A stretch of DNA of 64,000 nt from Marinobacter iranensis (GTDB taxonomy: Bacteria; Pseudomonadota; Gammaproteobacteria; Pseudomonadales; Oleiphilaceae): contig NZ_JANCMW010000002.1 in the NCBI RefSeq assembly GCF_029207565.1, positions 248,001 through 312,000 of the forward strand, in the 5' to 3' direction. Of this stretch, positions 1 through 64,000 are shown piece by piece. The translations under genes were made by a program, and so were the position numbers. The notes beneath the pieces were generated by a model. It was not told where the DNA came from. It saw nothing but the letters and a program-made list of their open reading frames with translations, and did no database searches. Each line of letters opens with the position of its first letter. Positions within the stretch are counted from its first letter, which is position 1.

Positions 1-818
1 TGCTCCATGACCTGCGGCTGTACAAGAGCGCTGCTGAAATCAAGGTGATGGCCAAGGCGGGCGAAATCAGCTGCGAGGCCCACAAGCGGGCCATGAAGCG
101 TGCACGAAAGGGCGGCTACGAGTACAGCCTGGAGGCGGAACTGATCCATACCTTCATGGAAAACGGTGCCCGTTCCACGGCCTATCCGTCCATTGTGGGC
201 GGCGGCCAGAACGCTTGCGTACTGCACTACATCGAGAACAGCGCCCCGCTGCAGGAAGGGGACCTGGTGCTGATCGATGCGGGCTGCGAACTGGAGTGTT
301 ACGCCTCTGACATCACCCGTACCTTCCCGGTGAACGGCAAGTTCAGCAATGAACAGAAGGCCCTGTACGAGGTTGTATTGGCGGCACAATACGCGGCCAT
401 TGAAGAAGTGCGCCCGGGCAATCACTGGGACCACCCCCACCAGGCCGCGCTGAAAGTGCTGACCCAGGGACTGATTGATCTGGGCCTGCTGAAGAACACC
501 ACCGTGGAGCAGGCTATTGAGGAGCAGGCATTCAGGCCCTTCTTCATGCACCGCACCGGACACTGGCTGGGGATGGATGTGCACGATGTCGGCGACTACA
601 AGGTAGGCGACGCCTGGCGCCAGTTGGAGCCAGGTATGGCATTGACCGTTGAGCCCGGGCTGTACATAGCGCCAGACAACACCGACGTGGATGAGAAATG
701 GCGCGGTATCGGCATCCGCATCGAAGATGATGTGGTAGTGACAAAGGAAGGCTGCCGGATACTGACCGACACCGCCCCCAAAACCATCCCCGAGATCGAA
801 GCGCTGATGGCCGACTGA
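1..818 (+). CDS. pepP: Xaa-Pro aminopeptidase (3' part)
   Basis: Partial gene; the reading frame is already open at base 3, so the start lies upstream of the window. PepP is a cytoplasmic dinuclear-metal peptidase that removes an N-terminal residue preceding proline. The catalytic pita-bread domain is visible: the two metal Asp residues in IDAGCELECYASDITRTFP, the His in FMHRTGHWLGMDVHD, the Glu in LEPGMALTVEPGLY and the last Glu in GIGIRIEDDVVV. All five metal ligands of the M24 family are therefore present. It is followed 2 bp later by ubiH and then ubiI, the same pepP-ubiH-visC(ubiI) order as in Escherichia coli, which supports the call. Confidence 0.95.
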   Translation, partial: LHDLRLYKSAAEIKVMAKAGEISCEAHKRAMKRARKGGYEYSLEAELIHTFMENGARSTAYPSIVGGGQNACVLHYIENSAPLQEGDLVLIDAGCELECYASDITRTFPVNGKFSNEQKALYEVVLAAQYAAIEEVRPGNHWDHPHQAALKVLTQGLIDLGLLKNTTVEQAIEEQAFRPFFMHRTGHWLGMDVHDVGDYKVGDAWRQLEPGMALTVEPGLYIAPDNTDVDEKWRGIGIRIEDDVVVTKEGCRILTDTAPKTIPEIEALMAD

Positions 819-820
819 CC

Positions 821-2101
821 GTGAACCAGCACGATACCGACATCATCATCGCCGGTGGCGGGCTGGCGGGAGCCACGCTGGCACTGGCGATGGCGCGAAC
901 CCTGCCGCAACTGCGGGTGACCGTGGTTGAGGCGTTTCCGCTGTCGCCGGATGCACTGCCGGACAGCTACCAGCCCAGCTACGACGCCCGCTCCACTGCG
1001 CTGGCCTGGGGATCGCGGCTGATCTTTGAAGAACTGGGGCTGTGGCAACGGTTGTCGGAACACGCAACACCTATCCGCCATATCCACGTATCGGATCGTG
1101 GCCATTTTGGTGCCACGCGCCTGAACGCGGCCGATCATCACCAGGAAGCCCTCGGTTACGTAGCGGACAATCGCTGGATGGGGTTGTGCCTGATGCGGGA
1201 ACTGCTGAAGACCGGAGTGGTCTGGGAAGCGCCAGCAGAAGTGACGGACATGCAGCCCTTGCCGGGTGGCGTCCGTGTCACGCTGGGCGCCGAGTCAGGC
1301 CAACGAGAACTTAGTGCCCGGTGCCTGGTGGTGGCTGACGGCGGTCGTTCCGGGTTGCGGGAAAAGCTGGGTTTCCGGGTTAATGAACAGGCTTACGACC
1401 AGCATGCGCTGATCGCCAATGTTTCCACTTCCCACAGCCATGACTACACTGCGTACGAACGATTCACAGACGCCGGCCCGATGGCACTGCTGCCCCATGG
1501 TTCACCGACCCGTGCGGGAAATACCGCTGCCCTGGTGTGGACACTCGACAACCATGCCCTGGACGATCTCCTGGCCCTCAGCGACGACGACAAATGTCAG
1601 CGCCTGCAACAGCGGTTTGGCTGGCGCTTGGGGCGGTTTACCCGCATTGGCGAATGCAGCCATTACCCACTGACCCTGAAAACCGTGGATGAGTCCGTTC
1701 GCCCCGGCGTTGTGCTGGTGGGCAATGCGGCGCATACCCTGCACCCGGTTGCCGGGCAGGGCTTTAACCTCGCCCTGCGTGGGCTGATGGCCCTGGTGGA
1801 GCAGTTCCGGGTGGCCACCCAGCGGGAGCTGCCCCTGGGTAGCCTGCCGGTGCTGAAAGACTATCAGGCCCGTCATCGCCAGGACTGGCAGCAAACCGTG
1901 CGGTTTTCCGACTCCCTGATTCAGCTCTTTGGTAATCACCTTCCCCTGGTGACCACTGCCCGTGACGCTGGGCTGATGGGGCTGGACCTCCTGCCCGGCG
2001 CCAAGCGCTGGTTTGCCCGCCAGGCCATGGGTATGGGTGGTCGCAGGGCCGACATTCGCACGCCCGGAACCCTTTCTACGGAACCTGGCAACCATGACTG
2101 A
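821..2101 (+). CDS. ubiH: 2-octaprenyl-6-methoxyphenol hydroxylase
   Basis: FAD-dependent monooxygenase of ubiquinone biosynthesis, 426 residues, starting at a GTG two bases after the pepP stop. The Rossmann glycine motif lies at residues 12-17 (GGGLAG). The second FAD motif reads LVGNAAHTLHPVAGQGFN; Asn in place of the usual Asp of GDAAH is what UbiH proteins carry, whereas UbiI and UbiF have GDAAH, and this decides between the two paralogues side by side here. The enzyme hydroxylates the polyprenyl-methoxyphenol intermediate, probably in the Ubi complex with products of ubiE, ubiJ and ubiB found further on. The next gene overlaps its end by 8 bp, so the pair is translationally coupled. Confidence 0.93.
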   Translation: MNQHDTDIIIAGGGLAGATLALAMARTLPQLRVTVVEAFPLSPDALPDSYQPSYDARSTALAWGSRLIFEELGLWQRLSEHATPIRHIHVSDRGHFGATRLNAADHHQEALGYVADNRWMGLCLMRELLKTGVVWEAPAEVTDMQPLPGGVRVTLGAESGQRELSARCLVVADGGRSGLREKLGFRVNEQAYDQHALIANVSTSHSHDYTAYERFTDAGPMALLPHGSPTRAGNTAALVWTLDNHALDDLLALSDDDKCQRLQQRFGWRLGRFTRIGECSHYPLTLKTVDESVRPGVVLVGNAAHTLHPVAGQGFNLALRGLMALVEQFRVATQRELPLGSLPVLKDYQARHRQDWQQTVRFSDSLIQLFGNHLPLVTTARDAGLMGLDLLPGAKRWFARQAMGMGGRRADIRTPGTLSTEPGNHD

Positions 2102-3317
2102 GCAGGCTCATTTCGACATCCTGGTGGTGGGCGGTGGCATGGTAGGTTCCGCCCTGGCGCTGGGGCTGTCACGGCAGGGCTGGAACGTGGGTCTGGTGGA
2201 AGGCAGCGAGCGCGAGACGCTGTTGCAGGCACCGGCCGAAGCCACGGATGTGGACGGTTTTGATCCCCGCGTCAGTGCGATTTCGGTGGCCAGTCAGCGC
2301 CTGCTCGAACAACTGGGCGTGTGGGGGGCGATAACGGCCGGCCGCCATTGCCCTTACCAGACCATGATCGTGTGGGATGGCGATGGCACCGGGCGCATTC
2401 AGTTTGAAGCGGCAGAGCTCAGGGCTCCGGCGTTGGGCACCATTATCGAAAACCCTCGTATTGTGCGGGCGCTGTTTTCTGCTCTGGCCGATAGCAGCGT
2501 TGGGCTGATTGATGGTGTCAGAGTCACCGGCTGGTGGCAGGACGAAGACGCCCGTGGTGTCCGGCTTGAAAACGGCCAGTCCCTGGGTGCAAGGCTTGTA
2601 GTGGCGGCCGATGGTGCTCATTCCCGCCTGCGCCAGTGGGTGGGGTTGCCCACCCGCGAATGGGATTATGGCCAGCAGGCGATTGTCTGCACGGTGCGGA
2701 CCGCCCAGAGTCATCGCTTTACCGCCTGGCAGCGCTTTTCCCCAACCGGGCCACTGGCGTTCCTGCCGTTGCTGACGGAATCCGGCGATGAGCATTTCTG
2801 CTCGATCGTGTGGTCCCAGGACACCGAAGAAGCTCGCCGCCTGATGGCGCTGGGCGACAGCGCCTTCAGGGCAGAACTTGAAAGCGCGATCGAGCGCGAG
2901 TTGGGGGCGGTGGAAGTGGTCTCGCGGCGTTACGCTTTTCCTCTGCGCCAGCGCCATGCCAAGGATTACATCGCCACCGGATTTGCCCTGGTGGGCGATG
3001 CTGCCCATACCATCCATCCCTTGGCCGGGCAGGGGGCAAATCTGGGCTATGGTGATGTTCGTGCGTTATTGGATGAGCTGGCGCAGGCCAGAAAGGCCGG
3101 TATAGATCCTGATAATGAGCTGACCCTGGCCCGTTACCAGCGTCGCCGCAAAGGTGAAAACCTCGCGATGATGGCGGCCATGGAAGGCTTCAAGCAGCTG
3201 TTCGGCCGGGATGAACTGACCGTACGCTGGCTACGCAATACCGGAATGCGCTGGCTGAACCAGCTCGGTCCGATCAAGAACCGCATTGCCGCTGAAGCCA
3301 TGGGGCTGGATACCTGA
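2094..3317 (+). CDS. ubiI: UbiI-type ubiquinone hydroxylase
   Basis: FAD-dependent hydroxylase, 407 residues from the ATG at 2094, which overlaps the ubiH stop by 8 bp. The frame stays open further upstream inside ubiH, but homology begins at FDILVVGGGMVGSALALG (glycine motif at residues 13-18). The second FAD motif is LVGDAAHTIHPLAGQGANLG. UbiI, UbiF and UbiH are close paralogues; the position behind pepP-ubiH matches visC/ubiI (C5 hydroxylation of the octaprenylphenol ring). UbiF activity cannot be excluded from sequence alone, and some gammaproteobacterial enzymes have relaxed regioselectivity. Confidence 0.8.
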   Translation: MTEQAHFDILVVGGGMVGSALALGLSRQGWNVGLVEGSERETLLQAPAEATDVDGFDPRVSAISVASQRLLEQLGVWGAITAGRHCPYQTMIVWDGDGTGRIQFEAAELRAPALGTIIENPRIVRALFSALADSSVGLIDGVRVTGWWQDEDARGVRLENGQSLGARLVVAADGAHSRLRQWVGLPTREWDYGQQAIVCTVRTAQSHRFTAWQRFSPTGPLAFLPLLTESGDEHFCSIVWSQDTEEARRLMALGDSAFRAELESAIERELGAVEVVSRRYAFPLRQRHAKDYIATGFALVGDAAHTIHPLAGQGANLGYGDVRALLDELAQARKAGIDPDNELTLARYQRRRKGENLAMMAAMEGFKQLFGRDELTVRWLRNTGMRWLNQLGPIKNRIAAEAMGLDT

Positions 3318-3370
3318 TGGTGGCTTGCAGCGGTTGTTACCCAGTTAGTTAAACCTCAAAGGAATGCGTC

Positions 3371-4285
3371 ATGGCTGCTAGCAGTCTTCTTGTATTGATT
3401 GATGATATTGCCACGGTCCTGGACGACGTGGCGTTGATGACCAAGGCGGCCACCAAGAAAACCGCCGGTGTACTGGGGGATGACCTTGCCCTCAATGCCC
3501 AGCAGGTCACCGGTGTGAAGCCCGCCCGGGAAATTCCCGTTGTCTGGGCGGTGGCGAAGGGCTCGATGGTCAACAAGGCCATTCTGGTTCCGGGCGCGCT
3601 CGCCATCAGTTTCTTTGTGCCTTGGTTGGTGATTCCCCTGTTGATGCTGGGCGGTGCCTTTCTCTGTTTTGAGGGCTTTGAGAAGCTCGCCCATCGGTTC
3701 CTGCACAAACAGGAAGGTGAGCAGCACAAGGCAGAGCTGCACGAAGCCCTGAAGGACCCTGGTGCAGATATGAAGTCCGTCGAGAAAGACAAGATCAAAG
3801 GGGCGATTCGTACCGACTTTATCCTGTCCGCTGAAATCATCGCGATCACGCTTGGAACGGTAAGCAGCCAGGGTATTGGTATGCAGTTTCTGGTGCTGAC
3901 GGTGGTGGCCGTGATGATAACCATCGGTGTCTACGGGCTGGTGGCTGGCATCGTGAAACTGGATGACGGTGGCCTGTACTTGAGTAAAAAAGAGAGCCCG
4001 TTCGCACAGCGAGTGGGAGAAGCTATCCTTTGGCTGGCACCCTGGATGATGAAAACCCTGTCTGTACTGGGCACCATTGCGATGTTCCTGGTGGGCGGCG
4101 GCATTCTCACCCACGGGTTGCCTCCGGTGTACGAGGCCATTCACCACTTTGCGGAAGGTGTCGGTGGCGTTGCCCAGGCCATCATCCCGGTCGTTGCCGA
4201 CGGCCTGTTCGGTGTTGCGGTGGGCGCATTACTGGTGGCGGTGATCACGCCCGTTGTGAAGTTCTGGCAAAGTCGTTCAGCCTGA
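3371..4285 (+). CDS. DUF808 family inner membrane protein
   Basis: 304 residues, related to the E. coli YedI/DUF808 family. The N-terminus (LLVLIDDIATVLDDVALM, then KKTAGVLGDDLALNAQQV) is the family signature. Several hydrophobic stretches follow (about residues 75-105, 155-200, 220-250 and 265-300), consistent with a polytopic inner membrane protein. The function of the family is not established. It stands alone on the plus strand, 53 bp after ubiI, and converges with rsmE with only one base between the stop codons. Confidence 0.85.
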   Translation: MAASSLLVLIDDIATVLDDVALMTKAATKKTAGVLGDDLALNAQQVTGVKPAREIPVVWAVAKGSMVNKAILVPGALAISFFVPWLVIPLLMLGGAFLCFEGFEKLAHRFLHKQEGEQHKAELHEALKDPGADMKSVEKDKIKGAIRTDFILSAEIIAITLGTVSSQGIGMQFLVLTVVAVMITIGVYGLVAGIVKLDDGGLYLSKKESPFAQRVGEAILWLAPWMMKTLSVLGTIAMFLVGGGILTHGLPPVYEAIHHFAEGVGGVAQAIIPVVADGLFGVAVGALLVAVITPVVKFWQSRSA

Positions 4286-4286
4286 G

Positions 4287-5006
4287 CTACCCGCAGGCAT
4301 CAAACAGGCGGCTGACCAGTACCGGAACCGCCGTTTCCACCCTGAGGATCCGGCTGCCAAGGTGCACCGCTTCGCAGCCGGCCTCGACCAGTTTGTCCAC
4401 TTCGTAGGGAATAAAGCCGCCCTCCGGGCCGATGCAGAGGCTGGTCGGGCCATTGATATGGGCCGGGCAGGGCGTGCCGGCGCCAGGGTGGGCAACCAGC
4501 GCACGGGTGTTTTGCAGCAGTGTCGGTAGCTCATCTTCCACAAACGGCTTGAACAACTTGCGGATATGAACCCGGGGCAGGAGCGTGTCCCTGGCCTGCT
4601 CCAGGCCGAGCACCATGTTCTCCCGCAGGTTTTCCTCCGACAGCCAGGGGGTCTGCCAGAAGCTTTTCTCCACCTTGTAGGCGTTGATCAGCCAGATGTC
4701 CTTGACGCCCAGGGTGGCGCAGGTCTGTAGTACCCGGCGGAACATTTTCGGCCGCGGCATGGCCATAATCAGGGTCAGTGGCAGTGGTGATGGCGGCGGG
4801 TCGGTCAGTTCAACCTCGACGACAGCCTGGGCATCGGTGAGCTGCAGGATGCGGCCGGTGCCGATATCGCCATTCACCCGGCCCACCGGAATCAGATCCC
4901 CTTCTGCCACTTTCAACACGGAATGCAGGTGTGACAACCGGCGCCCGGTCAGCAGCGCCCGGTTGGCGGCGACAAAGTCATCGTCGAACAGCAACGCCAG
5001 GTTCAT
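4287..5006 (-). CDS. rsmE: 16S rRNA m3U1498 methyltransferase
   Basis: SPOUT-class RNA methyltransferase that methylates N3 of U1498 in 16S rRNA. 239 residues from the ATG at 5006, which overlaps the tatC stop (ATGA). An open extension further upstream lies wholly inside tatC and is not used. The N-terminal RNA-binding part includes the motif SHLHSVLKVAEGDLIPV, and the C-terminal knot carries SLCIGPEGGFIPYEVDKL and LGSRILRVETAVPVLVS, the SAM-binding region of the family. It is the last gene of the minus-strand series that includes tatABC. Confidence 0.94.
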   Translation of the reverse strand: MNLALLFDDDFVAANRALLTGRRLSHLHSVLKVAEGDLIPVGRVNGDIGTGRILQLTDAQAVVEVELTDPPPSPLPLTLIMAMPRPKMFRRVLQTCATLGVKDIWLINAYKVEKSFWQTPWLSEENLRENMVLGLEQARDTLLPRVHIRKLFKPFVEDELPTLLQNTRALVAHPGAGTPCPAHINGPTSLCIGPEGGFIPYEVDKLVEAGCEAVHLGSRILRVETAVPVLVSRLFDACG

Positions 5007-5797
5007 TCGTCGGAGACTTCCCCGGTGTCCGGGTCTTCCACTTCGCGCCTGGCCAGGCGACCAAACAGGATGCCCAGTTCGAACAGCAGCCACATGGGCA
5101 CGGCCAGCAGGGTCTGCGAGATGATGTCCGGCGGGGTCAGCAGCATGCCAATCACAAAGCAGCCCACCACGATGTAGGGGCGCTTTTCCGCAAGGTCCTC
5201 AGGGGTGGTGGCTCCGGTCAGGATCAGCAGGATGGTGGCGATGGGTATTTCGAAGGCGACGCCGAAGGCGAAGAACATTTTCAGCACGAAATTCAGGTAA
5301 CTGTTGATATCCGGTAACTCGACAATGCCTTCAGGGCCGATGGCGGTGAAGAAACCGAAGACCAGGGGAAACACCACGAAATAGGCAAACGCCGCACCCA
5401 GATAGAACAGGATGACCGAAGTGAACAGCAGCGGAAACGCCAGTTTCTTCTCATGGGCATACAGGCCCGGCGCGATAAAACTCCAGAGCTGGTAGAGAAT
5501 CACCGGTATCGCCACGAAGACCGCCAGCACCAGGGCGAGTTTCAGTGGCGCGAAGAAAGGCGAGGTGATGTCGGTTGCGATCATGGTCTGACCGACCGGC
5601 AGAAGATCTCGCAGGGGTTGTGAGACCAGCAGGTAGAGCTCGTTGGCGAACGGGTAGATAGCGGCAAAACAGATGATCACCGCCAGTACCATTTTCAGCA
5701 GGCGGTTGCGCAGCTCCAGCAAATGCTCGATCAGTGGCATTTCCGGTTGTGAGTCGTCCGGGCTGCGGGTGTTTTTGCCGTCGGGCTGGGTGGTCAT
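5003..5797 (-). CDS. tatC: Sec-independent translocase TatC
   Basis: Polytopic receptor of the twin-arginine translocase, 264 residues with six predicted membrane segments. The N-terminal family motif is visible as LIEHLLELRNRLLK, and the region ATDITSPFFAPLKLAL follows as usual. It binds twin-arginine signal peptides together with TatB in the inner membrane. The start overlaps the tatB stop by 4 bp and its own stop overlaps the start of rsmE, so it is translated from a polycistronic message. Confidence 0.96.
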   Translation of the reverse strand: MTTQPDGKNTRSPDDSQPEMPLIEHLLELRNRLLKMVLAVIICFAAIYPFANELYLLVSQPLRDLLPVGQTMIATDITSPFFAPLKLALVLAVFVAIPVILYQLWSFIAPGLYAHEKKLAFPLLFTSVILFYLGAAFAYFVVFPLVFGFFTAIGPEGIVELPDINSYLNFVLKMFFAFGVAFEIPIATILLILTGATTPEDLAEKRPYIVVGCFVIGMLLTPPDIISQTLLAVPMWLLFELGILFGRLARREVEDPDTGEVSDE

Positions 5798-6258
5798 GAA
5801 CGGTGTTCCGGCGAGCTGTCCTGTGGTTTCGGGTCGTCAGGGTTGTCCGCGTCTATGGAGGCATGGCCGGAGCCGTTGGCCGAGGTCGGGTCCTCCTCCG
5901 GGTCGAGCTCGGGTTCTTCCGGTTCGGCGACACGCCGGGTGGCGGGTGCCGGCCGGGTTTTGGGCTTTTCGTCGTCGGAGAGGACCATGTGTTCGTACTT
6001 CTTGGCCTCATCCAGTGCGCCACGGACCGACTTCTGGACATCGTCCAGGCCAATGTCGCCGGCCTTGCGCAACTCTTCCCGCAGCTCTTCCGCCTTGAGC
6101 TGGCGGTCGAGCTCCGAGGAAAACTGGCTGACCATGCGCCGGGCACCGCCAATCCAGCGCCCGGCTGCCCGGGCCGCTGTCGGCAGCCGCTCGGGGCCGA
6201 GAACCAGTAACGCGATGACGCCGCAGATCAGCAGCTCGACAAAGCCGATATCAAACAT
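5794..6258 (-). CDS. tatB: Sec-independent translocase TatB
   Basis: 154 residues with one N-terminal membrane helix ending in VLGPERLPTAAR, the TatB hallmark that separates it from TatA (FGTKKLR). An amphipathic helix and a long acidic, proline-rich tail follow; the tail is low complexity, as is common in TatB. It forms the substrate-receptor complex with TatC. The gene lies 10 bp after tatA and overlaps tatC by 4 bp. Confidence 0.95.
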   Translation of the reverse strand: MFDIGFVELLICGVIALLVLGPERLPTAARAAGRWIGGARRMVSQFSSELDRQLKAEELREELRKAGDIGLDDVQKSVRGALDEAKKYEHMVLSDDEKPKTRPAPATRRVAEPEEPELDPEEDPTSANGSGHASIDADNPDDPKPQDSSPEHRS

Positions 6259-6268
6259 TCAGCCCGTC

Positions 6269-6505
6269 TCAGCTGTGGGACTTGTCCCGTGGTTTTTCTT
6301 CGGCGCGGGCCTCGTGAGCCTTTGCGTCGACATCTTCTTCAATGGCGTCCGGGTCTGCATCCTTTTTGTCTTCATCGCTCATGGACTTCTTGAAACCACG
6401 AATGGCGCCGCCCAGGTCACTGCCGATGTTGCGGAGCTTTTTGGTTCCGAATAAAAGGATAACAATGCCAAGTACGATTAGGAGTTGCCAGATACTGATG
6501 CCCAT
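6269..6505 (-). CDS. tatA: Sec-independent translocase TatA
   Basis: 78 residues: a single N-terminal membrane helix (about residues 4-20), then the hinge motif [15 protein letters not shown] and an amphipathic helix, followed by an acidic tail rich in Asp and Glu. It forms the protein-conducting assembly of the Tat system. A GAGGG ribosome binding site sits about 8 bases upstream of the ATG. First gene of tatABC. Confidence 0.95.
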
Positions 6506-6593
6506 GCCGGGACCCTCGTCTAAATGTTTCTGTTACGTTTGATTGTACGCCACATCCGGGGCCTTCCGGAAACCCTCTTCAGAGGTATCCCCG

Positions 6594-6923
6594 TTATTGG
6601 TCCCGGGAGGCTTTTTCTTCAAGGCCTGACAGGTCAAAGCGACTGGCCAGCTCATCGATGACATCCTTGGGGCCCAGGCCGAGCCGGGACAGCATTACCA
6701 TACTGTGGAACCAGAGGTCGGCGGTCTCGTAGACCACGTCCCGGGTTTCGCCGGAATGCTCCGCGTCCTTGGCGGCAAGCAATGTCTCGGTGCACTCTTC
6801 GCCCACCTTTTCCAGGATCTTGTTGAGGCCCTTCTGGTGCAGGCTGGCAACGTAGGAGGTTTCCGGATCGGCTTCCTTGCGGGCTTCCAGTACCTGGGCC
6901 AGTTGTTCGAGAATGTCACTCAT
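6594..6923 (-). CDS. hisE: Phosphoribosyl-ATP pyrophosphatase
   Basis: Second step of histidine biosynthesis: hydrolyses phosphoribosyl-ATP to phosphoribosyl-AMP. 109 residues from the ATG at 6923, where the conserved N-terminus [15 protein letters not shown] begins; a longer frame lies inside hisI and is rejected. The all-alpha MazG-like fold is recognisable from [25 protein letters not shown]-like Glu residues and [16 protein letters not shown]. It overlaps the end of hisI by 8 bp, so hisI and hisE are coupled rather than fused as in E. coli. Confidence 0.95.
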
Positions 6924-7353
6924 CGTTGCTACCTCCCTGTTTGTGCCCGTAGATCGCGTGAGGGTCCCGGAGCACCGGGTCCACGCTTGTCCATTTGGCG
7001 TTTTCCAGCCTTCGATAGAAGCAGCTGCGGCGGCCGGTGTGGCAGGCAATGCCGCCTTTCTGCTCAACCTTGAGAAGAATCACGTCTTCATCGCAGTCCA
7101 GCCGAATTTCCGAGATTACCTGCTGGTGGCCCGAGGTTTCACCCTTGCGCCACAGCTTTCCCCGTGACCGGGACCAATACACGGCCTGGCCTTCCTCGGC
7201 GGTCAGCCTGAGAGACTCGGCGTTCATCCAGGCCATCATCAGGATATCACCGGTGGCGGCATCTTGGGCAATGGCGGGCACCAGCCCGTCCGCGTTCCAG
7301 CGTATTTCGTCCAACCAGTCAGGCGCCCCGACTGTAGCTTCTGAATCTTGCAT
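6916..7353 (-). CDS. hisI: Phosphoribosyl-AMP cyclohydrolase
   Basis: Third step of histidine biosynthesis: opens the adenine ring of phosphoribosyl-AMP. 145 residues. Metal-binding motifs are intact: [12 protein letters not shown] (Asp ligands) and [18 protein letters not shown] (zinc Cys). The substrate-binding [15 protein letters not shown] and [13 protein letters not shown] are typical. It sits 14 bp downstream of ubiB on the same strand, and hisE starts within its last codons. Confidence 0.96.
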
Positions 7354-7367
7354 TTGTATGACGTCCG

Positions 7368-9017
7368 TCAGTTTTTGCGTACGCTGCCGGCAATCAGCCA
7401 GGCAGCCGCGGCCAGCAGGGCCCAGCCGTGAGCCGGCATGGTCTGGGCGATGGTGGCAAGGTCGTGGTCGATGCTCAGCCAGGCCACTCCAGCCAATGCC
7501 GCCGCGGCCAGCCCCCTGCGCCAGCGCCGGTCGGCCCGGGCCCGGTTTTCGGCAATAAGCTCCAGTGTAGCGCGGCTGGGCTGGTCGTTGGAGCCCGAAT
7601 TGCGCAGTTGTACCAGCGCATCATGGACCAGTTGCGGCATTTCAGGCGACTGCTCCAGCCACGCCGGCAGGTGTGATTGCAGCGACTTGATCAGGCCGGA
7701 AGGGCCGATGCGCTTGCGCATCCAGGTTTCCAGGAAGGGTTGCGCAGTGCTCCACAGGTCCAGGTCCGGATAAAGCTGGCGCCCCAGGCCTTCCACATTC
7801 AACAGGGTTTTCTGCAGCAGTACCAGTTGCGGCTGCACCTCCATGTTGAAGCGTCGGGCAGTCTGGAACAGTCGCAACAGGAAATGGCCAAAAGAGATAT
7901 CCTTCAGCGGTTTCTCGAAAATGGGTTCGCAAACGGTGCGGATGGCGGCCTCGAATTCGTTGACCCGGGTATCCGGTGGTACCCAGCCGGACTGGATGTG
8001 CAATTCCGCCACCTGGCGGTAGTCGCGGCGGAAGAACGCCAGCAGGTTGCGGGCCAGGTAGCTCTGGTCGTCCGGTGCCAGGGTGCCGACGATGCCGAAG
8101 TCGATGGCAATGTACTTCGGGTCCGCCGGGTTGCTGACGTCCACGAAAATATTGCCGGGGTGCATGTCGGCGTGGAAGAAGCTGTCGCGGAAAACCTGGG
8201 TGAAGAAGATTTCAACGCCTTTCTCCGCCAGTACCTTCAGGTCCACACCGGCTTCCTTCAGCGCCGGAATATCCGCGATGGGGATGCCGTGGATACGCTC
8301 CATCACCAGCACCGACTTGCGGGTGTAATCCCAGTCGATGGAGGGAATGTAAATCAGCGATGAATTCTCGAAATTCCGCCGCAACTGGCTGGCGTTGGCG
8401 GCTTCCCGCTGCTGGTCCAGTTCGTCGTGAATGGTGGAGTCGTAGTCCGCCACCACATCCACCGGGTGCAGCCGCCGGCCTTCGGACCAGTAGCGCTCCA
8501 GCAACCGGGCCATCATGTACATCAGTGCCAGATCCTGACGGATGACACGTTCGATGTCAGGGCGTATGACTTTTACCACCACCTGTCGGCCATCACGGAG
8601 GGTGGCGGCATGAACCTGCGCCACCGAGGCGGAGGCCATGGGCTCCCGGGAGAACTCGGCGAACAGTTCCGCCACCGGCGCACCGAGGGATTTTTCGATA
8701 ATGCCCTGGGCCACCTCGCCGGGGAAGGGAGGCACCCGGTCCTGCAGATTCTTGAGGGAGAGCGCCATGTCGTCCGGCAGCAGGTCCCGCCGTGTGGAGA
8801 GAATCTGGCCGAACTTGACGAACACTGGCCCCAGTTCTTCAAAGGCCAGACGCAACCGATCACCCCGGTCGAGCTTCGGCTGGGGAAACAGGTGCCAGGG
8901 TGCCAGCAGGAAAAACAGCTTCAGCGGGAGCGGCAGTTCCGCCAACGGCAGAAAGATATCCAGCCGGTAACGGCAGAAGACCCAGGCAATGCGGAACAGG
9001 CGTTGCAGGCGCGTCAC
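7368..9017 (-). CDS. ubiB: UbiB atypical kinase/ATPase of ubiquinone synthesis
   Basis: 549 residues, GTG start overlapping the ubiJ stop by 4 bp. UbiB-family ATPase that helps extract or deliver ubiquinone precursors at the inner membrane. Diagnostic motifs: [16 protein letters not shown] (KxGQ), the Ala-rich [10 protein letters not shown] replacing the kinase P-loop, [11 protein letters not shown] and AIDFGIVG (metal-binding DFG). Two C-terminal hydrophobic segments (about residues 500-545) anchor it in the membrane. The order ubiE-ubiJ-ubiB is the conserved proteobacterial arrangement. Confidence 0.96.
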
Positions 9018-9652
9018 GGCGTCTCCGGTTGGTCTTGTTGATTGGGTTTTTCCAGTCGCTCGATTCGGGCTTCCAGGCGTTCGGTTTGTAGGTTCAACTG
9101 GTCGATATCCGTGAAGGTGGCTTCCAGTTCCCGGCGCCCGGGCAGGCTGCGGCTTTCCTCGTGAATATACTCTTCGATATTGGCATTCAGGGAGGCGAAG
9201 GCCTGCCGGCTCCAGCGTACGGCGCCGCGAATGCGCTGGCCGACAAAGTGTGCGGGTACATCGCCAATGTAGGCAGCCATGGCGGCCTCCCAGTCCGGAT
9301 TGAGCTGGTCGATGGCCCGCTGGAACTGGTGCGCCAGTGCGGTGTCGCCGGTCACCTGAATGCGTCCTTCGCTGAATACCTGGTCATCACCGGTTGCCAG
9401 CGCGGCGAAGGCCATGGGCCGGCCAGACAGTACCAGCGCCGGTGCCTCTGAAGGCTGGCTGGCCACCTGAACCCGGCCCGCGGCCTGTTGCAACACCAGT
9501 GTCAGACCGAGCCCGTCCAGCGAAAACTGTACCGGCCCCGTGAGCGCCGACATCAGTGCCTGCTTTCCGGCCGGGTCCAGTTCCAGGGCGCGGTTGAGCG
9601 CGCGCTCGATGATGGCGGTAACGGCGGACAGCGAGGTAGGGCCGGGAAACAT
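9014..9652 (-). CDS. ubiJ: Ubiquinone biosynthesis accessory factor UbiJ
   Basis: 212 residues with an SCP2-like lipid-binding domain in the N-terminal two thirds ([18 protein letters not shown], then [13 protein letters not shown]) and a charged coiled-coil-like C-terminus ([20 protein letters not shown]). UbiJ is a scaffold that binds polyprenyl lipids in the soluble Ubi complex. It shares one base with the ubiE stop (TGATG) and overlaps ubiB, so the three genes are translationally coupled. Confidence 0.93.
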
Positions 9653-10443
9653 CAGGGCTTGATTCCCACGTGCAGGGCGACCACGCCGCCGGTCATATTG
9701 TAGTACTTGCAGTTCACCAGGCCGGCCTCTTCCATCATCGACTTGAGCGTGTCCTGATCCGGATGCATGCGGATGGATTCGGCAAGGTATTGATAGCTGT
9801 TGGAATCACCGGCGATCAACTGGCCCATCAATGGCAGGGCGTTGAACGAGTAGACATCGTACGCCTTGCTGAGCAAAGGGTTTTTGGGTTTGGAAAACTC
9901 CAGCACCATCACCTTGCCGCCGGGCTTCAATACGCGGGTCATATCCCGCAGGGCCTGATCCTTGTCGGTGACGTTACGCAGGCCGAACGCAATACTGACG
10001 GCGTTGAAACTGTTGTCCAGGAATGGCAGGTGTTCGGCGTCCGCCTGGACGTATTCAATGTTGCCAGCGTAGCCGCGATCCATCAGTCGGCCGCGGCCAA
10101 CCTGCAGCATGGAGGCGTTGATGTCGGCCAGCACGACTTTGCCAGCAGGGCCGACCAGGTCGGAGAACTTCATGGTGAGGTCGCCGGTACCGCCGGCGAT
10201 GTCGAGCACCTGATGGCCTTTGCGTACGCCGGAAAGCTCAATGGTGAAGCGCTTCCAGAGGCGGTGGATTCCCATGGACATGAGGTCGTTCATCAGGTCG
10301 TACTTGCCCGCCACGGAGTGGAAGACTTCCGCCACCTGGCCCGCTTTCTGGCTTTTCGGCACATTGCGGAAGCCAAAGTGGGTGACCTCGTCTTTTGGCG
10401 TCTCTGGTTGCGGCTGGTTGGCAGACGATTGTTGCTCGCTCAT
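9652..10443 (-). CDS. ubiE: Ubiquinone/menaquinone C-methyltransferase
   Basis: SAM-dependent C-methyltransferase, 263 residues. Motif I is [17 protein letters not shown], followed by [17 protein letters not shown] and the family-specific [20 protein letters not shown]. It methylates the benzoquinol ring in ubiquinone (and menaquinone, if made) synthesis. First gene of the minus-strand series; its promoter must lie in the 113-bp gap shared with the divergent PHA-system gene. Confidence 0.96.
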
Positions 10444-10556
10444 GGCTGGGTCCTGTCAGAATCTGAACCCCGTATTCTAACGCCTGCGGGGGTGGCTACA
10501 AGTTTAATGCCGCCTTACACTGTAAAACCTTCTTAATTCCCGGAGAAACCTGATCC

Positions 10557-10835
10557 ATGTCCGTTATTGACGTTCATCGCGCCCACTCCCTTGATAAAGA
10601 GCACGCACGCCAGGCGGCTGAAACACTGGCCCAGGATCTGTCGAAGCAATTCGATGTGAACTATCAGTGGGAAGGGGATCACCTGAAGTTCAAGCGCAGT
10701 GGGGTGAAGGGTCACCTGAACATTAATGACAGCGATCTCCACGTCCACCTCGAGCTGGGGATGATGCTGCGGCCTTTTAAATCCCGGATCGAGCAGGAAA
10801 TCCATTCCCAGTTGGATCAGATTCTGAAGGCCTGA
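10557..10835 (+). CDS. Polyhydroxyalkanoic acid system family protein
   Basis: 92-residue protein matching the small PHA-system family often found near polyhydroxyalkanoate or quinone genes: SLDKEHARQAAETLAQDL, then FDVNYQWEGDHLKFKRSGV and LELGMMLRPFKSRIEQEI. No catalytic motif is visible; the fold is probably a small SCP2- or START-like lipid-associated domain (inference). A GGAGAAA ribosome binding site precedes the ATG. Divergent from ubiE, and convergent with the next gene, 14 bp away. Confidence 0.85.
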   Translation: MSVIDVHRAHSLDKEHARQAAETLAQDLSKQFDVNYQWEGDHLKFKRSGVKGHLNINDSDLHVHLELGMMLRPFKSRIEQEIHSQLDQILKA

Positions 10836-10849
10836 GCCTCTTATTTTGC

Positions 10850-11599
10850 TTAAAGGTCATCCGGCAGGGCAAACGGCTCAGGGTGGCCGTTCAGGATGTT
10901 GTCCATTACCTTCCTCTCCCGCGTAACCAGGCGGTCGATCAGTCGTTCCACGTCATCCATTCTGCGAAAGGCGGAGTAGCCCCGGTGCAGGAAGCTGTGA
11001 AGGTCGCTCAGGTCTGCCATCTCCGCGGGTGCCCGGCTCATTGAGAGCAGCCAGCCGAGGGTGCGGTTGCGCACGTAGCGGTCCAGTTGGTGCCCTACTT
11101 CCGCCACCAGGGCGATCTGCCGCTCGCGCTGCTGCATGTGCTGGCTGCTGCGGAAAAGCTGGCAGTAGTCCTCTGTGGTCAGTGTCGTGGGGGAAAGGTC
11201 GTGACAGTGGCAGAGTTCGGCCAGTTCCAGGTCCAGCTGCTGGGTAATCAGGTTCAGCTCCACCAGCCCGGCGAAGGTGTCCAGCAGGTTGTCCGGTAAC
11301 CACTTCACCATTTTCGGGAAGACCCGGTCGATGTTGTCGTCGCGCCGGGTCATGCCGGCCGGGGCGTAGAGATCGGTGAGCAGGAATTCCAGGCCGGTGC
11401 GATAGCCGGGGTGTTGGTAAAGATCGGCGTGGGTGGCTTTCAGCCGCTCGGCCTGCCACTGAGCAATCAGGAAGGTGTGTTCCAGCAGGGGATGGGCGGC
11501 CTTGTGCTGCCGGAAATCATGATACGCCAGCAACAGTTGCTGCAACCGACGGGCACTGTCGGAATGGACGTTGGTGGCGACAAGGCGCTCACGATACAT
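10850..11599 (-). CDS. FFLEELY-motif-type conserved protein
   Basis: 249 residues, soluble and largely helical, with no signal peptide. Residues 71-79 read LEFLLTDLY and are followed by RRDDNIDRVFPKMVKWLP. This resembles the FFLEELY motif family of gammaproteobacteria, with the core motif degenerated (FLLTDLY). The biochemical role of the family is unknown. Proximity to a PHA-system protein and, one gene further, to the wax ester synthase suggests a link to storage-lipid metabolism, but that is inference only. Confidence 0.65.
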   Translation of the reverse strand: MYRERLVATNVHSDSARRLQQLLLAYHDFRQHKAAHPLLEHTFLIAQWQAERLKATHADLYQHPGYRTGLEFLLTDLYAPAGMTRRDDNIDRVFPKMVKWLPDNLLDTFAGLVELNLITQQLDLELAELCHCHDLSPTTLTTEDYCQLFRSSQHMQQRERQIALVAEVGHQLDRYVRNRTLGWLLSMSRAPAEMADLSDLHSFLHRGYSAFRRMDDVERLIDRLVTRERKVMDNILNGHPEPFALPDDL

Positions 11600-11672
11600 G
11601 GTGGTGTGGCTCCACTGGACCGGCGATAGAAGCAGGCCAGTTTAGCGGAGCCGGCACTCTGGTGCAGCCGTA

Positions 11673-12596
11673 TTAACTCTCGGCAGCTGTGGGCAGGGTC
11701 TCAAACCCGGGTACCCATTCCTTGCTGTCGAGGGTAATGAAGTGGCTGGGCGCCTCGGTTTCGACAATGCGCATGGTGGTCGGGCTCTGGCGCGCGCTGG
11801 CCAGCATTGACTGGCGATCCAGGATACGGTCCACCGCGGGGATCAGGAAGGTGCCGTAACGAACCTTGTCGTAAACGCTGGTGTCTGTCCGCTCCATCCA
11901 CGCCATCAGGTTTTCGATGTTGCGAACAATGGTCAGGTGATCCTTGGTGGCAGAGAACAGCTTGCCCAGCAACTGCTTCTTGCGCGGGTTCATCTTGCCG
12001 AAGAAGGTCTGGCCATAGGCCGATGAGGGGGCGCTGTTGATCAGGCGGATCAGCCAGGGCCACATGCCATGGCTCACCGGTTCCAGTACGGCTGTTACCA
12101 GGGCGGAGAGACGGCCGTTGGGCAATACCGGCGCTTCCAGTATCACCTCGACGTTATCGTACAGCTCCGGCCATTGCTTGATGGCCTCCAGGATTACCGC
12201 GCCACCTCGAGAATGACCGTGTACGCGAATATTGTCGGTGCCGGGCAGGTTCGCCAGCGCCTGGTTGAGAATGCAGGCGTCGTACTCAATAGTGCCGTCC
12301 AGATGCTTGATGGGCACTTCCCAGTCCGGAGACTCGGGTGTTACGCCGTTGACCGGAATGTGGTAGTTGCTACAGGTCAACAGGATCAGTTCGGTGGTGG
12401 GCGCTTCGTAGGCCTGGGTGAAGTAGCAGTGATTTTCAAGGAAACCGTGTACACCGATGACGGTCTGCTCTGCCTTGCCGCTGTGGTTGCGGACGGAAAC
12501 GGCACCAGTACCGACTCGGTAGACACGCCCAGAGAACATCTCCGAGTAGGCGCTATCAATCGGTTTTATCAGTTTGCGTACATGGCTCGCTTTCAT
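11673..12596 (-). CDS. Alpha/beta hydrolase
   Basis: 307 residues, no signal peptide. Oxyanion-loop motif VIGVHGFLENHCYF (residues 46-59), nucleophile elbow GHSRGG with Ser129, and a C-terminal His in APSHFITLD (about His285) give a complete hydrolase pattern; the acid residue is not obvious. Arg after the nucleophile occurs in several lipase and thioesterase groups. A strong GGAGGAG site lies 7 bases upstream of the ATG. It is transcribed away from the wax ester synthase gene, so a role in acyl-ester turnover is possible but unproven. Confidence 0.75.
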   Translation of the reverse strand: MKASHVRKLIKPIDSAYSEMFSGRVYRVGTGAVSVRNHSGKAEQTVIGVHGFLENHCYFTQAYEAPTTELILLTCSNYHIPVNGVTPESPDWEVPIKHLDGTIEYDACILNQALANLPGTDNIRVHGHSRGGAVILEAIKQWPELYDNVEVILEAPVLPNGRLSALVTAVLEPVSHGMWPWLIRLINSAPSSAYGQTFFGKMNPRKKQLLGKLFSATKDHLTIVRNIENLMAWMERTDTSVYDKVRYGTFLIPAVDRILDRQSMLASARQSPTTMRIVETEAPSHFITLDSKEWVPGFETLPTAAES

Positions 12597-12939
12597 GACT
12601 GCTCTCCTCCAGCACCTGCTGCCTGCCTTTTATTGGTCTGTGTGGGTGCTGGTACTATCAGTTGTACCGCCTTCTGACTCCGTAGGTATTGGCACTGGCT
12701 ACCTATTTTACGCTGAGCCACGGCCAATAGACTTTTGGCGAACAGGGCGGCAAGGCTTATCTGGCGCCTAATAACCATTTCATCAAGCCTTATTCCCAGT
12801 ATAGAGGTGATAGGTTGCGTCCGTGTAACTTTTTGTAAGTTCGTGGCGCGGGACCTTGTATGGAGCCATCAGGGCTTGTCTGGCACAATGCCGGGTCATC
12901 TTTCCATTTCTTGCTGCAATTACCCGGGGACCGACAGGT
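12597..12939. other. Divergent intergenic region, hydrolase / wax ester synthase
   Basis: 343 bp between the divergent alpha/beta hydrolase and the wax ester synthase. It must hold both promoters. It is somewhat more AT-rich than the flanking genes, but I see no clean sigma-70 pair, no strong dyad and no credible small gene. Confidence 0.5.
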
Positions 12940-14334
12940 TTGAGTCAAAAGGAATCGCATCTGCTGTTGCCTGTGGATTCAGCCTGGCTGGCCCTGGAAC
13001 GCCCGGAAAACCCCATGACCATCACGGTCATGCTGCGGGTGGAAGGGTTGACGGCGGCTCGGTTTTTGGAATTCCTGCGCATTTACTGGCTGGCCTGGGA
13101 ACGTTTCCACTTTATGCCGGTTCGCCGTGCGCCCGGCTGGTGGTGGGAGGAGGACCCGGTGTTCTCTCTTCATCATCACCTTGAAGTGGTCCCTGGCGGC
13201 TTTGACCGGCAGGCATTACAGGACTGGGTATCGGCCCGGTTGAACCAACCCCTGCCCACGTATCGTCCGCTCTGGAAATTCTGGCTGCTTCCCGATGCCG
13301 AGGGCGGCGCCGCTCTCCTTCTGCGCATGCACCACTGTTATGCCGACGGCCTCTCCCTGCTGGGCATATTCGAGCGCTTGTGCCCGCCCTCACCGCAACA
13401 GGCGCCCGTACTTTACGGTGCGCCTGAACAGGCCGATATCGGGCGATGGGGGCGTGCCGCCAACGCCTGGTTGCGCGAGCTGACGGCCAGTGAGATGCCG
13501 CAGGGCGAAGCGTCGCAGGGTGGTGACATTCCCCGCAATGGCGGAACGGCCGGCCGAAACGCCCTGGAACGGGCGACTTGGAAAAGCCTGAAACTGGTGA
13601 ATGAGCTCAGTCAGTTCCTGGTGGAACCGGAAGATACCGACTCGTCCCTCAAACGGTCGCTGTTGGGCCGGCGCCAGTGCCGCTGGTCGCAGCCGGTGGC
13701 ACTCGAGCGCTTTCGGCGCATTGCCACGGTCACCGGTGTCACCATCAACGATGTGCTGCTCAGTTGTGTGGCCTCGGCTGTCCGCAAACGGCTGGTCGCG
13801 AACGATACCGACATGGATGAGGCAGTGCTCCACGCCGCGGTGCCGGTGGATATCCGCAGCCGTCTGCCAGAGGACATAAAACCCGAACCAGGCACCCTGG
13901 GTAATTACTTCGGAACCGTGTTCGTGCCGTTGCCGGTGGACGGTGAAAGCTCGCTGGAGCGGCTGTTTCGCATCAAGCATGAAACCCGCAAGCTCAAGAA
14001 GAGCTGGCAGCCCGGCCTGTCCTGGGCCTTGACCGGCAGCGCACCATTGATTCCCGAAGCCTGGCGCCAGCTGGTGGCGGACCTGTTCTACCGTAAGGCC
14101 AGTGCGGTGGTGTCCAACGTTCCCGGTACCCACGATGAACGCTATCTGGCCGGCTGCCGCATCCTCGAGCAGATGTTCTGGGTGCCCCAGGCCGGCGATA
14201 TCGGGCTGGGGGTCAGCATTGTCAGCTATGCCGGCCAGATCCAGTTCGGTGTCGTCGCTGACGAAGCTGTTATGGCCGACCCTGAAACCTTCCTGGGCGA
14301 CTGCCTGCAGGAGCTGGAGCTTTTCCCCGTCTGA
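12940..14334 (+). CDS. Wax ester synthase / diacylglycerol acyltransferase
   Basis: Bifunctional WS/DGAT that esterifies acyl-CoA to long-chain alcohols or diacylglycerol for storage lipids. 464 residues from a TTG at 12940, where homology begins (SQKESHLLLPVDSAWLALE); an open extension to 12856 lacks homology. The catalytic HHxxxDG motif is HHCYADG at residues 131-137 in MHHCYADGLSLLG. The C-terminal half shows the family's NDVLLSCVASAVR, LGNYFGTVFVPLPV and SNVPGT elements. An active-site motif embedded in an ordinary full-length protein suggests a working enzyme. Wax ester synthases are characteristic of Marinobacter, Acinetobacter and Alcanivorax. Confidence 0.92.
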   Translation: MSQKESHLLLPVDSAWLALERPENPMTITVMLRVEGLTAARFLEFLRIYWLAWERFHFMPVRRAPGWWWEEDPVFSLHHHLEVVPGGFDRQALQDWVSARLNQPLPTYRPLWKFWLLPDAEGGAALLLRMHHCYADGLSLLGIFERLCPPSPQQAPVLYGAPEQADIGRWGRAANAWLRELTASEMPQGEASQGGDIPRNGGTAGRNALERATWKSLKLVNELSQFLVEPEDTDSSLKRSLLGRRQCRWSQPVALERFRRIATVTGVTINDVLLSCVASAVRKRLVANDTDMDEAVLHAAVPVDIRSRLPEDIKPEPGTLGNYFGTVFVPLPVDGESSLERLFRIKHETRKLKKSWQPGLSWALTGSAPLIPEAWRQLVADLFYRKASAVVSNVPGTHDERYLAGCRILEQMFWVPQAGDIGLGVSIVSYAGQIQFGVVADEAVMADPETFLGDCLQELELFPV

Positions 14335-14430
14335 CGGGTATTAATCCCAAAGTTCTGTTTCCACAGCCTCCTAAAAGATCAGAAAACCTGCCCCCTTGGC
14401 GCATTTTCCATCCCTGCTGCTTCGTCGACC

Positions 14431-14466
14431 ATTGAATTCAGGCGAGAGAGTGCGCCTGAATTCAAT
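14431..14466. repeat. Perfect 14-bp inverted repeat in porin leader
   Basis: Arms at 14431-14444 (ATTGAATTCAGGCG) and 14453-14466 are exact reverse complements with an 8-base spacer. The structure ends 17 bases before the porin ATG. No T-run follows on either strand, so it is not a standard intrinsic terminator. It could be an operator or an RNA hairpin next to the ribosome binding site (GGGGGAG at 14474-14480). Confidence 0.9.
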
Positions 14467-14483
14467 TAAAACCGGGGGAGTTT

Positions 14484-15590
14484 ATGAACAACAACAATTT
14501 CAGAAAGTCAGGGCTGGTATTGGCACTCGCAGCAGCCATGGGCGCCAGCGCAGGCGCCAATGCGGCGGTGGAACTGTACAACGACGACGGCACCACCTTC
14601 TCGGTGGATGGCTATTTCAACGCGTTCTATGTGAACCGTGATGACGACATTGCTGACACCAGTGACTCACGCATCAAGATGGGGTTCCTGCCCAACACCA
14701 TCGGGTTCAATTTCAGCAAGGAGATGGGCGACCTGACACTGGGCGGCCGGTCATCCTTCTGGACCACCATTAACGACAGCCTGGACGCGCCCACCGATAC
14801 CGCGATCGACGTACGTCAGTTTTACGCCACAGTCGATGGCGATTTCGGTCAGGTGCTGATCGGTAAGGACTTTGGCCTCTACGCCCGTTCCAACATCTTC
14901 CTTGACGAAATCCTGATGGGCTTCGGGTCCCCGGGTGCGGCACCGGGCGGGGTGTCTTTCGGCAACATCCGCGCCGGCTATCCCTATCCCACACCTAGCG
15001 CGCAAATCACCTATCGTACGCCGGACATGGGCGGGCTGAAGGTGGCTGCGGCCATTCTCGATCCCGCCAACACGGTAAGCGGTACGGCCGCGGACGAGAA
15101 TTCAGCGCCACGATTCGAATCCGAAGTTACCTATAACGCCAACCTCAACGACGTGTCGCTGACAGGCTGGGTCAACGGGCGCTACCAGAAGTCAGAGAAT
15201 GGCGCCACATCGGTAACCTCACAGGGCGTTGGATACGGCCTGAAGGCTTCCGTAGCCGGGTTCGCTCTGTCGGCTTCCGGTTTTACGTCCGAGGGTGACA
15301 ACCCGGTGCTGATCGTGAACGGGGCGGTGACCGAAGACGACGCCGACGGCTTCCTGGTGCAGGGCTCCTACACTTTCGGCCCGAACCGGGTGGTACTGTC
15401 GTACGGTGAAACCGACGCCGAGATTCTGGACCTGGAAACCGAGAACACCACCGTTGGCTTCTTCCACGATGTAAACAGCAACTTCAAGCTGGTTGCCGAG
15501 TACAACATGTACGAAGACAACAACCGCACCAGCGGTGCAACCATCACCGAGGCCGACACTCTGGCCCTGGGCGCGGTGGTCACGTTCTGA
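14484..15590 (+). CDS. Outer membrane porin
   Basis: 368 residues with a signal peptide cleaved after about residue 28 (ALAAAMGASAGANA). The mature protein is rich in alternating beta-strand patterns, acidic turns and Gly/Asn, and ends in a C-terminal Phe (LALGAVVTF), the BAM recognition signature of outer membrane barrels. FGQVLIGKDFGLYARSN resembles the conserved motif of Gram-negative porins. Substrate unknown. The strong GGGGGAG site and the hairpin upstream suggest abundant, regulated expression. Confidence 0.85.
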   Translation: MNNNNFRKSGLVLALAAAMGASAGANAAVELYNDDGTTFSVDGYFNAFYVNRDDDIADTSDSRIKMGFLPNTIGFNFSKEMGDLTLGGRSSFWTTINDSLDAPTDTAIDVRQFYATVDGDFGQVLIGKDFGLYARSNIFLDEILMGFGSPGAAPGGVSFGNIRAGYPYPTPSAQITYRTPDMGGLKVAAAILDPANTVSGTAADENSAPRFESEVTYNANLNDVSLTGWVNGRYQKSENGATSVTSQGVGYGLKASVAGFALSASGFTSEGDNPVLIVNGAVTEDDADGFLVQGSYTFGPNRVVLSYGETDAEILDLETENTTVGFFHDVNSNFKLVAEYNMYEDNNRTSGATITEADTLALGAVVTF

Positions 15591-15730
15591 CCGGATATCC
15601 GTGAGTAAACCCGGGGTGGCCGGCCAGGAATCGGCTGCTCCGGTCTTATCAGGCTACGACTAAAGTGTCGGTTTGGTGGGCAGCGTTACCCGGGTGTTTC
15701 TGAGCTTTGATGCAGGGAGGTTTTTAATCA

Positions 15731-17011
15731 ATGGCTTATGATCATTTCGGCGCGCCTATTAAAAGCACTGAAGTCGCATTGGCTCCGTTTGCAGATCCCG
15801 TAAAATCGGTGGAAAGCCATCCGGTTTCGGAGCGTGCGTCCATGAAGCCAGCCACCACACTGCCTGCCGTCCGGGTAGCCAGTTCCAATGTTCGTGATCC
15901 CATGCTGGCAGCTACCAACCTTGCCAGCCAGCTCAGCCATGAAAACCTGGGCTGTGTGCTGTTCTTCTGTTCCGCGGAGTATGATCTGGGGCGTCTTGGC
16001 ATTGCCCTGGAGCACGTATTCGACGGAGTGCGGGTCAGCGGTTGCACGTCCGCAGGGGAGATCACGCCAGAGGGTTACGGCCGGGGCTGTATTACCGCCA
16101 TCGGCTTTGATCGCCGCTATTTCTCCATCGACTGTGCGCTGATCAGTGAGCTCGAGAGCTTTACCCTGCAGGACGCCCAGGGTGTGATCGACGGCTTGCT
16201 GTCCACCTGCCGCGATGCCCACCTGGCGCCGATCAAGGGCAATACCTTCGCCATTACCCTGCTGGACGGTTTGTCGAGCCGGGAAGAGCTGGTGCTGGCC
16301 ACCCTGAATGCCGCCCTGGGCACGATCCCGCAGTTTGGCGGTTCCGCCGGTGACGACGAGCGCCTGGCCAATACCCACGTGTTCTTTGACGGCCAGTTCC
16401 ACACCGGTGCGGCTACGGTGATGCTGGTGAATACACCGCTGGATTTCCGGGTGTTTTCCACCCACCACATGAAGGCTCGCAACGAGAAACTGGTGGTTAC
16501 CCATGCCGATGCCAAGAGCCGCACGGTCTATGAACTGAATGCGGAACCGGCTGCGGAAGCCTATGCCCGCGCCGTGGGCGTGACAGTCGATGAACTGGAC
16601 CGCAAGGTCTTTGCCCTGCGCCCCATGGGAGTAAGGATCGGTGGCCACTATTTCGTGCGGTCGGTGCAGCGGGTGAATGCCGACAAGAGTCTGACTTTCT
16701 ATTGCGCGGTGGAAACCGGCATCGTGATGACGGCCATGGAGCCGGCCTCCCTGCTGGACAGTGTCCGAACTCAGATTGAAGCCTCCGAGCGGGTGGTTGG
16801 CCCGCCCCTGGTCACCATTGGCTGTGACTGCTTCCTGCGTCGCCTGGAAGCGGAACTGACCGGTGTGGTGGACGAGGTGTCTGACTTTCTCCGTCACCAC
16901 AAGGTCATCGGCTTCAACACCTACGGCGAGCAGTTCGATGGCATGCATATCAACCAGACGTTCACGGGGGTGGTGATTGGTCAGCCTGATGCCGGTTACA
17001 GCCACAACTGA
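15731..17011 (+). CDS. FIST domain sensory protein
   Basis: 426 residues. FIST_N (about residues 55-255: LGCVLFFCSAEYDLGRLG, VSGCTSAGEITPEGYG, GGSAGDDERLANTHVFF) is followed by FIST_C (about 260-415: RVFSTHHMKARNEKLVVT, VIGFNTYGEQFDGMHINQTF). FIST proteins are predicted small-ligand sensors coupled to signal transduction. The gene overlaps the following hybrid kinase, and an equivalent FIST gene sits next to the ErcS' kinase in the Pseudomonas aeruginosa exa region, so it probably provides input to alcohol-oxidation control (inference). GGGAGG at 15715-15720 supports the start. Confidence 0.88.
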   Translation: MAYDHFGAPIKSTEVALAPFADPVKSVESHPVSERASMKPATTLPAVRVASSNVRDPMLAATNLASQLSHENLGCVLFFCSAEYDLGRLGIALEHVFDGVRVSGCTSAGEITPEGYGRGCITAIGFDRRYFSIDCALISELESFTLQDAQGVIDGLLSTCRDAHLAPIKGNTFAITLLDGLSSREELVLATLNAALGTIPQFGGSAGDDERLANTHVFFDGQFHTGAATVMLVNTPLDFRVFSTHHMKARNEKLVVTHADAKSRTVYELNAEPAAEAYARAVGVTVDELDRKVFALRPMGVRIGGHYFVRSVQRVNADKSLTFYCAVETGIVMTAMEPASLLDSVRTQIEASERVVGPPLVTIGCDCFLRRLEAELTGVVDEVSDFLRHHKVIGFNTYGEQFDGMHINQTFTGVVIGQPDAGYSHN

Positions 17012-19250
17012 CGCTGGCCCTGAAGACAGCAGGGACCAGCGCATCGCCCAACTGGAGGCGGAGAACGAACGTCTCAGGAAAATCCGCGATGCCCTGATTG
17101 TGCGGGTGGAATCCGGGTCGGCCCACAAACCCGAGCCTTACGCGGTGTTTGAGCACTCGGTGGTGCTGGCGGAGCAGGTGCGTGAGCGTACCGAAGCACT
17201 CAACCAGACCATGGACGAGCTCAAGGGCAGCAACAAGGCCCTGAATCGTGCCCGCGAAGAAGCCGAAACCACCCGCCAGCGTTTGGTTGATGCCATCGAA
17301 AGTATCGCCGACGGCTTTGTGCTTTTCGATCACCAGCACCGACTGATCCAGTGTAACAGCCGGTTCCGCAGCTACTGGAAGCACTCCGGCCTTGAGGTGC
17401 CGCCGGCAGGGACCTCAATCGCCGAAGTAAAGGCCCGTGCGGTCAGTTCCGGGCTGATTATTGAGGAACACGTCAATGCCTCCTCTGAGGGGGCGGTCTT
17501 CCTGTTGTCCAATGGCCGCTGGGTACAGATGACGGAAAGGTCCACCCGTGAAGGTGGGCTGGTCGTTCTCTACTCCGACATCACCGACGTCAAGAACAGC
17601 GAAATGGCCCGCCGCATCAAGGCGCTGGAAGAGAGCGAACGCTGGATTCGCGTGGTGACGGACCATGTGCCCGCATTGATCGCCTACGTCGGCGCGGACA
17701 TGACCGTGCAGTTCTGCAACAAGGTCTACGAAGCCTGGTACGGCCGAAATGGCGAGTCTCCGTTGGGCAAGCACCTGGAAAACGTTCACCAGCCGGAGCT
17801 TTATCAGCGTCTGTTGCCCCATGTCCAGCGGGTGTTGAAAGGCCATAGCGTCAACTTCGAGTTCGAGGAGACCAACGACACCGGCGAGACCCGCTACATG
17901 CTCCGTGCCTATGTGCCCAACGTGGACGTGGAAGGGCAGGTAACCGGTTTCTTCGTGCTGATCCGCGATATCACAGACCGCCGCAAAACCGCCCTGGCGC
18001 TGGAACAGGCCTATGACAACCTGGAACGGCGTGTCAAGGAGCGCACGGCGGCCCTGACTGGCCTGAATAACCAATTGCGGCAGGAGATCAGCGAGCGGGC
18101 AGCGGTCGAGGCCCGGCTGCGTGACGCCAAGATGGACGCCGAGCGTGCCAACCTGTCCAAGACCAAATTCCTGGCGGCGGTCAGCCATGACCTGCTGCAG
18201 CCGCTGAATGCGGCCCGCCTGTTCACCAGCGCCTTGCTGGAGCATTCGTTCGGTCCCAAGGCCGAAGGGCTGGTCAGGTCGGTCAGTACCTCCCTGGACG
18301 ACGTGGAAAACCTGCTGGGTACCCTGGTGGATATCTCCAAACTGGACGCCGGCGTGATCAAACCGGATATCATGGCCTTTGATCTGCGTGACCTGCTCAA
18401 CAACATCGCCCGGGAATTCCGCCAGATGGCGATGGCGGAAGGGCTGACCCTGGACTTTGTGCCTTCGTCGGCAGTGGTGGAGTCAGACTCCCAGCTACTG
18501 GCACGGATCCTCCGCAACTTCCTCACCAATGCCATCCGTTACACCGGCGAGGGGCGCATCCTGCTGGGGTGCCGCCGGCAGGCTGATCACGTGCTGCTGC
18601 AGGTGTGGGACACCGGCCCTGGTATCCCCGAGGACAAGCTGACCGAGATCTTCCAGGAGTTCAAGCGCATCCGCCCCACCGGCTCACAACCGGACAAGGG
18701 GCTTGGTCTGGGGCTGGCCATTGTGGACAAGATTTCGCGAATACTCGGCCACGAGGTGACTGTCTCCTCCGTGGAGGGCAAGGGTTCCGTGTTCAGCGTG
18801 AAAGTTCCGATTGGGCGACTGCAGCCCCGGCGCCCGGCAAAGGATGGCAGCCGGGAGGTTTCAAACCACAGCGGCCTGGGCGGTACGAGGATCTGGGTGA
18901 TTGATAACGACCACGCCATCTGCCAGGGCATGCAAACGCTGCTGGAAGGCTGGGACTGCCAGGTGGTGTCCGCCGTTTCCCTGGATGACCTTGAGCGCCA
19001 GCTGGACCCGGCCAAAAGCCCCGTGGACCTGATCCTGGCGGATTATCACCTGGATAATGACGAGAACGGGGTGGATGTGGTGGCCAACATCAACGACCGC
19101 CGGCAGTGCCCGGCGCCGGTGGTGATGATTACCGCCAATTACACCAACGAATTAAAGCAGCACATCCGCGAGTTGGGGTATGTGTTGATGAACAAGCCGG
19201 TAAAGCCGCTGAAGTTGCGGAGTGCGTTGAATCATTTGTTGCGAGGGTGA
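16989..19250 (+). CDS. PAS hybrid sensor histidine kinase, ErcS'-like
   Basis: 753 residues from the ATG at 16989; a TTG four codons earlier is possible. Order: coiled coil, PAS (about 95-200), PAS (about 215-325), coiled coil, HisKA with His400 in AVSHDLLQPLNAARLF, HATPase (NFLTNAIRYTGEGR, WDTGPGIPEDK, GLGLGLAIVDKI), and a C-terminal receiver with phospho-acceptor Asp685 (ILADYHLDN) and MNKPVKPLK. No membrane segment, so it is a cytoplasmic sensor. It overlaps the FIST gene by 23 bp. Synteny with the P. aeruginosa exa locus suggests the ErcS' equivalent that feeds the AgmR/ErbR regulator encoded next door. Confidence 0.9.
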   Translation: MPVTATTDAGPEDSRDQRIAQLEAENERLRKIRDALIVRVESGSAHKPEPYAVFEHSVVLAEQVRERTEALNQTMDELKGSNKALNRAREEAETTRQRLVDAIESIADGFVLFDHQHRLIQCNSRFRSYWKHSGLEVPPAGTSIAEVKARAVSSGLIIEEHVNASSEGAVFLLSNGRWVQMTERSTREGGLVVLYSDITDVKNSEMARRIKALEESERWIRVVTDHVPALIAYVGADMTVQFCNKVYEAWYGRNGESPLGKHLENVHQPELYQRLLPHVQRVLKGHSVNFEFEETNDTGETRYMLRAYVPNVDVEGQVTGFFVLIRDITDRRKTALALEQAYDNLERRVKERTAALTGLNNQLRQEISERAAVEARLRDAKMDAERANLSKTKFLAAVSHDLLQPLNAARLFTSALLEHSFGPKAEGLVRSVSTSLDDVENLLGTLVDISKLDAGVIKPDIMAFDLRDLLNNIAREFRQMAMAEGLTLDFVPSSAVVESDSQLLARILRNFLTNAIRYTGEGRILLGCRRQADHVLLQVWDTGPGIPEDKLTEIFQEFKRIRPTGSQPDKGLGLGLAIVDKISRILGHEVTVSSVEGKGSVFSVKVPIGRLQPRRPAKDGSREVSNHSGLGGTRIWVIDNDHAICQGMQTLLEGWDCQVVSAVSLDDLERQLDPAKSPVDLILADYHLDNDENGVDVVANINDRRQCPAPVVMITANYTNELKQHIRELGYVLMNKPVKPLKLRSALNHLLRG

Positions 19251-19264
19251 AAGGTCTTTGGAAA

Positions 19265-19353
19265 TTGTCGGATTGCGGCTTCGCCTAATCCGACCTACAG
19301 GGAGTAGAATCGAGAAACGTAGGTCGGATTAGCCGAAGGCGTAATCCGACAAA
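19265..19353. repeat. REP-like palindromic element
   Basis: Two imperfect inverted arms, 19265-19298 and 19319-19353, each carrying GTAGGTCGGATTAG-type sequence and its complement, with an inner GCGGCTTCGCC / GCCGAAGGC variation. This matches the class of extragenic palindromes common in gammaproteobacteria. It fills the gap between two convergent genes and could act as a bidirectional terminator. Confidence 0.85.
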
Positions 19354-19374
19354 CCAGCTAGCGTAAAGAAAATC

Positions 19375-20148
19375 CTACCGCTTCAAATACTGACTGAAAT
19401 CCACATCACTGGCGGAAAGAATCGCCTGTACCCGGTTATGAACCCCAAGCTTACGCAGAATCGCCGACACATGGGCTTTCACCGTGGTTTCGGCGATGTT
19501 CAGGTTGTAGGCAATCTGCTTGTTGGACTCCCCCTTGGACATTCGCTCCAGCACCAGCAACTGACGGCGGGTGAGGGAGTTCAGCAGTTCCGGGGAAATC
19601 GGGTTGTCTTCATGTCGGCTGCGGCGGGTGTTGCTTTCCTTGCCGGTGCGGATAATGTCCGAAGGCAGGTACACATTGCCGTTGAGGATCTGCTGGATCG
19701 CCTCGGTCATCTGGGCCCGTGGCGAGGATTTGGTAATGAAACCGCAGGCGCCATAAGTAATGGCCTGCAACACCACCTGCTTGTCTTCCTCCGCTGACAC
19801 AATCACCACGGGAATGGTGGGTGCCTCATTCCGCAGGGTGATCAGGCCATTGAGGCCGTGCATTCCCGGCATGTTCAGGTCCAGCAGGATCAGGTCCAGG
19901 TCATCGTTTTCGCGGGTAATGTCCAGGGCACTGTCGAGATCGGCGGTTTCGATGATTTCACTGCCCTCAAAACCTGTCGCGATCACACTGCTGATCGCTT
20001 CGCGAAACAGCGGGTGGTCATCGGCAATCAGGATTTTATAAGCCGGCTCCATGGACGGATCCACCTGTTTGTTGTCGTTATCGGGGACGGGTTCCGAAAC
20101 ATGATAACGCTTTTCGGAAGAGAGTGCGGCTTCGAGCTCATTCAGCAT
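19375..20148 (-). CDS. agmR: LuxR-type response regulator, AgmR/ErbR-like
   Basis: 257 residues. Receiver domain (about 36-155) with the acidic pair in [11 protein letters not shown], phospho-acceptor Asp90 in [13 protein letters not shown] and Lys140; C-terminal LuxR helix-turn-helix (about 188-250, [20 protein letters not shown]). The sequence closely resembles the AgmR/ErbR regulator of PQQ-alcohol oxidation in Pseudomonas (recognised from memory). The start at 20148 is set by a perfect AGGAGG 5 bases upstream; this gives a 32-residue N-terminal extension before the receiver, whereas an internal ATG at 20052 lacks a ribosome site. Likely target: promoters of this cluster. Confidence 0.85.
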
Positions 20149-20153
20149 GGCGG

Positions 20154-20159
20154 CCTCCT
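20154..20159 (-). promoter_or_regulatory. Strong ribosome binding site for agmR
   Basis: AGGAGG on the minus strand, 5 bases before the ATG at 20148. It decides the longer start of the regulator. Confidence 0.8.
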
Positions 20160-20273
20160 GTTACAGGGATTTCCGGGGTCCGGATCGATCCTCTGTTTAT
20201 TATTGTGATGATTGCATTACACGCTATCTGCGTCCTGGGTTGAATGCGACCATCGCACCAAAAAACAGGCACC

Positions 20274-20290
20274 AAAGTACTATTCTTGCC
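20274..20290 (+). promoter_or_regulatory. Candidate cluster regulatory box (copy upstream of ABC operon)
   Basis: AAAGTACTATTCTTGCC lies between the divergent agmR gene and the binding-protein gene at 20318. It shares 14 of 17 positions with 40161-40177 upstream of pqqA. It is flanked by the dyad CAGGCA (20266-20271) / TGCCTG (20287-20292). Likely an activator site or part of a promoter; the identity of the factor is inferred. Confidence 0.45.
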
Positions 20291-20317
20291 TGGCGGCCGG
20301 CTTCGTATCGTGGAGGA

Positions 20318-21343
20318 ATGAGCCAACAACCAATAACAAAGCCCGTTTCTCAATCCTTTTCCGTTACCGCCAGGCTTGCCAGGGTGATGGTTACCGCGTT
20401 GCTGGTCCTTTCTGTGCTGATCAGCCCCGCCTACGGCAATGACGAAGACTCCTCAAAACTGCCGGTGCTTTCCGTCAGCGTGTTGCAGTTTGGCACCGCT
20501 CACTGGGAGCTGGACCACATCCTGCACCGGGGGCTGGATCACGAGAACGGTTACCGCCTTGAACTGACACTGGTGGCCAACCTCCCGGCGTCCCGGCTGG
20601 CGGTGACCAGCGGATCGGTGAATGGCGCCGTGGCCGACCTGCTGTGGACGCAGTCCCGGTTTCAGGCCGGCACGCCCTACCTTTACGTGCCTTTTTCGTC
20701 CCAGATCGGCGATATTGTGGTGGCGGAAAACTCCGGGATTCGCTCTGTGGCGGATCTTGCCGGCAAGCGTATCGGCGTTGCTGGCGGGCCGGACAGCAAA
20801 GGCTGGGTACTGCTCCAGAAGGTCGCCGGGCAGCAAGGGATCAGCCTGGCTGAATCCGCCGAGGTGCAGTTTGCCGCACCACCGCTGCTGAGCCAGGCCC
20901 TGAGACGGGGACAGGTGGACGTGATCGTCACCTACTGGCATTTTGCCGCCCGCCTGCGGGGTGAGGGCGGCTGGCGCTCCGCGTTCGGTATGGCAGACCT
21001 GCTCACCGCCCTGGATCTGGACCGGAACTTGCCGGTTCTGGGCTACGTGTTTCCGGCGGCCTGGGCGGATAACCATGGCCCGCTGTTGGATCGCTTTGCG
21101 ACCTCCCTGCGACAGGCAAAAGCGGAACTGGCGGAAGGCGAATCACACTGGCAACGACTGAGACCGCTCATGGGCAGCCCGGAGACGGGCGTTTTCCACG
21201 CACTGCGAGAGGGTTTTATAGCAGGCACACCGGCGCCGCAGACCGATCAGCGCATAGCGGACCTGCATCGGTTGCTGCAGCTCACCGGTGCCGACTCGAA
21301 CCACCTGATGCCAGAGGATCTGTTCTACCGGAGGCGGCCGTGA
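20318..21343 (+). CDS. ABC transporter substrate-binding protein (NitT/TauT type)
   Basis: 341 residues from the ATG at 20318. A Sec-type signal peptide is visible (VMVTALLVLSVLISPAYG), with cleavage near residue 48. The mature part fits the NMT1/SsuA-like type II binding fold: LSVSVLQFGTAHWELDHI, SVADLAGKRIGVAG and ALRRGQVDVIVTYWHFAARL. Ligand unknown. It is first in a three-gene transporter operon with overlapping reading frames. Related periplasmic binding protein genes occur in Pseudomonas exa/ped clusters, so uptake of a compound linked to alcohol oxidation is plausible. Confidence 0.82.
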   Translation: MSQQPITKPVSQSFSVTARLARVMVTALLVLSVLISPAYGNDEDSSKLPVLSVSVLQFGTAHWELDHILHRGLDHENGYRLELTLVANLPASRLAVTSGSVNGAVADLLWTQSRFQAGTPYLYVPFSSQIGDIVVAENSGIRSVADLAGKRIGVAGGPDSKGWVLLQKVAGQQGISLAESAEVQFAAPPLLSQALRRGQVDVIVTYWHFAARLRGEGGWRSAFGMADLLTALDLDRNLPVLGYVFPAAWADNHGPLLDRFATSLRQAKAELAEGESHWQRLRPLMGSPETGVFHALREGFIAGTPAPQTDQRIADLHRLLQLTGADSNHLMPEDLFYRRRP

Positions 21344-22116
21344 ACACCTTCTCCGGTCGCCCGCCGGCCTGGAGCTACTGGGTGGTCCTGCCGTCGTTTG
21401 TCCTGCTCTGGGCCTTGATTGCCTGGTGGCTCAAATCACCGTTGCTACCCACCCCCTTGAACGTGCTCGACACCCTGATACGGGAATCCGCCTCGGGCGA
21501 ACTCTGGCACCATCTGGGTGCCACCCTCGGGCGTGTTGTTGTGGCGTTTATTCTTGCCATGCTTCTGGGCACGGTCATCGGGCTCGTCATGGGCCGCTCA
21601 CGAACCACCAACGCCCTGTTCGATCCCCTGCTGGTGTTAATGCTCAACCTGCCGGCGCTGGTCACCATTATCCTGATGTACGTCTGGTTCGGCCTGGTGG
21701 AAGTGGCTGCCGTGATGGCCGTGGTTATCAACAAGGTTCCCAATGTTGCGGTGACCGTCCGTGAAGGGGCACGAAGCCTTGACTACCGCCTGGAGGAAAT
21801 GGCCACCGTCTACGAATTCACCCGCTGGCAACGCTTCCGCGACGTCTGGGTGCCGCAACTGTTTCCCTACCTGATGGCCGCCACCCGTGGCGGTCTGGCA
21901 TTGATCTGGAAAATTGTTCTGGTGGTCGAACTGCTTGGCCGTTCCAGCGGCGTTGGCTTCCAACTGCACATGGCCTTTCAGGTTTTCGACGTGGCTGCCA
22001 TCCTTGCCTACAGTCTGGCGTTCATTGCCGTGGTCCAACTCATCGAGCTGGCTATCCTGCAGCCCCTCGAACGGCGGTCCAGCCGCTGGCGCCAGCCGGA
22101 GGCCGCCCATGCTTGA
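21340..22116 (+). CDS. ABC transporter permease (NitT/TauT type)
   Basis: 258 residues, GTG start overlapping the upstream stop by 4 bp, preceded by GGAGG. Six predicted membrane segments. The cytoplasmic coupling loop appears as LEEMATVYEFTRWQRFRDVW, the EAA-like region of binding-protein-dependent permeases. It forms the inner-membrane channel with the ATPase encoded immediately after it. Confidence 0.88.
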   Translation: MNTFSGRPPAWSYWVVLPSFVLLWALIAWWLKSPLLPTPLNVLDTLIRESASGELWHHLGATLGRVVVAFILAMLLGTVIGLVMGRSRTTNALFDPLLVLMLNLPALVTIILMYVWFGLVEVAAVMAVVINKVPNVAVTVREGARSLDYRLEEMATVYEFTRWQRFRDVWVPQLFPYLMAATRGGLALIWKIVLVVELLGRSSGVGFQLHMAFQVFDVAAILAYSLAFIAVVQLIELAILQPLERRSSRWRQPEAAHA

Positions 22117-22783
22117 GCTGCAGATCGCCGGCCGCAGCTTTGGGCAGCCCGTGTTGGGAGAGGTCTTTGCCACGATAGAGCGGGGGGATCGCATCTGCCT
22201 GTTGGGGCCGTCGGGCATTGGCAAAACCACATTGTTGAACGCCATTGCCGGGCTGGATAAAACAATTCCACCGAAGGCGATCATCGGTCGAGACAAACTC
22301 AGGGTTGGCTATCTGTTTCAGGAACATCGGCTGTTGCCCTGGCGGACTCTCAACGCCAACCTCCAACTGGCGGGTGCAACTACGGCGGAAGCGGATGATC
22401 ACTTGGCCAGTGTGGGTTTGAAAGACTACAGCCACTACTTGCCTGATCAACTTTCCCTCGGTATGGCCCGCAGGGCCGCGCTTGCCCGCTGCCTTGCCGT
22501 GAAACCCGACCTGCTGTTGTTGGATGAGCCATTTGCGTCGCTTGATCCGGTGATGGCAGGGGAACTGAAAGCACTGATTGCCGGAATTATGGATGCTCAT
22601 CCCCGGATGGCCATGATTTGCGTGACCCATGATGGAGGAGATGCCGAGATTCTGGCGAACCGCCTATGGTACCTGGATGGCAGGCCCGCGCAGTTGCAGT
22701 GGGATGATGCGGTTGGCGAACCTCGCTTGATCAATGAGCTTCTTGGCAAGCTGCGAAACTCCGAGGGATTCGACATGGTTTAA
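22109..22783 (+). CDS. ABC transporter ATP-binding protein
   Basis: 224 residues from the ATG at 22109, overlapping the permease stop by 8 bp. Walker A GPSGIGKTT, Q-loop LFQEHRLLPW, Walker B LLLLDEPFASLD and the switch His in CVTHD are all present. The signature is LSLGMARRAALARCLA, LSxGM instead of LSGGQ, a tolerated variant in this subfamily. Completes the importer operon. Confidence 0.9.
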   Translation: MLELQIAGRSFGQPVLGEVFATIERGDRICLLGPSGIGKTTLLNAIAGLDKTIPPKAIIGRDKLRVGYLFQEHRLLPWRTLNANLQLAGATTAEADDHLASVGLKDYSHYLPDQLSLGMARRAALARCLAVKPDLLLLDEPFASLDPVMAGELKALIAGIMDAHPRMAMICVTHDGGDAEILANRLWYLDGRPAQLQWDDAVGEPRLINELLGKLRNSEGFDMV

Positions 22784-22874
22784 TGACAGAGTCGTGACAG
22801 CTGAATTGTTGTCCTTGTGAAACATCGGCTAACATGGCCAGCTTGTTTCTTACCGTCAACAAGGAGTGCTGACG

Positions 22875-24956
22875 ATGGGCTTTATGGACTTGGTTCCGCT
22901 TTGGGACCTGAAGGCCTACCACCTTCCCCGCATTGAATCCCCCTTTATCGCCGCCAGTATGGCCAGAGGTCTTGTGCAAAACGATGGCGGTGTCCGCTCG
23001 CGCATGGCATCGGAATTGGGAGCCAGAACCGGTGCCGGCCACAACCTGGCCGAGACCGTCTGCCAGGCGGTCAGCGATGGCAGGCTGATGCTTGTTTATA
23101 CCGGGTCTGACAGGCCCTTGTCCCCTATGGTGATCTGGCAACCGGACGACAGCCTGCCCGCCGGAGGGCACTGGCAGGTCAGCGACAGTGGGATGGGTTC
23201 CCCCTACGACATAAAAAAGGCCGTAGCGGAACTGAACGCTTGTGAGATTAGCCAGGAACAGCTCCGCCATTATGAACCCCAGGGCATCGGTGGTTTGGGA
23301 ACAAGCCTGTTTTCGGCGAACTATCGGCAGTGGCAGCGATCAGCACAGGAGGCGCAAGGCGGGGCGGAGGATCATCGCCTGAGCTTGCCACTGGGAGCCG
23401 CTGCCTCGGTGGCGCCGCTGAATGTTGCGACTGCACCTGCAACCGGCGGCGCCCAAACCGATCCGCCCAAGGCTTCCTCTCGCAAAGTGCATCTGGAAGT
23501 TGGGATATTTACCGACGGCACCATGAACAACGCCGCCAATGCACGGTCTTTTGCCGAACAGCTGGAGCAGGATTGTCTGATTCCCTATGAAAACGATGAT
23601 ATTAGTCGGGAGGAGTGCGAGTGGCGTATTCGCTTGATGATGGGGGACAGTTATGCCAATGGCCTTAGCAATGTGGCTAAGCTGCGAGATCTGTATGCTG
23701 AAGGTGAGCTGGAGTCCGATGGGAAAATAGTCTATCGGCGCCAGGTATATGCCCCTGGTGCGGGCACAAAAACTGGTGATAGCGATAGATGGTATAGCGC
23801 AGCTACAGGCATGGGGGAGGCGGGAGTCATCCAACAGGTAAACCACGCCTTCTCGCGACTGGCCATACTGATCAAAGAAGATCTGCAAGGCCAGACCATC
23901 GATAGACTGACTGTTGATCTTTTTGGTTTCAGTCGCGGAGCGGCTGCTGCACGCCACGTAGCCTATGAGATCAATCAGAAGCAAAATGGCCTGCTGTCGA
24001 GAGTGCTTGCAGAGAACGGTGTTCTCTGGCCAGAAAAGGTGGAAATACGCTTCGTTGGTTTATTTGATTCTGTAGCGGCCATCGTTAACCCAGCGTCTGG
24101 TGACCTGCTCGCGCACAACGACCGGAACCATCCGATACGACTGTACTTGGACCCGGATAAGGTAGGCAATGCGGTACACCTGACTGCTGCTCATGAGAAC
24201 CGTAAAGCCTTTGCCCTGAATAGTCTGAGAAATAAGGATGGCAGTCTTCCAGCAAACTTCAGGGAGATCACACTGCCGGGCGCTCACTCAGATATTGGTG
24301 GTGGCTACAGAGACAGCCAGAGGGAAGAAGTGCTGCTGAGTCCTCGTCTCCAGGTACCTCGAAACCGGCTGCGCTGGCCGGAAAAAACCTTACAGTGGGA
24401 CAATCTGGAAACTCAGAGGGACCAAGTGGCGGCGGAGGGCTGGATTGGCCCCTATAACTTGCCGGTGCAGCAGTCGGATCGGTTGCAAGCGTGGCCGACA
24501 GACTTGGGTTCTAAAGGAGCTGCGCGACTGGAAATCGTTACCATGCGAAATGACCATCCAGTACCAGATGGCAGCGTAGAGCTGGTGTTGCGGATGTTGC
24601 GCCAAGTGCGCGGAGAGTATTCGCAGGTAGCATTGAGGTTGATGCACCACATGGCAACTGAGAGTAACGTACCTTTCCGAGACGTTGACATCAGGAGAGC
24701 TGAAAATACTCTACCTGCAGAGCTGGAACCGATCTTGTTACATATTTTGGAGCAGGTTACCGAGGGGAATGAGGTGCCATCTCTCGGCGCCGAAGATCTG
24801 GACCTATTACTTCAGCGCTACATCCATCGCTCGGCAAACTACAACAGTATTGAGGCACAAATAGGGGGATTGCCGGCTAAGTTGAGGGTGTTGTTCCCTC
24901 ACGCGCCTACGTCGTCTGGGGAGCGCCTCGTATATCCTCAGAGGGAGGGGAAATGA
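22875..24956 (+). CDS. Tle1-type (DUF2235) phospholipase, putative T6SS effector
   Basis: 693 residues from the ATG at 22875, set by AAGGAG 8 bases upstream. The alpha/beta hydrolase region begins at residue 204 with the family landmark FTDGTMNN (212-219). The catalytic triad is readable: Ser353 in GFSRGAAAARH, Asp398 in LFDSVAAI and His471 in LPGAHSDIGGGY. These motifs define the DUF2235/Tle1 group of type VI secretion phospholipases. Residues 1-200 resemble nothing I know. The downstream lipoprotein overlaps it by 4 bp and looks like its immunity protein. The second half is visibly more AT-rich than the flanking PQQ genes, a sign of acquisition. No T6SS structural gene is in the window. Confidence 0.85.
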   Translation: MGFMDLVPLWDLKAYHLPRIESPFIAASMARGLVQNDGGVRSRMASELGARTGAGHNLAETVCQAVSDGRLMLVYTGSDRPLSPMVIWQPDDSLPAGGHWQVSDSGMGSPYDIKKAVAELNACEISQEQLRHYEPQGIGGLGTSLFSANYRQWQRSAQEAQGGAEDHRLSLPLGAAASVAPLNVATAPATGGAQTDPPKASSRKVHLEVGIFTDGTMNNAANARSFAEQLEQDCLIPYENDDISREECEWRIRLMMGDSYANGLSNVAKLRDLYAEGELESDGKIVYRRQVYAPGAGTKTGDSDRWYSAATGMGEAGVIQQVNHAFSRLAILIKEDLQGQTIDRLTVDLFGFSRGAAAARHVAYEINQKQNGLLSRVLAENGVLWPEKVEIRFVGLFDSVAAIVNPASGDLLAHNDRNHPIRLYLDPDKVGNAVHLTAAHENRKAFALNSLRNKDGSLPANFREITLPGAHSDIGGGYRDSQREEVLLSPRLQVPRNRLRWPEKTLQWDNLETQRDQVAAEGWIGPYNLPVQQSDRLQAWPTDLGSKGAARLEIVTMRNDHPVPDGSVELVLRMLRQVRGEYSQVALRLMHHMATESNVPFRDVDIRRAENTLPAELEPILLHILEQVTEGNEVPSLGAEDLDLLLQRYIHRSANYNSIEAQIGGLPAKLRVLFPHAPTSSGERLVYPQREGK

Positions 24957-25555
24957 TGATCTGGAGGGTATTGGCTATCGGTATTGCCGCAATGGTCCTA
25001 CTAGTTAGCGGCTGCGCTACCTCGACTAAGGAGAGCATCCCCTGGGGAATAAAAGTAGTAGCCCCCAAGCATTATGATATTTGGGGCGTGGGCCTGTTCC
25101 TTGAGAAGACTGGAGAACGAAGTTGGCGTCAGCCCGTAGGCTACGTAAGTTGCTGCTGGAAGGGACCGCGAGGCCCCAGTGGGTCAAGCGTTGGGGTTGA
25201 CCCCTTTCCCGAGTTGATCCTCATTCACTGGTTTTCCTTTGCTGAGCAGAAGTACTACGTCAAGTTGATCAAGGTACCGCCCGACCTGCAGGATCGCATG
25301 CGGGAGCCAGCAACGTACAAGACGCAAGTGGACGTGCGGTCGGGACCTCGCCACACCATGGCCATTGGCCTGGCACCCGGAGGCACCGTGGTGGTCTGGA
25401 TCATGAACCAGATCGGGAACGAGGTCGAGGTAATGCGTATGCAGGCCTCAGAGGGGCCAGGTGATCCAGACGATTTTGAGGTAGGCACCCGAAATTACCT
25501 GGAAAAGCACGGTGACTACCTAAAAGAGCATGGCATTCCAACGGAAGGTTGGTAG
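24953..25555 (+). CDS. DUF2931-like lipoprotein, putative Tle1 immunity protein
   Basis: 200 residues with a lipoprotein signal peptide: hydrophobic helix, then LLVSGCATS with lipidated Cys21. The body (GYVSCCWKGPRG, PELILIHWFSFAEQKYYV) fits the DUF2931 lipoproteins that accompany Tle-type effectors and neutralise them in the periplasm. The start overlaps the effector stop (ATGA) and has a GGGAGGGG ribosome site, so the pair is co-translated, as expected for effector and immunity. The family assignment is from motif memory; the immunity role is inferred from position and localisation. Confidence 0.72.
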   Translation: MMIWRVLAIGIAAMVLLVSGCATSTKESIPWGIKVVAPKHYDIWGVGLFLEKTGERSWRQPVGYVSCCWKGPRGPSGSSVGVDPFPELILIHWFSFAEQKYYVKLIKVPPDLQDRMREPATYKTQVDVRSGPRHTMAIGLAPGGTVVVWIMNQIGNEVEVMRMQASEGPGDPDDFEVGTRNYLEKHGDYLKEHGIPTEGW

Positions 25556-25574
25556 GTCGCCAAAAATAAATCTC

Positions 25575-25620
25575 GGTACCAAGCTTGCTGACTTCCCCTC
25601 GATTAGGCAGGCTTGGTGCC
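25575..25620 (-). terminator. Hairpin between convergent genes
   Basis: Arms GGTACCAAGC (25575-25584) and GCTTGGTGCC (25611-25620) pair over 10 bases with one G-U, with a 26-base loop. On the minus strand a T-rich tract (ATTTATTTTT) follows, so it may terminate the minus-strand ABC operon, whose last codons lie inside the loop. Confidence 0.45.
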
Positions 25621-26406
25621 AAGTATTCTAGTCCTCTGAGGCCGAAACCCCGCAGTCGCCAAAAGGGCAAGAACGACCGTCACACCAGAGGTGATGCCAA
25701 AGGCCACCGGATTCCACTCCAGATAAAGGGAAAACCGGATCGCCTCCACCGCGTGGGTGAACGGGTTGAACTGGCAGATCCAGTACAGCCAGGGGCTGGC
25801 TTCGTTCATTTTCCACAGCGGGTACAGCGCCGATGACATAAAGAACATCGGGAAAATGACAAAGTTCATCACCCCTGCAAAGTTCTCCAGTTGTTTGATC
25901 CAGGTAGCGATCAGCAGGCCCAATGCTCCCAGCATAAGACTGGTCAACACCAGCGCCGGCAGTACGGCAAGGTAGCCCCAAAGCGGCGGTTCTACATCTA
26001 CGAGCAGTGCCAGCAGCAGGAACACGTACACTTGCCCAACCGACACCACCCCCATGGACAGCAACTTGGTCACCAGTAAAAAAGGACGGGGCAGAGGGCT
26101 CATCAGCAGCACCCGCATACTGCCGAGCTCCCGGTCGTACACCATGGATAACGCACCCTGCATGCTGTTGAACAGGATGATCATTCCGCACAGGCCGGGG
26201 GCGATGTAGGTCTCGTAGGTGATGTAGGTCTGGTAGGGCGGGATGATGGAAATACCCAGTACCGCCCGGAAGCCGGCGGCAAACACCACCAGCCACAGCA
26301 GCGGCCGTACCAGGGCGCTGGCGAAGCGGGTGCGCTGTTGCCAGAAGCGTAACCACTCCCGGGTCTGGATGCCGACAAAGCAATGCCAATAGTGAGCAGC
26401 TTTCAT
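25603..26406 (-). CDS. ABC-2 type permease of alcohol/PQQ cluster (PedC-type)
   Basis: 267 residues with six predicted membrane segments and the ABC-2 fold of export permeases. It ends the minus-strand operon binding protein - beta-propeller - ATPase - permease. The same set accompanies PQQ alcohol dehydrogenases in Pseudomonas putida (ped cluster). The substrate is unknown; export of a toxic alcohol or aldehyde, or envelope protection, has been proposed for the group. Gap to the ATPase gene is 2 bp. Confidence 0.8.
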   Translation of the reverse strand: MKAAHYWHCFVGIQTREWLRFWQQRTRFASALVRPLLWLVVFAAGFRAVLGISIIPPYQTYITYETYIAPGLCGMIILFNSMQGALSMVYDRELGSMRVLLMSPLPRPFLLVTKLLSMGVVSVGQVYVFLLLALLVDVEPPLWGYLAVLPALVLTSLMLGALGLLIATWIKQLENFAGVMNFVIFPMFFMSSALYPLWKMNEASPWLYWICQFNPFTHAVEAIRFSLYLEWNPVAFGITSGVTVVLALLATAGFRPQRTRILGTKPA

Positions 26407-26408
26407 GG

Positions 26409-27131
26409 TTATCCGGCTCCGGTCAGGGTATGGAAGGTTTCTGCCAGGTCGCGCGTGCCCTTGGTTTTGCAGATATCATGACCCACTCCGTCGGCCAACA
26501 GTTTTCCTTCATGCAGGATCAACACCCGGTCGTCCTGGCGAACTTCCTCAATCAGGTGAGTAGCCCACAGAGCCGTCAGCCCCACTTCGTCACAGAGCGC
26601 GCGAACATGCTCGTTCAATCCTCTGCGGCTGGCCACATCCAGCCCAACCGTGGGCTCGTCGAGCAGTAACAGAGAGGGCTCATGGAGCAGCGCACGGGCA
26701 ATTTCCACCCGCCGGCGGTGGCCGCCGTTGAGTTTCCGGACCGGCTCGTTTGCCCGCTCCAGCAGTTCAAAACGCGCCAGTTCCCGGTCGCCACGCACCC
26801 GGGCCTCCTTGCGGGATAAACCGTGCAGTGCTGCGTGATACTGCAGGTTCTGGCGAACCGTCAGGTCCAGATCCAGGGCATTCTGCTGGAACACCACGCC
26901 AATCTGCCGCATGGCCCGGGAGGGTTGCTTCTTCAGCGATTGCCTCGCCAGAAGGAGCTCTCCCTGCTGAAGGGCAAGAAGCCGGGTCAGCAAACCGAAC
27001 AGTGTTGACTTACCAGCGCCATTGGGCCCCAGGAGCGCATGAAAACAGCCCGAGGTCAGCGCGAAGCTGACCTCCTGGAGCACCGGCTTGTCGCCGTAGC
27101 GAAAGCTGATATTCCTGGCTTCAATAGTCAT
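26409..27131 (-). CDS. ABC transporter ATP-binding protein of PQQ cluster
   Basis: 240 residues. Walker A GPNGAGKST, Q-loop VVFQQNALDLDLT, Walker B LLLLDEPTVGLD and H-loop WATHL are intact; the signature region reads LNGGHRRRVEIARALL, with His replacing Gln (LNGGH), a variant seen in exporter ATPases. The start overlaps the beta-propeller stop by 4 bp. Partner of the ABC-2 permease downstream. Confidence 0.88.
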   Translation of the reverse strand: MTIEARNISFRYGDKPVLQEVSFALTSGCFHALLGPNGAGKSTLFGLLTRLLALQQGELLLARQSLKKQPSRAMRQIGVVFQQNALDLDLTVRQNLQYHAALHGLSRKEARVRGDRELARFELLERANEPVRKLNGGHRRRVEIARALLHEPSLLLLDEPTVGLDVASRRGLNEHVRALCDEVGLTALWATHLIEEVRQDDRVLILHEGKLLADGVGHDICKTKGTRDLAETFHTLTGAG

Positions 27132-28102
27132 GAAGTTGGATCGACGACCACACCCCAGGGGTAGCGGCCTACCTTGATGGATTTGATCACCTTCAGCTCT
27201 GCCACATCGATGACCGAGACATCTCCGGACACACCGTTGGTGGTGAACAGGTGCTTCTGGTCCTTATCCAGGTCCAGTTGCCAGACGCGGCTGCCTACCA
27301 GCAGGTAGTCCAGCACTTCGTAGGTCTGGGCATCCACCACGGCAACGTGATTGGAGGGGCCGAGCGCCACAAAGGCGTACTTACCGTCGTCCGTCAGTTC
27401 GATGCCCACAGGCTGCACACGATCCTGGTTCACGCCGGGCACCTTGAAGGACATTTCGTGGATCTGCTCCAGGTTGCCCACATCAATGATGTGCACGGTG
27501 CCGCCGATTTCCGCCGAAGCCCAGGCGATCTTGCTGTCCTTGCTGAACTCCACATGGCGGGGCCGCTGGCCCACCACGATGTTCTTCTCGATCTCGAAGG
27601 TCTCGGTGTTGATCCAGTGCAGCATGCTGGTGGTTTCACTGGTGTTCACCGCCCACTTTCCATCCGGGCTGACGGCCATGCCTTCCGGCTCGATACCCAC
27701 ATTGATCTGGGCGAGCACATCTTTATTGGTCACATCCACCACCGTCACGATGGCGTCGTCTTCATTGGAGATGTACAGGTGCTTGTTGTTGGGGTGCAGG
27801 GCGAACTGCTCCGGGTCTTCACCGGAAGGCAGGGTGTCGATGATCTTGCGAGTAGCCAGGTCCAGCACCTGTACGGTGTCGTCGTCGCTGGCGCAGATGT
27901 AGAGCTTGGTGTAGTCCTTGGACAACAGGATACCGCGAGGGCGGGCGCCGACATCAATAGTGTCGACCACTTCCATGGAATCAGTGTCGATCACCGACAG
28001 GGTGTTGTCCTTTTCATTGGAAACATAGGCCAGGCTGGCCAGTGCCGGGGTCGACAGGCCGATCATGGTGGCCAGGGCGGTGTGCTTGAACAGGGATATC
28101 AT
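27128..28102 (-). CDS. PQQ-catabolism-associated YVTN beta-propeller protein
   Basis: 324 residues: signal peptide (about 1-22, ending ALASLA), then seven or so YVTN-type repeats such as YVSNEKDNTLSVIDTDS, LYICASDDDTVQVLDLAT and LYISNEDDAIVTVVDVTN. Periplasmic seven-bladed propellers of this type are a fixed partner of the ABC exporter in PQQ alcohol clusters; their molecular role is unknown. There are no enzyme motifs. GGAG lies upstream of the start. Confidence 0.85.
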   Translation of the reverse strand: MISLFKHTALATMIGLSTPALASLAYVSNEKDNTLSVIDTDSMEVVDTIDVGARPRGILLSKDYTKLYICASDDDTVQVLDLATRKIIDTLPSGEDPEQFALHPNNKHLYISNEDDAIVTVVDVTNKDVLAQINVGIEPEGMAVSPDGKWAVNTSETTSMLHWINTETFEIEKNIVVGQRPRHVEFSKDSKIAWASAEIGGTVHIIDVGNLEQIHEMSFKVPGVNQDRVQPVGIELTDDGKYAFVALGPSNHVAVVDAQTYEVLDYLLVGSRVWQLDLDKDQKHLFTTNGVSGDVSVIDVAELKVIKSIKVGRYPWGVVVDPTS

Positions 28103-28144
28103 GGTGGAACTCCTTCTTGTTTTTGGGCGCTGCCGCGGAAGCGA

Positions 28145-29320
28145 TCAGCCGTTAATCCGACATTCGCTTTCCGGCCTGTCGAAGCCGAGCGTGTCCATTT
28201 CGGTGTTGGGGTGAAGGAAGCCTTCAAAAGGTGCCCGGGCAACCAGTCCCCGGGGATGAACCAGGGGAATGGGCTGTCGCAGTTGGCCATTCCAGTCGCG
28301 GTAGGTGAGTTTGCGGCCCTTGAACGCGGCCAACTGGAATTTGTCGCTGAACAGGAAGCTTCGGATTGCGTCAGGGTTGGCGTTACCCAGGTCGGTTACT
28401 GCGATGCCGATGGAGCGAATGGCGGCCCAGGCGGCGTAGTCCTCACTGTTCATATCGCGGCCGGCCAGTTCACGGAAACGGTTCTGCAGCTGTGCCGCGC
28501 CCCAGCTCTCCACCACCCGGTGCCAGGCCACCGGTGACATACCTTGCGTTCCGACAACCGGTCGTGGCAGCCAGGTGTTGAATGGCACGTACTCGCCGAA
28601 ATCACCGCGAACATCGGCCACGACGACGGCATCGTAATCGCTGGCCTGGGTAAACAGGGGCAGTTCTTTCGAGGCTGTCCGGCGCAGATCGGCATCAAAG
28701 GTCCATGGCTTGTCCTCCACAATCTCCAGGCCGAATCGTTTGGCAGCGCGACGGAAGGCATCGGCCCAGCCCTTGTCTGCCTCGGTGGGTCCGGTAATCA
28801 GGAACACTTCGTCCCAACGCCGCTGGTTCAGCCACTGGCCGAGGGCGTCGGTGAGCATGGCGTAACTGGGCATGGTATGCAGCATGTTGGCGTGGCATCC
28901 GTTAGTGCGGAGCTCGTCGTCCTTGGCGCCTGCGTTGAAGATCAGCGTTTCTTCGTTCGCGCTGGCGGTGATCGCCTTCAGTGTCTGCGCCGGGGCGTTC
29001 ACCACGAACAGACCCACACCCTTTCTACGCATGCTGTCGAAAGCGGCGATGGCGGCTTCCCCGGAGTCGGCGACCGTACTCTCTAGTGTGTAGGTCTGAC
29101 CAAGGAACTTGCCGGTGGTGCTGTTGTCCTGTAACGCCAGTTCTGCGCCTTTCAGGCCGGCGTCCTCCGGTTCCGGGATGACATTGGAGAGGACCGGACC
29201 CTGGTCCGGAATCCACTGAATGTAGCCAATGCCCACCTCAAGCGGCTCCGCCAGGGCACTGTTGGAAAGCACAGTGGCAGCGAGCAGGCCGGTAAAGGCT
29301 TTGAGGTAGCGATGTGGCAT
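28145..29320 (-). CDS. PQQ-cluster ABC substrate-binding protein (type I fold)
   Basis: 391 residues with a signal peptide ending near SNSALA. The mature part follows the branched-chain amino acid type binding fold (AGLKGAELALQDNSTTG, LFVVNAPAQTLKAI, DEVFLITGPTEADKGWADAF). It heads the minus-strand operon, with GGAGA before the ATG. Its homologues occur only with the ABC-2 exporter of PQQ alcohol clusters as far as I recall, so it may sense or deliver rather than import. Confidence 0.82.
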   Translation of the reverse strand: MPHRYLKAFTGLLAATVLSNSALAEPLEVGIGYIQWIPDQGPVLSNVIPEPEDAGLKGAELALQDNSTTGKFLGQTYTLESTVADSGEAAIAAFDSMRRKGVGLFVVNAPAQTLKAITASANEETLIFNAGAKDDELRTNGCHANMLHTMPSYAMLTDALGQWLNQRRWDEVFLITGPTEADKGWADAFRRAAKRFGLEIVEDKPWTFDADLRRTASKELPLFTQASDYDAVVVADVRGDFGEYVPFNTWLPRPVVGTQGMSPVAWHRVVESWGAAQLQNRFRELAGRDMNSEDYAAWAAIRSIGIAVTDLGNANPDAIRSFLFSDKFQLAAFKGRKLTYRDWNGQLRQPIPLVHPRGLVARAPFEGFLHPNTEMDTLGFDRPESECRING

Positions 29321-29442
29321 AGATAATCTCCGTTCTTGTTGTCCTTCTCTCGAGGATAGAGAAGCCCTATACCCGCCGAAATATTCAGAAAGTAGGAATC
29401 TGTCGGTACTAAAGGATGAGATTTCCTCCTCGACACCTCGCG

Positions 29443-29455
29443 TCTACTACCAAGG
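29443..29455 (+). promoter_or_regulatory. TCTACTACCAAGG box upstream of cytochrome c-550
   Basis: The 13-base sequence is identical to 38289-38301 upstream of exaC. Here it sits in the 263-bp gap between the divergent binding-protein and cytochrome genes. Candidate operator or activator site for the alcohol-oxidation regulon. Confidence 0.45.
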
Positions 29456-29583
29456 AACTAAGCCAAAACCCCCAAAGTGGCATTCGGATCGGGCAGTGGT
29501 GTTCCTAGACTGGGGATAAGCAGGTTGGCGTCCGATAAAACCAATAGCCAACGCACGGGGATTCAAAAACAGAGGTAGCAACA

Positions 29584-30012
29584 ATGACCACGTCCTTTTC
29601 ACTTAGCACGCTGCTGGCAGCTGTCCTATTCGGAGTTGCCGGTCTGGTAATGGCTCATGGCAATGTGACCCCACAGGAGGTGGACACCGGTAATCTTCCT
29701 GAGTTGGGCGACGAGGTGCGTTCCGAAAACCCCTTCCGGAAGGGCAACGAATACGGTGAGCACAACGCCCAGGCGATAGAAGTGGGTGAGAGTGCCTACG
29801 CCGGTAACTGCGCCGGCTGCCATGGTATCCGCGCCATGTCCGGTGGCCTGACGCCGGATCTGCGGGAACTGACCGAGTGGGATGACGAGTACTACGTCAA
29901 CCGTGTACTTAATGGCACCGACCGTGGCATGCCCGCCTGGAAGAAAACCCTGGATCAGAATGCCATATGGGCCATAAGGACCTATGTGGAGTCCCTGCCC
30001 AAGCCGGAATAA
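29584..30012 (+). CDS. Cytochrome c-550, PedF-type
   Basis: 142 residues with a signal peptide (about 1-24). Single haem-binding motif CAGCH at residues 76-80 and a probable axial Met116 in DRGMPAWKK. The size and the RSENPFRKG and GIRAMSGGLTPDLREL regions fit the cytochrome c-550 that accepts electrons from quinoprotein alcohol dehydrogenases. It lies upstream of the dehydrogenase, with a binding-protein gene between, instead of directly downstream as exaB does in P. aeruginosa. Periplasmic electron carrier to the oxidase. Confidence 0.88.
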   Translation: MTTSFSLSTLLAAVLFGVAGLVMAHGNVTPQEVDTGNLPELGDEVRSENPFRKGNEYGEHNAQAIEVGESAYAGNCAGCHGIRAMSGGLTPDLRELTEWDDEYYVNRVLNGTDRGMPAWKKTLDQNAIWAIRTYVESLPKPE

Positions 30013-30088
30013 TGGTTCCGCATATCACGATTGGAAGCCTGAACCCGGGCCGGCCCTGTGCCGGCCTGACGTCGTTGGGGAGAAATCA

Positions 30089-31045
30089 ATGAAAGTACTG
30101 TCCCGTATCCTCGTACTGATGTTGCTCTGTCAGGTCGCCTTTGCACAGGAAATTGACGACGGCGATCCGCTGCTCAACCGCCCGGCGGAGCGAACCTACG
30201 ACATTATCCGGGAGTCCGGTTACCTGAAAGTGGGTGTCTACGAGAACTTCCCGCCGTATTCGTACCAGGTGGATGGCGAGCCCCGGGGAATCGATGTGGA
30301 GGTCGGCAAGCGGATTGCGGAGGAAATGGGTGTTGAATTCAAGGTGCACTGGATTGTTCCCGACGAAAGCCTGGGTGACGACCTGCGGAACAACGTCTGG
30401 AAGGGGCATTACCTGGCCAAGCGCCGACTGGCCGACGTGATGATGCGCGTACCCTACGACAAGCAGTATGCGTACATGCAGGATTCCACCGGCGAATACA
30501 TCAATGAGCAAGTGGTGCTGTTTGGCCCGTATCAGCAGGAAACCTGGCAGATTGCCTTCAACCCGGAAACGCTTGATGGCGTCGACACCGTTGCTAAGTT
30601 CCAGTACCACCCCATCGGCGTGGAGATCGACACCCTGCCGGACTTTTACCTGAGCTCCGGGCTGCAAGGCCGCATGCGGGACCAGGTCAGACATTACCCC
30701 AATGTGCGCAAGGCTTTCGAAGCCATGCGTGAGGGCACGGTCAGCGCCGTCATGGGTATGCGCGCAGAGATCGACCATGAACTGGGGCACCCGGAAAACG
30801 AGGAATTCCGGCTGGCGGGCAATGGCTTCCCCGGCATCGGCAAGCAGGTCTGGGATGTGGGTATGGCCATCAAGCATACCCATCGCCAGTTGGGCTATGC
30901 GATCGAAGCCATTATCAGTGAGATGGTCAAATCCGGTGAGATGCAATCCCTGTTCTCGGAGTTGGGCCTCCGCTACGGCGTTCCCCAGTACTACCGGGAA
31001 TTTCTCAGCGACGAAGCATTGGCAAAAGCCGAGGGCCAGCCCTAA
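30089..31045 (+). CDS. Quinoprotein-associated substrate-binding protein (MoxJ-like)
   Basis: 318 residues from the ATG at 30089 (GGGGAGA upstream); a longer frame overlapping the cytochrome gene lacks a signal peptide. Signal peptide ends near QVAFA. Family 3 periplasmic binding fold: YLKVGVYENFPPYSYQVDG, GIDVEVGKRIAEEMGVEF. Proteins of this type (MoxJ/XoxJ group) accompany PQQ alcohol dehydrogenases and are thought to help activate or assemble the enzyme rather than serve an ABC importer, and no permease is adjacent. Confidence 0.85.
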   Translation: MKVLSRILVLMLLCQVAFAQEIDDGDPLLNRPAERTYDIIRESGYLKVGVYENFPPYSYQVDGEPRGIDVEVGKRIAEEMGVEFKVHWIVPDESLGDDLRNNVWKGHYLAKRRLADVMMRVPYDKQYAYMQDSTGEYINEQVVLFGPYQQETWQIAFNPETLDGVDTVAKFQYHPIGVEIDTLPDFYLSSGLQGRMRDQVRHYPNVRKAFEAMREGTVSAVMGMRAEIDHELGHPENEEFRLAGNGFPGIGKQVWDVGMAIKHTHRQLGYAIEAIISEMVKSGEMQSLFSELGLRYGVPQYYREFLSDEALAKAEGQP

Positions 31046-31065
31046 CGATGCCCTCGCGGGCCCTG

Positions 31066-31088
31066 CTTGGGAAAGTAGTAATACCAAG
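31066..31088 (+). promoter_or_regulatory. Dyad upstream of quinoprotein dehydrogenase
   Basis: CTTGG (31066-31070) and CCAAG (31084-31088) flank AAAGTAGTAATA-type sequence. The right half TACCAAG matches the box before exaC and the cytochrome gene, and AAAGTA matches the box before pqqA. Candidate regulator site about 140 bp upstream of the start codon. Confidence 0.4.
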
Positions 31089-31227
31089 TGATGAGAAAAC
31101 CAGTGCCGGGGGGTAATTGTTGGTTTTTGCGCCAGAGCGAAGAATCTCCACAGAGGCGGGAAAAGTTCCCGGTTCGCCCAAAAACGGAAACAAGAGAACC
31201 GACAACAAGAGAATTGGAGAGCGCAAC

Positions 31228-33003
31228 ATGAGAACAAACAAGTTCGGGATTCGCATTGCCACCAGCGCCCTTGCGCTGGCGGTGTCGTACGGGGCCCATG
31301 CGGTTACCGACGAAGACATCATGAACGATCACAAAACCCCCGGGGACATCGTCAGCTACGGCATGGGCACCCAGGGTCAGCGGTACAGCATTATTGACGA
31401 CCTCAATACCAACAATGTGCAGCACCTTCAGCCAGTTTGGGCATTTTCCTTTGGCAGCGAGAAAATGCGTGGTCAGGAGTCCCAGCCGCTGATCAAGGAC
31501 GGTGTGATGTACGTAACCGCCTCCTATTCCCGTGTGTATGCCATCGATGCCAGGACCGGCGAGGAAATCTGGCAGTATGACGCGCGCCTGCCAGACGGCA
31601 TCATGCCCTGCTGTGACGTGGTTAACCGGGGTGTTGCCCTGTACGACGACAAAGTTATCTTCGGTACCCTCGACGCCAAACTGGTCGCCCTGAATAAAGA
31701 CACTGGCAAGCCAATGTGGATCAAGAAGGTGGCCGACTATCAGGCTGGTTATGCCATTACCGCCGCGCCCATTGTGGTCAAGGGCAAAGTGATTACCGGG
31801 GTTTCCGGTGGTGAATTCGGTATTGTCGGCAAGGTGGAAGCCTATGACGCAAATACGGGTGAGCTGGTCTGGACGCGTCCGACCGTCGAGGGCCACATGG
31901 GGTACGTCTACAAAGATGGCAAGGCCGTCGAGGCCGGTATTTCTGGTGGCAAGCCCGGCCAGACCTGGCCTGGTGATATGTGGAAAAACGGCGGGGCGGC
32001 CCCTTGGCTGGGTGGCACCTATGACCCGGACACCGATTCGCTGTTCTTTGGAACGGGCAACCCGGCCCCCTGGAACTCCCACCTGCGCCCCGGCGACAAC
32101 TTGTTCTCTTCCTCACGTCTGGCGATTGATCCGGATGATGGCCGTATCAAGTGGCACTTCCAGACCACGCCCCACGATGGCTGGGATTACGACGGTGTGA
32201 ACGAGCTGATTTCCTTCAACTACCAGGAAAACGGCAAGACCATCAAAGCCGCGGCAACCGCTGACCGCAACGGCTTCTTCTACGTACTGAATCGTGAGAA
32301 TGGCGATTTCATTCGTGGCTTCCCGTTTGTGGACAAGATTACCTGGGCCGAAGGTCTGGATCCGGAGACTGGTCGCCCCATCTTCGCGGAGGGCGGTCGC
32401 CCGGGTGATCCTTCCGCCATGGAAGGAAACAAGGGTGAAGTAGTGGTAGCGCAGCCTGCATTCCTCGGTGGCAAGAACTGGATGCCAATGGCGTTCAGCC
32501 AGGAAACCGGCCTGTTCTACGTACCGTCCAATGAGTGGTCGATGGATATCTGGAACGAGCCGGTTTCCTACAAGAAAGGCGCTGCCTTCCTGGGTGCGGG
32601 CTTTACCATCAAGCCGGCAAATGAAGAATATATCGGCGTACTGCGTGCGATGGATCCCAAAACCGGCGAGGAAGTCTGGCGCTATGAAAACACCGCTCCG
32701 CTTTGGGGTGGCGTGATGACAACGGCCGGTAACCTCGTCTTTACCGGTACACCGGAAGGCTATCTGAAGGCCTTTGACGCCAAGACCGGTGAGGAGTTGT
32801 ACAAGTTCAACACCGGTTCCGGCGTTGTGGGCACACCAGTCACCTGGACCATGGACGGTGAGCAGTATGTCTCCGTGGCTTCAGGCTGGGGCGGCGCGGT
32901 TCCGCTTTGGGGTGGTGAAGTGGCCAAGGTGGTGAAGGACTTTAACCAGGGTGGCATGGTCTGGACCTTCAAGCTGCCGAAGGATCGTGTTGCCAGCAAC
33001 TGA
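31228..33003 (+). CDS. PQQ-dependent alcohol dehydrogenase, lanthanide-type signature
   Basis: 591 residues; start set by GGAG and a signal peptide ending at AHA (residue 25). Eight-bladed quinoprotein propeller with W-motifs such as [13 protein letters not shown]. The vicinal disulfide that contacts PQQ is Cys128-Cys129 (IMPCCDVV). Metal ligands Glu196 and Asn278 and catalytic Asp320 are present. Two residues later is Asp322 (WDYDGVNE); this extra Asp marks lanthanide-dependent enzymes (XoxF, PedH), whereas calcium enzymes such as ExaA and PedE have a different residue. It oxidises primary alcohols in the periplasm and passes electrons to cytochrome c-550. It could be called exaA/pedH-like; the metal preference is inferred. 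Confidence 0.93.
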
Positions 33004-33039
33004 TCCGACAACGCCATGTCCGATGCTCTATCGGTCTGA

Positions 33040-33071
33040 CAGGGGCTGCCTCCGGGCGGCCCCTGGCTTTT
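33040..33071 (+). terminator. Intrinsic terminator after alcohol dehydrogenase
   Basis: An 11-bp stem (CAGGGGCTGCC at 33040-33050 with 33055-33065, one G-U) with a 4-base loop, followed by GCTTTT. It separates the dehydrogenase from the efflux operon. Confidence 0.75.
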
Positions 33072-33138
33072 CCTCCCCAGATTTTCAATGGCAGTAGCCC
33101 TTCCCGAAAGCACAACGTTCACTGCAAGGCCTTTCAGG

Positions 33139-33180
33139 CTTAATCAAATGATTATATGATGCTTTAATCAAATGATTAAA
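33139..33180. promoter_or_regulatory. Duplicated palindromic operator, probable TetR site
   Basis: Two identical copies of TAATCAAATGATTA at 33141-33154 and 33165-33178, 24 bp apart centre to centre. The half-sites TAATCA / TGATTA are perfect inverted repeats around AA. They sit about 35 bp before the efflux operon, whose last gene is a TetR-type regulator, so autoregulation by that repressor is likely. Confidence 0.75.
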
Positions 33181-33193
33181 CTGCGGGGTGGCA

Positions 33194-33219
33194 GTGGAAA
33201 TGACTAGTGGAAATGACTA
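33194..33219 (+). repeat. 13-bp tandem duplication over the efflux operon start
   Basis: GTGGAAATGACTA occurs twice in direct succession (33194-33206 and 33207-33219). Each copy contains an ATG; the first leads to a stop after six codons (33200-33220), the second opens the adaptor gene. Confidence 0.9.
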
Positions 33220-34385
33220 AGGGAAGACTGCAGCATCGGAACACAAAGCTATCCTGGCGGGTGAGCGCCGGTAAGCTCTACCGGAAGGCAACCGGGGTCT
33301 TTGCGATGCTTCTCGTGGTCGGATGTTCCCCGGCCCACGAAGCTCCGGATGCCCCGTCTGCTCCACGCCTTGTAGACGTGGCGACGGTGCAGCTGGCCCG
33401 TTCAGTTTCCCGCGTTACTTTGCCGGGCCGCATCCGGCCTAACCAGGAAACCACGCTGAGTTTTGAGGTGCCTGGCCAGGTGGAACACCTGGGCCTGGAG
33501 GTCGGTGATACGTTTCAGCAGGGTGACACGTTGGCCAGGCTTGATGGCGGCCGTTACCGGCTGGCGTATGAGCGCAGCCAGGCAGCCGAGGAGGAGGCCC
33601 GAATTGGCCTTGCCGATGCCCAGCGAGAACTGCAGCGGCTGATAGCGCTGCGGCAGGGCGGCCACACCAGCCAGGCGACGCTTGATAACGCAGAGGCGGC
33701 AGTGGCTGGCGCCCGGGCCCGGGTGAATTCCGCCGTGGCGTCCCGGAAACTGGCCCGGCGGGATCTGAAACAAACATCTCTCCAGGCTCCGTTCAGCGGT
33801 ACGGTCGCCCGTCGGAGCGCCGAGCCCGGGCAACGGGTGACAGCAAACCAGGTGGTCCTGGGCCTGGTCTCGAGCGATGGCGGTTTTGATGTGTTGACCC
33901 ATGTTCCGGAGAATTTGATCGGCCGGATTCAACCGCAAAGCCAACAGACAGTGACAGTGCCCGCCCTGGATGCAGCCCAGGCGACGGCCCGGGTACAACA
34001 CATCGGGACGTCTGCGTCTTCCGCGAATCAATACCCGGTCATACTCCGCGTAACCGGGCCAGTGCCCGGGCTCCGTTCCGGCATGACGGCTGAAATCACC
34101 TTCGAAATGGCTGCCGCCGATAACGCAGCGACACCTGCGGGTGCTTTCCAGGTGCCACTGACATCCCTGGTGTACCCGGCGAACAGCAAACCTCAGGTTC
34201 TGCGGCTGGACGACGCCAACCAACTGCGACCGGTGACCGTGACGGTGCACTCTGTGGAGAATGGCGTTGCCGTGGTTACCGGCGAATTCAGGGTCGGGGA
34301 ACGGATAGTCGCTCGCGGCGTTGAATTCGTTTCAGTGGGGGAGCGGGTCAGCGTTTTGGGCCAGGGCCCGCAGCGGCTCCATTGA
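33213..34385 (+). CDS. RND efflux periplasmic adaptor (membrane fusion) lipoprotein
   Basis: 390 residues from the ATG at 33213; the GTG two codons earlier is an alternative. An unusually long basic N-terminal region precedes a hydrophobic segment and a lipobox (LLVVGCSPA, Cys38). HlyD/AcrA-type domains follow: a beta-barrel/lipoyl half (GRIRPNQETTLSFEVPGQVE), an alpha-helical hairpin (about 110-190) and the second lipoyl half (LKQTSLQAPFSGTVARRSAEPGQ). It links the RND pump to an outer membrane channel, which is not encoded here. First gene of adaptor-pump-regulator. Confidence 0.9.
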   Translation: MTKGRLQHRNTKLSWRVSAGKLYRKATGVFAMLLVVGCSPAHEAPDAPSAPRLVDVATVQLARSVSRVTLPGRIRPNQETTLSFEVPGQVEHLGLEVGDTFQQGDTLARLDGGRYRLAYERSQAAEEEARIGLADAQRELQRLIALRQGGHTSQATLDNAEAAVAGARARVNSAVASRKLARRDLKQTSLQAPFSGTVARRSAEPGQRVTANQVVLGLVSSDGGFDVLTHVPENLIGRIQPQSQQTVTVPALDAAQATARVQHIGTSASSANQYPVILRVTGPVPGLRSGMTAEITFEMAAADNAATPAGAFQVPLTSLVYPANSKPQVLRLDDANQLRPVTVTVHSVENGVAVVTGEFRVGERIVARGVEFVSVGERVSVLGQGPQRLH

Positions 34386-34392
34386 GGTGAGC

Positions 34393-37300
34393 ATGAATCT
34401 GTCCCAGCTCGCTTTCCGTTACCGCCCGGTCGTCCTGCTGGCCGTGGTGGCCGCCATGCTGTTTGGCGCCTTCAGTTACGTCTCTCTACCCACCCGGGAA
34501 GATCCCGGTATTACCGTCCGTGAGGCTGTGGTCAGCACCCGCTACGCCGGACTGCCCGCCGAGCAGGTGGAGGAATGGATCACCAAGCCGCTGGAAACCC
34601 GGATTCGCCAGGTCTCAGAAGTGGAACACATACGGTCCACCTCCCTTCGCGGCCAATCGTTGATTCATGTCGAGATCCAGGATCGCTACTTCAATCTGGC
34701 GCAGATATGGGATGACGTTCGCCAGAAGGTGGACGACGCCCGCAGCCAGTTGCCAGAGGGCACCGAGGCACCGGTCCTGAACGACGATTTCGGTGACGTG
34801 GCAGTGGTCACCGCAGCGCTCACCTCAAACCAGTTCAGTCAGGCCGAGCAGTTGCAGATTGCCGAGCATGTGCAGGCCCGGCTGTATGGCGTGGAGGGGA
34901 CCCGCAAGGTGGCGTTGCTCGGTGTACAGCCGGAGCGTATCTACATTGATATCAGCGACTCCCGCCTTGCCACCCTGGGGCTGACACCGGTGCGACTGGC
35001 CTCTCAGCTCAGCGATCGCAATGTACTGTCACCGGCAGGTGTTATGGAATCCGGTGAACAGCGGCTGGCGTTACAGGTCTCCGGGGAATTCCCGGATCTG
35101 GATGCCTTGCGGGCGGCAGACATCCGCTTGCCCGATGGGGGCAGCATCCGCCTGGGAGACCTGGGGGCGGTAACCCGGGGGTACCTCGACCCTCCCACCA
35201 ACACCGCTTACCACAACGGCGAACGCGCCATCGTTTTCGCCATATCCATGGCCGATGGTTACAGCGTGTTGGACTACGGCGCTGCAATAAAGGCACGCCT
35301 GGCTGACATCGAGGCCAGTCTGCCGGCGGGCTATGTCCTGGATATCATGACTTTCCAGGCGGACCAGGTGGCCAATGCGGTCTATGGCGTCAGCCTCAGT
35401 GTGGTACAGACCCTGGCCATTGTGCTGGCGGTGGTGGTGCTGTTCCTGGGTGTTCGTACCGGCCTGATCGTCGGCTCAACCGTGCCGGCGGTGATGCTGG
35501 TGACCCTGGCATTGATGGGCCTCGCCGACATGACCCTGCAGCGCATGAGCCTTGCGACCCTGGTGATCGCCCTGGGGTTGTTGGTGGACAACGCGATCGT
35601 GGTTGCAGAGGACTTCAAGGTCCGGTTGGCCGAGGGGCTGTCCCGCGAGGCTGCGTTGAAGCAGACCGGGGGCGAACTGGCCATGCCTCTGCTGTCCTCC
35701 ACGCTGACCACCATCCTTGTATTCCTGCCACTGATGCTGGCTGAGCATGTGGCTGGGGAGTACACCCGGTCGATATCCCTGGTGATTGCGCTGTCGTTGC
35801 TGACCTCCTGGCTGCTATCGCTGACGGTGGTGCCGATCTGGTGTCACCGGTTTATGAAGCGCCCAGAGGATCATCGGTCGGATGTATCGGGCCAGGATGA
35901 TCTGGCGCCGGCGGCGCTGTCGGACCGCCTGTTCAAGACTATGTCCAGTGGCTACGAGACAGTGCTCAGGCGCTGCCTGCGTCATCGCCCGCTGTTCCTG
36001 GCGGTGGTGGTGGCTTTGCTGGCGCTGGGCATTGGATTGATGCAGGTTGTGCCCAAGAAGTTCTTCCCCGATTCCGATCGTCGACAGGTACTGGTCTACC
36101 TGAACCTGCCATCAGACACCGCACCCTCCACAACGGATCAGCAGGTTCAGGCGGTCAGCCGGGCGCTCACCGAATCCCTGGGTGATCGGCTCACCGGGGT
36201 GGCGGCGTACGCTGGATTTGGTGGGCCCAGGTTTGTGCTGTCATTGACGCCCATTGATCCTGCGCCGAACAAGGGTTTCCTGGTGCTGAATGTGGCAAAG
36301 CGGGACCAGGTGGCGCCGGTAATGAACGCTGTAAGGCGACTGCTGGCCCGGGAGTTCCCACAACTTTCCTCACAGGTAACCCGAATGTTCCTCGGGCCGT
36401 CGGATTCCAACCTGTTGGAGATCCTGGTCAAGGGCCCGGACCGGGAGGTGTTGTACGACACTGCCGCCAAAGTGGCGGCGGAGCTCCGTTCAATGCCGGG
36501 AGCCAGGGATGTCCGGCAGAGTTGGGAAGCGCGCATCCCGTCATTGCGCATCCAGGTGAATCAGGCCCAGGCCGATCGCGCCGGGGTCACGTCCGCCGAC
36601 ATTGCCAGCTCGTTAAAAGGCGCCGTCGACGGCCATCCGCTTAGCCAGCTGCGGCAGGGTGACACGTTGGTGCCCATTGTGTTGCGCTACCCGCAGGATG
36701 TCAGAATGCGGTTGGAGCGACTGAAATCTCTGATGGTCTATCCCATGAGCGGCAGCGGACCGGGCGTTCCCCTGAACCAAGTGGCGCAAATCAGGCTGGA
36801 TGACGGCTACTACCGGATCGACCGGCACGATCTGGTGCGGGCCATTACCATCGAAGGACGAAATGATGCCCTGACCGCCGAGGATATGGTGCCGCACATT
36901 GCCCCGGCCCTGGAATCCCTGGAAGCCTCTTTGCCGCCAGGGCACTGGATTGAGTTTAATGGCGTGGTGGTCCAGTCCGCCGAAGGGCAGGCGGCAATGC
37001 AGGCCAACCTGCCGCTGTGCCTGGGTTTGATCCTGATCCTGCTGGTGGCGCAGTTCAACTCCTACAAACGCCCACTGCTGATCGTGGTCACGATTCCGCT
37101 GGTAGTACTTGGGGTATCGGTTGGCCTGCTGGTGTTGCGGGCGGATTTCGGATTCATGGTCCTGCTGGGGATCTACAGCCTGGCGGGTATCATCATCAAC
37201 AATGCCATCGTGCTTATTGAACGGATCGACCGTGAACGCCGAAGCGCCGGGCTCTCCCTACGCGAGGCGGTAATCCGGGCCTCGGTCCGGCGGCTGCGGC

Positions 37301-37506
37301 CCATTGTTATGTCCGCAGCCACCACCATCCTCGGACTGTTGCCGCTGATCATCGGCAAAGACCCGCTGTTCTACGCCATGGCCAGTGCCATGGCTTTCGG
37401 CCTGGGCCTGGGAACCGTGATGAGCCTGGGCGTGGTGCCGGTCTTGTACACCTACTTTTTTGCCCGCGAATCAGGGAAGATGCCCACAGTAACCGAGACA
37501 ACCTAG
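34393..37506 (+). CDS. RND efflux pump permease (AcrB/HAE1 family)
   Basis: 1037 residues from the ATG at 34393 (GAGGTGA upstream), full length for the family. Twelve predicted membrane segments in two repeats with large periplasmic loops. The proton-relay region in TM4 reads LVDNAIVVAEDFK; TM10 has IIINNAIVLIERIDRER. The GLPAEQVEEWITKPLE motif in the first porter domain is typical. Proton-driven export of small hydrophobic molecules; lying inside an alcohol-oxidation island, it might export solvents, alcohols or aldehydes (inference). Confidence 0.93.
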   Translation: MNLSQLAFRYRPVVLLAVVAAMLFGAFSYVSLPTREDPGITVREAVVSTRYAGLPAEQVEEWITKPLETRIRQVSEVEHIRSTSLRGQSLIHVEIQDRYFNLAQIWDDVRQKVDDARSQLPEGTEAPVLNDDFGDVAVVTAALTSNQFSQAEQLQIAEHVQARLYGVEGTRKVALLGVQPERIYIDISDSRLATLGLTPVRLASQLSDRNVLSPAGVMESGEQRLALQVSGEFPDLDALRAADIRLPDGGSIRLGDLGAVTRGYLDPPTNTAYHNGERAIVFAISMADGYSVLDYGAAIKARLADIEASLPAGYVLDIMTFQADQVANAVYGVSLSVVQTLAIVLAVVVLFLGVRTGLIVGSTVPAVMLVTLALMGLADMTLQRMSLATLVIALGLLVDNAIVVAEDFKVRLAEGLSREAALKQTGGELAMPLLSSTLTTILVFLPLMLAEHVAGEYTRSISLVIALSLLTSWLLSLTVVPIWCHRFMKRPEDHRSDVSGQDDLAPAALSDRLFKTMSSGYETVLRRCLRHRPLFLAVVVALLALGIGLMQVVPKKFFPDSDRRQVLVYLNLPSDTAPSTTDQQVQAVSRALTESLGDRLTGVAAYAGFGGPRFVLSLTPIDPAPNKGFLVLNVAKRDQVAPVMNAVRRLLAREFPQLSSQVTRMFLGPSDSNLLEILVKGPDREVLYDTAAKVAAELRSMPGARDVRQSWEARIPSLRIQVNQAQADRAGVTSADIASSLKGAVDGHPLSQLRQGDTLVPIVLRYPQDVRMRLERLKSLMVYPMSGSGPGVPLNQVAQIRLDDGYYRIDRHDLVRAITIEGRNDALTAEDMVPHIAPALESLEASLPPGHWIEFNGVVVQSAEGQAAMQANLPLCLGLILILLVAQFNSYKRPLLIVVTIPLVVLGVSVGLLVLRADFGFMVLLGIYSLAGIIINNAIVLIERIDRERRSAGLSLREAVIRASVRRLRPIVMSAATTILGLLPLIIGKDPLFYAMASAMAFGLGLGTVMSLGVVPVLYTYFFARESGKMPTVTETT

Positions 37507-37518
37507 TGCATTGAGGGG

Positions 37519-38172
37519 ATGGCTGTGGCAAACGAACCGGGCAGGCTCGAGGATGAAACCGCCTATAAACTGATTCTGGCCGGCATGGACCTGTTTGGCC
37601 AATACGGCTTCAAAGGCACGACCACCCGTATGATCGCTGAAGCTGCCGGTTCCAATATCGGGTCCATCGCCTATTACTTCGACAACAAAACGGGTCTTTA
37701 CCTGGCGATCGCCCGGCATATCGCCCGGCGTATGAGGGAAGTTTTCGGTTTCCAGGGCGACCAATCCACTCCAGATACGCTTGATCGCGGCCAGGCGCTG
37801 GCTCAACTGGAAATCATTGTCCGGCGTATGGTTCACCAGTTCGCAGAAGCCCCGGAAGCCCGCCGCTGGCTCATGCTGGTGATCCGGGAACAGGCCAACC
37901 CAACCGCGGCCTTCGATATCCTCTACGAGGAAACCTTCGAACGGGTCCACATCCACCTGACCCGCCTGATTGCGGTCGTGATGGACCGGTCACCCGACGA
38001 ACGTCGGGTGATTATTGAGGCCCACACGGTGATGGGCCAGATCGTCTTCTTCCTGGTCGCTCGCTTTCCACTGCTCCGCCGCCTCGGCCTGGAGGGGGAA
38101 TTCCCTCCGGAGGTGGTGGAAACCGCCGAACAGGTGGTTATTTCCCATCTCCACGCCCTGGCACCGCGATAA
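37519..38172 (+). CDS. TetR/AcrR-family regulator with CerR-like C-terminus
   Basis: 217 residues. N-terminal TetR helix-turn-helix (FGQYGFKGTTTRMIAEAAG, NIGSIAYYFDNKTGLYLAIA); the C-terminal ligand domain resembles the DUF1956/CerR group (MLVIREQANPTAAFDILYEE). Third gene of the efflux operon, 12 bp after the pump. Probably represses its own operon through the duplicated palindrome at 33141-33178. GAGGGG abuts the ATG, so the GTG at 37525, with better spacing, could be the real start. Confidence 0.87.
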   Translation: MAVANEPGRLEDETAYKLILAGMDLFGQYGFKGTTTRMIAEAAGSNIGSIAYYFDNKTGLYLAIARHIARRMREVFGFQGDQSTPDTLDRGQALAQLEIIVRRMVHQFAEAPEARRWLMLVIREQANPTAAFDILYEETFERVHIHLTRLIAVVMDRSPDERRVIIEAHTVMGQIVFFLVARFPLLRRLGLEGEFPPEVVETAEQVVISHLHALAPR

Positions 38173-38288
38173 CTGGCAGCGTCCTCCGGTACCTGGCCTT
38201 TGCGCATCGGCGAGCGGGATTGATGGGCAATTGTTAATCGCCACAGTTTCCCGGCACTGAACGCAGTGCTGCCGCGGCCCTTATGCCA

Positions 38289-38301
38289 TCTACTACCAAG
38301 G
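38289..38301 (+). promoter_or_regulatory. TCTACTACCAAGG box upstream of exaC
   Basis: Identical over 13 bases to 29443-29455 before the cytochrome gene. It is also part of a weak dyad CCCTT (38278-38282) / AAGGG (38298-38302). Candidate regulatory site for the aldehyde dehydrogenase, about 120 bp before its start. Confidence 0.45.
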
Positions 38302-38417
38302 GAGGAGTTTTTCACCTCCATCGAATCATTCAACTATCCGGTGCTGGGGTCTACATTGAATGGGTAAACGCGCAAGGCCGCGTTGTCCTGCGACAAACAC
38401 AACAAGAGGTCGAGACC

Positions 38418-39938
38418 ATGATCTACGCACAACCCGGTAAGGAAGGCTCCGTCGTCTCCTTCAAACCCCGTTACGAGAACTACATCGGCGGCGAGTGGGT
38501 CGCCCCTGTCAAAGGCCAGTATTTTGAAAACATCACCCCGGTGACCGGTGATGTGATCTGTGAAATTCCCCGCTCCCAGGCCGAAGATATCGATCTGGCC
38601 CTGGACGCCGCCCACAAGGCCGCGTCGGCCTGGGGCAAGACCTCGACCACCGAGCGCTCCAACATCCTGTTGAAAATTGCCGATCGCATTGAGCAGAACA
38701 TTGAGATGCTCGCAGTTGCCGAAACCTGGGACAACGGCAAGGCCGTACGTGAAACCATCAACGCCGACCTGCCGTTGGCGGTGGACCACTTCCGTTACTT
38801 CGCCGGCTGTATCCGCGCCCAGGAAGACACGTCCAGCTCCATCGACAACAACACCGTTGCCTATCACTACCACGAGCCACTAGGCGTCGTGGGCCAGATC
38901 ATTCCCTGGAACTTTCCGCTGCTGATGGCAGTCTGGAAGCTGGCTCCCTGCCTTGCAGCAGGTAACTGCACAGTGATGAAGCCGGCCGAGCAGACACCGG
39001 CCAGTATCCTGATCCTGATGGACCTGATCGGCGACCTGCTGCCACCGGGTGTGGTCAACATCGTCAACGGTTACGGCATCGAAGCCGGCCAGGCCCTGGC
39101 CACCAGCAAGCGCATCGCCAAGATTGCGTTCACTGGCTCCACGCCGGTGGGTGCTCATATTCTCAAGTGCGCTGCCGAGAACATCATTCCGTCCACCGTG
39201 GAACTGGGCGGCAAGTCCCCCAACATCTATTTCTCCGATGTGATGAAGGCCGAGCCGGAGTTCATCGACAAGTGCGTGGAAGGCCTGGTGCTGGCGTTCT
39301 TCAACCAGGGCGAAGTCTGTACCTGTCCGTCCCGTGCCCTGGTGCAGGAAGACATGTACGACGAGTTCATGGCCAAGGTTATCGAACGCACCAAGTCTAT
39401 CAAGCGCGGTAACCCGCTGGATACCGATGTACAGGTGGGCGCCCAGGCCAGCAAGGAGCAGTTCGACAAGATCATGTCCTACCTCGAGATCGGCAAGCAG
39501 GAAGGCGCGGAAGTGCTGACCGGCGGCGGTCGTGAGGAAATGGAAGGTGATTACAACAACGGCTTCTATATTCAGCCCACGCTGTTTAAAGGCAAGAACA
39601 ACATGCGTGTGTTCCAGGAGGAAATCTTCGGCCCGGTGGTGGGTGTCACCACCTTCAAGGACGAGGAAGAAGCCCTGGCCATTGCCAACGACACCGAGTT
39701 TGGTCTGGGCGCCGGCCTGTGGACCCGCGACATCAACCGTGCCTATCGCATGGGCCGCGCCATCCAGGCAGGCCGTGTGTGGACCAACTGTTACCACCAG
39801 TACCCGGCTCATGCCGCCTTTGGTGGTTACAAGAAGTCCGGTGTTGGCCGCGAGAACCACAAGATGGCACTGGACCATTACCAGCAGACCAAGAACCTGC
39901 TGGTCAGCTACGACATCAACCCGCTGGGTTTCTTCTGA
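38418..39938 (+). CDS. exaC: NAD-dependent acetaldehyde dehydrogenase ExaC
   Basis: 506 residues from the ATG at 38418 (AAGAGGT upstream); an in-frame extension to 38283 crosses the promoter region and is rejected. Class I/II aldehyde dehydrogenase: NAD-binding [17 protein letters not shown] and [11 protein letters not shown], general base Glu in [10 protein letters not shown], catalytic Cys in [16 protein letters not shown]. It oxidises the aldehyde formed by the periplasmic dehydrogenase to the acid in the cytoplasm. The size and the N-terminal [20 protein letters not shown] match ExaC of P. aeruginosa. Separated from the alcohol dehydrogenase by the efflux operon. Confidence 0.92.
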
Positions 39939-40063
39939 GCCCGGCAAGGCAATGACTGTTGTGCCCGGGCCTACCCACACGGGCCCGGTGGCGAGCAAGC
40001 ACACGGATGTGCACATTTTTCCCGGTGACTGGCCGGGGTGTATGGGTTTTCCTGCCATTCTTC

Positions 40064-40087
40064 AGGCCCTTCCCAGGGCCTTTTTTT
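40064..40087 (+). terminator. Intrinsic terminator after exaC
   Basis: Seven-bp stem AGGCCCT / AGGGCCT with a 4-base loop (TCCC) and a run of seven Ts. Ends the exaC transcript before the pqqA promoter region. The rest of the 332-bp gap (39939-40270) holds a GC-rich dyad near 39960-39995 and the pqqA promoter region, with no other gene. Confidence 0.88.
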
Positions 40088-40160
40088 GTTTCCGTGCCGG
40101 CATCCAGGGATGGTCCGAAAGGATGAATTCCCGCACCCGGATCGGCCAAAAATCAGTGCC

Positions 40161-40177
40161 AAAGTACCATATTTGCC
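40161..40177 (+). promoter_or_regulatory. Candidate cluster regulatory box upstream of pqqA
   Basis: AAAGTACCATATTTGCC shares 14 of 17 positions with 20274-20290. It lies 94 bp before the pqqA ATG and after the exaC terminator, so it is in the only place a pqq promoter can be. Probable activator site. Confidence 0.45.
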
Positions 40178-40270
40178 CCTCCAGAGACTGGGTAGGATTG
40201 AGAGTGAGTTACCGGAAAGCCGGCTAACGGATCCTGAATGCCACAACAATCATCACAAGAGGAAAGCATC

Positions 40271-40342
40271 ATGTGGACCAAACCAGCCTATGAAGACCTG
40301 CGGATCGGCTTCGAAGTCACCATGTACTTCGCCAACCGCTGA
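40271..40342 (+). CDS. pqqA: PQQ precursor peptide PqqA
   Basis: 23-residue peptide, too short for ordinary gene calls. The conserved Glu15 and Tyr19, whose side chains are cross-linked to become PQQ, lie in [10 protein letters not shown]; the N-terminus [13 protein letters not shown] is typical. An AGAGGAAAG ribosome site precedes the ATG. It is followed 53 bp later by pqqB in the order pqqABCDE. Confidence 0.96.
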
Positions 40343-40395
40343 GAAGAGATGGCCAGCCACGATGCGCTGGCCGTTTTGCTTCAGGAGTCTTCCTC

Positions 40396-41325
40396 ATGCA
40401 GATTCGTATACTCGGTTCCGCGGCCGGAGGTGGCTTTCCCCAGTGGAACTGCAACTGCGACAATTGTGACGGTTTCCGTAAAGGCGCCCTGAACGCCAGC
40501 GCCCGTACCCAGTCGTCCGTTGCTATCAGTGACGATGGCGTCAACTGGATTCTGTGTAATGCCTCCCCGGATATTCGTGCCCAACTGGCCTCTTTCGATG
40601 CCATGCAGCCCGCCCGCGCCTTGCGTGATACCGGCATCGGTGCCGTGCTGCTGATCGACAGTCAGGTGGATCACACCACCGGCCTGCTGATGCTGCGTGA
40701 AGGATTGCCGCTGGATGTCTGGTGCACGGCCCGGGTTCATGAAGACCTCAGTACCGGCTTCCCGCTGTTCCGCATGCTTTCGCACTGGAACGGTGGCCCC
40801 CAGTGGCATGAGGTGCCCTGTACCGATCAGCAGTCCTTCACCATTCCCTGCGCGCCATCCCTGCGCTTGACGGCCATTCCGTTGCTGAGTAACGCGCCGC
40901 CTTATTCGCCGCGCAGGAACAACCCACATCCTGGAGACAATATCGGGTTGTTCATAGAAGACACCCGCAGCGGCGAAACGGCGATGTACGCGCCGGGCCT
41001 GGGTCAGCCGAATGAACAGATCCTGCAATGGATGCGTAAGGCCGATACCCTGCTGGTGGATGGCACCGTATGGCACGATGACGAAATGCTGCGTTGCGAA
41101 GTGGGTACGCGAACCGGGCAGGAGATGGGACACCTGGCCCAGAGTGGTCCCGGCGGAATGATCGAAGTGCTGGATACCATGCCGGCCCGCCGGAAGATCC
41201 TTATCCACATCAATAACACCAACCCCATTCTGGACGAAGACTCGCCCGAGCGGGCCGTGCTGGCAAAACACGGCATTGAGGTATCTTTTGACGGAATGCA
41301 TCTGGACATGGCGGTGCCCACATGA
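40396..41325 (+). CDS. pqqB: PQQ biosynthesis hydroxylase PqqB
   Basis: 309 residues, metallo-beta-lactamase-like fold. N-terminal [20 protein letters not shown] includes the Cys residues of the structural zinc site; QVDHTTGLL carries the metal-binding Asp-His motif. PqqB hydroxylates the tyrosine ring of the PqqE-derived intermediate. The stop overlaps the pqqC start by 4 bp. Confidence 0.96.
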
Positions 41326-42077
41326 ACGCAATCGCGACCCCGGTGATGAACCGCAGGGACTTCGAGCAGGCCCTGCGCGCCAAGGGCCAGTATTACCACA
41401 TTCATCACCCGTACCATAAAGCCATGTACGGCGGTGATTGCACGCCGGAACAGATCCGGGGCTGGGTGGCCAACCGTTACTACTACCAGATCAATATTCC
41501 CCGCAAGGATGCCGCCATCATGGCCAACTGCCCGGATGCGTCGGTACGCAGGCTTTGGCTGCAGCGGGTGCTGGATCATGACGGCCACAGTGACGACGAG
41601 GGTGGTATCGAGGCCTGGCTGAGCCTGGCCGAAGCGGTGGGACTGTCCCGCGAGGATGTGGTCGACCAGCGCCATGTGCTGCCCGGAGTACGCTTTGCGG
41701 TGGATGCCTACCTGAACTTTGCCCGCCGGGCCACCTGGCAGGAAGCGGCCTGTTCATCATTAACGGAGCTGTTTGCGCCGGAGATCCACCAGTCCCGGCT
41801 CGACAGCTGGCCGCAGCATTACCCCTGGATCAGGACCGATGGCTATACCTATTTCCGTAAGCGCCTGTCGGAAGCACGCCGCGACGTGGAGCACGGGCTC
41901 AGCATAACCCTGGATCATTTCACCACGGCGGCACAGCAGGCCCGTGCCCTGGAAATCCTTCAATTCAAACTGGATATCTTATGGTCGATGTTGGATGCCC
42001 TGACTATGGCTTATCAGCACCGGACGCCACCGTATCATACCGTCACCGACCAGCCCGTGTGGCACCGAGGGCTGTGA
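41322..42077 (+). CDS. pqqC: Pyrroloquinoline-quinone synthase PqqC
   Basis: 251 residues, haem-oxygenase-like all-alpha fold. It catalyses the last, cofactor-free ring closure and eight-electron oxidation to PQQ. Typical substrate-pocket stretches: [51 protein letters not shown]. Coupled to pqqB upstream and sharing its stop with the pqqD start. Confidence 0.96.
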
Positions 42078-42352
42078 TGACGTTGGCCATGGAACAGACA
42101 CCTCGCCTGCGCCCGGGCTTCCGCTTCCAGTGGGAGCCGGCCCAGAATGCCCATGTGTTGCTGTATCCGGAGGGCATGGTGCGGCTGAACGACAGCGCCG
42201 GTGCGGTGCTGAAGGAAGTGGACGGGCAGCGCACGGTGGCGGACATAGTGGAGACCCTGGAGCAGCAGTTCCCGGAGGCGGGGTCGCTGGCGGAGGATGT
42301 CGGTGACTTCCTGAAAGACGCCGAACAACAACACTGGATACTGTTCACATGA
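42077..42352 (+). CDS. pqqD: PqqA chaperone PqqD
   Basis: 91 residues from the ATG at 42077 (TGATG overlap with pqqC); a GTG one codon earlier is equally possible. Winged-helix-like peptide carrier (RRE fold): [39 protein letters not shown]. It binds PqqA and presents it to PqqE, which is encoded next with a 4-bp overlap. Confidence 0.94.
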
Positions 42353-43503
42353 ACGGCCATCACGCCATGCCCGCCGGTGATCGCCCCGGTATCGGCCCGC
42401 CACTGTGGTTGCTGGCGGAGCTGACCTACCGTTGTCCGCTGCAATGCCCTTACTGCTCCAACCCGCTGGATTTCGCCCAGACCGAGCAGGAACTGACCAC
42501 CGAGGAGTGGGTGCGGGTGCTGCGCCAGGGGCGTGAAATGGGCGCGGCGCAACTGGGGTTTTCCGGTGGCGAACCGCTGGTGCGCCCAGATTTACCGGAG
42601 CTGATCGCGGAGGCCCGGCAACTGGGGTACTACACCAACCTGATCACCTCCGGGCTGGGGCTCACCGAGGCCAAGGTGAAAGCCTTCCGCGATGCCGGCC
42701 TGGACCACATCCAGGTGAGCTTCCAGGCCTCGGACCCGGAGCTGAACAACGCCGTTGCTGGTTCCCGCAAGGCCTTCGACCAAAAGCTGGCCATGGCCCG
42801 GGCCGTGAAGGAAGCGGGCTACCCCATGGTGCTCAACTTCGTGATCCACCGCCACAACATCCACCAGATGGGCGATATCATCAGCCTCTGCGAGCGGCTG
42901 GGTGCGGACTATGTGGAGCTGGCCACCTGCCAGTATTACGGCTGGGCTTTCCAGAACCGCGAAGGGCTGATGCCCTCAAAGGCGCAGTTACAAACCGCCG
43001 AGGCCGAAGTGAATGCGTATCGCGAGCGGTTGGCTGAGAGTGGCTCGGCCATGAAGCTGATTTTCGTCACACCGGACTACTACGAAGAGCGCCCAAAAGC
43101 CTGCATGAACGGCTGGGGCAGCCTGTTCCTTACCGTTGCCCCAGATGGCGCCGCCTTGCCGTGCCACAGCGCTCGACTGCTGCCCATCGAATTTCCCAAT
43201 GTGCGGGAATCCTCGTTACACTCCATCTGGTATGACAGCCCGGGTTTCAATCACTACCGGGGAGACAGCTGGATGCCGGAGCCCTGCCGCTCCTGCGATG
43301 AAAAAGACAAGGACTTTGGCGGCTGCCGTTGCCAGGCCTACCTGCTGACCGGCAATGCCGACAACGCCGACCCGGTATGCAGCAAATCGCCCCACCATGA
43401 CCGCATCCTTGCCGCCCGCAAGGCGGCGGACCACGCCACTGCCGGGCTGGAGGAGCTGACCTATCGCAACGCCAACAACTCCCGGTTGTTCTTCAGGGGC
43501 TGA
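42349..43503 (+). CDS. pqqE: PqqA peptide cyclase PqqE (radical SAM)
   Basis: 384 residues. Radical SAM cluster Cys29, Cys33 and Cys36 in [14 protein letters not shown]; the C-terminal SPASM region holds the auxiliary cluster Cys residues ([42 protein letters not shown]). It forms the Glu-Tyr carbon-carbon bond in PqqA. The last enzyme gene of pqqABCDE; an overlapping, differently framed peptidase gene begins around its end. Confidence 0.96.
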
Positions 43504-43672
43504 CGCTTCGGATACGTCACGGTTTTCACCGCTTTCGGCAGAGCAGGCCTCCGCTGCATTAACCCAGAGAGGGCCGCTAACGGCATCACGGGCAGGTGTT
43601 TTCTGGCTGGAGTTTGATCCGGACAGTGGCAACAACCTGCTCCGGAAGGCAGGTAAAGAAAACCCTCAATGG

Positions 43673-45367
43673 GTGACTGCCCCGGATTTCGCTATTCGCA
43701 GCCAGGTTAATGGTTATGGCGGTGGCGCCTTATGCGCCGGGCCGGACGCCGCGTTTGCGGTTGAGGCGTCCCAACAACAGATTCATCGTATCGATCCGGA
43801 AACCGGCATCACAAAAGCGGTAACGCAGGACCCGGACGCCAGCTTTGGCGGGCTGGTGTGGGACGCTTGTCATCATCGTGTCCTGGCAGTACGTGAATGC
43901 GCGGGACGCCAGCAGTTGGTGGCAGTCCGGGACCACAACGAGGTTTTGCCGCTACACGACAGCGAGGATTTTTACAGTGCGCCGGCGCTGTCTGCCAGCG
44001 GTAAGCAGATGGCCTGGGTGTGCTGGTCGCTACCGGATGTGCCCTGGGTGAGGTCTGTTCTCTGGGTCGCGGATGTTGATGAGGACGGCACGTTGGTTCA
44101 CACCCGTTGCTGGCCGACACCCGCTGAGGGCAGTGTCCAGCAGCCGGTGTTCGACGGTGAAAAACTGCACGTGTTGTCGGATCACGAGGGCTGGTGGCAG
44201 CCATGGCGAGTTTCTTTCGAAGACGGCCAGGCCAACTGGACCTGTCTGGACACGACAGCGGCGGATCACGCCAGTGCGCCCTGGCAACTGGGCGAGCGCC
44301 ATTACTGCGAGCTTGGTCAGGATGGCTGGGCCCGGGTGCGTTACATGGACGGGGTCGGGGAACTATGGCTGAAGCGGCCCGCTGGCTCATCGCCCGGAAA
44401 GATTGCCCCGGACTTTACCGACTTTCGCCATCTTGTGGTCCAAAACGACCAGCTATATTGCATCGCCCGGTCGGCGACCCGGCTTGACTCGATATTGGCA
44501 GTGGACGTTGCAACTGCCCAGGTCCGCATTCTTGCGGGTAATGAAACGCCGTTCCCTGATGTGCCAATCATTGCCCCTGAAGCCTTTCAGGTTCCGCCAT
44601 CGAAGGGTGTGAGCGAAGAGGTGGGCGGGTTCTGGTATCCGCCCGTTGAAGGCTGGTCCGAAAGCGATCCACCGCCAACGATCCTGATCGCCCATGGTGG
44701 GCCCACATCGACGGCCTGGCCGGTATTCCATCCACAGGTTCAGTTCTGGTGCCATCACGGGTTTGCCGTGGCGGAGGTCAACTACCGCGGCAGTTCCGGG
44801 TTTGGCCGCCATTTTCGTATGGCGCTGGCCGGTAACTGGGGACAGGCGGATGTGGAGGACATGGAGCGAGCCGCAGACTACCTCGCAGCCGTTGGCAAGG
44901 CTGACGCCCGGCGGCTGTTTATCCAGGGCCGTAGCTCCGGTGGTTACACGGCCTTGATGGCCATGACCCACAGCCAGCGCTTCCGGGCCGGGGCCAGCCT
45001 GTTTGGAGTCAGTGATCCGGCTCGTTTGCGGGAGCTGACACACCGATTCGAATCGGGCTACCTCGACTGGCTGCTGGGCTCGCCGGAGCAGTTTCCCGAG
45101 CGCTGGCATGAGCGCACGCCGGTGCGGCAGTCGCATCGCATTCGCAGGCCGATGATATTCTTCCAGGGAGGGCAGGACCGGGTGGTGGTACCCGAGCAAA
45201 CCCGGGCGATGGTGGGGGAGCTTGAACGGAATGGCCAGGCCGTTGAACTCTGGTGGTTCGAGGAAGAAGGGCACGGTTTCCGGCAACGTCACAATCAGGT
45301 TTCGCTGCTCAGGAACCTACTGGCGTTCTATCAGCGGAATAGCCAAAAGTGCGATGATGGCGGTTAG
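43673..45367 (+). CDS. pqqH: S9 prolyl-oligopeptidase family peptidase, PqqH-like
   Basis: 564 residues from GTG 43673, but this start is doubtful. The frame is open back to 43460, and the preceding codons look homologous to the N-terminus of the family (VFWLEFDPDSGNNLLRKAG), yet contain no ATG, GTG or TTG. An ATC at 43463 follows GGAGGAG, and CTG codons occur at 43607 and 43637. Domains: N-terminal beta-propeller, then a C-terminal hydrolase with Ser in GRSSGGYTALM, Asp in GGQDRVVVP and His in EEGHGF. The gene sits where PqqH/PqqF-type peptidases occur in Pseudomonas and may process PqqA. Cytoplasmic, no signal peptide seen. Confidence 0.8.
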   Translation: MTAPDFAIRSQVNGYGGGALCAGPDAAFAVEASQQQIHRIDPETGITKAVTQDPDASFGGLVWDACHHRVLAVRECAGRQQLVAVRDHNEVLPLHDSEDFYSAPALSASGKQMAWVCWSLPDVPWVRSVLWVADVDEDGTLVHTRCWPTPAEGSVQQPVFDGEKLHVLSDHEGWWQPWRVSFEDGQANWTCLDTTAADHASAPWQLGERHYCELGQDGWARVRYMDGVGELWLKRPAGSSPGKIAPDFTDFRHLVVQNDQLYCIARSATRLDSILAVDVATAQVRILAGNETPFPDVPIIAPEAFQVPPSKGVSEEVGGFWYPPVEGWSESDPPPTILIAHGGPTSTAWPVFHPQVQFWCHHGFAVAEVNYRGSSGFGRHFRMALAGNWGQADVEDMERAADYLAAVGKADARRLFIQGRSSGGYTALMAMTHSQRFRAGASLFGVSDPARLRELTHRFESGYLDWLLGSPEQFPERWHERTPVRQSHRIRRPMIFFQGGQDRVVVPEQTRAMVGELERNGQAVELWWFEEEGHGFRQRHNQVSLLRNLLAFYQRNSQKCDDGG

Positions 45368-45425
45368 CAGTTCAGGTAAACTTGAGCCCTATATAACAAC
45401 AACGGCAACGCTGAAGAGAACGCCC

Positions 45426-46589
45426 ATGAGCTACGATATTTCCGCTCTGCGCAAGTTTGTTTCCCCCGAAATCGTTTTTGGTGCCGGCTCCCGCAAGGCA
45501 GTGGCCAACTTCGCCAGCAACTTCGGTGCCCGGCACGTGTTCCTGGTATCGGACCCCGGCGTGGAGAAGGCCGGCTGGGTGGCGGAAATCATGGACATCC
45601 TGGTGACGGCGGGCCTTCGTGTCACGCTCTTTACCGGTGTTTCCGCCAACCCGAAGGTGGAGGAAGTCATGGCCGGGGCAGAGCTCTACCGGTCCAACGA
45701 GTGTGACGTGATCGTCGCCATCGGCGGCGGCAGCCCCATGGATTGCGCCAAGGGTATTGGTATCGTCAGCGCCCATGGCCGGAATATCCTTGAGTTCGAA
45801 GGGGTGGATACCATCACCTCGCCATCGCCGCCGATGATCCTGATTCCCACCACCGCCGGCACGTCCGCCGACGTGTCCCAGTTTGCGATCATTTCCGACC
45901 CTAACCGTCGCTTCAAGTTCTCCATCATCAGCAAGGCGGTGGTGCCGGACGTATCGCTGATTGACCCGGAAGTGACGGAAACCATGGACGCCTACCTGAC
46001 CGCCTGCACCGGGGTTGATGCCATGGTGCACGCGATCGAGGCCTATGTTTCCACCGGCAGCGGGCCGCTCACTGACACCAACGCACTGGAAGCAATCCGG
46101 CTGATCAATCGCAACCTGGAGCCACTGGTGCTGAATACGGCAAACGTGCACCTGCGGGAGCAGATCATGCTGGCCTCGATGCAGGCAGGGCTGGCGTTCT
46201 CCAATGCCATACTGGGCGCGGTTCACGCCATGTCCCACAGCCTGGGTGGCTTCCTTGATTTGCCCCATGGCCTCTGCAATGCGTTGCTGCTGGAACATGT
46301 GGTGGCCTATAACTACACCTCAGCCGAAGACCGCTTCCAGAGAGTGGCCGAAGCCATGGATATCGATACCCGCGGCATGTCAAAACCGGTGATCAAGCGG
46401 CGACTGATGGAACGGATCATTACTCTGAAACAGGCGGTGGGCCTGGAAGCGAAGCTCGGTAAGCTGGGGGTGACCACCTCCGATATTCCCTATCTGTCGG
46501 GGTTTGCATTGCAGGATCCCTGCATCCTCACCAATCCCCGCAAATCCTCCCGCCGGGATGTCGAAGTCGTTTATGAAGAAGCCCTCTGA
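45426..46589 (+). CDS. ercA: Iron-type alcohol dehydrogenase family protein ErcA
   Basis: 387 residues from ATG 45426, where the family N-terminus begins (ISALRKFVSPEIVFGAGS). Group III Fe-ADH: nucleotide motif IVAIGGGSPMDCAKGIG, and metal ligands in CTGVDAMVHAIEAY (Asp, His), AMSHSLGG (His) and LPHGLCNALL (His) are complete, so it may be catalytic. In P. aeruginosa, ercA lies at the pqq end of the exa locus and is needed for regulation of ethanol oxidation. The following kinase overlaps its end. Confidence 0.9.
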   Translation: MSYDISALRKFVSPEIVFGAGSRKAVANFASNFGARHVFLVSDPGVEKAGWVAEIMDILVTAGLRVTLFTGVSANPKVEEVMAGAELYRSNECDVIVAIGGGSPMDCAKGIGIVSAHGRNILEFEGVDTITSPSPPMILIPTTAGTSADVSQFAIISDPNRRFKFSIISKAVVPDVSLIDPEVTETMDAYLTACTGVDAMVHAIEAYVSTGSGPLTDTNALEAIRLINRNLEPLVLNTANVHLREQIMLASMQAGLAFSNAILGAVHAMSHSLGGFLDLPHGLCNALLLEHVVAYNYTSAEDRFQRVAEAMDIDTRGMSKPVIKRRLMERIITLKQAVGLEAKLGKLGVTTSDIPYLSGFALQDPCILTNPRKSSRRDVEVVYEEAL

Positions 46590-48324
46590 TTCCAGTGACG
46601 CCGATTACGATATCGATGACCTGCTTGGTCTTGGCAGTCAGTCGGTACGCAAGAATTACTACCCGGCGTTGCAGGAACGGATCGATGAACTGGAAAAGGA
46701 GCGCAACCGTTACAAGTGGCTGTTTGAGAACGCCCTTCATGGAATTTTCCAGGCCAATCTCAGGGGCGGTTTTGTGGCCGCCAACCCTGCCATGGCCCGT
46801 ATCTGCGGTTATGAAAGCGCCGATGCCCTGATAACCGGAGTCATACGCTTGCGTGAGCAGCTGTTCTGCAGTTCCGGCGAGTTTGATGCCATCCGCCAGG
46901 AGCTGTTGGACAACGGCAGCCTCAGCGCCCGGGAAACCCGGCTGCGGCGTGCGGACAACACGCCGGTGCAGGTGGCGATCACACTGTTGCGGCGCCCGGA
47001 CCTGGGCCCGGAAGTGGTGGAGGCGTTTGTTGCCGACATTACCGAACGTCACCAGGCGCGGGAAAAACTGCGCCAGTTGAACGCCGATCTGGAGCGCCGC
47101 GTGGAGGAGCGCACCGACGAGCTGCAGAACGCCAACGTGGTGTTGCGGTACCAGATCGAACAACGGGAAAAGGTAGAGCGGGAACTGGTGGTGGCGGTGG
47201 ATGCTGCCCGGGAAGCCAATGAGAGCAAGGACAAATACCTGGCGGCTGCCAGCCATGACCTGTTGCAACCCCTGAACGCCGCCCGCCTGCTGGTGTCTGC
47301 CCTGATGGACAGCAAACTGCCGGCGGATGAAAACCGCCTGGTGCGGCGCGTGCAGAGGTCGCTGGAGAGCGCCGAGGACCTACTGGCGGATCTGCTGGAT
47401 ATCTCCAAACTGGACCAGAAAGCCATGCAGCCGGATTTTGTCGATACCGAGATTGGCGAGCTGATGCGGGGCCTGGCCCAGGAATTCGAGTTGGTGGCGG
47501 AAAATGCGGAACTGAACTTTCGCGTACGGGCGGGGACCGGCCATGTGTGCACGGACCCAAGAATGCTGACGCGGGTACTCAGAAACCTGCTCAGCAATGC
47601 CTTTCGCTATACCTCTGAGGGCGGTGTGCTGTTTGCGGCTCGCAAGCGTGGTTCGAATCTGGAGATCGGGGTGTGGGATACCGGCGTGGGCATCGAGCGG
47701 GAAAAGCTCGAGGATATCTTCCGGGAGTTTCACCAGATATTGCCCAAGGGCGGCAGCCGCCAGGGTGTGGGCCTGGGGCTGGCCATTGTCGAGCGTATGG
47801 TAAGGGTACTGGACTGTGACATCCGGGTGGATTCACACCATGGCAGGGGCTCCTGCTTCAGTGTCCTGATTCCCCTCACTACAGTCACCGAAGCCCCTGC
47901 CGGCGGCTTTGGCAAGGAGGCCACCGCAATAGCCCCGGCGTCCTTCGAAGGCCTTCGCGTGCTGGTGATCGATAACGAAGAACCGGTGCAGGAAAGCATG
48001 CGGGCGCTGCTGGAGCGATGGGGTTGCGAGGTGGAAACAGCGGGAAGCGCTACCGAGGCCATTGAGCACTGTACCGGTACCGACATCATCCTTGCGGATT
48101 TCCACCTGGATGAGAACCTGACCGGTTGCCAGGCAGTGCATACCGTTCGGCACCACTTTGGCGGTGACATACCAGCGGCCATCATTACCGCGGACCGCAG
48201 TGACGAAACGCGCAAACTCATCAGCGCCCAGTACCTGCCCGTTCTCAACAAGCCGGTAAAGCCCAACCGCCTGCGAGCACTTATCTCCAGTCTCGTTGCA
48301 TCCATGAACCAAGGTTTGAAATGA
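46558..48324 (+). CDS. ercS: PAS hybrid sensor histidine kinase, ErcS-like
   Basis: 588 residues from ATG 46558 (ATG 46573 is an equal candidate); overlaps ercA by 32 bp. Order: coiled coil, PAS (about 55-170, FENALHGIFQANLRGGFV), coiled coil, HisKA with His233 in AASHDLLQPLNAARLL, HATPase (LRNLLSNAFRYTSEGG, WDTGVGIEREK, GVGLGLAIVERM), receiver with Asp514 (ILADFHLDE) and LNKPVKPN. No membrane segments. The kinase core is strikingly like that of the FIST-linked kinase at the other end of the island. By synteny it is the ErcS equivalent of the exa regulatory cascade. Confidence 0.88.
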   Translation: MSKSFMKKPSDSSDADYDIDDLLGLGSQSVRKNYYPALQERIDELEKERNRYKWLFENALHGIFQANLRGGFVAANPAMARICGYESADALITGVIRLREQLFCSSGEFDAIRQELLDNGSLSARETRLRRADNTPVQVAITLLRRPDLGPEVVEAFVADITERHQAREKLRQLNADLERRVEERTDELQNANVVLRYQIEQREKVERELVVAVDAAREANESKDKYLAAASHDLLQPLNAARLLVSALMDSKLPADENRLVRRVQRSLESAEDLLADLLDISKLDQKAMQPDFVDTEIGELMRGLAQEFELVAENAELNFRVRAGTGHVCTDPRMLTRVLRNLLSNAFRYTSEGGVLFAARKRGSNLEIGVWDTGVGIEREKLEDIFREFHQILPKGGSRQGVGLGLAIVERMVRVLDCDIRVDSHHGRGSCFSVLIPLTTVTEAPAGGFGKEATAIAPASFEGLRVLVIDNEEPVQESMRALLERWGCEVETAGSATEAIEHCTGTDIILADFHLDENLTGCQAVHTVRHHFGGDIPAAIITADRSDETRKLISAQYLPVLNKPVKPNRLRALISSLVASMNQGLK

Positions 48325-48373
48325 CGGTCTACACTTTATTCTGCCAATCATCGTTTTGTCAGGAGAGTGTGCC

Positions 48374-48658
48374 ATGTCCGTTCCCGAAAACGCCCTTACC
48401 AATCACGAAGTGACTGTATGCCTGTCTGGCGGTGCCGTCCTCGGGCCCTTCAATGCCACCTGGTCCAGGGACGAGGGCGGCGACGTTCGTGAACTGGTAA
48501 GGGAGTACGACGGCTTCCTGCAGGGTGAGAAGCAGCACCGTTTCAAGTTTCACCTGCACGATACCTACACCAACACGGTCCATACCCTGATCCTGAATTT
48601 TGATCGGGTTACCGGCATTTGCGACCATGTCAGGTTGAAGTCCCCGCCAAATGGGTAA
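48374..48658 (+). CDS. Conserved small protein, function unknown
   Basis: 94 residues; ATG 48374 with AGGAGAG 7 bases upstream. I do not recognise the family. Soluble, no signal peptide, mixed beta pattern (EVTVCLSGGAVLGPF, HRFKFHLHDTYTNTVHTL, LILNFDRVTGICDHVRL). Stands between ercS and fumC on the same strand and may be expressed with either. Confidence 0.6.
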   Translation: MSVPENALTNHEVTVCLSGGAVLGPFNATWSRDEGGDVRELVREYDGFLQGEKQHRFKFHLHDTYTNTVHTLILNFDRVTGICDHVRLKSPPNG

Positions 48659-48688
48659 TGCCCACTGGTGGCCAAATAGGAGGATGTC

Positions 48689-50065
48689 ATGACTAATTTC
48701 AGGACCGAAAAAGACAGCCTGGGCGAAGTACGAGTTCCCGAAGATGCCCTGTGGGGAGCCCAGACCCAGAGGGCGGTGGAAAATTTCCCGGTTAGCGGCC
48801 TGCCGATGCCTCCGGCGTTCATTGCGGCGGTGGTGCGGGTGAAACAGGCGGCTGCGGACGCCAACGCCAGCCTTGGCCTGCTGGATAATGACCTGCGGGA
48901 TGCGATTGTGGCGGCTGGTGACCGGCTGGTTAATGGTGAATTTGCAGACCAGTTTCCCATTGACCGCTACCAGACCGGCTCGGGTACCAGTACCAATATG
49001 AATGTGAACGAGGTCATCGCGACCCTGGCCGGCCAGGATGATGTCGAGATTCACCCCAACGATCACGTCAACATGAGCCAGAGCTCCAATGACGTGATCC
49101 CGACGGCGATCCATGTCAGTGCGGTTGCGGGTGTTCACGAACGGCTGATTCCCGCTCTGACCCACCTCTGCGGCATTATCTATGAGCGTGAGGCCCTGTT
49201 CGCGGATCAGGTCAAGACCGGTCGCACCCACCTCATGGACGCCATGCCGGTTACCCTGGGGCAAGAACTGAGAACCTGGCGTGAGCAATTGCTGGCCGTT
49301 GAAAAGCGGCTTGAGGCCGTAGCTGATGAATTGCTGGCCGTGCCTCAGGGCGGGACCGCGGTCGGCACCGGCGTGAATGCGCTGCATGAGTTTCCGGAGC
49401 AGTTCGTTAAATTCCTCAAGTCCAACACCGGCTATCAGTTCCGTTCACTCGAACACAAGTTTGTGGGGCAGAGTGCCATAGATGCGCCGGTAGCCCTGTC
49501 GTCCCAGCTTCGGGGACTGGCCATTGTGCTGACCAAGATTGCCAATGACCTGCGGTGGATGAACAGCGGGCCCATTCACGGCCTGGCTGAAATCAGCCTG
49601 CCGGCCCTGCAGCCAGGCAGCAGCATCATGCCGGGCAAGGTCAACCCGGTGATTCCAGAGTCCGTGGCCATGGTCGGGGCCCAGGTGATGGGGCTGGACA
49701 GTGCTGTTGCCATGGCAGGTCAGTCTGGCAACTTCCAGTTGAACGTGATGCTGCCGTTGGTGGGCGCCAACCTGCTGGACATGATCGATCTGCTCACCAA
49801 CGCATCCACCATACTTGGCGAGAAGGCGATCCGGGATTTCACTGTGAATGCCGATCACCTGAACGCGGCGGTTGGCAAGAATCCGGTACTGGTCACCGCG
49901 CTGAACCCGGAAATCGGTTACAACCTGGCTTCGGACATTGCCAGGGAGGCCTATCAGACCGGGCGGCCAGTGATCGATGTGGCGGAAGAGCGCAGTGGCC
50001 TTGGCCGTAACCAGCTGGAGGAGTTGATGGACCCGCTGAAACTGACCAAAGGCGGCATTTCCTGA
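48689..50065 (+). CDS. fumC: Class II fumarate hydratase
   Basis: 458 residues, oxygen-stable fumarase of the TCA cycle. Signature GSSIMPGKVNPVIPE, plus the conserved TGSGTSTNMNVNEV and GRTHLMDAMPVTLGQE regions. Aspartase/fumarase-family homologues exist, but the length and motifs fit FumC. AGGAGG precedes the ATG closely. Confidence 0.95.
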   Translation: MTNFRTEKDSLGEVRVPEDALWGAQTQRAVENFPVSGLPMPPAFIAAVVRVKQAAADANASLGLLDNDLRDAIVAAGDRLVNGEFADQFPIDRYQTGSGTSTNMNVNEVIATLAGQDDVEIHPNDHVNMSQSSNDVIPTAIHVSAVAGVHERLIPALTHLCGIIYEREALFADQVKTGRTHLMDAMPVTLGQELRTWREQLLAVEKRLEAVADELLAVPQGGTAVGTGVNALHEFPEQFVKFLKSNTGYQFRSLEHKFVGQSAIDAPVALSSQLRGLAIVLTKIANDLRWMNSGPIHGLAEISLPALQPGSSIMPGKVNPVIPESVAMVGAQVMGLDSAVAMAGQSGNFQLNVMLPLVGANLLDMIDLLTNASTILGEKAIRDFTVNADHLNAAVGKNPVLVTALNPEIGYNLASDIAREAYQTGRPVIDVAEERSGLGRNQLEELMDPLKLTKGGIS

Positions 50066-50107
50066 CATCATCCGCCTGACGGGCGGCCCTGACGGAGACT
50101 GAGCAGT

Positions 50108-50590
50108 TTGCTGATTTCTCTCGAGCTCTTCGTGATGCTGGTGCTGGCAAACGGGACACCGGTTGTTGCCGCCCGGCTGTTTGGCCGTCGCTGGTCCGCC
50201 CCAGTTGACGGCGGCAGGCTGTGGCGTGATGGTCGGCCGCTGCTGGGAACCAGCAAAACCTGGCGCGGCATTGTGTCCGGAATGCTGGCTTGCGGCCTGT
50301 TTGCATTGATTACAGGAATGGGTCTGCTGTTTGGAATGGTGTTTGGATTGCTGGGGCTGGTTGGGGACATGATCAGCAGTTTCATAAAACGCCGTGCCGG
50401 GCTTGCCTCCAGCGCCCGGGCAATCGGGCTTGACCAGATCCCCGAAGCGCTGCTGCCAATGATACTGGCGTGGCTGTGGCTAGAGCTTAACGGCTACATC
50501 GTTGCCGCTGTAGTAGCGCTTTTTACCCTTTCCAATATTCTGTTGTCGCCGTTGCTGTTTCGGCTCGGCATCCGCCACCAGCCGCACTGA
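50108..50590 (+). CDS. CarS/DUF46-like CDP-archaeol synthase family membrane protein
   Basis: 160 residues from a TTG at 50108 (GGAGA about 9 bases upstream). Four or five predicted membrane segments. LLGTSKTWRGIVSGM and GDMISSFIKRRAGL match the cytidylyltransferase-like CarS family, which in archaea makes CDP-archaeol. Bacterial homologues have no assigned substrate; CDP-activated polyprenyl or lipid alcohol synthesis is a family-based guess. Confidence 0.75.
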   Translation: MLISLELFVMLVLANGTPVVAARLFGRRWSAPVDGGRLWRDGRPLLGTSKTWRGIVSGMLACGLFALITGMGLLFGMVFGLLGLVGDMISSFIKRRAGLASSARAIGLDQIPEALLPMILAWLWLELNGYIVAAVVALFTLSNILLSPLLFRLGIRHQPH

Positions 50591-50599
50591 GCCGGGGAA

Positions 50600-51574
50600 T
50601 CAGTCGGGACCCCGGGTGAGGGTGTGTATGGTGACTTCCGGCGGGCAGTTCAGGCGCACATTGACCACGGAGGTGCCGGCACCCGGTGAGGTATAGCCCT
50701 GCATACCATTTCGTCGCCAGTATCCACGACCGAGCTCCCTCGGGCAGTCGGAATCCAGGGTAACGGGCACGCCCCCTGGAAGACAGATCTGCCCGCCATG
50801 AGTATGGCCACACAGAAAGAGGTCATAGCCTGCATGGGCGGCTTCGCGCCAGATCTCCGGCGTATGGCTGAGCAGGATGCTCACACCGCCGGCCGGTATG
50901 TGGTCACCAGCCCTGTGCAGGTTGTGGACCTTGTAGAAATGAGCGTCGTCGACACCGGCCAGGTACAGCTTATCGTCTGCCTGTTGGAGCTCGACATGCT
51001 CATTCATCAGCAGGTGGTAACCCATGTCCTCAAGGCCCGGTACCATGCGGACACTGTCATGGTTGCCCAGAACCGCGTAAGCCTTCCCGCGGATGGCATC
51101 CCGCAGCCTGCCCATACCCTCCATGGCGTTGTCGATTGGGCCCCAGGTAAGGCGCCGGTAATCACCGGTGAGCACGCACACATCGTACTCAAGGGGTTCG
51201 ATCTGGCGGATGACCGCCTGCAGGTTGGCCTCGTCCATATCCACATGGAGGTCCGTCAGGTGCAGGATCTGGTAGCCTTCAAACGCAGGGGGCAGGTCGG
51301 TGACATGAAAACAGTTGTGGACCGTATCCAGCCGGCGGCTGTTGTCCTGGCCCCGCCGGAACAGCCCGGCCAGTTTGAGGCAGGCGCTGATAAACCGTGG
51401 CGCTGAGGTGATATTTTCCAGGTGAAAGGAATGCCGGTCCGGGCCGAAAACGCGGGCCTCCGCTTCCCGCTCAATGCCGAGGCGCTGGCGTGCGTGCACC
51501 GGGCCAAGGCGGAGGCTCAGGCGATACTCCAGGAGTTCATCCTGATTTTCTGGTGTATGGGCCCGGGCGGTCAT
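50600..51574 (-). CDS. Calcineurin-like metallophosphoesterase
   Basis: 324 residues. Metal-site motifs in order: ILHLTDLHVDM, VCVLTGDYRR, VLGNHDSVRMV and FLCGHTHGGQICLP. This is the YaeI/YkuE-like group, members of which are lipid-associated phosphodiesterases or Lpx-like enzymes; the substrate here is not evident. No signal peptide. Convergent with the CarS-like gene, with nine bases between. Confidence 0.88.
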   Translation of the reverse strand: MTARAHTPENQDELLEYRLSLRLGPVHARQRLGIEREAEARVFGPDRHSFHLENITSAPRFISACLKLAGLFRRGQDNSRRLDTVHNCFHVTDLPPAFEGYQILHLTDLHVDMDEANLQAVIRQIEPLEYDVCVLTGDYRRLTWGPIDNAMEGMGRLRDAIRGKAYAVLGNHDSVRMVPGLEDMGYHLLMNEHVELQQADDKLYLAGVDDAHFYKVHNLHRAGDHIPAGGVSILLSHTPEIWREAAHAGYDLFLCGHTHGGQICLPGGVPVTLDSDCPRELGRGYWRRNGMQGYTSPGAGTSVVNVRLNCPPEVTIHTLTRGPD

Positions 51575-51719
51575 TGCTGATCCTGTTGGTTGTTAGAAAC
51601 ATTACCTGTCACGATCCGGTCAACCCGTCCCTTCATTATGGTTGGGTCTGGGAGTGATGCAACCGGGAAGTCATAATGTTCATTATTCTTAATTCACGCT
51701 GTCACAGCCAGAGAGTTCC

Positions 51720-52898
51720 ATGACCAAGGACGCCTACGCCGGGGCATTGCCCACCCGGCACATTTTCCTGTTGTTTCTGCGCCTTGGCCTGATCTCATTC
51801 GGTGGCCCGGCTGCCCACCTGGGGTTCTTTCACGACGAGTTTGTAAAGCGCCGCCGATGGTTGTCGGACTCCGCCTACGGCGAGGTGGTTGCACTGTGCC
51901 AGTTGTTGCCGGGGCCGGCATCCAGCCAGGTGGGGTTAACCCTTGGGTTTCTGCAACGCGGGTACAGTGGCGCCGCAGCGGCCTGGCTGGGCTTTACATT
52001 GCCATCGGCGCTGTTGATGGCGCTGTTTGCCCTCGGCCTTGGCCTGTGGCCGGGTGCCGGGGAGGGTGGATGGATCACCGGCCTCAAGCTGTTTGTGGTG
52101 GCGGTTGTCGCCCAGGCGGTCTGGCAGATGGGCCAGAACCTTTGCCCGGACGGCCCGCGCCGGTCCATTGCCGTATTGGTGGCGGCTGTTCTGCTCACGG
52201 TGGGCGCAACCTGGATGCAAATCCTTGCACTGCTCGCCGCCGGTGTGGCGGGTGCAGTCATCAAGCTGCCGCAGAAGCAGTCAGAAGACGCGTTGACCGT
52301 ACCGGTTCAGACCCGCCGCCCGATGGTATTCCTTGTCGTTTTTTCAGTGCTGTTGGTGCTGGCCTTCCTGCCACTGAGCTCAGGCTCGCTGGGTTGGCTC
52401 GGGGCGGAGCTGTATCGTGCCGGGGCCCTGGTGTTTGGTGGCGGGCATGTCGTGTTGCCCTGGCTGCAGGAGGGCTTTGTGGCATCCGGACAGATGTCGG
52501 CGGACACTTTCCTCGCCGGATACGGTGTGGCCCAGGCCATGCCGGGGCCCCTGTTTTCCTTCTCTGCATTTCTTGGTGGAATTGAGGGTAGTTGGGCTGG
52601 TGCTGCCGTGGCCGTTATTGCCGTATTCCTGCCAGGAACCCTGCTGGTGTTTGCCGGTCTACCCCTGTGGTCCTATATTCGTAGCCATGAGGTTGCCAGG
52701 GCGGCCCTGGCTGGCGTGAATGCGGGTGTTGTCGGGCTCCTGCTGGCGGCACTGTATGATCCGGTCTGGACCTCCGCCGTACATAGCGCTGGCGGGATAG
52801 CATTTGTGCTGTTGGCCTGGGTGTCGCTGGCGGTTTGGCGAGTGCCTGTGTGGCTGGTGGCACCCGGCAGTGCGCTGGTGGGCCTGCTGATTTTTTGA
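51720..52898 (+). CDS. chrA: Chromate transporter ChrA (two-domain)
   Basis: 392 residues, CHR family, long form with two homologous halves: FGGPAAHLGFFHDEFVKRR, LCQLLPGPASSQVGLTLG in the first, FGGGHVVLPWLQEGF and GYGVAQAMPGPLFSFSAFLG in the second. About ten to twelve membrane segments. Known members export chromate; specificity here is unproven. It lies ahead of msrA-msrB, a setting consistent with oxidative stress defence. Confidence 0.92.
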   Translation: MTKDAYAGALPTRHIFLLFLRLGLISFGGPAAHLGFFHDEFVKRRRWLSDSAYGEVVALCQLLPGPASSQVGLTLGFLQRGYSGAAAAWLGFTLPSALLMALFALGLGLWPGAGEGGWITGLKLFVVAVVAQAVWQMGQNLCPDGPRRSIAVLVAAVLLTVGATWMQILALLAAGVAGAVIKLPQKQSEDALTVPVQTRRPMVFLVVFSVLLVLAFLPLSSGSLGWLGAELYRAGALVFGGGHVVLPWLQEGFVASGQMSADTFLAGYGVAQAMPGPLFSFSAFLGGIEGSWAGAAVAVIAVFLPGTLLVFAGLPLWSYIRSHEVARAALAGVNAGVVGLLLAALYDPVWTSAVHSAGGIAFVLLAWVSLAVWRVPVWLVAPGSALVGLLIF

Positions 52899-52981
52899 TG
52901 AGACTATCAGGGGGTAGCTAAAACCCGTCAGGAAGGCCACACTTGCACGTGAATTAACGGTAATGAGACTCAGAGGCAGAT

Positions 52982-53629
52982 ATGTCGACATCCTGCAATA
53001 TTCCAGGCCTGAACGTACCGAAAAGCCGCTTTCCGGACCCGGAGAACGATTTACCCGCCAGCAGTGACCGTGAGCAGCGGGTGGTGCTTGGTGGTGGCTG
53101 TTTCTGGTGTGTGGAAGCCGTTTTCCTGGCTGTTAACGGCGTCAGCAGGGTGGAATCCGGCTACGCCGGCGGCAGCGCGGATACCGCCAATTACGATGCG
53201 GTCTGCAGCGGCCAGACTGGCCACGCCGAAGTGGTGGATGTCCATTACGACCCGCAAACGGTCAGCTTCGGGGAAATCCTGAAGGTGTTTTTCTCCGTTG
53301 CCCATGACCCGACCCAGCTTAACCGTCAGGGCAATGACCGTGGCACCCAATACCGTTCCTCCATTTTCTATGAAACCGAAGAACAGAAACGGGTGGCGGA
53401 AGCCTACATCCGTCAACTGGATGTGTCGGGTGTCTACGACAACCCGGTAGTGACGACCCTGGAGCCGCTGGAAGCCTTCTACCCGGCGGAGGACTACCAC
53501 CAGAACTTTGCCGCCCGGAACCCCTACCAGCCCTATATCATGGCTGTTGCGGCACCAAAGATGGAAAAGCTTGTGGATACGTTCGGTGACCAGTTGAAGC
53601 CTGGCTACACCGACAACAATATTGCCTGA
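52982..53629 (+). CDS. msrA: Peptide methionine sulfoxide reductase A
   Basis: 215 residues. Catalytic motif GCFWC at residues 39-43 (Cys40 nucleophile), and the substrate region [21 protein letters not shown] is typical. Reduces the S-form of methionine sulfoxide. The msrB gene begins 10 bp later, so the two stereospecific reductases are made together. Confidence 0.95.
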
Positions 53630-53639
53630 GGAGGCTGCT

Positions 53640-54068
53640 ATGAGCGTTTCTGCTGCAGGTTACGACCTGACCCCATTGACACCACAACAGGTGGACGAAA
53701 AGGCTGCGGGCCTGACTGACGAAGAGCGCCGTGTGTTGCTGGATCACGGCACCGAGCGGCCTTTCTGCGGTACCCTGCTCGATAACAAGAATGCCGGCGT
53801 TTATTACTGCCGGCTGTGTGAGTTGCCGCTGTTCAGCTCCGACTCCAAGTTTGATTCCGGCACCGGCTGGCCCAGCTTTTTCCAGCCGTTCGATACCGAC
53901 CATATCCGCTATATCGAAGATACCAGCATGGGCATGACCCGCACGGAAATCCGTTGCCCGCGCTGCGACAGCCATCTCGGGCACGTGTTTCCCGACGGGC
54001 CTCCACCAACCGGGCAACGCTACTGCCTGAACTCGGTGGCAATGGTGTTCCGGGAAAACCAGGCCTAG
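53640..54068 (+). CDS. msrB: Peptide methionine sulfoxide reductase B
   Basis: 142 residues from ATG 53640 with GAGGAGG upstream. Structural zinc pairs CRLC and CPRC are present, and the catalytic Cys lies in [11 protein letters not shown] near the C-terminus; [12 protein letters not shown] is the family signature. Reduces the R-form of methionine sulfoxide. Second gene of msrAB. Confidence 0.96.
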
Positions 54069-54087
54069 GCTGCCTTACCCGCGGTGT

Positions 54088-55059
54088 TCAGCGGATAACG
54101 GTGGATGCCAGATAGCTGGCGTAGCCAACGTACACGAGCAGAAGTAACAGACCGTCGGGCCGCCCGATGGTCCGGGATTTGCCGGTAAGGCCAAAACTCA
54201 TCACCAGCAGGCCTATTGTCAGGGCCGTCATCAGCGTCCAGTCGCGGTAGAGTACTTCCATATCAACGGCCAATGGCTCGATAGTCGCGGCCAGGCCGAC
54301 AACCGCCAGGGTATTGAAAATGCCCGATCCCACGATGTTGCCAAGGATCAGGTCGTGCTCGTTTTTCTTCACTGCCGCCAGCGCGGACGCCAGTTCCGGT
54401 AGCGAGGTGCCAATGGCCACAATCGTCAACCCGATGATCAGGTCGCTGACGCCCAGGCTCTGGGCAATGAACACCGCCCCCCAGACCAGCATGCGAGAGC
54501 TCACCAACAGTAAAACCAGACCTACTACCAGCCACATCAGTGCGATTTTCAGCGGCATTGGATGAGCAACCAGCTCCGAGTCGGTCTCGCCGATCAACGA
54601 ATCTCCCTTGCCTTGAATCCCCTGGTAGATAGACCAGCCCATGACGGCTGCGAATACACCAAGCAGCACCCAGCCGTCGAGCCTGCTCAGTTGGCCATCA
54701 ATCAGCTGGTAACCGGCGATGGCCGTCAGTACCAGGAGTAGCGGAAGTTCCTTGCGGATCACCTGGGAATGGACCGCAATCGGAGCGATCACAGCAGTAA
54801 GGCCGACGATCACCGCGATATTGGTTATGTTCGAGCCATAGGCGTTGCCCAGTGCCAGCCCCGGGTTGCCATCAAGCGCGGCCATGGCTGACACTGCCAG
54901 TTCCGGGGCGGAAGTGCCGAACCCGATAATCACCATGCCGATCAGCAGCGATGGCATGCCCAGATGTTTGGCGGTGGCGGCCGCGCCTTCAATGAATCGG
55001 TCTGCGCTCCAGACAAGAAGAACCAGACCAGCGATGATTGCTGCAATTGCCGATAGCAT
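54088..55059 (-). CDS. Calcium/sodium antiporter (CaCA family, YrbG-like)
   Basis: 323 residues from ATG 55059 (a GTG at 55089 is an upstream alternative). Two inverted alpha-repeats are clear: GFGTSAPELAVSAMAAL and AIGTSLPELASALAAV, with GNAYGSNITNIAVIVG and GNIVGSGIFNTLAVVG after each. Ten membrane segments predicted. Exchanges cations across the inner membrane. Convergent with msrB. Confidence 0.93.
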   Translation of the reverse strand: MLSAIAAIIAGLVLLVWSADRFIEGAAATAKHLGMPSLLIGMVIIGFGTSAPELAVSAMAALDGNPGLALGNAYGSNITNIAVIVGLTAVIAPIAVHSQVIRKELPLLLVLTAIAGYQLIDGQLSRLDGWVLLGVFAAVMGWSIYQGIQGKGDSLIGETDSELVAHPMPLKIALMWLVVGLVLLLVSSRMLVWGAVFIAQSLGVSDLIIGLTIVAIGTSLPELASALAAVKKNEHDLILGNIVGSGIFNTLAVVGLAATIEPLAVDMEVLYRDWTLMTALTIGLLVMSFGLTGKSRTIGRPDGLLLLLVYVGYASYLASTVIR

Positions 55060-55344
55060 AGAAAGATGCCCTGATGGTGTAAGCCGCACAGTATGAGACT
55101 AAAGTGGCGGTGATATCGTTGACCGCAGACGCGAGAATGAGAGAAAGCACGTCCGGCCGGCGCATTTTAAACGTTTGACCCACTCACGGCCACTGTTCGC
55201 AAATAAAATCAGGACGTTGGCTATCAGTTGGTAATCGCAATTTATTATCCGGGTAAAAAGCAGGATAATCGCGCCACAACTTCCAAGGCCCCTCTGCTGA
55301 TCGTGGACGGGCAACAGGTTTTAAACTAGCTAGGGTGATAACCA

Positions 55345-56826
55345 ATGGCCGTTAGACAGGCAGATGTAGTGCTGGTCGGCGGTGGCGTCATGAGCGCTAC
55401 CCTCGGCATGATGCTCAGGCAGCTGGATCCTTCCCTGGACATCGTCATGGTGGAGCGTCTTGATCACGTGGCCCATGAAAGCACCGACGGATGGAACAAC
55501 GCAGGTACCGGGCACGCCGGCTACTGCGAGCTGAATTACACTCCGGAAACCGAAGATGGTGACGTCGCTATCGAGCGGGCTTTGAAAATCAATGCCTCGT
55601 TTGAAGTCTCGCTGCAATTCTGGTCCCACATGGTTGAGCAGGGCATCCTGTCGGACCCCAAATCCTTTATCAACCGCACGCCACACCAGAGCTTTGTCTG
55701 GGGCGAGGACGGTGTGAAGTTCCTCAAGCGTCGTTACGAAAAGCTCAGTGCCCACCACCTGTTCCGCGAAATGGAGTACACCGAATCCCCGCGGGATCTG
55801 GAAGAGTGGATGCCACTGATCGTCAACAACCGTGACCCCATGCAGCGGGTGGCCGCTACACGGATCAGGCATGGTTCCGACGTTGATTTCGGTTCGCTGA
55901 CCCGCAGCATGGTGAAGTTCCTGGAATCCACCCCCAACTTTGAACTGATGCTGAGCAGCCCCGTGCACTATCTCGCCAAGCGTGACAACGGCCGCTGGAA
56001 GGTTCGCGTGAAAAACCAGAAAACCGGTGAGCTGACCAAGTTGGAAGCCGGCTTCGTGTTCCTCGGTGCCGGCGGCGGCGCGCTGCCAATGCTGCAGAAG
56101 TCCAACATCGATGAATCGAAGGGCTATGGCGGCTTCCCGGTCAGCGGTCAGTGGCTGGTTTGCCAGAAGCCGGAAATCGTCGAGCAACATCACTCCAAGG
56201 TATACGGCAAGGCGCCGATTGGCGCACCACCGATGTCGGTGCCGCATCTGGATACCCGCATCATCAATGGCGAGCCGGCTTTGCTGTTTGGTCCCTTTGC
56301 CGGCTTCACCACGCGTTTTCTCAAACAGGGCTCCGTGTTTGACCTGTTCGGCTCGGTCAGGTCCACCAACCTTTTCCCCATGCTCTCCGTGAGCCGAACC
56401 AACATGGACCTGACGCGCTATCTTATCGGCGAAGTATTCCAGTCCCACAGCGACCGCGTGGCCTCCCTGCGCAATTACTTCCCGGATGCTCGCGAGGAAG
56501 ACTGGCGCCTGCAGGACGCCGGCCAGCGGGTGCAGATCATCAAGAAATCACCGGATGGCGGCGGTAAGCTGGAATTTGGTACCGAAATCGTGGCAGCGAA
56601 AGACGGCACCCTGGCGGCCCTTCTGGGGGCATCACCGGGGGCCTCGACCGCAGCTCACGCCATGATAGATGTGATCGAACGCTGTTTCCCGGAGCGTATC
56701 AAGACACCGGAATGGAAGGAACGCATGAAAGTCATGGTGCCTTCCTACGGCCAGTCGCTGGTGGATGATGAGCAATTACTCAATAAAGTGCGGGAACGAA
56801 CGCTCTCAACCCTGAAACTGGGGTGA
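55345..56826 (+). CDS. mqo: Malate:quinone oxidoreductase
   Basis: 493 residues. FAD motif VVLVGGGVMSATLGMML; STDGWNNAGTGHAGYCELNY is the Mqo signature. Membrane-associated enzyme that oxidises malate to oxaloacetate with electrons to ubiquinone. The 285-bp upstream region separates it from the divergent antiporter and should contain its promoter. Confidence 0.95.
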   Translation: MAVRQADVVLVGGGVMSATLGMMLRQLDPSLDIVMVERLDHVAHESTDGWNNAGTGHAGYCELNYTPETEDGDVAIERALKINASFEVSLQFWSHMVEQGILSDPKSFINRTPHQSFVWGEDGVKFLKRRYEKLSAHHLFREMEYTESPRDLEEWMPLIVNNRDPMQRVAATRIRHGSDVDFGSLTRSMVKFLESTPNFELMLSSPVHYLAKRDNGRWKVRVKNQKTGELTKLEAGFVFLGAGGGALPMLQKSNIDESKGYGGFPVSGQWLVCQKPEIVEQHHSKVYGKAPIGAPPMSVPHLDTRIINGEPALLFGPFAGFTTRFLKQGSVFDLFGSVRSTNLFPMLSVSRTNMDLTRYLIGEVFQSHSDRVASLRNYFPDAREEDWRLQDAGQRVQIIKKSPDGGGKLEFGTEIVAAKDGTLAALLGASPGASTAAHAMIDVIERCFPERIKTPEWKERMKVMVPSYGQSLVDDEQLLNKVRERTLSTLKLG

Positions 56827-56853
56827 TATACCCAAACGATCTAAGCGAATCGG

Positions 56854-56897
56854 AAGCGCTGCCAGCACTGGCCTAATCGCCCGTCCTGCCAGCGCTT
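56854..56897 (+). terminator. Possible terminator after mqo
   Basis: AAGCGCTG (56854-56861) and CAGCGCTT (56890-56897) pair over 8 bp, with a 28-base loop that can fold further and a short T-run. A weak but reasonable end for mqo. Confidence 0.4.
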
Positions 56898-56980
56898 TTG
56901 GCATTTCGGGCGCCAAGTTTGGTTGCGATTTGCACTCAAAGCGTTAGGTTATAAGTACACCCCCCCAAAGGAGAACGCAT

Positions 56981-58213
56981 ATGAGCGAGCACAAGTTCGA
57001 TTCGAATAAAGGCTATGTCGCACTCCTGGGCTGGAGTCTGAGCGCGGTCGAGGCCGCGGACAAGTTTGACCGCCGCTACGTGGTGGTCGCCCCTGATTGG
57101 GCTGAGGCCTACTGCAAGGAACATGACATTCCCTATGTTCCCTGGAACTTCGAACGCCTGAATGACCGCTCTGTTGAAATTGCGCAGACGCTCAACGAAA
57201 TGGGCGTGAATGTGGCGATCCCGCTTTTCGAGGAAACGGTCGAGTGGGCCGGTGCCATCAACTCGGTGCTGATGGACCAACCGAAGCTGTTTGGTCAATC
57301 CATGCTGTTGCGGGACAAGGCCTTGATGAAACGTCGCGCCCAGTTGGGCGGTATCCGCGTCGGTATCTTCGAGGAGGCCCACGACCGGGAAGACGTCATC
57401 CGCTTCCTCAAGCGCGTCAACCAGACGCTGCTGAAGCTCGACGGTGACCCCAACGACCCGATCCACCTGAAGGCCTTCGACAAGGCCGGCTGTCTTGGAC
57501 ACCGGGTTATCCGCACCCCGGACGAAGTCGATACCATCCCCGACGAAGAGTTTCCGGTGCTGATGGAGTCCCACCTGGACGGTTGGGAATTCGCGGTTGA
57601 AGCCTGGATTCACAACGGCAAGGTGGCGTTCCTGAACATCTCGGAGTACGTCACTCTGGGCTATTCCGTATTCGTGCCGGCTACACCGGACCTGGAACGG
57701 TACCGGGCGCAGATTACCGGTGAGATCGAGAAACTGATCAAGACATTCGATATCGAGTTCGGGTTTATCCACCCCGAGTACTTCGTCACCAGCGACAGCA
57801 CCATGTACTTCGGTGAAGTGGCCTATCGGCCGCCGGGCTTCAAGGTGTTCGAGCTGCTTGAGCGTGCCTACGGCTTCAACGCCTATCAGGCACTGATCAT
57901 GACGTTCGACCCGAAAACCACCGACGAAGAGGTTAAGGCCTTCTTCCCGAAAGAGGTGGTGGATGCCAAGGGCTATGCCGGTTGTTTCGGTGTCTATCCG
58001 CGCCGCCGGGTGGTCAGCAAGCTGGAAATGCCGGAGGAGACCGAGAATCACGATTACTTCGAGTCTCACGAACTGACGCCGCCGCTGGAGGAAACAGTCA
58101 CCAAGCGTACCGCGTTTGGCACGCACTGGGGCCTGATTTACTTCTTCGGTGAAGACCCTTATGTGATGAGAGATTTGCTGAAACATCAGGAAGAACTGGA
58201 TTTCTATGTATAA
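56981..58213 (+). CDS. ATP-grasp domain protein, function unknown
   Basis: 410 residues, soluble. N-terminal pre-ATP-grasp domain (GYVALLGWSLSAVEAADKFD), central and C-terminal ATP-grasp: VLMESHLDGWEFAVEAWIHN, FGFIHPEYFVTSD and YFGEVAYRPPGFKVFELLE. This resembles carboxylate-amine ligases of the carnosine synthase / BL00235 group. The usual metal-binding ExN is replaced by EVA in GEVAYRPPG. Likely joins a carboxylate to an amine using ATP. First of three closely spaced co-directional genes with a 674-residue unknown and an AlsS-like enzyme. An AAAGGAG site precedes the ATG. Confidence 0.8.
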   Translation: MSEHKFDSNKGYVALLGWSLSAVEAADKFDRRYVVVAPDWAEAYCKEHDIPYVPWNFERLNDRSVEIAQTLNEMGVNVAIPLFEETVEWAGAINSVLMDQPKLFGQSMLLRDKALMKRRAQLGGIRVGIFEEAHDREDVIRFLKRVNQTLLKLDGDPNDPIHLKAFDKAGCLGHRVIRTPDEVDTIPDEEFPVLMESHLDGWEFAVEAWIHNGKVAFLNISEYVTLGYSVFVPATPDLERYRAQITGEIEKLIKTFDIEFGFIHPEYFVTSDSTMYFGEVAYRPPGFKVFELLERAYGFNAYQALIMTFDPKTTDEEVKAFFPKEVVDAKGYAGCFGVYPRRRVVSKLEMPEETENHDYFESHELTPPLEETVTKRTAFGTHWGLIYFFGEDPYVMRDLLKHQEELDFYV

Positions 58214-58228
58214 TTCCGGAAGGAATTA
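58211..58228. repeat. Short inverted repeat after ATP-grasp gene
   Basis: TAATTCC and GGAATTA (7-bp arms, 4-base loop) begin on the ATP-grasp stop codon. No T-run, so probably not a terminator; it may modulate expression of the next gene. Confidence 0.6.
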
Positions 58229-58266
58229 ACAACAACGGGTCTGGTCCAGACCCTGAGGAAGACAGT

Positions 58267-60291
58267 TTGAGCAACTCCGACGCTGGAAACCCGGCACCTG
58301 TCGTCAATTTCGATAAGCTGGTACAGCGACTGGATGATGCCATAAAGGCTCTTGATGAGAGTCGCGCCTTTGCCAAACCCGGCAAGTTGCCCCGGTTGTT
58401 CGATATCGTTCGCCGGGTGCTGCTCCAGCCGGGGGGCTGCTCTGCGGTTCAGGAACGCGCTGAATGGCTTGAAAATGCCGGTGTGTTCCTCGGAACCGAC
58501 TGGGCAGACCCCTCCATCCTTTTACCGTCACTGACCACCTTCTCCCTGCAAAGCCCACACACCGATACCGTGATTATCGAAGCGCTCAGCGAACTGCGTT
58601 TGCTGGCCGTTGCCCACGGTGACTACCTGCACGAATCGGTGTCGGCGGAACAGGCGCACCATTACCTGACCCAGGTATTGGCGATCAATCTGAACATGCT
58701 GTTCGGCGAATCCGGAGAAGCGGAGCGTGAACAGGGCAAGCTGGCGTTGATCAGCCGTGCGGTGGTGCAGCATATTGCCGGACGAATCGGCTACGAGCAT
58801 GTGATTGACCAGCTCATTGACGAAATCTGGCGGATTCTGCAGCAACGGCCGATCCAGGTGACCAGTGTGCGCCAGATGATCACCCAGATTGCCCTGTGCC
58901 GGGTTGACCCGAGTGTGGATATGGGCGGTGCCGGGCAGGGTGCGGAACGCCTGATTTCAAGCCTTTACGGGCCGACCCAGGCCTGTCGCGAAGACCCTGG
59001 CATTCCGGTTTATGAAGAACGGCTGCAGTCCATGGATTCGGTGGCCCTGCAAAGTGAGGCCACCGGCTTTGCCCGCTCCATGCACGATACCGGCCTGGTG
59101 TCGCCCTATCACGCCTCGTTTGTGCGTTACATCCTGGAAAAGCAGGATTCCATGCTGACCGAGGCACTGGGCCTTTCCAGCACGGGCCGCGACTGCCTGT
59201 TGTGCTACAAGGACCTGGTTCACGAGCTGGTCACCGAAGGCGTATATCCGGAAACGGCACAAGGCCTCTATGGCCTGTCACTGCTGCTGGAGCGGGGTAT
59301 TCTTTACCAACCACCGGTGGCACCAGCGCTCTGGCGGCAGGCGCGTTTATCCATCTGTCCCGAGGCGCGCGAGCGAATCCAACTGGCCTACGGCTACCAA
59401 CCCCAACCCAAGGCCTGGCTGACTCAGGGCGTGCTGAATATGCTGGGCCAGCCTCTTGGTGTGGGGCAGGGCAATAACCCCACCTGCCAGTCGGCGCGTG
59501 CGCTGTCAATGTGGGCCTACAACGACCCGGACTACTTGTTACAGATGGTGGCCTGGGCCGCGCGGGACAACGAGATCATCATGCATTTCGAAGGCCAGCC
59601 GGTTTCCTCCGCCGCCAGCCAGGGCGGTGTTGCCTCTGAAGTGACGCTGGATCTGGACCCGGTGTCGCTGGTTGTGGTGCCGCATCTGGACAGGATCTAC
59701 GCGGAAATGGGCCGGCTGTGTGTTGGCAGGCAGGGCGATCCCCACCAATGGGTGAACCCGGAGTTCCACGGCTGGTCGGCCGGCCGTGGATTCCGCATCA
59801 ATGTGGATGTGGCCACCGGCCAACTGGATGACCTGGAAAACTTCCTGCGGCACTTCTACGCCAGTTACCATCCCTATTACAACGGCAACCAGCCGTTGAT
59901 CCACCCGCAGCCTGCGGGCGTAGCGGTTACCGACAGCGCTGCAAGGTTTATCGGCTGGCATGCCATCACTATACTCCGGGTAACGCTGGACCCGGACGAC
60001 GTTATGCGGGTGTATTTCTTCAACCCCAATAACGACAGTGGCCAGAACTGGGGCGACGAAGTGGTGGTCAGCACAGCCAGGAAGGGTGAACGGTTTGGTG
60101 AGGCGTCACTACCCTTTGAACAGTTTGCCTCGCGGCTGTACATTTTCCACTTCGACCCCCTTGAGCGGGGCGAGCCTGCGGAAGTGGGTGAGGAGGAACT
60201 GGAACGGGTTATCAGCCGTGTTCACCGTAGTTGGGGCAGGGACAGGCTGCCTGCCGATTCATTGCAGGCGGAACCCCCGCGGGACGGATAA
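58267..60291 (+). CDS. Unknown protein with papain-like Gln-Cys-His-Asn pattern
   Basis: 674 residues from a TTG at 58267 (GAGGAA 6 bases upstream). I do not recognise the family. Residues 1-340 look largely helical and have no known motif. The C-terminal half holds a pattern like papain: Gln401 six residues before Cys407 (GQGNNPTCQSARALSMW), His565 in GWHAITIL, and Asn586 in YFFNPNNDSGQNWGDE. Papain has Gln19, Cys25, His159 and Asn175 with the same Gln-Cys spacing and a similar HAV...YI..N layout. A cysteine peptidase, amidase or acyltransferase is inferred. No signal peptide. Lies between the ATP-grasp and AlsS-like genes. Confidence 0.7.
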   Translation: MSNSDAGNPAPVVNFDKLVQRLDDAIKALDESRAFAKPGKLPRLFDIVRRVLLQPGGCSAVQERAEWLENAGVFLGTDWADPSILLPSLTTFSLQSPHTDTVIIEALSELRLLAVAHGDYLHESVSAEQAHHYLTQVLAINLNMLFGESGEAEREQGKLALISRAVVQHIAGRIGYEHVIDQLIDEIWRILQQRPIQVTSVRQMITQIALCRVDPSVDMGGAGQGAERLISSLYGPTQACREDPGIPVYEERLQSMDSVALQSEATGFARSMHDTGLVSPYHASFVRYILEKQDSMLTEALGLSSTGRDCLLCYKDLVHELVTEGVYPETAQGLYGLSLLLERGILYQPPVAPALWRQARLSICPEARERIQLAYGYQPQPKAWLTQGVLNMLGQPLGVGQGNNPTCQSARALSMWAYNDPDYLLQMVAWAARDNEIIMHFEGQPVSSAASQGGVASEVTLDLDPVSLVVVPHLDRIYAEMGRLCVGRQGDPHQWVNPEFHGWSAGRGFRINVDVATGQLDDLENFLRHFYASYHPYYNGNQPLIHPQPAGVAVTDSAARFIGWHAITILRVTLDPDDVMRVYFFNPNNDSGQNWGDEVVVSTARKGERFGEASLPFEQFASRLYIFHFDPLERGEPAEVGEEELERVISRVHRSWGRDRLPADSLQAEPPRDG

Positions 60292-60321
60292 TTAGCCAGC
60301 CAAGCCAGAACAGGAGAGAGG

Positions 60322-61992
60322 ATGACCGCAGAGGCCAGTAATCGCCGAAATGGTGCCGAATTGTTTGTTCGTGCCCTGGAAAACGAAGGAGTTCGCTACA
60401 TCTTCGCGGTACCGGGTGAAGAAAACCTGGACCTTCTGGAGGCCTTGCGTGAATCCAGCATTGAGCTGATTCTCAACCGCCACGAACAGGCGGCGGGCTT
60501 TATGGCCGCCACTTACGGGCGCCTGACTGGCCGGGTGGGCGTTTGCCTGTCTACCCTCGGCCCTGGTGCCACCAATCTGGTAACGGCCGCGGCCTACGCC
60601 CAGCTTGGCGCCATGCCCATGATGATGATCTCGGGGCAGAAACCCATCAAGTCATCAAAACAGGGCCTGTTCCAGATCCTGGACGTGGTGGATCTGATGC
60701 GCCCGCTTACCAAGTACACCCGCCAGATCAGCAATGCCAACACCATCCCCGCCAAATTGCGGGAGGCGTTCCGGCTCGCAGCGGAGGAACGCCCCGGTGC
60801 GGTCCACCTGGAATTGCCGGAGGATATAGCCTCGGAAGTGGCCGAGGCCGACACCCACATTTTCCAGCCCAGTGACGCCCGCCGACCCACCGCCAGCGCC
60901 AAGAGCCTGGACACCGCCTGCGACATGATCAGCAAGGCCAGGCATCCGCTGATCATGATTGGCGCCGGCGCCAACCGGAAACGGGTATCCCAGGCCCTGA
61001 TCCATCTGGTGAATTCGACCGGCATTCCCTTCTTCACCACCCAGATGGGCAAGGGGGTGGTGGACGAGCGCCATCCCCGCTACCTGGGCAACGCCGCCCT
61101 CTCTACCGGCGACTTCGTACACTGCGCCATTGACCATGCCGACCTGGTGATTAACGTAGGACATGATGTGGTCGAGAAGCCCCCGTTCTTCATGAAGCCC
61201 GGGGGCAAGCAGGTTATCCATGTAAACTTCAGCGCCGCGGATGTGGACCCGGTCTACTTCCCGCAACATGAAGTGGTGGGGGATATCGCCAACAGCGTGG
61301 AATATCTGGCTGAACGCTGTGGCCAGTGCTCTACCCACGACTTCAGCCGGTTTATGGAAGTGAAAGCCTCGGTGGACAGCCATCTGGCCGAGAGAATCGA
61401 TGACGGCCGCTTCCCGGTGATTCCCCAGCGCATTGTCCACGACGTGCGTCAGGTCATGCCGGAGGACGGCATCATCGCCCTCGACAACGGCATGTACAAA
61501 CTCTGGTTCGCCCGCAACTACCCGGCTTACGACAACAACACCGTGCTGCTGGACAACGCCCTGGCGTCCATGGGCGCCGGCCTGCCCAGTGCCATGATGG
61601 CGGCCATGCTGTACCCGCACCTGAAGGTAGTGGCCGTGTGCGGCGACGGTGGCTTCATGATGAACAGCCAGGAGTTGGAAACCGCCGTACGGCTGAAGCT
61701 CAACCTGGTGATACTGATCATCAACGACAACGCCTACGGCATGATCAAATGGAAGCAGGCCCAGGAAGGCTTCGAGAACTTCGGGCTTGATTACAACAAC
61801 CCGGACTTCGTGAAATACGCTGATGCCTATGGCGCCACCGGCCACCGAATCAGCCGCACCGAAGACCTGCGGCCCACACTGAAGAGCGCACTGACCGCCG
61901 GCGGCGTACACCTGATCGAGGTGCCCGTGGACTACAGCGAAAACCGCCGTGTGTTTGATGAAGAATTGGTAAAACTGACCTGCAACCTGTAA
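60322..61992 (+). CDS. Acetolactate synthase-like thiamine diphosphate enzyme
   Basis: 556 residues; AGGAGAGAGG just before the ATG. Catalytic Glu55 (NRHEQAAGFMA), KQGLFQILDVVDL, and the thiamine diphosphate motif from GDG (441-443) to NDN (468-470). IKWKQAQEGF resembles catabolic AlsS enzymes, which need no FAD or regulatory subunit. No small subunit is adjacent, in keeping with this. It may make acetolactate, but the operon partners (ATP-grasp, cysteine enzyme-like) suggest another 2-oxoacid condensation is possible. Confidence 0.85.
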   Translation: MTAEASNRRNGAELFVRALENEGVRYIFAVPGEENLDLLEALRESSIELILNRHEQAAGFMAATYGRLTGRVGVCLSTLGPGATNLVTAAAYAQLGAMPMMMISGQKPIKSSKQGLFQILDVVDLMRPLTKYTRQISNANTIPAKLREAFRLAAEERPGAVHLELPEDIASEVAEADTHIFQPSDARRPTASAKSLDTACDMISKARHPLIMIGAGANRKRVSQALIHLVNSTGIPFFTTQMGKGVVDERHPRYLGNAALSTGDFVHCAIDHADLVINVGHDVVEKPPFFMKPGGKQVIHVNFSAADVDPVYFPQHEVVGDIANSVEYLAERCGQCSTHDFSRFMEVKASVDSHLAERIDDGRFPVIPQRIVHDVRQVMPEDGIIALDNGMYKLWFARNYPAYDNNTVLLDNALASMGAGLPSAMMAAMLYPHLKVVAVCGDGGFMMNSQELETAVRLKLNLVILIINDNAYGMIKWKQAQEGFENFGLDYNNPDFVKYADAYGATGHRISRTEDLRPTLKSALTAGGVHLIEVPVDYSENRRVFDEELVKLTCNL

Positions 61993-62050
61993 CCGCTGTA
62001 GTATCATTCGCCCTGAATTGAAATCAGTTATGCGTTTGAGGGGTGGGTGG

Positions 62051-62923
62051 ATGAATAACTCGTGGTTCAAGCTGGCGCTATTGGCGCTGGTCGTCGTAGT
62101 GGTTGCCGGGTGCAGTAAACCGGAAACCCCTCAGGAAGTGGCGGCGGAGTTCTGGCAGGCCATGGCGGAGAACGATGCCGACGCCATCGCTGAGCTGTCG
62201 ACCCTTGCTGACCCTTCCGATTTCGACGGCTATGACCGCGAGTGGTTTGACACCGTACCGGACTTCGGGCGGGTAATTATCGATGAACGCGAAGCCACAA
62301 TCGTGACCCGTTTGCCCTCCGAAAACGGAGCCTCCGGCGAGCGCCGGGAAGTGACGACCTATCTTGTGGAACTGAATGGTGACTGGCTGGTGGACTACGA
62401 CCGCACCGGCGAGGCCATCATGAACCCCTCGCCTTTTGACGGTCTGGTGGGCGAGATCAACAAGCTGGGCGAGCGCCTGACCGCCACCTTCGGGCAGTCC
62501 TCCGACGACCTCGCCCGCGAGATGGACGCCATGGCCCGCGAGTTCGAGGCCTATTCCGAGCAGACCCGCCGCCGGGCAGAGCAGGCCATGGAAGACTACG
62601 GCCGTGCCCTGCAGGGATTTATGGAAGAACTGGAAAAATCCATTGAAGAGGCCCTGCAGAACAACCAGCAGGCCCCCGCCAGAGACCGCAGTGCCTTGCA
62701 GCAAACCGCTGCAGACCTTGACCAGAGCAGCGACAGGCTGGATGAGCCGGACTTTGATGCTTTTGCAGACAGTTCCCGCGCATTGGCGGAGGCAGGGGCC
62801 CGGTTTTCGCGGCTGAGTGACGACGCCTTCAAAGACTACCAGCGGGAATGGGACGCCAGACTGGACGAAATCAGAGAGCGCACCCGGGCGTTTTTCGAGG
62901 ACCTTGAAGGTAGTGGTCGATAA
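62051..62923 (+). CDS. Lipoprotein with NTF2-like and coiled-coil regions
   Basis: 290 residues from ATG 62051 (GAGGGG upstream). Lipobox VVVAGCSKP with Cys21. Residues about 27-130 (PQEVAAEFWQAMAENDADA, then VDYDRTGEAIM) resemble the DUF4878/NTF2-like domain found in secreted lipoproteins. The rest is charged and coiled-coil-like with many Glu, Arg and Ala. Asp follows neither +2 nor +3 position, so outer membrane sorting is expected. Function unknown. Follows the AlsS-like gene by 58 bp. Confidence 0.75.
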   Translation: MNNSWFKLALLALVVVVVAGCSKPETPQEVAAEFWQAMAENDADAIAELSTLADPSDFDGYDREWFDTVPDFGRVIIDEREATIVTRLPSENGASGERREVTTYLVELNGDWLVDYDRTGEAIMNPSPFDGLVGEINKLGERLTATFGQSSDDLAREMDAMAREFEAYSEQTRRRAEQAMEDYGRALQGFMEELEKSIEEALQNNQQAPARDRSALQQTAADLDQSSDRLDEPDFDAFADSSRALAEAGARFSRLSDDAFKDYQREWDARLDEIRERTRAFFEDLEGSGR

Positions 62924-63017
62924 CCAGCCGTCATATCACTGTCATATTGTTCTGATGTACTGAGGATGTGTTAGTCACTGAAAGCGACTACGGGAGCTCC
63001 TGCTCCACTGCATCTTT

Positions 63018-63040
63018 GGGCCATCGGACGGCCCTTTTTT
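63018..63040 (+). terminator. Intrinsic terminator after lipoprotein gene
   Basis: GGGCC / GGCCC stem with a 7-base loop, directly followed by six Ts. Ends the plus-strand transcript before the convergent ExoD gene. Confidence 0.8.
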
Positions 63041-63064
63041 CTATGCAGAACGATCGTTGCAGCA

Positions 63065-63664
63065 TTATCCCGCCAGACTGGTTATTACAAACCAGCCGGT
63101 CACCAAAGTGAGCGACGTCGCCACAATCGCCAGCAGTCCGTCCCGGGCCACAATCGCCAGCCCGAACGCCATCAGCGCCGCCCCTGCGCCATTGGCACTG
63201 AACGGCACCACCTCCATCGCCGGCATGGCCATGGCCACCGCCATACAGATAATCGCCATAATATAGAGCCCCGGCCCGTCCACCAGAAACATAAGCCGTG
63301 GCCCTGTCCACCGGTCCAGAAACCGCGCCGGCTTGTGCAGCCAGTCAATTCCCTTCAACAGCTTTTCCTGCGGAACGGAGCGCTGCGAAATCCACGACGG
63401 CAACCAGATGGACCGGCGCCGGAACAACAGCTGCCCCAAGGTCAACACCACAATCATTCCGAGTATTGTAGGCACCCCCGGAATATCGCCAATCAGCGGC
63501 GCAAGGGTGATTAACCCCGCCACCAGCACCACCGGCCCGAAGGAACGCTCACCCACGCCATTGAGGATATCGTTCACTGACACCTGCCCGGAACTGCCCG
63601 CCGACTCGCGGATCTGGTTCAGGAGTTGTTGCATGTTGGTGGGGTCGTCGTGGTTTCTTTCCAT
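63065..63664 (-). CDS. ExoD family exopolysaccharide synthesis protein
   Basis: 199 residues from ATG 63664 (ATG 63634 is an alternative). ExoD pattern: VSVNDILNGVGERSFGPVVL, APLIGDIPGVPTILGMIV, QLLFRRRSIWLPSWI, then hydrophobic C-terminal segments. An inner membrane protein first linked to exopolysaccharide in rhizobia; molecular function unknown. Stands alone, convergent with the lipoprotein gene. Confidence 0.88.
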   Translation of the reverse strand: MERNHDDPTNMQQLLNQIRESAGSSGQVSVNDILNGVGERSFGPVVLVAGLITLAPLIGDIPGVPTILGMIVVLTLGQLLFRRRSIWLPSWISQRSVPQEKLLKGIDWLHKPARFLDRWTGPRLMFLVDGPGLYIMAIICMAVAMAMPAMEVVPFSANGAGAALMAFGLAIVARDGLLAIVATSLTLVTGWFVITSLAG

Positions 63665-63778
63665 CACGTGTAATCCTGATACTGGAAACAGATAGTTACA
63701 ACATCGCACGTCGTGCAGGCCATTCAGAGTTGCAACACCGTGGACACTTATTCGGCACCTTGATTCTGTTTGTGCCGA

Positions 63779-63799
63779 TGTATATATTTTGTATATACA
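63779..63799. promoter_or_regulatory. TGTATATA / TATATACA palindrome
   Basis: Perfect 8-bp arms around TTTTG in an AT-rich patch, immediately before AAGGAGG (63805-63811). It lies upstream of the truncated gene at the window end and looks like an operator or -10 region. Confidence 0.55.
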
Positions 63800-63886
63800 A
63801 CATTAAGGAGGATGTCCAAGCCGCTTCTCCAGTTAATGTTGGCGTGTGATGGCGATCAAAGTTCTATAAGCATAGTGAAATTAGAT

Positions 63887-64000
63887 ATGAGCGACAAAAT
63901 GAAGACAGTCCAGGATACTGAAGATGCCTGGGTAGACGGTTCACTTGGTAGAGATGAAGAATATGCCACTGTTGCAGAACCGATCGATGAAAAGGCTCTG
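63887..64000 (+). CDS. N-terminal part of a possible CopG/BrnA-like antitoxin
   Basis: Partial, running off the window. 38 codons from ATG 63887; the same frame is open back to ATG 63812, which abuts AAGGAGG with no spacing, so the start is unsettled. TVQDTEDAWVDGSLGRDEEY resembles the N-terminal stretch of ribbon-helix-helix antitoxin-like proteins that I recall with DAW...LGxDE. The palindrome at 63779-63799 would suit autoregulation. Base composition is more AT-rich than the rest of the window. Call is tentative. Confidence 0.4.
   Translation, partial: MSDKMKTVQDTEDAWVDGSLGRDEEYATVAEPIDEKAL

Follow-up and report, generated by a model that had tools for sequence, protein, structure and literature searches.

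The window, a 64,000-nucleotide stretch of the Marinobacter iranensis contig NZ_JANCMW010000002.1, contains three adjacent genes on the forward strand, separated by 53 bp (ligase and 674-residue gene) and 30 bp (674-residue gene and acetolactate synthase). A first-pass annotation had described them as a co-directional run encoding an ATP-dependent ligase, a large protein with a cysteine-enzyme pattern and a thiamine diphosphate enzyme, and its coordinates and strands were reproduced. The features of the locus are:

56981..58213, + strand: probable ATP-grasp carboxylate-amine ligase, 410 aa, ATG start (PF13535, fold model)
58237..58253, + strand: hairpin GGGTCTG-GTC-CAGACCC with a 7-bp stem (folding and the spacers of 16 relatives)
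58267..60291, + strand: 674-aa protein, TTG start preceded by GAGGAAG (open reading frame without a family match)
59467..59469, + strand: codon of Gln401, putative oxyanion-hole Gln, six residues before the Cys (invariant)
59485..59487, + strand: codon of Cys407, the putative nucleophile, close to where predicted helix 405-419 starts (invariant; model)
59959..59961, + strand: codon of His565, the putative general base, immediately ahead of predicted strand 567-574 (invariant; model)
60022..60024, + strand: codon of Asn586, the putative third member, where predicted strand 580-585 ends (invariant; model)
60322..61992, + strand: acetolactate synthase, AlsS-like, 556 aa, ATG start (NF006187 at 886 bits; PDB 13bb_A, E 2.9e-148)

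The third gene product scores far above the curated NF006187 cut-off of 509 bits and is an ordinary AlsS-type enzyme, so the expected thiamine diphosphate enzyme is indeed present. The hairpin lies between the ligase gene and the 674-residue gene, just 5' of the ribosome-binding site of the latter. A stem resembling it is retained in Marinobacter spacers, with some paired substitutions among the 16 relatives, and it might set the ratio at which the ligase and the 674-residue protein are expressed. A malate:quinone oxidoreductase gene (PF06039) is located upstream of the ligase. Downstream of the acetolactate synthase, at 62018-62923 of the window, is a gene judged by eye to be lipoprotein-like, which gave weak coiled-coil-type matches to Pfam and NCBIfam over its C-terminal half only.

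The first gene product is probably a divergent ATP-grasp enzyme that forms an amide at the expense of ATP. PF13535 matches the window protein at E 3.8e-4 and 20.5 bits, under the curated cut-off of 27 bits, and is matched at E<=1e-3 (best 1.9e-6) by all 33 members of the ligase alignment A2, which includes the window protein; the profile match is weak but consistent and bears out the ligase assignment. The model of the protein, of moderate quality (mean pLDDT 67.5), resembles most closely the L-amino acid ligase 3vot (Z 20.7, rmsd 4.6 over 339 residues), followed by 4wd3 (Z 20.1) and 3vmm (Z 18.6), and the sequence similarity of the L-amino acid ligase family to profile A2 is marginal (E 0.0074). 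Residue E266 and the segment E279-V-A-Y-R283 align with 3vot, and E266, E279 and R283 are invariant in A2; the two glutamates are putative Mg-binding residues and R283 the putative Arg of the catalytic segment. Ligase sequences are 76-90% identical across families.

For the 674-residue protein nothing in Pfam, NCBIfam, PHROGs, PADLOC or the PDB sequences matched significantly, and when 16 diverse members were compared with Pfam no family was matched by more than one of them. By these libraries the protein appears to represent a new family; membership of a known unrelated family, which the annotation had allowed for, found no match there. Papain-type enzymes carry a Gln six residues before the Cys, followed by a His and then an Asn. 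The same ordered Gln/Cys/His/Asn set of papain-like (clan CA) enzymes is present in the 674-residue protein, and Q401, C407, H565 and N586 are invariant in 44 sequences with identity down to 39% (dereplicated from 140, the window's included, after proteins of <=600 aa were dropped). The suspected cysteine-enzyme pattern is thus conserved, and the sequences support an active site of the papain type.

The AlphaFold2 model of this protein (mean pLDDT 71.4, pTM 0.52) consists of a helical, repeat-like N-terminal part (approximately residues 1-395) followed by a C-terminal domain, and is poor around the active site. A Foldseek search with the whole model, in which confidence around the active site is low, gave no PDB match at E<=0.001. 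Structure searches were dominated by the helical part, the VIA list covering mainly residues 11-183, and the best VIA match (Z 7.0) is within the noise stated for the tool. The papain fold is therefore unconfirmed, with low model quality where the catalytic residues lie and no Foldseek match at E<=0.001.

Second-type copies of the 674-residue protein, at about 50% identity, were also found (L112-L131), including one in the window's own genome (C411:66442-68349). Up to four further copies occur per genome (G005), some with stop codons and in varying contexts, and a ligase gene was seen in three of the 20 stretches that carry them (L122, L128, L131).

The genes for the ligase and the 674-residue protein make up a genuine, strictly linked pair. 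A set of 97 relatives, 61 of them members of the genus, divides into 55 genomes that have both proteins and 42 that have neither, a weak ligase hit in G063 (E 1.6e-4) being counted as absent. In a class sample of 369 genomes both were found in the same 13 and neither in the remaining 356, with ligase presence taken as at least 700 bits and all other class matches, at 70 bits or less, not counted. These 13 genomes, the window's own included, belong to ten families. A phylum sample contained the 674-residue protein in 11 of 398 genomes, and the six that were newly met all have the ligase. At least 575 named loci were matched, the nearest being from Marinobacter; of the best 80, the ligase gene is directly upstream of the 674-residue gene in 73 and was not seen in the stretches examined for the other seven, so that the gene order is far beyond chance. 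Homologues of these two genes are thus mostly adjacent rather than apart.

Eight Marinobacter genomes have no ligase gene beside the 674-residue gene; all eight have a ligase copy elsewhere, and in four of them (G003, G014, G025, G041) short ligase fragments are visible. A second ligase copy is present in 18 of the 47 genomes with an adjacent ligase. The corresponding Fisher p of 0.002 (ligase copy elsewhere, eight of eight against the rest) used 19, counting the only copy of G062, and such p-values overstate the evidence because the genomes are related but were treated as independent. In G381 the two genes are about 55 kb apart. Within the genus the pair is present in 53 of 61 genomes, and the eight without it include two incomplete ones (G032, 62%; G057, 82%). 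A plasmid search returned one record with both genes, from Halomonas sp. PA16-9, with no features listed under the match. No description of the pair was found among open-licence papers, judged by their titles and abstract openings.

At the Marinobacter/Halomonas locus the other neighbours depend on the host, among them channel genes, malate:quinone oxidoreductase and a gene judged TlyA-like by eye, and a search there for a third neighbour that is conserved found none. A third partner was found outside the window. A gene of the histone-deacetylase family adjoins the pair in five of 31 loci (L099, L201, L203, L209, L212), and tblastn over all loci collected placed it nowhere beyond those five. 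Scans gave a PF00850 match in four of the five (L099, L203, L209, L212), the L099 gene being cut by the contig end, and the L201 gene was recognised because its product is 75% identical to the L212 protein rather than by a Pfam scan of its own. For the three complete genes the PF00850 match has E 3.4e-90 to 8.8e-96, and the best PDB match is HDAC6 (E 5e-115). The putative zinc-site Asp and His residues, like the catalytic Tyr, do not vary among 12 aligned deacylases.

Genome searches with the L212 protein as query found the deacylase at >=334 bits, nearly full length, in 12 of the 13 pair genomes of the class sample and in none of the 356 others; the next match reached 272 bits and started at residue 47. 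Among the relatives it was found at >=329 bits in 42 of the 55 pair genomes and in none of the 42 others, two of which gave weaker matches (206 and 214 bits). Because the 334-bit line was drawn post hoc and the query came from a pair genome, a tree was made as a check, using 41 sequences selected from the matches: 21 of the set and 20 background deacetylases, of which 18 came from genomes without the pair and two were other deacetylases of pair genomes (G458, G296). The 21 set deacylases, all from pair genomes, form one clade (support 100/97), requiring one change on the tree, and the other deacetylases of G458 and G296 fall outside it. The first approximately 45 residues of the query are unaligned in 19 of the 20 background deacetylases. 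Within the samples searched, this clade is found only in pair genomes.

The window's genome has a deacylase copy at G000:C444:179039-180124, and most Marinobacter copies stand at a distance from the pair. A deacylase gene lies beside a second ligase copy in three of 20 deacylase loci (L251, L252, L254) and, by coordinates, also in G046. The deacylase is not essential to the set, as it is missing in 13 of the 55 relatives with the pair and in G255 of the class sample.

From the linkage, co-occurrence and conserved active-site residues observed here, we infer the following reactions, and put at about even the chance that the pair is the core of an undescribed amide-metabolism set (ligase, papain-like enzyme and zinc deacylase) that makes and recycles an amide-linked small molecule. 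Ligase, thiol amidase and zinc amidase would all act on amides, so one set for synthesis and recycling is the economical reading. The ATP-grasp enzyme would spend ATP on coupling an amine to a carboxylate, whether of an amino acid or of some other small acid. The 674-residue protein would cleave or transfer the amide through a Cys thioester at its Gln-Cys-His-Asn site, and the zinc deacylase may take an acyl group off the same or a precursor amine. The product, built and recycled by the set, could be dipeptide-like or a diamine conjugate. The site of action is probably the cytoplasm, as no export signal was seen by eye. The first-pass annotation had proposed a small amide or a modified 2-hydroxy-oxo acid; the amide half of that proposal is retained, with the balance standing level, and nothing points to a 2-hydroxy-oxo acid. 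Counting against this explanation are the unconfirmed papain fold, the pair genomes that lack the deacylase, its mostly remote position in Marinobacter, and the additional 674-residue copies, as many as four further in G005 and some with stops, for which a single simple pathway does not account.

The main rival to a small-molecule substrate is a protein. RimK-type ATP-grasp ligases attach amino acids to protein, and here the ligase could add an amino acid or acid to a protein from which the papain-like protein and the deacylase remove or edit the marks. Such a modification cycle is unlikely, although the unusual conservation of the ligase across families would fit an enzyme that holds a conserved partner, and the N-terminal part of the 674-residue protein is weakly like the Nup170, proteasome and karyopherin scaffolds. 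These scaffold matches lie within the tool's stated noise, however, no conserved neighbouring protein substrate was recognised, and the ligase fold is nearest to the small-molecule L-amino acid ligases. The deacylase gives it some further footing, as bacterial members of the HDAC superfamily include protein lysine deacylases (PMC11532494).

The amide-metabolism reading also has a narrower form, in which the product is an amide-type compatible solute that is made and recycled in salt-adapted bacteria. The 80 best-matching named loci, out of at least 575, come from Marinobacter, Halomonas and relatives, and Marinimicrobium, with an Ectothiorhodospiraceae bin, an Oleiphilaceae bin and one unplaced gammaproteobacterial bin; the hosts are mostly marine or halophilic. 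In two distant genomes, an ectoine synthase gene (NF009806) directly follows the last gene of the pair (L131:3851-4189 and L203:5042-5434), the two synthases being 49% identical. In L198 the pair stands between a BetT-type transporter gene and a mechanosensitive-channel gene. An MscS gene is located just upstream of the pair in L094, with a related gene recurring in Halomonas loci, and an L-piperidine-6-carboxylate dehydrogenase gene lies upstream of the ligase in L208. A 2005 review of compatible solutes names amide-type solutes of halophiles whose synthetic enzymes were then unexplored (PMC1224877). These salt-related neighbours are a hint only. Genes for channels and BCCT transporters are widespread, no salt-related neighbour stands in most of the contexts examined, and the eight genus genomes without the pair, including the incomplete G032 and G057, also speak against osmoprotection, which we consider rather improbable. 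In its fullest form the idea would be that salt-adapted Gammaproteobacteria have a new route for the synthesis and recycling of a polyamine conjugate or a solute of the amide type. A dedicated ATP-grasp ligase, a dedicated deacetylase clade and a papain-like family that is new and built on a helical scaffold would then act on one amide, in some genomes encoded next to ectoine synthase; we hold this, too, to be doubtful.

The acetolactate synthase could instead supply a 2-hydroxy-oxo acid for amidation by the ligase. Such a pathway would fit the 35 of the 80 named loci in which the synthase gene is directly downstream of the pair and co-directional with it, and the distribution within the genus, where the synthase is present in 41 of the 53 pair genomes and in none of the eight without the pair. 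The enzyme is 2.4 kb away in one further locus, however, and was not seen in the stretch examined of 44, a few of which, such as L095, end at a contig edge. Outside the genus it was found at E<=1e-200 in only four of 20 pair genomes, at 60-67% identity and not beside the pair, and it is missing at that threshold in the other 16. Some genomes that carry both, for example G005, G029, G048 and G056, have the synthase gene well away from the pair. The pathway is therefore very unlikely, and on its patchy linkage the synthase was rejected as a core member. Of the operon proposed at first, and of the co-occurrence of its three genes, the ligase and 674-residue gene stand as a strictly linked pair that always occurs together in the genomes tested, and the acetolactate synthase does not as a functional third member; the histone-deacetylase-family enzyme is the better third partner.

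The three-gene order is restricted to Marinobacter-type loci. One record titled Halomonas sp. SAT58 (L090) has the Marinobacter gene order, acetolactate synthase included, and the bin is perhaps mislabelled. Thirty-eight of the 41 genus synthases are at >=81% identity and three at 67%. The genus-wide tracking of the pair may reflect a lineage that lost several genes, and the synthase, as it tracks the pair within the genus, may be loosely linked to it. The enzyme is probably a passenger, a neighbour rather than a core member, and would act independently of the pair.

An ATP-grasp macrocyclase with a leader peptidase, a theme known from ribosomal-peptide (graspetide) clusters, is the least probable reading, scarcely credible here, as spacers of 53 and 30 bp are too short to hold a precursor gene, inspection of the recurring neighbours by eye showed no peptide exporter and no graspetide-maturase model is among the Pfam and NCBIfam matches.

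Nothing searched had linked the three enzymes that the proposed amide-metabolism set brings together: a ligase and a cysteine-enzyme family that are both orphans, and a histone-deacetylase clade that predicts, where present, the ligase and the 674-residue protein. Bacterial deacylases without a known substrate thereby gain a concrete metabolic partner, and the genes form a small set through which the unknown amide could be sought in genetically workable Halomonas and Marinobacter.

Among known systems, the nearest solved folds to the ligase are the L-amino acid ligases BL00235 (3vot), RizA (4wd3) and BacD/YwfE (3vmm), and 3vot shares with it the catalytic segment E..E-x-x-x-R. Unlike those enzymes, to which its sequence similarity is marginal, the ligase described here has a papain-like protein and a clade of deacylases as its partners. 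A like logic is found in glutathionylspermidine synthetase/amidase (GspSA), in which an ATP-grasp ligase, the synthetase, is paired with a papain-like amidase. GspSA is a fusion, whereas the pair is encoded by two separate genes, a CHAP match is absent (Pfam, NCBIfam), and the papain-type residues are on a helical-scaffold protein accompanied by an extra zinc deacylase. The C51 domain of GspSA is placed among papain-like enzymes in PMC10318531. The deacylase shares PF00850, the putative zinc site and the catalytic Tyr with HdaH, dimethoate hydrolase and the HDAC6 and HDAC10 domains, but differs from the bacterial class II-type zinc deacylases in forming its own clade (100/97), tied to pair genomes in the samples. 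The third gene is like catabolic AlsS and PRK08322 (NF006187) and is unusual solely in its neighbours.
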